Assembly: GCA_030613245.1 (NCBI GenBank)
Contig: JAUWMI010000044.1
Span: forward strand, 1-35,400
From: Candidatus Sumerlaeota bacterium
GTDB taxonomy: Bacteria > Sumerlaeota > Sumerlaeia > MWCT01 > JAUWMI01
Direction: 5' to 3'
DNA length: 35,400 nucleotides
Part shown: piece by piece, positions 1 through 35,400 of the stretch
Numbering within the stretch: position 1 is the stretch's first letter
Layout: every line of letters begins with the position of its first letter
The notes under the pieces: model-generated
What the model was told of the DNA's origin: nothing
The model's input: the letters and a program-made list of their open reading frames with translations, nothing else
Databases searched by the model: none
Made by a program: the position numbers and the translations under genes

Positions 1-1
1 C

Positions 2-697
2 GGCGGTGCGTCTCCCGCCGCGTCGGGCACGGATTACGACCTCTACTTTGTGCCACCAGCAAATGATCCCGCTGCCATGCTTGCGTTCGACCTGCTTAAC
101 TTTAATCCTGACGATGCGGCAACGGCAGAACTTTCGCTGGATACGGTTACGGTTGATCGCTTTGCACTGGATTCGCTATCAACTCCGACAGTTGTTCAGG
201 ATTACACGTTCGAGCTGAGCCAGGACGGCTGGACAACGGGAGGCGCATCGATAGCGTTCGGTTCGCCCCAGTATATCTATTCTAGCGGTGCGCTTGAGCT
301 GCGGGCAATAACCAACACGAATACGTTTGGCTTCTGGGGCAACAATCCAGCGGATATAACAATAGAGGCGAACAAACTGTATCGAGGGACATTCGAAGTG
401 CGGACAGACGTGACCAATCAGGCACTGGTACCAGAGATGCGGTTGCGGTACAACACCGGGAATCTGCAAGCCTCGCACACCTTCGGCATTTCAAGCATTG
501 GTGACGGGGCAAATTCCCCGGGCACCACAAACACAACATATGACAGGCTCTACTTCTTGCCACCGACGAACTGCGTCGGTGAAGACTTGCTCATTTCATT
601 CGACATACTCAACTTTAATCCCGACGACGCACCAACCGCAAGCCTGATCCTCGACCGCGCAATTATAGAGACTATTGAACCCCCGGCCTTGCCCTGA
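2..697 (+). CDS. C-terminal part of a secreted surface protein, paralogue of the next gene (5' partial)
   Basis: The reading frame is open from the left edge of the window to the TGA at 695-697, so only the last ~231 residues are seen and the true start lies outside. The visible part aligns without gaps of note to the last ~235 residues of the giant protein that follows. It has the end of one module (GGASPAA, YFVPPAND, LAFDLLNFNPDDA) and then one complete second module (TNTNTFGFWG, ADITIEANKLYRGTFEVRTD, LVPEMRLRYNT, FDILNFNPDDAPTASL). Both proteins stop right after PPALP. I do not recognise this module as a named family; its all-beta look suggests a jelly-roll or carbohydrate-binding-like fold, which is inference. 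The gene is in tandem with its paralogue, 185 bp upstream of it, so duplication of a whole or partial gene is likely. Function is unknown beyond probable export. Confidence 0.85.
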   Translation, partial: GGASPAASGTDYDLYFVPPANDPAAMLAFDLLNFNPDDAATAELSLDTVTVDRFALDSLSTPTVVQDYTFELSQDGWTTGGASIAFGSPQYIYSSGALELRAITNTNTFGFWGNNPADITIEANKLYRGTFEVRTDVTNQALVPEMRLRYNTGNLQASHTFGISSIGDGANSPGTTNTTYDRLYFLPPTNCVGEDLLISFDILNFNPDDAPTASLILDRAIIETIEPPALP

Positions 698-698
698 T

Positions 699-771
699 CC
701 GCCTTCGGCGGTAATGCGTGCCTTCGGCGGACAAGTTTTGCAGGTAGGGGCACGCCGTGGCGTGCCTCTAC
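699..771. repeat. Two intergenic palindromes: CCGCC-TTC-GGCGG hairpin and a GTAG-footed hairpin
   Basis: A 5 bp GC hairpin (699-711) starts 2 bases after the stop codon of the upstream gene and could help end its transcript, though no T-run follows. At 744-771 is a 28 bp palindrome starting GTAGGGGCACGCC, with a 2-base loop and one mismatch in a 13 bp stem. It belongs to the same family as the copies at 10217, 19995, 24249 and 27718. Confidence 0.7.
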
Positions 772-804
772 TACTCGCCATTCAGACTAACTGCGAAAAA
801 GCTT

Positions 805-869
805 GATTCTGGTCGGGAGCAGTGAAATAAGAAGCTTGGAGGACCGAATCCTGAGGAATCAGGCTTTTT
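805..869 (+). promoter_or_regulatory. Structured leader with terminator-like hairpin before the giant gene
   Basis: GATTC-T-GGTC (805-814) can pair with GACCGAATC (842-850) to make a 9 bp stem with one bulged T around a 27-base loop. It is followed directly by CCTGA-GGAA-TCAGG (850-863) and CTTTTTG, which looks like a weak intrinsic terminator. The ribosome binding site of the next gene (GGGGGAG, 872-878) follows at once. This may simply end the upstream transcript, or it may be an attenuator for the giant gene. It does not match a riboswitch class I know. Confidence 0.4.
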
Positions 870-882
870 GAGGGGGAGTAAA

Positions 883-3800
883 ATGCAGAAGATTCGTTCT
901 CAGAGCCGATTGGCAATATGCAAGCCGGCTTCGCTAAAAATACCAATTCTTCTAGCGTTAATCTGCTTTCTTAACGTCTCTCTGGTATGCGCCGCAGCGA
1001 CAATAAACGTCCCTGCAGACTATCTAACAATTCAGGCAGCCATCAACGCCGCATTCGATGCCGATGAAATCATTGTCTCCCCGGGCGCCTACTACGAAAA
1101 CATAAACTTCAACGGCAAAAACATTATCCTGCGCTCCACCGACCGCACCAGTAAAACCATAGTTGCCACCACCATCATTGATGGTAGAAGCACTGACAGC
1201 GTAGTGACCTTCTCCGGCACAGAACTGGCCAACTGTGTCATCTCCGGCTTTACCATTGCCAATGGCTATAGTGGCCGAGGCGGTGGTGGTATCTACGGCA
1301 ATGGTACTCTGGCAACCATCCAATACAACAATATTACAACAAACACTGCATACTACCACTACTACCATTATGGTAGTCCTTGTGGTGCGGGCATTAATGA
1401 CTGTGACGGCACTATACAGAATAATACGATCTCGGGCAACACAGCCGATAGGGATGGCGGCGGGCTCTATGGTTGCGAGGGCATTATTCTAAACAATACC
1501 ATCTTCGGCAACTCGGCTTCTGGTGGCGGTGGGCTCGCGTATTGCAATGGCACTATACAGAACAATAGGATCTGGGAGAACCTGGCAAAGTATAGTGGCG
1601 GTGGGCTTTACTGGTGCAATGGCGCCATCTTGAACAACATCATCTGTGAGAACTCATCATGGAACAACGGCGGAGGACTTGCTCGGTGCGGCGGCATAAT
1701 TCAGGATAACACTATCTCCAACAACTCTGCTGATAAACTCGGCGGCGGGATGTCCGATTGTAACGGCACCATCCTGAACAATACCATCTGGGGAAACCAG
1801 GCTGAGTACTATGGTGGTGGGCTCTACGGGTGCTGCAGTAACATCAGAAACTGTATTGTCTGGCAAAATACCGCCACTACAGACACCCAACTTGCATATT
1901 GCGCTACGCCCTATAATAGCTGCATTCAAGATTGGACCGGTGCGGGAAGAGGGAACATCTCAGCCGATCCGAGATTCGTTGATCCATACTATGGGGATTA
2001 TCACCTCCAGGGCGACTCTCCCTGTATTGATTCAGGCAATAAACTATATCTGACTGGTGAATACATTGCAGATATTGATGGGGAATGCCGAATAGCTGGT
2101 GAATCTTTGGATATAGGAAGTGATGAGTACGGCAGTTCCCCAGACCGTGATGGCGATCTTTTAGCGGACAGTGATGAGACCACTCATGGTACAGACCTCA
2201 ACAACCCGGACACAGATGATGATGGTTTACAAGACGGCGTTGAAGTGCTTCGCGGCACAAATCCAGCGGTTTTTGATACACCTCCAGGAATTTCCATTCC
2301 TGCTGATTATCTCTCCATCCAGCAAGCCCTGTTTCTGGCTTTTACCTCGGAAGTAATTACCCTACTCCCGGGAACGTATACTGAGAATATCCACTTCCTT
2401 GGGAAGAATGTGATCCTACGCTCAACCAACCCAACCAGCCCGGCCATTGTCGCCAGTACCATTATTGATGGTGGAAGCACCGATACGGTGGTTACCTTCG
2501 CTGGCACGGAACTCACCACCTGCGTCCTTTCCGGCTTCACCATTGCCAATGGTTACGGGCTCTACGGCGGTGGTATTTATGGCAACGGCTCGCTAGCGAC
2601 GATTCAGAACAACAACATAACAACAAATACTGCAGTAGCAATAGTGCGTTGGCCTGAATATTATCATTATGACGGCTGCGGGGGCGGACTTTCCGACTGC
2701 GACGGCACTATCCAGAACAGCACAATCTCGGGCAACTGGGCAGAAAGAAAAGGCGCAGGGCTCTATGATTGTGATGGAACCATCCGGGACAATCCCATTG
2801 TGGCCAACTCGGGAGAGTGCCTTGGTGCAGGGTTGTCAGAATGCGACGGTACTATCCAGCACAATAGCATATCGAATAATTCGGCGAGTAGCGGGGGCGG
2901 ACTTTATGAGTGCTCTGGCATCATCAAAGACAATACTATCTTCCGAAACACCGCTCATTATTACGGCGCAGGCCTTAGTAGTTGCGATGGCATAATCGAA
3001 AGCAATATAATCTCTGGTAACTCGGCTGGGCATGGTGGTGGAGGGTTTTTTCTCTGCGAAGCCATCATCCAGAACAATATCATTTCCGGTAACTCAGCAA
3101 AGTTCACCGGCGGCGGGCTTGCTTCTTGCTCTGGCACCATCCAGAACAATACCATCTTCGGCAACTCGGCTGATCGTGGAGGCGGGCTCTACTGGAGCAG
3201 CAGACCAGTCAATTGTATCATTTGGGCAAATATTCCCCATCAGACTTACTGGTGCCCCGATCCGGCTTATTGTTGCATAGAGCATTGGACAGAGGGCGGC
3301 ATTGGAAATATCAGTTCCGATCCTCAATTAGTTGACCCAGCCAACGCCGATTTTCATCTTCTCCCTAATTCGCCCTGTATAGATGCAGGAGGCACGGTTA
3401 CTTTAGCTCAGGACTTTGAAGGTGACCCGAGACCCTGGAATGGGTCTGCCGAGCCCCGTGGTGACGGCTCGGACTTTGACATCGGCGCGGATGAGTATTA
3501 TATTCCACCTACACCCACTCCAACCCCAACGCCTTCACCCACCCCTTGCGTGATCTATGTTCCGGAGGACTATACTCTTATCCAGGATGCCATAGATGCT
3601 GCTGCCGAGGGCTGCGAGATCATTGTCTCCCCAGGCACCTACTACGAAAACATAAACTTCTTCGGCAAAAACATCATCCTGCGCTCTACGGATCCTACCA
3701 GTCCAACCGTAGTCGCCAGCACCATCATCGACGGGAGCTTGTTCGGCTCCGTCGTGACTTTCTCTGGCAGTGAAGACGAAACTTGTGTCCTCTCTGGCTT

Positions 3801-6800
3801 CACTATCACCAACGGCAGGGCTAGAGATGGTGGCGGAATCTTTGCCGACAGTACCGAGGCAACTATACAATACAACAATATAACAGGAAATAGGGCCTAC
3901 GGGCATGGCGGTGGGCTGTGTGGGTGCAACGGCACTGGGGCAACTATACAATACAACAATATAACAGGAAATATCGCCTACGATGATGGCGGTGGACTCT
4001 ATGGATTCGACGGCACTATCCAGAACAATACCATCTCTGACAACTTGGCTACTGGAGATTATGCATTTGGCGGCGGGCTCTCAGAGTGCCACGGCACCAT
4101 CCAGAACAATACCATCTCTGACAACTCGGCTCGCCATGGCGGCGGGCTGTACTCGTGCGACGGCATTATCCAGAACAATATCATCTCACACAACTCGGCC
4201 ACTGGCAAATATGGAACTGGCGGCGGCCTCGCTTCGTGCAACGGCATCATCCAGAACAATATCATCTCACATAACTCAGCTAGTAGTGAAACTTATGGAG
4301 GTGCCGGGCTTATTTTTTGTTACGGCACCATCCAAAATAATACCATCTCACACAACTCGGCTACAGGGACAGATGCAGTTGGTGGTGGACTCTACGATTG
4401 CGACGGTGCCATCAGAAACTGTATTATCTGGCGCAATACTGCCTCATCAGCTCCTCAACTTTATCGGTGCTCCACGCCGTCTTATTCTTGCATCCAGGAT
4501 TGGACCGGCGGCGGCACTGGAAATATTTACTTTGACCCTGCACTGGTTGACCCCGATAATGGTGATTTTCATGTTCGGCCCGTTTCTCCGTGTATTGATG
4601 CAGGAGGCACTGTTACTTTGGGCCAAGATTTTGAAGGCGATCCCAGACCCTATGATGCAATATCAAATCCCTATGGAGACGGATCTGACTTTGATATCGG
4701 TGCCGATGAATTCATTGGCATTTTATCACCAAATTACCCGCCTGAGAAACCAACCAATATATCACCAGCGAATGGGGCGACTGGCGTTTTATTGATCCTT
4801 ACTTTGGAAAGCTCTACTTTTGCAGACCCGAACGCGGGTGAGCTCCATTTTGCCAGTCAGTGGCAAATTGATGACAACAGAGATTTCTCCAGTCCTGACT
4901 ATGACAGTGGCTTTGATACTGTACACAAGATAAGCATAATTGCTACGCCAAGAGATATGAAAACTTTGACTATGTACTATTGGCGAGTCAGACACATGGA
5001 CAATCGCAATAAATGGAGCGAGTGGTCTGACCCAACAAATTTTACCACTAAAGCACCCATAGTGCTTGCCGTGCCGGATGATTATTCAACTATTCAACAG
5101 GCGATAGATGCTGCCACTGACGGCGACGAAATCATAGTCTCCCCGGGCATTTACTATGAGAGCATTAACTTCAATGGCAAGAATATCGTCCTTCGTTCTA
5201 TTGACCCCACGAACCCTTCAGTGGTTGCCAGCACCATCATTGATGGCAATCGCGCTTTTGACTCCGTTGTGAGGTTTTCGGGAAGGGAACACACCACCTG
5301 CGTTCTCTCCGGCTTTACCATAACAAACGGCGCTGCTCCCTATGGTGGTGGTATAAATGGTGGTGGTATAGCTGGAATAGGCACTCAGGCAACAATCCAG
5401 CACAATAATATAACCAACAATGCTGCCTATTACAACGGATTGTATGGGGGTAATGGTGGAGGCCTGACTGGTTGTGACGGCACCATCGAGTTCAACAATA
5501 TATCTGGAAACCTTGCTACATATTTTGGAGGAGGCCTTAAATCTTGCGACGGCATTATCCAGAACAATGTTATCTCGCAAAACGTCTCTCGTATGGGTGA
5601 AGGTGGCGGGCTCTATTATTGCCGTGGCACAATACAGAACAATACCATTTCGGGCAACTCGGCTAGCAGAGGCGGCGGGCTGGCATATTGCCCGCGTGCC
5701 ATCATTAGAAATTGTATTATCTGGCAAAATATCGCCCCTTCAGGCCCGCAGCTTCGTGATGATTCCTCCACACCTTCTTATTCTTGCATCCAGGATTGGA
5801 CAGGCGGAGGGACCGGGAATATTTCCTTTGATCCCCAATTAGTTGACCCTGACAATGGCGATTTCCATCTCCAGTCAACTTCTCAGTGCATAGATGCAGG
5901 CGGCACTGTTACTTTGGCTCAAGACTTTGAAGGTGACCCAAGGCCTTGGGATGCCACAAGCGAGCCGCGTGGTGATGGCTCTGATTACGACATCGGCGCG
6001 GATGAGTATTATATTCCACCTACACCCACTCCAACTCCAACGCCTTCACCCACACCTTGCGTGATCTATGTTCCGGAGAACTATACCCTTATCCAGGATG
6101 CCATAGATGCCGCTGCCGAGGGCTGCGAGATCATTGTTTCCCCGGACACCTACTACGAGAATATCAACTTCTTCGGCAAAAACATCATCCTGCGCTCTAC
6201 GGATCCTACCAGTCCTACCGTAGTCGCCAGTACTATCATTGACGGAAATCAAGCTGGTTCCGTGGTCATATTCACAGGTGCAGAAAATGAATCCTGCGTC
6301 CTTGCCGGTTTTACCATTACCAGTGGTTATGCTCCGTATGGGGGTGGCATCAATGGCAATATCAACGGAAGCTCGGCAGATTTGGGCACCCTGGCAACTA
6401 TCCAATATAACCATATAACTTCAAACACTGCGTATAATAGCTTTCCTAGTGGTGTTGGTGGCGGACTTTACAATTGTGATGGTATCATAAAGAATAATAT
6501 CATCTCTGGCAACTCAGCTGAGTCACTTGGCGGTGGACTATGCTATTGTGACGGCATCATACAGGACAATACTATCTCACAAAACTCCGCTCATTACGGC
6601 GGAGGTCTCAATAGATGCAACGCTACAATAAAAAACAACATCATCTCTGATAACATCGCGCAGGAGTCAGGTGGTGGGCTTACTTATTGCCATGGCATCA
6701 TTGATAGAAATATTATCTCAGGCAACACTGCAGATTATGGTGGTGGGCTTGATTTCTGCCGCGGAACGATTCGGAATAATATTATTCGAGATAACATAGC

Positions 6801-9390
6801 CAGGTATTCCGAAGGCAGAGGCGGAGGAATATCTAATTGCGACGGCACAATAATAAATAATACGATTTTCAGAAATTCAGCTCCTGGAACCTCTGGTAAC
6901 GGAGGTGGCCTCTCGGGATGCAAAGGTACCCTCATAAACAATACCATTTATGGCAATTCAGCAGGGGAAAAAGCAGGTGGCCTCTCGGGATGCCATGGAT
7001 TTATCATTAATTGCATAATTTGGGGGAACTCCGCTCCTGCCGACAGTCAGGTGTGGGGTGTCAATCCTCCTTTTTACAGCTGTGTTCAGAATGGAGGCGA
7101 TAGCACACGGGGAACTATATCAGCCGATCCAAGATTCCTTGACCCTGCGAATGGAGACTTTCATCTCCACTCGGACTCACCTTGTATTGATGCTGGGAAT
7201 AAATACTATCTTTATGGGGGATACTTAGCTGATATGGATGGGGAATGTCGAATAATTGGCAGTAATGTAGATATGGGGAGCCATGAGTATGGTAGTTCGC
7301 TTGACAACGATGGAGATCTGCTCGTAGATAGTGAAGAGGGCGCTCACGGGTGCGATGCCAATAATCCCGACACTGATGGAGATGGATTATTAGATGGTTT
7401 AGAAGTGATACGGGGCACTGACCCAATTATCTTCAACACCCCTCCTGGAATTTCGGTTCCTACCGACTATCCTCTTATTCAGCAAGCATTATTCCTGGCT
7501 TTTCCCTCCGAGGAGATAACCATCTCACCGGGCACTTATTATGAGCGAATTCATATTCTGGGGAAGAACATGACGTTACAGAGTTCCAGTCCTCTTGATA
7601 GCCGTATCGTTGATGATACTGTAATTGATGGAGAAGGGCTCTTTACCGTTATAACCTTTGAGGGTACTGAAGATGAGACCTGTGTTGTGAAAGGATTATC
7701 GATTCGAAATGGCGGCTCTGCGCTTAGCGGCGGAGGGATATGTGGCAACAGAACAAAGGCGACAATTGAGAATAACAAAATTGTGAACAACATGGCCCGG
7801 AATGATGGCGCCGGAATATCCTGGTTTAATGGTATTATACAAAACAATGCTATAGTAGGAAACTCGGTTATTTGGGGTAGTGGAGGAGGACTTTGCTATT
7901 GCTGGGAAGCAACCATTCAGAACAATATCATAGCCGGCAATTCTGCCTATTATGGCGGCGGAATGTTTCGCTGCGACGATATCATACAGAACAATACTAT
8001 CTGGGGCAACTCGGCTACCGGTGGAGCATATTCTCGTGGCGGAGGGCTCGAAGATTGCGACGGTACTATCAGAAACTGTACAATCTGGGCAAATACTGCC
8101 GTGTCTATGGGTGATCAGCTTCATGAGTGCTCCACGCCTTCTTATAGTTGCATTCAGGATTGGACCGAGGGCGGCACGGGGAATATCTCTTCTGATCCGC
8201 AATTAGTAGACCCGGCAAATGGTGACTTCCGCTTGCGGTCCACGTCACCTTGCGTAGATGCGGGGGCTCTTATCGCTGACTTAACGAAGGACCTCGAAGG
8301 TGACCCGAGACCCTGGGATGGCACCTCGGAACCCCGTGGGGATGGCTCTGACTACGACATCGGCACGGATGAATACATAGGTCCTATTAGGTACGATTTC
8401 GCTGGTTCAGATGAGGGCTGGAGAGCGGGCACGGCAGTGATTTTCTCGGAACCGCAGTGGATGTTTGAGCCTGGAAGCCTGAAATTGATTTCGCACACCA
8501 ATACCAACACCTTTGGCTTCTGGGTGAGCCCAGAGAACGCTATTCCCGCGAATGAACAGTATCTCTATCGCGCGCAGTTCGTGGTCTCAACTGACGTGAC
8601 GGAGCCACCCCTTGTTCCGCAGATTCGTCTGCGCGTGAATGCGAGAAATTTTCAGCAGGCGGATTACCTTACCATTGACAGCAATGGTGACGGCGGTGCG
8701 TCGCCCGCCGCGGCGGGCACAACCTACGAACTCTATTTTATACCCCCAGCGAATGATGACTATTGCATGATGGCTTTTGATCTGCTGAACTTTAATCCTT
8801 CGGATGCCCCCGATGCAGAGCTAGCTCTGGAGAGCGTGCTCGTCGAGCGCTTCAGACTGGATACTCTGGATGAGTCTACGACAATAACCTGGACCTATGA
8901 TTTTGAGTCGAGTCAAGAGTTCTGGTTTACCGGTAATGGAACTCCTGAGTTTACCGATCCCGAGTCCTTTTGGGCTGATGGAGCGTTGCATTTGCGGTCA
9001 ACGACAAATACCAACACGTTCGGCTACTGGGGGAGTGATCCGGCGGATATAACGATTGAGGCAAACCAATTGTATCGGGGAACGTTTGAGGTAAGAACAG
9101 ACGAACCGGAGCGAAGCCTTGTGCCACAGATGCGCCTGCGGTTCAACACCGCCAATTTGCAAGCATCGCGCTCGCTTGAAATCGCCAGCGCAGGTGACGG
9201 CGCAAATTCCCCGGGTACCGCAAACACCACATACGCCCGGCTCTACTTCTTGCCTCCAGCGAACTGCGTCGGCGAAGGCTTAATCGTTTCGTTCGACATA
9301 CTCAACTTCAATCCCGGAGATGCACCAACTGCCAGCCTGGTTCTCGACCGGGCAACCATCGAGACTCTCTCACCTCCGGCCTTGCCCTGA
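883..9390 (+). CDS. Giant secreted multi-module right-handed parallel beta-helix protein (2835 aa)
   Basis: The ATG at 883 is chosen because GGGGGAG lies 5 bases upstream and a signal peptide follows (basic start, then hydrophobic residues ~17-36 ending CAAA). Six beta-helix modules start near residues 43, 470, 890, 1395, 1727 and 2190. Each opens with a 'VPxDYxxIQxAIDAA' coil and a 'GKNIxLRS' coil, runs through coils of about 21-24 residues of the type GGGLxxCDGTIQNNTISGNSA, and ends 'SPCIDAG...DIGADEY', as in choice-of-anchor Q proteins. Linkers are calcium-binding thrombospondin-3-like Asp repeats (~421-455, ~2140-2176), PTPTPTPTPSPTP (~876, ~1713) and a fibronectin III-like domain (~1286-1390). 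Residues ~2503-2835 hold two copies of the C-terminal module shared with the upstream gene. Each coil carries a Cys at the same place. The fold suggests a surface adhesin or polysaccharide-binding/lyase-like protein; no catalytic residues can be assigned. No C-terminal membrane anchor or sorting motif is recognised. Confidence 0.9.
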   Translation: MQKIRSQSRLAICKPASLKIPILLALICFLNVSLVCAAATINVPADYLTIQAAINAAFDADEIIVSPGAYYENINFNGKNIILRSTDRTSKTIVATTIIDGRSTDSVVTFSGTELANCVISGFTIANGYSGRGGGGIYGNGTLATIQYNNITTNTAYYHYYHYGSPCGAGINDCDGTIQNNTISGNTADRDGGGLYGCEGIILNNTIFGNSASGGGGLAYCNGTIQNNRIWENLAKYSGGGLYWCNGAILNNIICENSSWNNGGGLARCGGIIQDNTISNNSADKLGGGMSDCNGTILNNTIWGNQAEYYGGGLYGCCSNIRNCIVWQNTATTDTQLAYCATPYNSCIQDWTGAGRGNISADPRFVDPYYGDYHLQGDSPCIDSGNKLYLTGEYIADIDGECRIAGESLDIGSDEYGSSPDRDGDLLADSDETTHGTDLNNPDTDDDGLQDGVEVLRGTNPAVFDTPPGISIPADYLSIQQALFLAFTSEVITLLPGTYTENIHFLGKNVILRSTNPTSPAIVASTIIDGGSTDTVVTFAGTELTTCVLSGFTIANGYGLYGGGIYGNGSLATIQNNNITTNTAVAIVRWPEYYHYDGCGGGLSDCDGTIQNSTISGNWAERKGAGLYDCDGTIRDNPIVANSGECLGAGLSECDGTIQHNSISNNSASSGGGLYECSGIIKDNTIFRNTAHYYGAGLSSCDGIIESNIISGNSAGHGGGGFFLCEAIIQNNIISGNSAKFTGGGLASCSGTIQNNTIFGNSADRGGGLYWSSRPVNCIIWANIPHQTYWCPDPAYCCIEHWTEGGIGNISSDPQLVDPANADFHLLPNSPCIDAGGTVTLAQDFEGDPRPWNGSAEPRGDGSDFDIGADEYYIPPTPTPTPTPSPTPCVIYVPEDYTLIQDAIDAAAEGCEIIVSPGTYYENINFFGKNIILRSTDPTSPTVVASTIIDGSLFGSVVTFSGSEDETCVLSGFTITNGRARDGGGIFADSTEATIQYNNITGNRAYGHGGGLCGCNGTGATIQYNNITGNIAYDDGGGLYGFDGTIQNNTISDNLATGDYAFGGGLSECHGTIQNNTISDNSARHGGGLYSCDGIIQNNIISHNSATGKYGTGGGLASCNGIIQNNIISHNSASSETYGGAGLIFCYGTIQNNTISHNSATGTDAVGGGLYDCDGAIRNCIIWRNTASSAPQLYRCSTPSYSCIQDWTGGGTGNIYFDPALVDPDNGDFHVRPVSPCIDAGGTVTLGQDFEGDPRPYDAISNPYGDGSDFDIGADEFIGILSPNYPPEKPTNISPANGATGVLLILTLESSTFADPNAGELHFASQWQIDDNRDFSSPDYDSGFDTVHKISIIATPRDMKTLTMYYWRVRHMDNRNKWSEWSDPTNFTTKAPIVLAVPDDYSTIQQAIDAATDGDEIIVSPGIYYESINFNGKNIVLRSIDPTNPSVVASTIIDGNRAFDSVVRFSGREHTTCVLSGFTITNGAAPYGGGINGGGIAGIGTQATIQHNNITNNAAYYNGLYGGNGGGLTGCDGTIEFNNISGNLATYFGGGLKSCDGIIQNNVISQNVSRMGEGGGLYYCRGTIQNNTISGNSASRGGGLAYCPRAIIRNCIIWQNIAPSGPQLRDDSSTPSYSCIQDWTGGGTGNISFDPQLVDPDNGDFHLQSTSQCIDAGGTVTLAQDFEGDPRPWDATSEPRGDGSDYDIGADEYYIPPTPTPTPTPSPTPCVIYVPENYTLIQDAIDAAAEGCEIIVSPDTYYENINFFGKNIILRSTDPTSPTVVASTIIDGNQAGSVVIFTGAENESCVLAGFTITSGYAPYGGGINGNINGSSADLGTLATIQYNHITSNTAYNSFPSGVGGGLYNCDGIIKNNIISGNSAESLGGGLCYCDGIIQDNTISQNSAHYGGGLNRCNATIKNNIISDNIAQESGGGLTYCHGIIDRNIISGNTADYGGGLDFCRGTIRNNIIRDNIARYSEGRGGGISNCDGTIINNTIFRNSAPGTSGNGGGLSGCKGTLINNTIYGNSAGEKAGGLSGCHGFIINCIIWGNSAPADSQVWGVNPPFYSCVQNGGDSTRGTISADPRFLDPANGDFHLHSDSPCIDAGNKYYLYGGYLADMDGECRIIGSNVDMGSHEYGSSLDNDGDLLVDSEEGAHGCDANNPDTDGDGLLDGLEVIRGTDPIIFNTPPGISVPTDYPLIQQALFLAFPSEEITISPGTYYERIHILGKNMTLQSSSPLDSRIVDDTVIDGEGLFTVITFEGTEDETCVVKGLSIRNGGSALSGGGICGNRTKATIENNKIVNNMARNDGAGISWFNGIIQNNAIVGNSVIWGSGGGLCYCWEATIQNNIIAGNSAYYGGGMFRCDDIIQNNTIWGNSATGGAYSRGGGLEDCDGTIRNCTIWANTAVSMGDQLHECSTPSYSCIQDWTEGGTGNISSDPQLVDPANGDFRLRSTSPCVDAGALIADLTKDLEGDPRPWDGTSEPRGDGSDYDIGTDEYIGPIRYDFAGSDEGWRAGTAVIFSEPQWMFEPGSLKLISHTNTNTFGFWVSPENAIPANEQYLYRAQFVVSTDVTEPPLVPQIRLRVNARNFQQADYLTIDSNGDGGASPAAAGTTYELYFIPPANDDYCMMAFDLLNFNPSDAPDAELALESVLVERFRLDTLDESTTITWTYDFESSQEFWFTGNGTPEFTDPESFWADGALHLRSTTNTNTFGYWGSDPADITIEANQLYRGTFEVRTDEPERSLVPQMRLRFNTANLQASRSLEIASAGDGANSPGTANTTYARLYFLPPANCVGEGLIVSFDILNFNPGDAPTASLVLDRATIETLSPPALP
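3481..3720 (+). repeat. Near-identical internal DNA duplication, copy 1 (PT linker plus start of beta-helix module 3)
   Basis: This block matches 5992-6231 with about 13 differences in 240 bases by eye, at an exact spacing of 2511 bp (837 codons), so the frame is kept. It covers the end of a module (DIGADEYY), the PTPTPTPTPSPTP linker and the first ~57 residues of the next module. Only a few differences change the protein (for example EDY/ENY and PGT/PDT). The flanks are far less alike, which points to gene conversion or a recent segmental duplication. Confidence 0.85.
5992..6231 (+). repeat. Near-identical internal DNA duplication, copy 2 (PT linker plus start of beta-helix module 5)
   Basis: This is the partner of the 3481-3720 block in the same gene. 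Both encode a PTPTPTPTPSPTP linker and the first coils of a beta-helix module (CVIYVPE, AIDAAAEGCEIIVSP, NINFFGKNIILRS). Recombination between the copies would remove or add exactly 837 residues in frame. Confidence 0.85.
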
Positions 9391-9851
9391 GATGGACGAG
9401 CAATTACAATTTTTGGGTGCCTGGAACGCATCCGGGAATTAATATTTTCAACTTCCGAATCGTCTAATTGATGACAAAGAACAATTCGTAAGAACTGCCA
9501 CGGAGACATCTGGCGCGTTAGCGATCATCAGATGGAATAGCCGTCGCGGAGTATGGATAAGAAAGACCGCGACAACAAGACCAGGTGTACCAAACTGTCC
9601 GCCCAGGCGCTCAGGATGGTCCGTATCGTGCAGCGCTCCCTGGACTCCTGTGCCGCTGGCCCCGATTCTTATCTTCTAACCCCCATAATCCCAGTTGTAT
9701 ACGCGAAAGCAAAAGAATCTGCTGGATTGGAATCAAAATTGCAAATAAGAAGTTGTGAACTTTAGAACTTTTTGAATGCTTCAGCTCCTAAAACGCTCTT
9801 ATCAGGCTTGGGCAAGGTCATTGAGGCGATTTACCCGCCATTGGCGCGGTG

Positions 9852-9894
9852 AATTTCGTTCACTTTAAGCCCTGAATGTAGACTGAACGAAATT
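9852..9894. repeat. 11 bp perfect inverted repeat with 21-base spacer
   Basis: AATTTCGTTCA at 9852-9862 is the exact reverse complement of TGAACGAAATT at 9884-9894. The spacer shows no obvious inner pairing. It could form a long-loop hairpin or be the two ends of a decayed short element. There is no gene nearby that would make it an obvious operator. Confidence 0.6.
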
Positions 9895-10216
9895 GCCAGA
9901 GCCATGGCTTTTCAGCTATGACGCCTTCGCCACATTGCTCTAAGGAGAAGCTGGCCTTTTTGGTTTTAGTCCGCCTCAAGGCGGGCTCAAATAAAGGCAT
10001 CGTGGATAGTCTGTGTATTTCAACGCCCTTCATATAGCACTCTTAAAGCTTTACCGCACCTGGAGCACTTGGGAAAAGTTCCAAAGTTCAGAATAAGTTG
10101 TGAAGTGAAAATCATCTGCGCCAATGCGGGGTTTATCAATCAAACGCCACTCAAGGCGCTGTGCTAGTAATTGTTATCTTTTCCCTCATTCGTACCCAAT
10201 TGTTATCCATTTTTGC

Positions 10217-10244
10217 GTAGGGGCACGCCGCAGCGTGCCCCTAC
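10217..10244. repeat. GTAG-footed palindrome (perfect 12 bp stem)
   Basis: GTAGGGGCACGC and its exact complement GCGTGCCCCTAC flank a 4-base CGCA loop. It is nearly the same as the copy at 744-771 and shares its ends with the copies at 19995, 24249 and 27718. Confidence 0.85.
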
Positions 10245-10254
10245 AATTGTTTTA

Positions 10255-10283
10255 CCTGTGTCCATCTGCGTTTATCTGTGGTT
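10255..10283 (-). repeat. CACAGATAAACGCAGATG-type dispersed motif
   Basis: Read on the minus strand, this is AACCACAGAT, AAACGCAGAT, GGACACAGG: imperfect ~10-base units built on CAGAT. I recall similar stretches in intergenic DNA of many environmental bacteria, but have no search to back this. It directly follows the GTAG palindrome. Function unknown. Confidence 0.4.
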
Positions 10284-10361
10284 AGTTAGTGTTGCAACCG
10301 CAGATGTCATTTCTCACCCTGCAGTTCCTAGAACGAAAAGTGGCGATAGTGTGAAGCTTTA

Positions 10362-10829
10362 TTACCTGCGGGTGACATCATGCCCGAGCTGCCGGAGAGC
10401 TTCGTAGAGAACAATGGCGACGGTGGTGGCGAGGTTCAGGCTGCGGACAGCTGGGTTGAGGATCGGCACGCGAATGGTGCGCTCGCTGTTCGCTTCAAGC
10501 AATGCAGCGGGCAAGCCATGGGTCTCGCTGCCGAAGACGAGGAAGTCGTCAGGAGAATAGCGCACGTCGCTGTAAAGAAGCGCGCCCTGCTTGGTTGCAA
10601 AATAGAACGTATGGTTTGGATGCGTCTCTGTGAGCTCATCAAACGAGCGATGGACGTGCATGTTGACATGCTCCCAGTAGTCAAGCCCGGCACGGCGCAG
10701 AGCTCGATTGTCCAGGCGAAATCCGAGCGGCCTCACAAGATGCAACTCAGTAGCCGTTGCAGCGCACAACCGCGCTACATTCCCTGTATTCTGTGGAATT
10801 CGCGGCGCCACCAGAACGACGTGTAACAA
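10362..10829 (-). CDS. trmL: tRNA (cytidine(34)-2'-O)-methyltransferase, SpoU/TrmH family
   Basis: The 155-residue product has the short single-domain form of TrmL (YibK/CspR), which methylates the 2'-O of the wobble base C34 or cmnm5U34 in leucine tRNAs using SAM. The knotted SPOUT motifs are all visible: NTGNVARLCAA near residues 14-24, FGSETHGLP at 99-107, and the motif 3 helix around VRSLNLATTVAIVLYEAL at 128-145. The start is TTG at 10829-10827, supported by AAAGGAG seven bases upstream and by the conserved first residues (VVLVAPRIPQNTGN); no ATG fits the conserved N-terminus. The gene stands alone, in a repeat-rich region, convergent with the giant surface gene. Length and motifs are complete. 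Confidence 0.93.
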   Translation of the reverse strand: MLHVVLVAPRIPQNTGNVARLCAATATELHLVRPLGFRLDNRALRRAGLDYWEHVNMHVHRSFDELTETHPNHTFYFATKQGALLYSDVRYSPDDFLVFGSETHGLPAALLEANSERTIRVPILNPAVRSLNLATTVAIVLYEALRQLGHDVTRR

Positions 10830-11358
10830 TGCAGCACTCCTTTGAAATCAAAACATAGGGCAACAAGGATGCGAAGTAGACCTGGATGGCTTGATATTCC
10901 TTTGCGGCCCTAAAGGTTGCAACAGAAAAAGATCCGTATTCAAGCTGGAGCCAAGCATGGTTTGAGTTTTCCAAATTATCGGATTGTGATTTTGCGGCTC
11001 ACCACGGTGGAAAGCGGAACCTACCAGGCTTTGGTCTTTGATATTGGGCAAGTTACACCGCATGAACTCCCCGGCATGATTGTTGCACTAACATTATACA
11101 GCGCGTCAGCATTACATGCGATTTATGCTGGTGCAGCTGACTTGGGGAGAAATAAAGGAATGGTGAAGCTTAGCCTTACGTTTCACTGCCACCCGCAGGT
11201 GCCGCCATTGAAGCACGATGACAGCGAGAGCAGACATCCCTTGAGTGATGAGCCAGCTCGCGGTAGTGATCAGCGCTCTGGCACAGGTGGCAAACGAAAA
11301 CAAAACAAAAACCGCGGTGCACGTCCGCGGCGTCAATAAGTAACCCCTTTCGTATTTC

Positions 11359-11402
11359 TTCTCTCTTTCGCCAGGAGAGAATAGGGTAGAGGGTGGGGGC
11401 GG
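11359..11402 (-). repeat. CTCTCC-hairpin dispersed repeat, copy 1
   Basis: On the minus strand this reads CCCCCACCCTCTACCC, then a CTCTC(C)...GAGAG hairpin. It resembles the + strand copy at 24006-24042 (CCCCCTCACC, then TTCTCCC-GCAA-GGGGAGAG). The conserved part is the C-rich lead and the purine/pyrimidine hairpin. Confidence 0.55.
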
Positions 11403-11764
11403 AACGACCCAGCAATTGGGCGCGAAGCAAAACGGAACGCTGTATTTTGCCCAGGACAGGTTTCAATTGCGCACGCTGCCCCTTTCGACCTGCTGTGCAT
11501 CACCTGCGCAGACTACGCTTTCCTTCGCCCCCACCTCTGCCCAAATGCCTTCCTGCCTGATTAAGCCAATCCAAATTTAAATGTTATTGCGTAGGGTGAG
11601 CCGGTTTTGCTACCTTTGAGACAATGAATGTTTCTTATTTTGGGCAGGGAGCAGATAAAGCACTTCTTGCTCCTGGGCTTTGTTTGCGCGGAGGTATGCC
11701 TGCGCCAGTTTCGAGGCAAATGGGTTATTCTCTATTCTTATCCCAAGGGATAATACCAAAGGCT

Positions 11765-11795
11765 GCACCTTAGAGGTGCCTGATTTCTCAGGCAC
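11765..11795. repeat. Overlapping alternative hairpins upstream of the YyaL-like gene
   Basis: GCACCT-tag-AGGTGC (11765-11779) and GTGCCTGA-tttc-TCAGGCAC (11776-11795) share bases, so only one can form at a time. The second hairpin, on the minus strand, reads CCTGAGAAATCAGGC and differs by one base from the terminator-like hairpin at 850-864. No T-run follows on either strand. It may be a dispersed repeat or a switch in the leader of the gene starting ~85 bp downstream. Confidence 0.5.
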
Positions 11796-11880
11796 GCTGA
11801 AGAAGTAAAAAAACAGCTATCGGCTTTGCAGAAAAAGTCCCGATGTCCGGTTTCGATAATTTAACCTGGATCATCTCAAA

Positions 11881-14097
11881 ATGAGATATTTCACTTACTT
11901 AATGCTTATATTGGGCGGCCTTGTATTCATAAACTGTGATCATCGACCTAGCGCTGAAAAAACTGAGGAAGATAAAGTCATGGGAACTTCTCATCAAAAT
12001 ATGGACGAGAGGAAGCCAAATCGGTTGATAAAGGAAAAGAGTCCGTACTTGTTGCAGCATGCGTATAATCCAGTGGATTGGTATCCGTGGAGGAAAGAGG
12101 CGTTTGAAAAGGCAAAGAAAGAAAACAAGCCAATATTTCTTTCCATCGGCTACTCAACTTGCCACTGGTGTCACGTTATGGAGACGGAATCCTTTGAGGA
12201 TCAGGAAGTTGCACGATTGATGAATGAAGCCTTTATCTGCATCAAGGTGGATAGAGAAGAAAGACCCGACATTGACGGTATCTATATGACCGTGTGTCAG
12301 CTAATGACAGGGAGCGGTGGCTGGCCCCTCACCATCATTATGACTCCCGATAAAAAGCCTTTCTTTGCCGCTACGTATATTCCCAAAGAGAGCAGGTTTG
12401 GGCAGCCGGGGATGAAGGAGTTGATTCCTCAGATCGAAAAGATGTGGAAGTCGGAGAGGGAGCGGCTGGAAAATATTGGCGCAGAGTTGACTTCGGCCCT
12501 TAAGGAAAGACCGGTAGATGTATCAGGCCCCGAGCCTGGCGAGGATGCTCTCCATAAGGCTTATAAAGAGCTTGCTGCTGCTTTTGACGAGCACCACGGC
12601 GGATTCGGCGGTGCGCCGAAATTTCCCTCACCTCACAATCTCTTTTTTCTGCTTCGCTACTGGAAGCGCACCGGCGATCAAAAGCCTCTCTCAATGGTGG
12701 AGAAAACTCTTAGTTCAATGCGGCTTGGTGGCGTCTACGACCATATAGGCTTTGGCTTTCATCGTTACTCTACTGATGAGCGCTGGCTTTTGCCCCATTT
12801 TGAAAAGATGCTCTATGACCAGGCAATGCTGGTAATGGCTTACACTGAGACGTATCAGGCGACGGGGAAAGAAGCATACAAACAGACGGCGCGCGAGATT
12901 CTCACTTATGTATTGCGCGATATGACTGCTCCTGAGGGCAGCTTTCATTCCGCTGAGGATGCTGATAGCGAAGGCGAGGAGGGGAAATTTTATCTGTGGA
13001 ATGAAAAAGAAATTCGGAAAGTGCTTACAGCTGAGGAAGCAGAACTGGTGATAAAAATCTTCAACGTCGAAAAGGCGGGTAATTTTACCGAGGAGGCAAC
13101 GCGCACAAAAACGGGCAGGAATATTTTGCACTTGCAAGAGCCCATCCCTGAACTTGCCAAGGAGCTCAAAATCCCACCTGAGAAGCTCAAGCAGATGTTA
13201 GAAAAAGCAAGACAAAAGCTGTTCGCCGTCCGAGAAAAGCGCGTGCATCCTGATAAGGACGACAAGATTTTAACCGATTGGAATGGCTTGATGATTGCAG
13301 CAATGGCGAAGGCTGCCCGCGTATTTGGTGAAGAGAAATTCGAAGCAGCAGCCAGGAAAGCAGCAGATTTCATGCTTACCAGAATGCGTAATGCAAACAG
13401 GCAGCTTTTTCATCGCTTTCGGGATGGTGATGCGGCAATCACCGGTTTTCTGGATGACTACGCATTTCTTATCTGGGGCTTAATCGAGCTGTATGAAACG
13501 ACTTTTGAAGTGAAATACCTGGAGGCTGCGAACGAATTGAATAAATTGATGATTGAGCTGTTCTGGGATGATGAGGGTGGTGCTTTTTACTTTACCGCCG
13601 ATAATGCAGAGAAACTTTTGGTGCGAAAAAAAGATTTTTATGATGGTGCGTATCCGTCGGGCAATTCGGTCGCAATGTTTAACCTCCTGCGCCTTGGTCG
13701 TATGACGGCCAATACTGAATATGACAAGAAAGCCGCGCGTCTTAATCGCGCCTTTTCCCCGATGATCTCCAGGGTCCCCATAGCCTGTACTCAGCAACTG
13801 GTTGCCCTGGATTTTGCTATCGGCCCCTCATACGAAGTGGTTGTCGTTGGTAACTTCAAGGCAGCCGACACCAGAGCAATGCTCAGTGCGCTGAGAAGCA
13901 CGTTTATCCCTAATAAGGTGCTGCTATTCCGTCCGGCTGCAGAGGAATCTCCCGCAATTGCGCGCCTAGCCGAATTTACCTACTATCTATCAAGCCAGAA
14001 AGGCAAAGCCACCGCCTACGTGTGTCGCAATTATGTATGTAATCTCCCCACCACAGATATTAACAAAATGCTGGAATTATTAAACGTCCCTGAGTAA
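11881..14097 (+). CDS. YyaL/SPATA20 family thioredoxin-domain protein (DUF255) with lipoprotein-like leader
   Basis: The 738-residue product has the family's two parts. The first is a thioredoxin-like domain (~46-205) with the hallmark [24 protein letters not shown]-type start and the redox-type motif C94-H-W-C97-H. The second is an alpha/alpha six-hairpin (AGE-like) region (~215-620), with HKFPSPHN-like and [12 protein letters not shown] stretches. The cellular role of this family is not firmly known. Residues 1-19 ([19 protein letters not shown]) look like a signal peptide ending in a near-lipobox, though Asn before Cys is unusual; many family members lack such a leader and are cytoplasmic. 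A weak ribosome site precedes the ATG at 11881. The ATG at 11980, with GAGGA upstream, would give the usual leaderless form and is the main alternative. The gene is monocistronic by context. Confidence 0.88.
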
Positions 14098-14207
14098 AAA
14101 AAGCACGCGATTTTTCCTTAGGAACGGGGGTAACAATTTTAATTGCAAGATAGGTGATGGACGATTAGCGTATTCTGATTATTGGAAATTTCGGATCTAC
14201 CCTACTA

Positions 14208-14362
14208 TTTCGAAGTGCGGTAGCGGAACGCAGTGAAGCAACCGCCTACCCGCCTTAGGCGGGCTTTGTTAGTCGCGGGCTTCGATTACGAGAAAAGCCG
14301 AAGCTGCGCTTCGGCGTATGAAAGCGCAAGCTATGCTATTGCGTCGCTTGCGCACTCCAAAG
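14208..14362. repeat. RAYT-associated palindromic element, copy A
   Basis: About 155 bp with inverted ends (AAGTGCGGTAGCG... and ...CGCACTCCAAAGA). Inside are a GCGGTAGCG...CAACCGC hairpin, CCCGCC-TTA-GGCGGG, GCCGAAGC-TGC-GCTTCGGC and GCGCAAGC...GCTTGCGC stems. It is organised like copies B and C and lies 167 bp upstream of the transposase start. Confidence 0.75.
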
Positions 14363-14391
14363 ATAATTATAGGTAACCTATGACTCTTAAG

Positions 14392-14520
14392 CTTTGGAGT
14401 GCGGCAGCGAAACGTAGTGTAGCTACCGCTTTGCATAACATAAGCGCAAGCTTATGCAATCATCATTTATGCTTACAAAAGTGAAAGCGCCCGGATAATC
14501 TATCCGAACGCACTCCAAAA
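14392..14520. repeat. RAYT-associated palindromic element, copy B (upstream boundary of the transposase)
   Basis: About 129 bp, from CTTTGGAGTGCGG to CGCACTCCAAAA, so the ends form a near-perfect 12 bp inverted repeat. The inner hairpin GCGGCAGCG...TAGCTACCGC and a GAAAGCG box before the right end match copy C. It stops 8 bases before the transposase ATG, and its right edge abuts the ribosome binding site (AAGG). Confidence 0.8.
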
Positions 14521-14528
14521 GGTAAAGT

Positions 14529-15074
14529 ATGTCAGAAAAGGATAAAAGTGGGTGGCATCATAGCCCAATGCACGTTTTTGTACCAAGCTCAACTTATATG
14601 GTTACGGGAGGAACATATAAGAAACAGCCCTTCTTTCAAGGAGAAAGACGACTTAGTTTTCTCCTTGAACAACTATTTCTGTGTGCGAAAAGATACACCT
14701 GGCAGTTGCAGGCTTGGTGCATATTACCTAATCATTACCATTTTATTAGCATGGCGCCAGCAGAAGTTGCCAGGCTATCTGATTTTGTGAGAGATTTTCA
14801 TTCCCGCACCGCATTGTATGTGAATGAATTAGATGGAACACCATCGCGCAAGGTCTGGTTTCAATACTGGGATACATGTATTACATTTGAGAAAAGTTAT
14901 TATGCTCGATTAAATTATGTTCATAATAATGCAGTGAAACATCAAATAGCAAACGTTGCTACCGAGTATCCTTTCTGTTCGGCTCGCTGGTTTGAACAAA
15001 ATGTTGAGTCTTCTTTTTATCGCATGGCTAGTTCGTTTAAATACGATAAATTGAACGTGGTCGATGATTTTTGA
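14529..15074 (+). CDS. REP-associated tyrosine transposase (RAYT, Y1/HUH family)
   Basis: The 181-residue product belongs to the IS200-like Y1 transposases of the REP-associated group. These single-strand DNA nucleases/ligases recognise hairpins and are thought to spread REP repeats. The HUH metal-binding pair is in WCILPNHYHFI (H69, H71), and the likely catalytic tyrosine is Y130 in NYVHNNAVKH, the usual RAYT signature. Length is typical and the frame is intact, so the enzyme may be active. The ATG at 14529 has AAGG six bases upstream, right at the edge of palindromic copy B. Palindromic copies A, B and C around the gene are its most probable substrates. Base composition (AT-rich) differs from the surrounding repeats. 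No second open reading frame (no tnpB) is present. Confidence 0.93.
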   Translation: MSEKDKSGWHHSPMHVFVPSSTYMVTGGTYKKQPFFQGERRLSFLLEQLFLCAKRYTWQLQAWCILPNHYHFISMAPAEVARLSDFVRDFHSRTALYVNELDGTPSRKVWFQYWDTCITFEKSYYARLNYVHNNAVKHQIANVATEYPFCSARWFEQNVESSFYRMASSFKYDKLNVVDDF

Positions 15075-15075
15075 C

Positions 15076-15220
15076 TTTTGGATTGCGGTAGCGGGGCGTA
15101 ATATAGCTACCGCTTTCCCGCTATAGGCGGACCTTATTACTCGTAAGCGAAGCTTACGAGAGAAGCCGCAGCTGCGCTTCGGCCTATGAAAGCGTCCGCC
15201 TTAGCGAACGCACTCCGAAA
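15076..15220. repeat. RAYT-associated palindromic element, copy C (downstream boundary of the transposase)
   Basis: About 145 bp, from TTTTGGATTGCGGTAGCG to GAACGCACTCCGAAA, with near-inverted ends. Inside are GCGGTAGCG...TAGCTACCGC, CTCGTAAGC-GAA-GCTTACGAG and GAAGCCGCAGC-GCTTCGGC stems. It begins 1 base after the transposase stop codon and could act as its terminator. Confidence 0.8.
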
Positions 15221-15270
15221 ATAATTGTAGTAGCCAAAGCGCTTGGAGAAAATGTAAAGGAAGGTGAGTG

Positions 15271-16596
15271 ATGGATCCGGTTTTGCTCTCCCGTATACAG
15301 TTTGGGCTCGTGGCAGGCTTCCACTTTATCTTCCCTCCCACAACCTTTGGACTAACATTTGTCATACTAATTCTCGAAACTCTCTACCTCAAACATAATA
15401 AAGAGCTGTATAAGAGACTCTCCAGCTTCCTGATAAGGATTCTGGGACTGGTTTTTGTCTTAGGTGTTGCCACTGGAATCGTACTGGAATTTGCCTTCGG
15501 CAACAATTGGTCTGAGTATTCCCGGTTCGTTGGCGACATTTTCGGCGCACCTCTGGCCGCAGAGGGAATCTTTGCGTTTTTCCTTGAATCAGTGTTCCTC
15601 GGCGTACTTTTGTTTGGCAGAAATCGTGTCTCCAAGAAAGCCTACTGGGTTGCAGCATTTATGGTGTTCTTTGGGGCTCACCTCTCAGGCTTATGGATAC
15701 TCATAGCCAATTCCTGGATGCAGACGCCTGCGGGTTTCAAGATTGAAGGCGGCAGGGCTATCCTTACCAACTTTTTTCAGGCAGCCATCAATCACTCCAC
15801 TATTATTCGCTTCATTCATACTGTAATTGCTGGCTGGATAACCGGCTCGCTTCTTGTCGCAGGAATAAGTGCCTGGTATTTGCTCAAAAACCGCCACATA
15901 GAATATGCAAAAACTCTGCTCAGAATCGCACTGATTATTTTTATACCCGCTGCCGTCATTCAGCTTTTTACCGGACATGCCCATTCCGTGCAGGTAGCAA
16001 AAACCCAGCCCGAAAAAATGGCTGCCTACGAAGCACTCTGGGAAACCAAAGCAGGTGCGCCTCTCGCCATTTTTGGCATTCCAGATGCACGCGCACAAAA
16101 GACGTACTTCTATATCGGAATTCCTAAAATGTTGAGTTTTCTCGTGCACTTCGACCCCAACGCGGAGATAAAGGGACTTAACGCATTTCCTGAAGATGAG
16201 CGGCCGCCGGTTTTTCTGCCTTTTGTCTCTTATCACATCATGATCTGTCTTGGGATGTTGTTTATTATTATTGCTCTGGCAGGTTCATATCTGGCCTTAA
16301 GGAAAAAACTATGGGATTCAAAATGGTATCTGAGAGTGCTGCTCTATTCCATCCCACTCCCCTATTTAGCCAATGAGTTTGGCTGGATAGGGACGGAGGT
16401 AGGGAGACAACCCTGGGCAGTTTATCGGGTGCTCAGGACCGCGGACGCCGCTTCGGTCGTGGTTCCCGCAGGTCAAATTCTCTTCACCCTGATCATGTTT
16501 GGACTTATTTACACGTTCCTCTTCGTAATATTTCTTCGCGTATTGATCAAATTCGTGAGACAGGGGCCTGAAGTAGACATCGCCACGGGATACTGA
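15271..16596 (+). CDS. cydA: Cytochrome bd ubiquinol oxidase subunit I
   Basis: CydA carries the haems of the bd-type terminal oxidase, which oxidises quinol and reduces oxygen in the inner membrane. The 441-residue product keeps the key residues: H18 in QFGLVAGFHF (haem b595/d ligand), the Glu pair eight apart in LAAEGIFAFFLES, the His in RFIHTVIAGW (haem b558), a Met in YHIMICLGM and the GRQPW motif. About nine membrane helices are seen. At 441 residues against ~520 in E. coli it has the short quinol-binding loop and a short C-terminus. The ATG at 15271 is preferred, with GGAAGG six bases upstream; the adjacent GTG at 15268 is possible. cydB follows after 38 bp, and the two form an operon. 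Confidence 0.96.
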   Translation: MDPVLLSRIQFGLVAGFHFIFPPTTFGLTFVILILETLYLKHNKELYKRLSSFLIRILGLVFVLGVATGIVLEFAFGNNWSEYSRFVGDIFGAPLAAEGIFAFFLESVFLGVLLFGRNRVSKKAYWVAAFMVFFGAHLSGLWILIANSWMQTPAGFKIEGGRAILTNFFQAAINHSTIIRFIHTVIAGWITGSLLVAGISAWYLLKNRHIEYAKTLLRIALIIFIPAAVIQLFTGHAHSVQVAKTQPEKMAAYEALWETKAGAPLAIFGIPDARAQKTYFYIGIPKMLSFLVHFDPNAEIKGLNAFPEDERPPVFLPFVSYHIMICLGMLFIIIALAGSYLALRKKLWDSKWYLRVLLYSIPLPYLANEFGWIGTEVGRQPWAVYRVLRTADAASVVVPAGQILFTLIMFGLIYTFLFVIFLRVLIKFVRQGPEVDIATGY

Positions 16597-16634
16597 ATAA
16601 TGGAATTAACAGGGACTAAAAACGGAGGCTGACG

Positions 16635-17648
16635 ATGGAGACCTGGGACGTCCTGCGCACTGTATGGTATTTAATCCTCGGCGGGCTTCTGGTCGGCTAT
16701 TCCATACTCGATGGATTTGACTTGGGAATCGGCGTACTTATGCGGTTTCTCGGGAAGAAAGAGGAAGAGAAAAGGGTTCTCTTCCGCGCCATAGGGCCTT
16801 TCTGGGATGGCAATGAAGTGTGGTTAGTAACTGGTGGAGCTGCACTTTTTGCTGCCTTCCCCCACGCCTATGCGACAGTGTTCAGTGGTTTCTATCTTGC
16901 TTTGATGCTGGTGCTGTTCGCTCTTATCTTCCGCGCAGTTTCTATTGAGTTCTGGGCTCATGATGAAAAGCGCCGCCAGCTCTGGGAATGGGCATTTATC
17001 ATTGGCAGTTTCCTTCCCTCTCTTCTCTATGGGGTGGCTCTTGGCAATGTAATAGTAGGAGTTCCGCTTAATGACAAAATGGATTTTACCGGTACTTTCT
17101 TTACGCTGCTTCGTCCCTATCCTCTGGTGATCGGAGTATTCGGTCTGGTTGCCATTCTCTTGCAGGGTGCATCCTATGCAGCTATGAAATGCGATGGAGA
17201 TATCAGGGAAAGGGCAAGGAAAATTATGAGGGTGCTCTGGGTTTTGTTTATAGTGCTGCTAATAATCTCATTTATCTTCACCGCCTTCCACCTGCCCGGA
17301 GCTCTAAAAAGTCCATTCGCCTGGCTGGCCTGTCTTGTGATATTATTTGCCCTGGTAATGCTTAAAATAGCAGCGGGGATGGGCAAGGACATAAAGGCGT
17401 TTTATATGTCTTCCCTTGCCTTTCTGGGACTTTGGGGGATTGTGGGTGCCATTCACTATCCCAATCTGGTCAAGGCAAGCAACGACCCTGCTCTCAGTCT
17501 CACCATTTATAATGCTTCCTCAAGCACATTAACCCTAACTGTTATGCTGGTCATCGCTCTTATCGGCATGCCAGTTGTGATTGCCTATTCTGCGTATGTT
17601 TACAATATTTTTAAAGGCAAGGTAAGTCTGGAGGGAAAAGACTACTAA
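16635..17648 (+). CDS. cydB: Cytochrome bd ubiquinol oxidase subunit II
   Basis: CydB is the structural partner of CydA in the bd oxidase. The 337-residue polytopic protein has the family marks near the N-terminus: YSILDGFDLGIGVL (about residues 22-35), then AIGPFWDGNEVWLVTGGAALFAAFP. Length is usual. The ATG has GGAGG nine bases upstream. The gene lies 38 bp after cydA. No small CydX/CydS-type frame was seen after it: the next start is that of the M55 peptidase, 44 bp on. Oxygen use at high affinity or under stress is the usual role of this enzyme. Confidence 0.96.
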   Translation: METWDVLRTVWYLILGGLLVGYSILDGFDLGIGVLMRFLGKKEEEKRVLFRAIGPFWDGNEVWLVTGGAALFAAFPHAYATVFSGFYLALMLVLFALIFRAVSIEFWAHDEKRRQLWEWAFIIGSFLPSLLYGVALGNVIVGVPLNDKMDFTGTFFTLLRPYPLVIGVFGLVAILLQGASYAAMKCDGDIRERARKIMRVLWVLFIVLLIISFIFTAFHLPGALKSPFAWLACLVILFALVMLKIAAGMGKDIKAFYMSSLAFLGLWGIVGAIHYPNLVKASNDPALSLTIYNASSSTLTLTVMLVIALIGMPVVIAYSAYVYNIFKGKVSLEGKDY

Positions 17649-17692
17649 TATTAGGCGCATCACCTCAAAGAAGTACAAAGGAGTAACGGAAC

Positions 17693-18496
17693 ATGAAAAT
17701 CTACGTGGCTGTGGATATGGAAGGCATTTCCGGGATTACTTCTCCCGACCAATGCACCAAGGGGAACGCGCTTTATCCCGAAGGGCGTAAACTTCTAGCC
17801 AACGATGTGAATGCCGTAGTCGAAGGTGCTCTGGCCGGAGGTGCTAAAGAGATCATCGTTGGCGACTTGCACGACGGCTCGCTTAATCTTTCCCCATTCG
17901 ACCTTCACCCAAAGGCCAAACTGGTCTCTGGTACCCCATTTACATTTGCGCTCTTGCCGTGCCTGGATGATTCTTGTGATGGAGTTTTCTTTGTCGGGTT
18001 TCATGCCAAGGCCGGGACCCTACAGGCAATCTGCGAACACACCGTAAACAGCTCAAGCTGGCATAAATTGGTAGTCAATGGAGAGGAAATGGGCGAGACA
18101 GGATTCTGCGCGGCTATCGCGGGTGAACATGGCGTGCCTGTACTGTTGGTCGCTGGTGATGATAAGGTCTGCGCCGAAGCCTGCGAATTATTAGGCCCGA
18201 TCGAAACAGCGCAGGTGAAAACCGGTCTGGGGCGCCATCGCGGTTTGTGTCTTTCGCCCGAAGAATCGGCGAAAGTCCTCAAGCAAGCAGCCCGTAACGC
18301 GCTCGGCCACAAAGATCAGATTAAGCCTTTTACGCTCAGCTCGCCTGTAGAAATACGATTGACTTACAAACACACCCACCTGGCCGATGCAGCCCACATT
18401 GATAATCCCAAAGCCGAACGTATTGACGGCTATACGCTGGCTTTCCAGGTTGAAAAACTGTCCGACTGGTTCGGTCGGTGGGGAAAACGATTCTAA
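17693..18496 (+). CDS. M55 family metallopeptidase, DppA-like D-aminopeptidase
   Basis: The 267-residue product matches the zinc D-aminopeptidase DppA along its length. Zinc-site residues are in place: D8 and E10 in VAVDMEGISG, H60 in GDLHDGS, H104 in GFHAKAG, and Glu residues of NGEEMGE (~129-135). The H-T-V-N stretch (116-119) is also conserved. The family cleaves D-Ala-containing peptides and may recycle cell-wall peptides. The ATG has AGGAG eight bases upstream. It lies 44 bp after cydB on the same strand, so it may be co-transcribed, although no functional tie to the oxidase is known. It is convergent with the symporter gene (66 bp between stops). Confidence 0.93.
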   Translation: MKIYVAVDMEGISGITSPDQCTKGNALYPEGRKLLANDVNAVVEGALAGGAKEIIVGDLHDGSLNLSPFDLHPKAKLVSGTPFTFALLPCLDDSCDGVFFVGFHAKAGTLQAICEHTVNSSSWHKLVVNGEEMGETGFCAAIAGEHGVPVLLVAGDDKVCAEACELLGPIETAQVKTGLGRHRGLCLSPEESAKVLKQAARNALGHKDQIKPFTLSSPVEIRLTYKHTHLADAAHIDNPKAERIDGYTLAFQVEKLSDWFGRWGKRF

Positions 18497-18562
18497 ATCG
18501 TGATCCCATTAAATGCCTTTCGTTGTTTGGCTAAGATCGATGACAAAGGCGCCTATTCGGAG

Positions 18563-19918
18563 CTATTGCACGGGGGATAATTCCGAGGTACCTTTGCCGC
18601 CAACCCAGCGGTCCATTACCGTGCATGCAGTAAGGTCGCCGGTGACGTTCACCGCAGTACGACTCATATCAAGAATGCGGTCAACGCCAATGATAAGCGC
18701 GATGCCGCTCAGAGGAATACCAACGCTGTCGAGCACTGTTGCCAGTATGACAATGCCAACGCCAGGCGTTCCGGGCGAGCCAATCGAAGCGCCTACCGCT
18801 GTTACAATGACCAACAGCAGTCCACTAACGCCAAGGTCTACGCCGAAGACCTGTGCCAGGAAGATTGTAGCCACACCCTGGTAAAGGGCTGTTCCGTCCA
18901 TATTAATAGTCGCACCCAGAGGTATCAGAAACTGCGAGATTGACGATCTCACGCCCAGTTTCTCTTCAGCGGTCTTGATTGACACCGGCATTACTGCGGC
19001 GGAACTCGAAGTCGAGAATGCCAGAAGCTGGACATCTCGCACCGCGCTCAGAAACTTCCAGGGCGAGCGTCGAGATATAACCGAAACAATCAAAAGATAC
19101 AGGCACAAAAGTATGAACAAGCCCAGTAGTACCGTTCCCACGTAAATGCCCATACCAAATAGCACTTCAAGGCCGATCTTGGTGGTAATCTGTGCCAGCA
19201 ATCCGAACACCGCAAGCGGTGCCAAGAGCATTGCCCACTTTACAACTGTCATGCAGACTTCCTGCAGCGAGCTGAGAAGATTAAGCAAAGGTCGAGCCTG
19301 CTTAGGAGCCAGCGTAACCAGTGCGAGACCAAAGATGATGGCAAACATGACTATCTGGAGCATCTGCCCCCGCACCATTGCACTCAGCGGGTTCGTAGGA
19401 AGAAGGGTAACTATTTTCTCGGGTAATTCTTCAAGAGTTGGTGTGCTGACCGCTTCTGGTTCTTCTATTGCGACCCCTTTTTCTATCGTTTTTCTCACCA
19501 ATTCACTTTCTACGAACTGGCCGGGTTTGATCAATAGTGCAACGCAAATGCCAATGGTGATAGCCACTGAGGTCGTCATTACGAAATAGACGCTGATTCG
19601 CAGGCCCAATTTCTTGAGTTGCTCCATATCTTCGCTCGCAGTAATACCTAAAATCACGGATGCGAAAACAAGGGGAATAACAATCATCTGGATCAGGGCC
19701 AAAAATAGTTGACCGGGAACTGCCAACCAGTTGCCAATGAGATTGGCGGTTTTCGGCGGCACCAAACCTACCGAAGGGCCCAGCACCGTTCCTACCCCTA
19801 TGCCAAGTGCCATGCCGATTAGAATCTTCAGCCACAGACGTCCCCTGATCAGGCTTTGCAAATGCTCGCTAAGCCGCTTTAGAGACTTTGGTCTCAAGAG
19901 TTCCAATGGATGTGGCAT
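18563..19918 (-). CDS. Dicarboxylate/amino acid:cation symporter (DAACS, GltP/SLC1 family)
   Basis: The 451-residue membrane protein shows the whole SLC1-type transport core. The hairpin 1 serine-rich motif is STSSSAAVMP, NMDGTAL is the TM7 sodium-binding motif, hairpin 2 contains GASIGSPGTPGVG, and the TM8 substrate site is DRILDMSRTAVNVTGD. It would import glutamate, aspartate or C4-dicarboxylates with Na+ or H+; the exact substrate cannot be read. The Arg in DMSRTAVN fits acidic amino acid or dicarboxylate binding. The ATG at 19918 follows GGGAGAAG by six bases. The gene is monocistronic and convergent with the peptidase gene. An insertion of ~35 residues between early helices (ESELVRKTIEKGV...) is typical for the family. 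Confidence 0.93.
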   Translation of the reverse strand: MPHPLELLRPKSLKRLSEHLQSLIRGRLWLKILIGMALGIGVGTVLGPSVGLVPPKTANLIGNWLAVPGQLFLALIQMIVIPLVFASVILGITASEDMEQLKKLGLRISVYFVMTTSVAITIGICVALLIKPGQFVESELVRKTIEKGVAIEEPEAVSTPTLEELPEKIVTLLPTNPLSAMVRGQMLQIVMFAIIFGLALVTLAPKQARPLLNLLSSLQEVCMTVVKWAMLLAPLAVFGLLAQITTKIGLEVLFGMGIYVGTVLLGLFILLCLYLLIVSVISRRSPWKFLSAVRDVQLLAFSTSSSAAVMPVSIKTAEEKLGVRSSISQFLIPLGATINMDGTALYQGVATIFLAQVFGVDLGVSGLLLVIVTAVGASIGSPGTPGVGIVILATVLDSVGIPLSGIALIIGVDRILDMSRTAVNVTGDLTACTVMDRWVGGKGTSELSPVQ

Positions 19919-19994
19919 ACTATCTTCTCCCTAGAGCATGATACTCTAGCAACATTTGCAATTATTGAGATTTGTATAGATAACGGTACAGCGT

Positions 19995-20021
19995 GTAGGG
20001 GCGTTTAATTAAACGCCCTAC
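19995..20021. repeat. GTAG-footed palindrome with AT-rich core
   Basis: GTAGGGGCGTTTAA pairs with TTAAACGCCCTAC, with one bulged G and no loop. The ends are those of the GTAGGGGC family while the inner stem is entirely different from the 744 and 10217 copies, yet still pairs. Confidence 0.85.
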
Positions 20022-20033
20022 AACTATGTGTGG

Positions 20034-20051
20034 CATCCGCCGAGGCGGATG
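20034..20051. repeat. Perfect 8 bp hairpin CATCCGCC-GA-GGCGGATG
   Basis: The arms are exact complements with a two-base loop. It lies 12 bases from the GTAG palindrome, so the two may be one compound repeat. It has no T-run and is unlikely to be a terminator. Confidence 0.65.
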
Positions 20052-20130
20052 AATCTACACGGACAAGTTGAAAATGCGCCTGTGGCGTGATGCCCGAGCC
20101 ACGTTGAATGGCACAGTTGAAGACCAAGCA

Positions 20131-20184
20131 TTCGCACAAAAATAAGGCCTTCAGCGGCTTTGGCTGTTTCTTTATTTATGCGAA
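20131..20184 (-). terminator. Imperfect long inverted repeat downstream of alaS, possible terminator
   Basis: TTCGCA (20131) and TGCGAA (20179) close an imperfect stem with AT-rich arms. On the minus strand the inner part reads AAAGCC-GCTGAA-GGCCTT then ATTTTTG, a weak terminator-like shape. It is ~115 bp past the alaS stop, so the assignment is tentative. Confidence 0.3.
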
Positions 20185-20297
20185 AAGCAATAACTCGAAT
20201 AGGTCAGTGTACTGGAGTTTAGGATTGTGACGGCGCTCCATGCCAGTGGTCGTACATATCCACTCGGCGATTTCAATCCTACAGATTGAGCTAGAGT

Positions 20298-22940
20298 CTA
20301 TTTTTCATGTTCTAAGAGCCAAGCAACAGTAGGAGCGATCTCGTGCATTGCCTTGGCGAGCTTATCCGGATTTTTTCCACCAGCTTGCGCCATCTCCGCG
20401 CGGCCGCCACCACCGCCAGAGATAATCGGCGCAATTATTTCAACGATCCTATTGGCAGGAACCTGTTTGGCCAACTCTCGGGGTACTGCGCAAATCAGCG
20501 TGGCTTTGCCTCCTTTGCTCGAACCTACGCCAATCACAGCCTGCGGCTCGCGGGCTTTCAGAAGGTCAATCAGGTTGCGCATCTCATTTGCCTCAAGGTT
20601 GTCCACGGTGTGGGTCAGGATTTTCACCCCTTCAATTGTTTTCGCGGCGTGCAGAATCTCGTCAATTCCAGCATACGATTCTTCCTGACGCATCTGCTGG
20701 ACTTCCCGCCGAAGCTGTTTAACTTCCACCATGAGCTGCTCCACGCGTTCACCAAGCTCATCTTTGCCTGCAGAGAGTGTCTGGCTCAGGCGAGTGAGAA
20801 CTTCGCGCTGGCGCGAAAGGTATTCAAACGCTGCGGTGCCAGTGAGTGCTTCGATGCGACGGATGCCTGACGCAATGGACGACTCACTCAAAATGACGAA
20901 CGAACCGATCTGGCCTGTGGCGCTCAGATGGGTGCCACCGCAGAATTCACGACTGAAGTCTTTAACCTCAACTACCCGCACGGTATCGCCGTATTTTTCA
21001 CCGAACGGTGCAATAGCGCCAATGCGCCTGGCCTCCTCAAGCGGCAGAGTGCGCGCCGCTACTGGCCGGTTCATCATGACCTGCTCGTTCACCATCGCCT
21101 CGACGGCGTGGATCTGCTCGGGCGTTAGCGGCTCGAGGTGAGTAAAGTCGAAGCGAAGCGAAGCGGGAGATACGTTTGAGCCGGATTGGGTGATGTGTTT
21201 GCCAATAATGCGTTTGAGTGCGCCTTGCAGCAGATGGGTAGCCGTATGGTTGCGCATGGTCGCGAGGCGCTGAGGTTCGTCTAACGCTGCTTCAACCGCA
21301 TCACCAACACGTAACGCGCCCTCAATGACTTTTCCTATATGGAGATAGATCCCTTTGGGTGTTTTCTGAGTATCCAGCACTTCGAAGCGCGCATGCCCTG
21401 CTGTTATCAATCCGGTATCACCGACCTGTCCACCAGCTTCCGCGTAAAACGGCGTTTCTTTCAGAACAAGAAGCGCCTCCTCACCTGCTGGAATGCTATC
21501 GACCCGCTTGCCTTCCTTCAGAATGCCGAGGATCAACGAGCTGGCGGAGAGCGACTCATAGCCGAGAAACGCGGTTGCGCCGTGCTGGGCAAAAAGATCA
21601 TCCGTGAGTTCAGCTTCGGCTTCGAGTGCTGCACCCTTCCATGCAGCACGTGCGCGCTCACGCTGCTCTGTGAGACACGCCTGAAATCCTTCTTCATCAA
21701 CGCGCAAGCCCTTTTCGCTGGCGATCTCGCACGTCAGATCGGGCGGAAATCCATACGTATCAAATAACTTGAACGCCTCTTCGCCCGGAATAACAGTTTC
21801 ATGCTTCCCCTGGAGCTCGCTGATCATCGCATCAAGCAGCTCGATCCCTTGCGTGAGCGTACGGTGAAACCGCTCTTCTTCCATTTCCACTACTTTGCGT
21901 ACCTGCTGGGGATGCTCATTGATTTCGGGATAGGCGCTACCCATAGTATCAATCGCTGTATCCACGAGGCGAAACAGGAAAGGTTTATCCATGCCAATTT
22001 TTTTTCCGTGACGAGCCGCACGGCGCAGGATACGACGCATGACGTAGCCCCTGCCTTCGTTCGATGGCACCACGCCTTCGCTCAGCACGAATGTCAGCGC
22101 ACGCACGTGATCGGCAATGACGTTGAGCGACATCCGGCTCTCGTGCGAGTCTGTATAGCGCACGCCTATCGCATCAGCCGCTGCCTGCACAATGGGATAC
22201 AACAGATCTGTCTCGAAGAGACTGGAGGTCTTCTGCATAATACAGGCAACGCGCTCCATGCCCAGACCCGTATCAATACCGCGATTTTTAAGCGGTAGAC
22301 GCGAGCCGTCCTTCTGCTGATCGAACTGTGGGAACACAAGGTTCCAGAACTCCAGATACCGCTCGCAATCGCAGCCGACCTGACACGTGGGCTTGCCGCA
22401 CCCGTAGTCTGGCCCCATGTCGAAGTAGATTTCGCTACACGGGCCGCAGGCGCCAGTATCGCCCGCAGGGCCCCAGAAATTATCCTCTTCACCCAGGCGC
22501 ACGATGCGCTCCCCGCTCAAACCAATCTCGTCGCGCCAGATTCCGTACGCCTCGTCATCTTCGCGGAATACCGACGCGTACAGGCGCTCTTTCGAAATAC
22601 CCAGTACCGCTGTGGTGAACTCCCAGGCCCACACGATAGCTTCGCGCTTAAAGTAATCACCGAAGGAAAAATTGCCCAGCATCTCGAAAAACGTCAGATG
22701 GCGGAGTGTCGAGCCAACATTCTCCAGATCACCCGTGCGCAGGCACTTCTGGACTGTGGTTGCACGACGGTAAGGAAGTTCCACAGCGCCCGACCAGAGC
22801 GGCTTGAACTGCACCATACCTGCGCTGGTGAAGAGCAGAGTGGGATCGTCGGGAGGAACCAGCGGGGCAGCCGAGACGTGCGTATGGCCGCGTTCTACAA
22901 AAAAGTCCACAAAGCGCTTTCGTATCTCCTCGCCTGTCAT
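20298..22940 (-). CDS. alaS: Alanine--tRNA ligase
   Basis: AlaRS charges tRNA-Ala and edits mischarged serine. The 880-residue product has all parts: the class II catalytic domain from RKRFVDFFVERGHTHV with FFEMLGNFSFGDYFK and the ATP-site motif GIDTGLGMERVA; the tRNA-recognition region; the editing domain with HTATHLLQG and CGGTHL (HxxxH and CxxxH zinc site, about residues 560 and 665); and a C-Ala domain ending in the glycine-rich GGGGGRAEMAQAGG. The frame is open a further 51 codons upstream, but that stretch has no AlaRS similarity. The ATG at 22940 gives the standard start MTGEEIRKRF and has GGAG eight bases upstream. It is divergent from the isomerase-like gene. A Cys-rich insert (CGKPTCQVGCDCERY) after the catalytic motifs is normal in many bacterial AlaRS. 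Confidence 0.97.
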   Translation of the reverse strand: MTGEEIRKRFVDFFVERGHTHVSAAPLVPPDDPTLLFTSAGMVQFKPLWSGAVELPYRRATTVQKCLRTGDLENVGSTLRHLTFFEMLGNFSFGDYFKREAIVWAWEFTTAVLGISKERLYASVFREDDEAYGIWRDEIGLSGERIVRLGEEDNFWGPAGDTGACGPCSEIYFDMGPDYGCGKPTCQVGCDCERYLEFWNLVFPQFDQQKDGSRLPLKNRGIDTGLGMERVACIMQKTSSLFETDLLYPIVQAAADAIGVRYTDSHESRMSLNVIADHVRALTFVLSEGVVPSNEGRGYVMRRILRRAARHGKKIGMDKPFLFRLVDTAIDTMGSAYPEINEHPQQVRKVVEMEEERFHRTLTQGIELLDAMISELQGKHETVIPGEEAFKLFDTYGFPPDLTCEIASEKGLRVDEEGFQACLTEQRERARAAWKGAALEAEAELTDDLFAQHGATAFLGYESLSASSLILGILKEGKRVDSIPAGEEALLVLKETPFYAEAGGQVGDTGLITAGHARFEVLDTQKTPKGIYLHIGKVIEGALRVGDAVEAALDEPQRLATMRNHTATHLLQGALKRIIGKHITQSGSNVSPASLRFDFTHLEPLTPEQIHAVEAMVNEQVMMNRPVAARTLPLEEARRIGAIAPFGEKYGDTVRVVEVKDFSREFCGGTHLSATGQIGSFVILSESSIASGIRRIEALTGTAAFEYLSRQREVLTRLSQTLSAGKDELGERVEQLMVEVKQLRREVQQMRQEESYAGIDEILHAAKTIEGVKILTHTVDNLEANEMRNLIDLLKAREPQAVIGVGSSKGGKATLICAVPRELAKQVPANRIVEIIAPIISGGGGGRAEMAQAGGKNPDKLAKAMHEIAPTVAWLLEHEK

Positions 22941-23064
22941 CCGGTTATCTCCGTTCACAAGTAAATTCAATACCTTGCAGGTTCTCAAATCGGATTCAAG
23001 TGAAAAGTTTTGAAAGGCAAATTCACAGCTGCCGATTTCTAACTTGACTTGAGTGCGCAATTGC

Positions 23065-23086
23065 CCACAGATAACCGTATCTGTGG
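23065..23086. promoter_or_regulatory. Perfect 8 bp inverted repeat in the alaS/isomerase divergent region
   Basis: CCACAGAT-aaccgt-ATCTGTGG lies between the two divergent starts, 25 bases before the isomerase ATG and 125 before the alaS ATG. A TTGACT at 23044-23049 could be a -35 box for the + strand, with the -10 falling inside the palindrome. An operator or a leader hairpin are both possible. The CCACAGAT half also resembles the dispersed CAGAT motif at 10255-10283. Confidence 0.4.
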
Positions 23087-23110
23087 ATCTCAATGAAGGA
23101 AAAGAGCACT

Positions 23111-23941
23111 ATGAAATTCGGGATTAGCATGTGGAGCTTTGTCACGGAGTACCACAAGGGGAACATGACAGTAGAGCAGTTTATCGCATATGCTTCCGAG
23201 CATGGCTACGAGTTGGTTGAGCTGCTCGACTACTTTTGGAAAGATGCCGGGACGGATATTCCGCACGCCAGAGCCGCTGCAAAACGGCATGGAATCGAGA
23301 TCGGGGTCTATTCCATTGGCAACGACTTTGCGCATGCGGATGTTGAGGAGCGCCACAAAGCGATTGCCTACGTAAAACGCGGCATAAACGAAGCGGCAGA
23401 AATTGGCGCACCCGTGTTACGCATCTTCGGTGGTTCGCCTAAGCCCGGGCTCGACTTTGCGCGTGTCAAACCATGGTTCCTCGACGCCTTGCGTGAATGC
23501 GCCACCCATGCTGCTGGTAGCAAGATTACGCTCGCCATGGAAAATCACGGCACCTTGAGCGGCAGCAGCGCTCAGATCCTCGAACTCATCCGCGAGGTCA
23601 ACTCACCCTGGTTCCGTGCAACCGCTGACACAGGAAATTTCCTGCTCGTTGACGAAAAGCCGCTCGATGCAATCCAGCACCTTGCACCGTATATCGCTCA
23701 TGTCCACTGTAAAGACTTTGCCGCGGTTGAAAAGGAAATTCCAAGCGAGGTAAGCACATCACTGGCGGGGAAAAAGTACAGCGGGTGTGCGATTGGCAAA
23801 GGCGCAGCCCAGATTGGCCCGATCATCGCATTTCTCAAGCAGCGTGCTTACAACGGCCCTATCTCGCTCGAATATGAAGGCCTCGGTGATCCCTACGCCG
23901 GCGTCGCGCAGAGCCAGAAATTCGTTAAACAGTATCTCTGA
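23111..23941 (+). CDS. Sugar phosphate isomerase/epimerase-like TIM-barrel protein
   Basis: The product (276 residues from the ATG at 23111) has the xylose isomerase-like TIM-barrel fold (AP endonuclease 2 superfamily). Seen in order: MKFGISMWSF; a first metal/substrate region GYELVELLDYFW; APVLRIFGGSP; a metal-ligand Glu in TLAMENHG; ADTGNFLL; HVHCKDF with metal-binding His; and a final ISLEYEG Glu. Such proteins act on sugars, inositols or hydroxypyruvate; the substrate cannot be read. The ATG at 23111 is favoured because AAGGAAAAGAG lies upstream and MKFGISMW is a typical start; the in-frame ATG at 23093 would add six residues. It stands alone, divergent from alaS, with a palindrome in the shared upstream region. 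Confidence 0.9.
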   Translation: MKFGISMWSFVTEYHKGNMTVEQFIAYASEHGYELVELLDYFWKDAGTDIPHARAAAKRHGIEIGVYSIGNDFAHADVEERHKAIAYVKRGINEAAEIGAPVLRIFGGSPKPGLDFARVKPWFLDALRECATHAAGSKITLAMENHGTLSGSSAQILELIREVNSPWFRATADTGNFLLVDEKPLDAIQHLAPYIAHVHCKDFAAVEKEIPSEVSTSLAGKKYSGCAIGKGAAQIGPIIAFLKQRAYNGPISLEYEGLGDPYAGVAQSQKFVKQYL

Positions 23942-24005
23942 AATGCCTGTCTTTCATGCGCTTCGTGGTAGAAGAAAAATACAAGGGCAGGCACAAGGCG
24001 CATTT

Positions 24006-24042
24006 TCCCCCTCACCTCCATCTTCTCCCGCAAGGGGAGAGG
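24006..24042 (+). repeat. CTCTCC-hairpin dispersed repeat, copy 2
   Basis: CCCCCTCACCTCCATC is followed by TTCTCCC-GCAA-GGGGAGAG. It is the + strand relative of the element at 11359-11402. It lies ~65 bases past the isomerase stop and may serve as a transcript end. Confidence 0.55.
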
Positions 24043-24248
24043 AAGCAAGGTTGGGCAATGACTGGAAATGGCGAATAGCAAAAAGCACCCTGTCAATTCA
24101 CGCTATCTTCTTAAAGAAACCTTCAAGCATTAAAAGCAGAATGCAGTTATGGAAGAAGTCGTATTAGAAACCTGCAAATACTCAACTTGCTCTTTGACAC
24201 ATGACTATTCTTGCCGACCTATCTGGCAAAGAGCCAAAAATGTTAAGC

Positions 24249-24275
24249 GTAGGGGCGTATTGCAATACGCCCTAC
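24249..24275. repeat. GTAG-footed palindrome with a third core sequence
   Basis: GTAGGGGCGTATTG pairs with CAATACGCCCTAC with the same one-base G bulge as the copy at 19995. The core (GTATTG/CAATAC) differs from all others but pairs exactly. Confidence 0.85.
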
Positions 24276-24353
24276 ATTTCTGAATCACCGCTGAATCGCT
24301 GGCAGATGTTCAAACGTAGACAATCCTTCAAGCGGCTGTTTAGCGTCAATTCC

Positions 24354-26705
24354 CTAGTGAAGGTCAACGATAGTTACCGCTTCGCCGCCTTCTTCTACCG
24401 TACCCAGGCGGAAGGATTTAACGTGACAATGCGAGGCGAGAAACTCGTGAAGCGCCTTGCGCAGCGCGCCTGTACCATAGCCGTGCTGGAGCTTGGCAAA
24501 GCCGTGCTGGCTCAGCGCTGCATCGTCGAGGTATTTGTCCACACGCTCCAGCGCATCTTCCACGCGCAGGCCATGCAGATCGAGCTCATATGGCAGGTCT
24601 GGTTTAGGAGTGTAATGGATTCCTGTCGCAGGGATTGCCTCTAGCTGCTGGCGCTCCGCGTCTGAGAGCAGGCACAGTTTTCTAAGAGGCAGCTCAACCT
24701 CAACATTTTTGAGCTGCACCGTAGCGATTCCCTTCTCTTGATCCACGCGTTTTATCACGCCGTGATCATTCATGTCGGGAACATAAACCCAGTTGCCTTC
24801 GCCGAGGGATTCGAGCAGCTCTGCGGAAGCGGATTGCTCGAGCGTGCGGCGTTCGGCCTCAACCTCCTGGATCATTTCATCCAGTTCCTCTCTGGCCTGG
24901 ACAATGGATTCGCGCGAGGGAAGATGGGCGATTTTCGATTCGATCAGTGCCTTCGCCTCTGCCAGCAAGTGCTCCTTTTCGTCAAGCAAGCGCTGTCGCA
25001 TTCCGCGCCTCTCCTGCTCCACCTGGTCACGTAAGGCTTTATAGTGCTCATACTCGGTCGTCTGCGCCTCTTTTATGCGATCCGCTTCGCTCACCAGACG
25101 CGCAAGCTCCTGTTCCTTTTCCTGAAGCACTATGATGAGCTCGGTGAGCTGCTGCTCGCCAGCAGGAAGCATGGCCGTTGCACGCTCAACAACTTCCGGT
25201 GGCAAGCCGACACTGGAGGCGATGATAAGAGCTTCGCTCACTCCCGGCACATCCATGGAGAGAACAAAAGAAGGGCGCTTGGTCATTTCATCGAGCCGAA
25301 ACGATGCATTGCGGGCAACGAGAAAGCTATGCGCCCATTGTTTCAGCACTGACAGGTGCGATGTCGCCAGTGTGAGCGCAGCTCGGCTGCCGCTTTCTTC
25401 CAGGACTGCCACAGCCAGTGCGCCGCCTTCTGTCGGATCCGTGGCAGTGCCAAGCTCATCCAGCAGCACGAGGCTCTCCTGATCAACCTGCGCGAGAATA
25501 CGTGCAATATTGCGAATATGCGAGGAGAAGGTACTGATGCCCTGCGTGACGTCCTGCTCGTCACCAATATCAGCGAAGATATTTGAGAAAATCGGAAACA
25601 CGGAATCGGCCGAAGCAGGCACGGGAAACGCGCATTGCGTCATTAGAGCCTGAAGGCCGAGCGTTTTGAGTGCCGTGGTTTTCCCACCAGCATTTGGCCC
25701 GGTAATAACCAGTACGCGATTGTCGCGCTCGAGGCCAAGATCCAGAGGAACTGACTGCTGGCGCGCACCTAGATAGAGGAGAGGGTGATGCACCTTGACC
25801 AGCGACAGCGGCTTCGTGAGCGAAAGCCCGGGAATGCTGAGCTGATGTGCCGTAGCAAAGCGCGACTTGGCATTCAAGAAATCCAGCTCCGCCATGAGTG
25901 CTGTATTTAGCTCAATTATGTTGAGCTCCGCGCGCACGGCATTGCTAAGGGCAATAAGAATCTTGCGCACCTCTTCCTGTTCCTGAAGGCGCAGGTCTGC
26001 AAGCTCGTTTACCACGTCAACCATTTCGAACGGCTCGATGAAAATCGTCTCGCCGGTCTGCGAGGCGCCATGCACGATACCGCGCATCTTGCCTTTACTC
26101 CCTGCGCGGACGGGAAGCACATAGCGGCCTCCGCGAAGCGTGAAATAGTCGTCCTGCAAAATGTAGGAGTCCCGGAGCGAGAGAATCGTTTTCTCTAGCT
26201 GATGCTGAATTTTAATTTCCAGGTGATGAATCTCGCTGCGAAGCGAGTGGAGCAAGGGCGAGGCATTATCGCGTACCTCCCCCTTCTCATTAATCTTCGA
26301 GCGCAGCAGACGCTCGACATCGTTAAGGGGCGTTAGGGCGTTGAAGGCGACGTAAAGGTTCGGACAGATGTGCCGGTGCTTTTTTAAGAACGATTTTACA
26401 CGTGCGATTAGCTGAAGAAACGTTGCCACGGCAAGGAGCTCGGCTGCGTCCAGCTTTGCATCTTCCGGCCCAAGGCGCTTCCATAACAACCGCAAATCTG
26501 TCAGCTCTTCCAGCGGTAGCTCGCCACCTGACTCATCAAGCGCCATGAGCTCGCGCACGAACTCAAACGCCTTGCTGAGCTCGGCGAGATCCGTGAGCGG
26601 CTCCAGCGCGTGCGTCTTCTCCTGGCCGAGAGGCGAGATGCAGTACTTAGCTACGATCGCCTTGACCTTGTCGAACTCTAGCAGCTTCTGACTGGCAGGA
26701 TCCAT
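24354..26705 (-). CDS. mutS2: MutS2 family endonuclease / ribosome rescue ATPase
   Basis: MutS2 has a MutS-like ATPase without the mismatch-binding domain and a C-terminal Smr nuclease domain. It acts in suppressing recombination and, in Bacillus, in rescuing collided ribosomes. The 783-residue product has the clamp/core region (1-~320), Walker A GPNAGGKT (336-343), Walker B LVLLDE (412-417), a long coiled coil (~510-640) and an Smr domain from LDLHGLRVEDALERV with HGYGTGALRKAL near the end. The frame continues 30 codons upstream, but MDPASQKLLEFDKVK at 26705 is the family start; its ribosome site is weak. engB lies 127 bp upstream on the same strand, so the two may share a transcript. Length is normal. 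Confidence 0.95.
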   Translation of the reverse strand: MDPASQKLLEFDKVKAIVAKYCISPLGQEKTHALEPLTDLAELSKAFEFVRELMALDESGGELPLEELTDLRLLWKRLGPEDAKLDAAELLAVATFLQLIARVKSFLKKHRHICPNLYVAFNALTPLNDVERLLRSKINEKGEVRDNASPLLHSLRSEIHHLEIKIQHQLEKTILSLRDSYILQDDYFTLRGGRYVLPVRAGSKGKMRGIVHGASQTGETIFIEPFEMVDVVNELADLRLQEQEEVRKILIALSNAVRAELNIIELNTALMAELDFLNAKSRFATAHQLSIPGLSLTKPLSLVKVHHPLLYLGARQQSVPLDLGLERDNRVLVITGPNAGGKTTALKTLGLQALMTQCAFPVPASADSVFPIFSNIFADIGDEQDVTQGISTFSSHIRNIARILAQVDQESLVLLDELGTATDPTEGGALAVAVLEESGSRAALTLATSHLSVLKQWAHSFLVARNASFRLDEMTKRPSFVLSMDVPGVSEALIIASSVGLPPEVVERATAMLPAGEQQLTELIIVLQEKEQELARLVSEADRIKEAQTTEYEHYKALRDQVEQERRGMRQRLLDEKEHLLAEAKALIESKIAHLPSRESIVQAREELDEMIQEVEAERRTLEQSASAELLESLGEGNWVYVPDMNDHGVIKRVDQEKGIATVQLKNVEVELPLRKLCLLSDAERQQLEAIPATGIHYTPKPDLPYELDLHGLRVEDALERVDKYLDDAALSQHGFAKLQHGYGTGALRKALHEFLASHCHVKSFRLGTVEEGGEAVTIVDLH

Positions 26706-26832
26706 TGGCTGAACACCATAATGCGTAACCGCGCCTGGAGCGCGTAAAAGCTGCGCTCTGCATGGCCGCGGATAAACGCGCCGGACGAAAAGCAACGGCT
26801 ATTTCTGTAATGATAGCTCTTAGGTGCGATTC

Positions 26833-27423
26833 TTACGTGTTCTTGAGGTGAGATTCAATCATTTTCAGAATCTCGTCGCGGCCTTCGCCTGTTCTGGCAG
26901 AGAAGGCAATAAAGGGAATCGCCTCAGCGCCTGGAAATGCAGCAGTGATCCGGCGTATCTGGCGCACGAGCTCGCTGCGCGAGAGCTTGTCGGTCTTGGT
27001 CAAAACGATAAAATAGGGAATGTTGTGCAGGTCGAGCCACGCCACCAGCTCGAGCTCCTCTTTTTCAGGTAGGCGCCGTGCATCCAGGATCAGGATGAAG
27101 GCCTTGAGTGCCGGATTGTCACGCAGATAGCCTTCGACAAGCTTTCCCCACTGCCGACGCATTGCTTTGGAAACTTTGGCATAGCCATACCCGGGAAGAT
27201 CAACGAAGTAGACAGTGCCATTAATGAGGAAGAAATTGATCTGGCGCGTGCGGCCTGGCGTGGCGCTGGTGCGGGCAAGATTTTTCCGACGGACGACCGT
27301 GTTGAGCAGGCTGGATTTGCCGACGTTCGAGCGGCCGGCAAAAGCAATCTGGGGCAGTGCGTCGCGAGGAAAGTCAGCACGCCGCGCTGTGCTGCAAAGA
27401 AACTCTGCCGTCTTAACGCGCAT
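26833..27423 (-). CDS. engB: Ribosome biogenesis GTP-binding protein EngB/YsxC
   Basis: EngB is an essential GTPase for late assembly of the large ribosomal subunit. The 196-residue product has all GTPase motifs: G1 GRSNVGKS (30-37), a switch I Thr in SATPGRT, G3 DLPGYG (75-80), G4 TKTD (142-145) and G5 SAR (175-177). The N-terminal FAGRSNVGKSSLLN and GYGYAKV stretches are diagnostic. The ATG at 27423 has AAGGA seven bases upstream. It lies 127 bp before mutS2 on the same strand. A repeat-filled gap of 537 bp, including a MITE-like element, separates it from lon, so it is probably not in the clpX-lon transcript. Confidence 0.96.
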   Translation of the reverse strand: MRVKTAEFLCSTARRADFPRDALPQIAFAGRSNVGKSSLLNTVVRRKNLARTSATPGRTRQINFFLINGTVYFVDLPGYGYAKVSKAMRRQWGKLVEGYLRDNPALKAFILILDARRLPEKEELELVAWLDLHNIPYFIVLTKTDKLSRSELVRQIRRITAAFPGAEAIPFIAFSARTGEGRDEILKMIESHLKNT

Positions 27424-27461
27424 ACCGTGTCCTTTTTATGAACACAAAATGACTTAAATGA

Positions 27462-27686
27462 GGGGTCGGGGAGTTTTCCCTCCGATCCCTCATCCCAAGC
27501 GAAGCAAGGGATCTCCTTCAGGATGAATCCTTCAGGATGAATCCTTTCAAGCCATTATAGAGATCCATCCACTTCGGATTCATTGATTCTATTTCTCATA
27601 TCATTAGTCATTATAGGAGTAAGATCCTTCGTCGCTTCGCTCCTCAGGATGAGCAGTCGGCGTTATAGAAAACTCCCCGACTGCTC
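27462..27686. mobile_element. MITE-like element with inverted ends and 10 bp target duplication
   Basis: The element begins GGGGTCGGGGAGTTTTC and ends GAAAACTCCCCGACTGCTC, sharing a perfect 13 bp inverted repeat (TCGGGGAGTTTTC). ACTTAAATGA is present directly outside both ends (27452-27461 and 27687-27696), as expected of a target-site duplication. There is no open reading frame. Inside are two tandem copies of a ~15-base unit (CTTCAGGATGAATC, near 27514-27545), CATTATAG direct repeats, and a second nested pair AGCAGTCGG/CCGACTGCT at the right end. GATCCTTCGTCGCTTCGCTC also occurs inside, a kind of run I recall from intergenic repeats elsewhere. The transposase family is unknown. Confidence 0.65.
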
Positions 27687-27717
27687 ACTTAAATGAACCA
27701 ACAATTTCGCCTCACCC

Positions 27718-27776
27718 TAGGGGCAGGTCCTTGTGCCTGCCCTATTATGTTGGGCAACCACGAGGGTTGCCCCTAC
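27718..27776. repeat. Compound GTAG-type palindrome, two hairpins head to head
   Basis: The first hairpin pairs TAGGGGCAGG with CCTGCCCTA; the second pairs TGGGCAACC with GGTTGCCCCTA; six bases separate them. The outer ends (TAGGGGCA and TGCCCCTAC) are also inverted, so this looks like a REPIN: two REP-like units facing each other. Confidence 0.75.
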
Positions 27777-27960
27777 GATTAGCCTTAAATTGCCTTTTTA
27801 AGCAAATGTGTATTACCAAAAGGTGCCATTAAGGTCAATGATTGTTCGTGGATTCAAAACATTTTCATCACTGGACCTTGAGTGAACGTTAATTACACGT
27901 AGACTATGGACTTTCAGAAAATGAGGAGGGAGATGCCCTGCCTGCCTCCGGCGGGGTTTA

Positions 27961-30408
<2,448 letters not shown>

Positions 30409-30437
30409 AGTAATTCCTAGTGAAATGAAGCCTCAGC

Positions 30438-31697
30438 TCAGGCCAGTTCCTTTTTCTCCCGCAGGATAAACACCGGATTCTCGCGGTTCTTCACCACATT
30501 GGCATCAATACGACACAGGGCGATCTCCTGGGCGCGCGTCGGGAGTTCGTACATGATGTTCAGCATGATCTCCTCAATGACCGTACGAAGCCCGCGAGCA
30601 CCGGTTTCCGTCTCCATCGCCTGCTGCGCAATGGCCTTGAGTGCCTCGGGTGTAAATTCCAGCTCAACGCCTTCGAGCTCGAAGTATTTTTTGTACTGCT
30701 TCACAATGGCGTTCTTGGGCCGTTCGAGTATTTCGATCAGCTCCTCCTCGTTCAGTTTGTCCAAGGTAGAAGTGACGGGGAAGCGGCCAATGAACTCGGG
30801 TATGAAGCCGTATTTCAGTAGGTCATAAAACTGTACCTGGCGCAGCAGGGCGCCGATGTTCTTCTCCCGTTTGCCCACGATATCGGCTCCAAAGCCCATG
30901 GTGCGATTTGATACGCGCCTTTCAATAATGTTCTCCAGGCCGCTGAAGGCGCCACCGCAGATGAACAAAACGTTCGTCGTATCAATCTTAATGTATTCCT
31001 GATGGGGATGCTTGCGGCCACCGGTTGGCGGAACGTTGGCAATTGCCCCTTCCAGGATTTTCAGAAGTGCCTGCTGAACGCCTTCGCCTGAAACATCGCG
31101 AGTAATCGAGACATTCTGAGTCGTCTTCGCAAGTTTATCAATCTCGTCTATATAGATAATTCCTCTCTGCGCCCGCTCAATATCGCCATTGGCATTCTGA
31201 AGCAGGCGGAGTAGGACATTTTCGACATCCTCGCCGACATAGCCAGCCTGGGTAAGTGACGTTGCATCGGAAATGGCAAATGGAACGTCGAGAATTTTTG
31301 CCAGGGTTTTCGCCACCAGAGTCTTACCCGACCCGGTAGGGCCGATCAACAAAATATTACTCTTTTCGAGCTCAATGTCCTCGGCATAAAGGTTGTGTAA
31401 AACTCGCTTGTAGTGATTGTGCACCGCCACAGAGAGGATCTTTTTGGTATGGTCCTGAGAAATGACGTATTGATCAAGGGTTCCCTTGATTTCTTTGGGC
31501 GTTGGCAAACGTCGAATGCTCTGGAGGGCTTCCTCTTCGGCCTGGACCATCTGGTCGCGACGCAGGCGCTCGCTGCACTGGTTAATGCACTCGTCGCAGA
31601 CGTAGACACTTGTCATTGTGTCCTTCTGCGGTAGCCCCTTGAAGAGCGTTTGCACCGAGTGCTGATCTTTTCCGCAAAACGAACAACGTAGGCGCAT
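30438..31697 (-). CDS. clpX: ATP-dependent Clp protease ATP-binding subunit ClpX
   Basis: ClpX unfolds tagged proteins and feeds them to the ClpP peptidase. The 419-residue product has the N-terminal C4 zinc finger (C5, C8, C34, C37), Walker A GPTGSGKT (119-126), Walker [10 protein letters not shown] (~184-192), the GYVGED pore loop and sensor/arginine stretches (GARGLRTV). The IGF loop that docks on ClpP is seen as MGFGAD, so a ClpP partner is expected. The ATG at 31697 has GGAG ten bases upstream. lon follows after 29 bp. The common tig-clpP genes are not upstream: a 719 bp gap and an unrelated divergent gene lie there, so clpP must be elsewhere. Confidence 0.97.
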
Positions 31698-32048
31698 CAG
31701 CGATTTTTCTCCTGTTTCTCACCCATTTAATAGCAACTGTGTTTGAATGTATATACTAATCTTGCAAACATGGCAATCAAAAAACACCTTGTTTAAAATC
31801 CCACAGACAGGCATCGAGTTGCCAGCGACTGCTCTGGCCTGAACTGCCAGGCTTTCTGGTCAAAACCATTTGTCTAACTGCTGCAAAATCAAACAGAAAT
31901 ATCAGCTTCTCGCGTCTTTATAGCGGATTGAATAATTCACATCCCGCACAGGATGCGCGTGCCCTGAGCGGTCTGAGTCTACCGGGCTATGAACTTTCCA
32001 AGAAGTGACTACGTAGATTCTGTTCAAAGTTTGGCGCCATACATTTGA

Positions 32049-32066
32049 ACAGGCAAGGATGCCTGT
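32049..32066. repeat. 7 bp hairpin ACAGGCA-AGGA-TGCCTGT
   Basis: A perfect short hairpin in the clpX/cytochrome gap. I recall similar 'caggcaaggatgcctg' runs as dispersed repeats in environmental genomes. No other copy is seen in this window. Confidence 0.5.
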
Positions 32067-32194
32067 ACCACCATCAAGACCGCAGAGCATGGCATTGGCG
32101 TGAAGGCTGCGCCACAAGACATCATGTTGCCGGAATGCCCCAATGTGCCAGCGGAAGGTTGGCATGGCGGAGCAATAGTGATGTGTGTAAACCG

Positions 32195-32222
32195 TTGACA
32201 TTCATGGGATGATTTGTAAAGT
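32195..32222 (+). promoter_or_regulatory. Possible sigma-70 promoter for the tetraheme cytochrome gene
   Basis: A consensus TTGACA (32195-32200) is followed after 16 bases by TAAAGT (32217-32222; four of six match TATAAT). It faces the cytochrome gene, but the ATG is ~195 bp away, which would leave a long leader. Confidence 0.3.
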
Positions 32223-32416
32223 AGAAGGCAATTACATCAGAGAGGTGAGGTATTGTTGAATTCAATGCCCCTGAGGCGTATTAACCGCGCAGTGCGAGGG
32301 TATTCAGTAAGGCAAATCTTTTTGCCGGCACTATTACTCAGTGGGCCTTCTTCGGTACCTGGTAGATAATAACCCGGATACCAATAGCAAGATAAGATGG
32401 AGGAACAAGTACCGTC

Positions 32417-33064
32417 ATGAAGCAGATTCGCATTCCCCATGGAGCTTTATGTGTTCTGCTGGGCGCGCTGGCGCTCGGTGTGTGTGTTGCAGGCTACTGC
32501 CAGATTACAGGTTCGGCGCATGATTTTTCGTACCTGAACCCGGAACAGAAACTCTGCATCTCTTGTCATACGCCACACGGGGCAGATACCAGCGCCGTTC
32601 AAGCCCCCTTATGGAACCGCGAAATTCCATCGCGTACCTATTTTGTCTACAGTAGCCCCAGCCTCGATGCCACGATGGATCAACCAAGCGCAGCGTCCAA
32701 GCTCTGCCTGAGCTGCCACGATGGCTCCCTCGCCGTTGATCTGTATGGTGGGAATATTGGCACCCGATACATCCGGGACTCAGAGGCAATTGCAGGGGAT
32801 TTCGATGAGCTCCGCAGCGATCATCCCATTTCTTTTTTGTATGACGATGCCTTGGCGGCCGAGGACGGGGAACTTTATCCGCCCACAACTACTTCTTCAG
32901 GCCTGGGCCGCACGATTCAGCTCGATCTGTTGATCGAGGATCAGCTTGAATGTTCTTCATGTCATGACGTGCATAACGGGCCGGCGGCTGTTGCGGTAGA
33001 TGACAACCTGCTTGTGATTACTCAGCGCGAAAGTCGCCTCTGCCTGACCTGTCATAACAAGTAG
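32417..33064 (+). CDS. Secreted tetraheme c-type cytochrome (paired CXXCH type)
   Basis: The 215-residue product has a signal peptide (basic start, hydrophobic ~10-27) and four haem-binding CXXCH motifs: CISCH (47-51), CLSCH (97-101), CSSCH (179-183) and CLTCH (209-213). The first is followed by TPHG and the third by DVHNG, as in doubled-CXXCH domains (CxxCHxPH), arranged here as two pairs. It should carry electrons in the periplasm or at the surface. GGAGGA lies 13 bases before the ATG, a long spacing. The gene is alone: no quinol dehydrogenase or maturation gene is near, so its redox partner cannot be read. The window's only other respiratory genes are cydAB. The long stretch between haems 2 and 3 (~78 residues) has no recognised domain. 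Confidence 0.9.
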   Translation: MKQIRIPHGALCVLLGALALGVCVAGYCQITGSAHDFSYLNPEQKLCISCHTPHGADTSAVQAPLWNREIPSRTYFVYSSPSLDATMDQPSAASKLCLSCHDGSLAVDLYGGNIGTRYIRDSEAIAGDFDELRSDHPISFLYDDALAAEDGELYPPTTTSSGLGRTIQLDLLIEDQLECSSCHDVHNGPAAVAVDDNLLVITQRESRLCLTCHNK

Positions 33065-33236
33065 CCTCGCCTGCAGCCACCGTTTCATTAAAGTCCTATT
33101 ACTGAGGTGCAAGCATAAGTCTGCACGCAGAAGTATGAGGGTTCCCCACGATAATTTCACGTTTTCAAACCAACAAACGGGCTAATCCCATGAAGTAACG
33201 GCACAGAGCGCGGTGAGCTCTCGTACGAGGAGTAAT

Positions 33237-34931
33237 TTACGGTGAGAAATGCGAGCGAATCTGCTCTTCCAGTGCTTGGGGCACCGGATATCCAAAGCCT
33301 TGCGCCAGCTCCAGATGGTAATATGCCTGCTCGTAATCAGGAGGCGTTAGCCCCACATAGCATCGCGCCAGGTTGTAGTGTGCGCTGCGATTGTTAGGCC
33401 AGATGCGAAGAGATTCATTCAGCTGCTGAATCGCTCGTTCAGTGTGGCCTTGCGCTGCGTAGACCACGCCAAGATTGTTGCACACCTGATAGTCGTTCGG
33501 ATTGAGCTGCACGGCCCTTTCCAGAAGCGCCTGGGCTTTCTCGATCTCCCCTTCATCGAAATAGATGTGCGCCATGCCATCCAGCGCTGGGACTGCGTTG
33601 GGAGATTTCCTGTATGTGTCTGACCAGAGCAGCTTGTCGTTTCCCCAGACAAGATTGCGATAGACAACCCCGTAGGTGTAGAAGATAAGCGGCACAGCGC
33701 ACACAACGATCATCACAAACTCTCGGCGCGACTCGATCCATTCCGTGCGCACCGCTTTGAGCAAACCCCACAGCACTCCCGCCAGCACTCCTGCTATTAA
33801 TGCAAAGCCGACACACGGGAGGTACATATAGCGCTCTGCCAAGGGATTGGAAATCGGAATCACATTTGAGACCGGCAGAAACGTGATGCCAATCCAGATA
33901 AGGCCAAAGGCGAGCACTGGCTTGCGATAGCGCAGAAGAAACCCTATCGCAACAAGGTAGCCCAAAGAGAAGAGCGCTGATAAGAGAATGGTCGGGTGGA
34001 AGGGAGTCAAAATTGGCTCAATATCATGAATCAAGCACAGGCCTTTCGGCACGAGAAACAGCGACCAGTAGAACACAAAAATGCGTAGGAAGTTAAAAAG
34101 CGCGATTTCTCGTTGGAGACCAAATATTGGTAATGGGAGCGCCCGAGGGGGAACCATCAGCACAAATCGAATAAGAAGGTAGAAGATGAGTACGCCGGCA
34201 TGGAGCACGAGAAAGAGCGACATGCGTGCCTGCAGCGAAGGCGTGCGCGCCATGCGACTGGGGCGTAGCATGAGCTCCATCAAGAGGAGCAGGAGCGGCA
34301 GGGGCGCGGCAGATTCTTTCGAGAGCATGGCCAGGAGTGATGCGATGAGCGAAAGCACCATGAGCAGCCCGTTTCGCCGTTGTGCCCGGAACGTCTGTAC
34401 GTAGAGAACCACTGCGAGAAGCACAAAGCAGGTGGCAAGCAGATCCTCGCGAAATGAAATCGCATTGACCGCCTCGGTATTAACTGGATGCAGCGAAAAG
34501 ACAAGCGCCCCGAACAAAGGCACAAACGTTGCGCGAAAGAAGACTGTCAAAAGCCAATATACGAGCAGGGCGTTCAGAATATGAATAGCCAGATTCGTGG
34601 CATGATAGCCCACCGGACGCTTTTGCCACAGCGCATGCTCGAGGAAATAAGTGAACGTCACCACGGGACGGTAGGAAAGTTCAATCGTCTTGTCGAAGTA
34701 GTCTTGCGTGAAGAGGCCTGGCAGATTTCGGAGTGATGTAATGAACGTGCTTTCCAGAATTACCGATTTGTCGTCGTAGGTGAACTTATTGAACAGGGTG
34801 TTTCCATAGACAATAAGGTTCACCAGTACGATCAACAAGAGCAGCTTCTGTTGTCCGCGACCGGAAAGGCGTGGGTCTCCCAGCGGTGACTCTTGTGGTC
34901 CATTCGAAGCAGGCGTATGGAGCTGGTTCAT
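33237..34931 (-). CDS. TMTC-like polytopic membrane protein with C-terminal TPR repeats
   Basis: The 564-residue product has about ten membrane helices (from residue ~29) followed by three TPR repeats (~455-560). The early FTYDD motif in the first outer loop (~50-54) and AERYMYLPCVGF (about residues 363-374) resemble the GT-C-fold TMTC family (DUF1736), which in animals transfers mannose from dolichol-phosphate to proteins. Bacterial members are common but little studied, so glycosyl transfer is inference. The TPRs (AHIYFDEGEIEKAQALLERAVQLNPND and so on) would bind protein partners. The ATG at 34931 has no strong ribosome site. It follows the spermidine synthase gene by 48 bp on the same strand and may be co-transcribed. 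Confidence 0.85.
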   Translation of the reverse strand: MNQLHTPASNGPQESPLGDPRLSGRGQQKLLLLIVLVNLIVYGNTLFNKFTYDDKSVILESTFITSLRNLPGLFTQDYFDKTIELSYRPVVTFTYFLEHALWQKRPVGYHATNLAIHILNALLVYWLLTVFFRATFVPLFGALVFSLHPVNTEAVNAISFREDLLATCFVLLAVVLYVQTFRAQRRNGLLMVLSLIASLLAMLSKESAAPLPLLLLLMELMLRPSRMARTPSLQARMSLFLVLHAGVLIFYLLIRFVLMVPPRALPLPIFGLQREIALFNFLRIFVFYWSLFLVPKGLCLIHDIEPILTPFHPTILLSALFSLGYLVAIGFLLRYRKPVLAFGLIWIGITFLPVSNVIPISNPLAERYMYLPCVGFALIAGVLAGVLWGLLKAVRTEWIESRREFVMIVVCAVPLIFYTYGVVYRNLVWGNDKLLWSDTYRKSPNAVPALDGMAHIYFDEGEIEKAQALLERAVQLNPNDYQVCNNLGVVYAAQGHTERAIQQLNESLRIWPNNRSAHYNLARCYVGLTPPDYEQAYYHLELAQGFGYPVPQALEEQIRSHFSP

Positions 34932-34979
34932 GAGTCTTGAGCTGGCCAGGAGCTAACAGCGAGCTGCGGTATTGTCATC

Positions 34980-35400
34980 CTAGGAACCCCGCTGCCTGCG
35001 TTTGCCAGCTTTGCGGACTTTTAAGCGAGCCGTGGTGAGACGCGAGACAAAGTCCGGCAGCAGGAATGCCCCCAGGTGAACGTTTGGATTATAGTATCGG
35101 GTTTTGAGCTGGAATTGGTTCCGTCGGTTAGAACGAAATGCCCCAATCGGATTTTGTTTCACGGAGCAAAATGCCAGGCAGTAGCTTCCGTCAGAGTAGG
35201 TGGGGATATGTACCATGTAGGCCAGTGCAATTGAGTAGACGCTGCGCAGTTTCTGAAACGTAGCACGGACATGGCGGGGGGTATAGAAGGGTGATCCCAC
35301 CTGGGCAGTCAGAACGCCTTGCGGCGCCATGGCCTTGCGGGTATGGCGGTAAAAGGCAAGGTTAAACAGGGTTTTGCTTGGTCCGGCGGGATCAGTGGAG
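34980..35400 (-). CDS. Spermidine synthase family protein, C-terminal part (5' end outside the window)
   Basis: The frame runs open to the right edge, so the N-terminus is missing; about 139 residues are seen. They begin STDPAGPSKTLF, which matches the conserved 'D-S/T-TDPVGPA..LF' active-site segment of SpeE, then FYRHTRKAMAPQGVLTAQVGSPF, the core MAPQGVL/G-S-P-F strand, and end with YYNPNVHLGAFLLPDFV, the family's C-terminal signature. SpeE transfers an aminopropyl group from decarboxylated SAM to putrescine; related enzymes make other polyamines, and the distinction cannot be made from this half. A basic tail of ~15 residues follows. The TMTC-like gene lies 48 bp downstream. Confidence 0.85.
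   Translation of the reverse strand, partial: STDPAGPSKTLFNLAFYRHTRKAMAPQGVLTAQVGSPFYTPRHVRATFQKLRSVYSIALAYMVHIPTYSDGSYCLAFCSVKQNPIGAFRSNRRNQFQLKTRYYNPNVHLGAFLLPDFVSRLTTARLKVRKAGKRRQRGS

Follow-up and report, generated by a model that had tools for sequence, protein, structure and literature searches.

The stretch of DNA analyzed here (the window, 35,400 nt) makes up the whole of contig C72 from a Candidatus Sumerlaeota bacterium, whose assembly comprises 4.29 Mb and is 96% complete. At its core lies a gene for a 181-aa RAYT, a TnpAREP-like HUH Y1 transposase (14529..15074, + strand) recognized by its motifs, family models, and predicted structure. This gene is enclosed by three REPIN-like elements (A, B, and C), which can be aligned with one another and are all in + orientation. 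The order along the contig is a DUF255/thioredoxin-like gene, A, B, the RAYT gene, C, and cytochrome bd genes, the outer neighbors having been named by eye from their translations. The earlier note on this DNA had described an intact RAYT surrounded by three related elements with near-inverted ends, and our analysis confirms both the elements and the ORF. Positions 1-9400 of the window carry long coding repeats with 72-nt units in blocks of ~1.2-1.3 kb, which probably encode a repetitive protein that is secreted or found at the cell surface.

Architecture of the elements

Each element pairs two inverted REP hairpins, separated by additional hairpins, and has the ends TTTGGAGT…ACTCCAAA. The left REP consists of a short foot (GAAGT, GGAGT, and GGATT in A, B, and C, respectively) followed by GCGGTAGC…GCTACCGC, and the inverted right REP ends in ACTCC, as part of a GCACTCC shared by all three. 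Element A (14208..14362, + strand; 121 bits with the covariance model described below) has its foot at 14212-14216, a hairpin GCGGTAGC...GCAACCGC, inner hairpins, and a right inverted REP ending in GCGCACTCC. Element B (14392..14521, + strand; 89 bits) has its foot at 14396-14400 and a stem formed by 14401-14408 and 14422-14429, while in element C (15075..15221, + strand; 117 bits) the foot is at 15080-15084 and the stem is formed by 15085-15092 and 15106-15113, both elements having the right end ACGCACTCC. The near-inverted ends that had been reported are real, but the view of each element as a single palindrome gives way to one of paired inverted REP hairpins with inner hairpins. Since the outermost TTTGGAGT…ACTCCAAA sequences are complementary, most copies can also be folded as one long hairpin. 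The foot pattern matches six times in the window, against 1.1 +/- 1.06 times in shuffled sequence, and single-stranded DNA folding of A, B, and C gives z scores of -3.6, -4.7, and -5.5, respectively. A search of Rfam returned no match above threshold.

As had been noted, B and C almost touch the coding sequence. B ends ~7-8 nt upstream of the RAYT ATG, its 3′ edge (AAAAGG) overlapping the probable ribosome-binding site of the gene, and C starts at the first base past the TGA. The further proposal that the repeats carry a promoter and a terminator for the gene is not borne out, since the best promoter-like sites in the repeats match 9 of 12 positions in a number close to that in shuffles, and a scan of the repeats found no + strand terminator downstream of the RAYT gene. 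On the - strand, A and B form terminator-like hairpins.

The enzyme is a REP-associated tyrosine transposase

As for the enzyme, it scores 95.4 bits with the NF047646 model (cut-off 80) and 24.7 bits with Pfam Y1_Tnp (cut-off 23). Its AlphaFold model has a pLDDT of 90.8, and the best PDB match found by Foldseek (E = 2.7e-9) is 4er8, a REP-bound TnpAREP. It contains an HUH motif (N68-H69-Y70-H71), a catalytic Tyr (Y130), and a guide loop (W110-F-Q-Y-W-D-T-C-I-T119). To place these motifs in a family, six RAYTs were scanned against 85,000 species genomes, from which the best 80 loci (42-56% identity, from ~20 phyla) were taken as the clade. Chloroflexus islandicus and Rubritalea profundi are among its carriers. 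The N68-H69-Y70-H71 motif, Y130, and N134 are kept in 79-80 of the 80 sequences, with H71 and Y130 in 80/80 and H69 in 79/80, and residue 135 is Ala in the window RAYT and Pro in most relatives. The Y motif of the clade is Y[V/T]HxN[P/A], with Val at the second position in 74 sequences, Thr in 6, and Ile in none. With family model, motifs, and TnpAREP fold in agreement, the window gene is a REP-associated tyrosine transposase. An IS200/IS605 insertion sequence was considered and rejected, because the genome has only one copy of this transposase and the adjoining ORFs are not tnpB. A plasmid search for close relatives of the RAYT returned matches at 25% identity only.

The elements are dispersed in the host genome

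A covariance model built from eight element copies and run on the host genome produced 39 matches at ~22 distinct places (best E = 1e-35); a search for other copies had been proposed in the earlier note. Of the 17 best-scoring places, 13 overlap no longer ORF (100-aa ORF scan). The elements are hence dispersed, and one gene sits amid three of them. REP hairpins on both sides of a RAYT gene that recur around the genome define a REPtron, and two inverted REPs dispersed as full-length units are REPINs; both are observed here. The REPIN units are mostly 130-185 nt long in the host genome. They measure 132-136 nt in G013, one of two species of a single genus (with G019) to which we return below, where 26 uniform +/- units have flanks that appear unrelated apart from CTTT/AAAG.

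In the host genome, most dispersed REPINs lie within a larger unit, which is bounded by outer inverted repeats (TAACTCAAAGTGCCCG...CGGGCACTTTGAGTTA). Such composite units occur on contigs C7, C54, C41, C26, C75, C40, C55, C71, and C57 (L225-L241, L280-L298). The outer repeat is found on both sides in at least 8 of the 14 strongly scoring dispersed copies and on one side in 2-4 more, and the arms between it and the REPIN are homologous among C54, C41b, C26b, and C55 (84-96%), as if copied whole. It is quite possible, although not our preferred reading, that the host's dispersed elements are passengers of another mobile element, which has outer repeats and an unrelated (perhaps DDE) transposase and once picked up a REPIN, in which case the RAYT would not be responsible for the spread here. 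However, the outer repeat is absent at the three copies beside the RAYT gene and at dispersed copies C17 and C37, and no transposase was seen adjoining the two outer ends examined. Moreover, the unrelated flanks of the 26 G013 REPINs and the persistence of the RAYT-REP link in other phyla, with other repeats, argue against it. Lone outer ends devoid of a REPIN were also observed (C65:47940, C68:2373, and C59:5633).

The RAYT is paired with its own repeat in ~20 phyla

The pairing of the RAYT with cognate REP/REPIN elements, as originally proposed, holds in nearly all of the 80 relatives. When all hairpins within 400 nt of the 80 clade RAYTs were collected, with no foot assumed, GAGT preceded 132 hairpins near the gene (52 loci) compared to 22 far away, and GACT preceded 25 compared to 5. 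The refined repeat of the clade is [C/T]TTT-GGA[G/C]T-GC-8-bp stem, 2-3 nt loop-GC-TTT. In 76/81 loci, a mechanical finder detected REPs at most 400 nt from the gene; when the missed loci were inspected by eye, they showed variant feet or longer stems, and only L068 had no recognizable REP. REP density per 400 nt is 1.7 adjoining the gene and 0.085 in distant bins, an ~20-fold difference, and the first downstream REP lies 4-12 nt past the stop codon in 21 loci.

This tight placement, together with the overlap of B with the probable ribosome-binding site and the - strand hairpins of A and B that resemble terminators, would fit an alternative in which the gene-adjacent hairpins are retained because they regulate the RAYT or the downstream cytochrome bd genes (by blocking translation, by attenuation, or by protecting the mRNA) and are not substrates of transposition. 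We consider this unlikely, because the same elements stand beside unrelated genes elsewhere in this genome and in many others, and because a proper + strand terminator is missing after the gene. Regulation and mobility are nevertheless compatible and do not exclude each other.

Within the repeat, the foot and basal stem pairs 1-2 (GC/CG) are invariant, while pairs 3-6 swap among GC, TA, AT, and CG in a compensatory manner. The suggestion that variation of the inner stems between fixed ends hints at what the enzyme reads is therefore upheld in form. In one subset of the repeats, which is common among Verrucomicrobiota and Planctomycetota, a G·A mismatch close to the loop is fixed. The element families were also compared with the RAYT phylogeny, as had been proposed. 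Apical mismatch type and loop length track the RAYT tree better than 300/300 label shuffles, but the foot letter (GAGT or other) is only weakly linked to it, 27/300 shuffles being equally low. REP features that follow the RAYT tree can be produced by descent alone. The tree interleaves phyla, but most of its branches are weakly supported, so that horizontal transfer of the clade RAYT is suggested rather than shown. Since GGACT and GGAGT REPs share identical TTT flanks, the data do not show a simple pairing of guide and cleavage site, and no rule for covariation of the cleavage site with the foot letter could be derived from these flanks. Their conservation suggests that cutting may take place in CTTT to either side of the REP.

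Genomes with repeats and no detected RAYT

When one generic pattern was used for the search, dispersed REPs were found in 40 of 50 RAYT-bearing genomes, with up to 111 per genome, compared to 0-1 for the control. Within the window's class, a strict pattern detects the repeats in 6/7 genomes with a clade RAYT and in 11/32 without a detected one (Fisher p = 0.03). The earlier note had held that elements found widely without this RAYT would speak against the pairing, and these 11 class members, with repeats and no detected clade RAYT, are in part such a case. Among genomes of this kind are G013 and G019, in which we counted 161 and 234 REPs, respectively, and detected no clade RAYT in the assemblies. 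The order of the REP pairs is mostly opposite in these two species, +/- in G013 and -/+ in G019. Since assemblies are prone to breaks at these repeats, 19/80 RAYT loci being no more than 700 nt away from a contig end, some of the RAYT absences may be artifacts. Loss of the RAYT gene with the REPs left behind is an equally possible explanation.

We then compared ~290 kb of G019 with 1.2 Mb of G013, whose genes are ~85% identical, checking all REP clusters for colinear flanks. This yielded equal-length matches or unclear indels only and no usable empty site, because the intergenic DNA is too diverged. With no empty site found and the RAYT gene present in a single copy in the host genome, the idea that the whole locus is a mobile unit finds no support.

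The guide loop differs from that of GTAG readers

In E. coli TnpAREP, the guide is contacted by W94, Q95, E100, H101, and R104 (PMC6006769). Alignment to 4er8 places W110, F111, D115, T116, and T119 of the window RAYT at these positions, the numbering of the contacts having been matched via the W-Q-x4-E-H-x2-R pattern in a sequence alignment to this one distant structure. Over the 80 relatives, these positions are occupied by W in 80, F/H/Y in 75, D/E in 80, T/S in 77, and T in 76. By this alignment, three of the five E. coli guide contacts are replaced clade-wide, Q95 by F/H/Y, H101 by T/S, and R104 by T. The change of E100 to Asp is also present in known GTAG readers (PMC6006769).

The host genome contains a second RAYT (contig C50, L279/L311) of 229 aa, which keeps the W-Q…E-H…R residues (VWQRNYYEHIIR) and whose gene bears GTAG-GGGC hairpins. 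GTAG-footed REPs (GTAGGGGC hairpins) are found in the window as well, with five pattern matches at four places (10217-10244, 19995-20018, 24249-24272, and 27752-27776). Two REPtrons that differ in foot and guide loop hence coexist in one genome, and this co-occurrence of GA[G/C]T (GAST) and GTAG systems makes the strongest case for a link between foot and guide loop.

Other genes of this type were seen. Contig C92 (L310 852-1454) carries a third gene resembling Y1 transposases (200 aa). ACAGGC hairpins are found at its coding sequence and also within it, which looks like the result of repeat insertion. More distant RAYTs (L016, L032, and L021) are flanked by hairpins with GGGAGC or GGGAAC feet, suggesting further non-GTRG guide classes; in the enzymes of L016 and L021, W-Q is retained and D-R stands where E-H would be.

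Relation to known systems

The foot of canonical RAYT-linked REPs is GT[A/G]G, with atypical ones noted for subclass 2.6 and class 3 (CnGA) (PMC6006769), and GTAG and CGTC repeats have been cataloged in eight phyla (PMC3733652). The tetranucleotide is important for cleavage by the enzymes of E. coli, Stenotrophomonas, and Marinomonas, and it sets the cleavage site in the last of these (PMC8266576). A literature search, whose reach did not extend to some key papers and all supplements, found no description of GGAGT-footed REPs.

The present system shares with E. coli TnpAREP (PDB 4er8; PMC8266576, PMC2817692) an HUH Y1 fold, REP hairpins flanking the gene, dispersed REPs, and inverted REP pairs. 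In contrast, the foot is GA[G/C]T instead of GTAG, and in most clade relatives the 8-bp stem is perfect or has a single mismatch and the loop measures 2-3 nt. As in Pseudomonas REPINs (PMC3116915), two inverted REPs are dispersed as one unit; however, REP sequence and foot are different here, and the host copies mostly lie inside a larger unit. With class 3 and subclass 2.6 (PMC6006769), the clade shares atypical, non-GTRG flanking structures that have copies elsewhere in the genome, but class 3 has a CnGA foot and a Y----Q motif, and subclass 2.6, mostly from Bacteroidetes, has WQ and YIH[QN]NP. TnpAY1 subclass 2.8 (PMC6006769) resembles the clade in its NHYH motif, the aromatic residue after W, a length of ~200 aa, and relatives in unrelated phyla. 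Membership in this subclass, described from Cyanobacteria with YIHYNP and GT[A/G]G REPs, was rejected because of the Y[V/T]HxN[P/A] motif and GAST feet of the clade.

The feet at the locus (GAAGT, GGAGT, and GGATT) and the clade consensus (GGA[G/C]T) are not the GT[A/G]G expected of a canonical REPtron. Since REPtrons with atypical feet are recognized in some described subclasses, the GAST foot makes this a variant REPtron rather than excluding it. That it is an ordinary GTAG REPtron, for example of Quentin subclass 2.8, whose GGAGT foot is mere drift, is very improbable despite the resemblance of NHYH and W[FHY] to that subclass (NHYH, W[YH], YIHYNP; PMC6006769) and its mentioned relatives in other phyla, because GAGT/GACT feet recur in ~20 phyla, Ile never occupies the second Y-motif position in the clade (V74, T6), and the canonical set of guide residues is present in the host's true GTAG RAYT.

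Discussion

Together, these findings make it probable that the locus is a REPtron, consisting of a single-copy HUH Y1 RAYT and the REPINs on which it acts, and that it belongs to a cross-phylum clade with a GA[G/C]T foot in place of GT[A/G]G. By analogy with characterized systems, such a REPtron might work as follows. When the DNA is single-stranded, on the lagging strand or in an extruded hairpin, the enzyme would bind a REP hairpin via its GC/CG base and 8-bp stem, and would read the unpaired GAST foot as a guide. Tyr130 would then nick beside the REP and the strands would be rejoined, so that REPs or REPINs might be copied or relocated in trans, the gene itself remaining in place. The copies beside the gene would be substrates of the enzyme and may also regulate its gene.

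More tentatively, in what is for us nearly an even call, we propose that this is a guide-recoded lineage, in which pocket and foot changed together (from W-Q...E-H...R with GTAG to W-F/H...D-T...T with GAST). It would provide a second, orthogonal single-stranded DNA targeting specificity beside a canonical GTAG REPtron in one cell, and would have been kept across ~20 phyla. In either case, GAST-foot REPtrons form a widespread class that is apparently so far undescribed.

What is known of RAYT specificity comes from a few proteobacterial GTAG systems. With its different foot, its replaced guide contacts, and, in the host genome, a GTAG system that serves as an internal control, this clade allows a direct test of the guide-reading model and yields predictions on the retargeting of such nickases. 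The GGAGTGCGG-type repeats scattered in Verrucomicrobiota, Acidobacteriota, Chloroflexota, Sumerlaeota, and others can now be viewed as REPs with a named partner enzyme.
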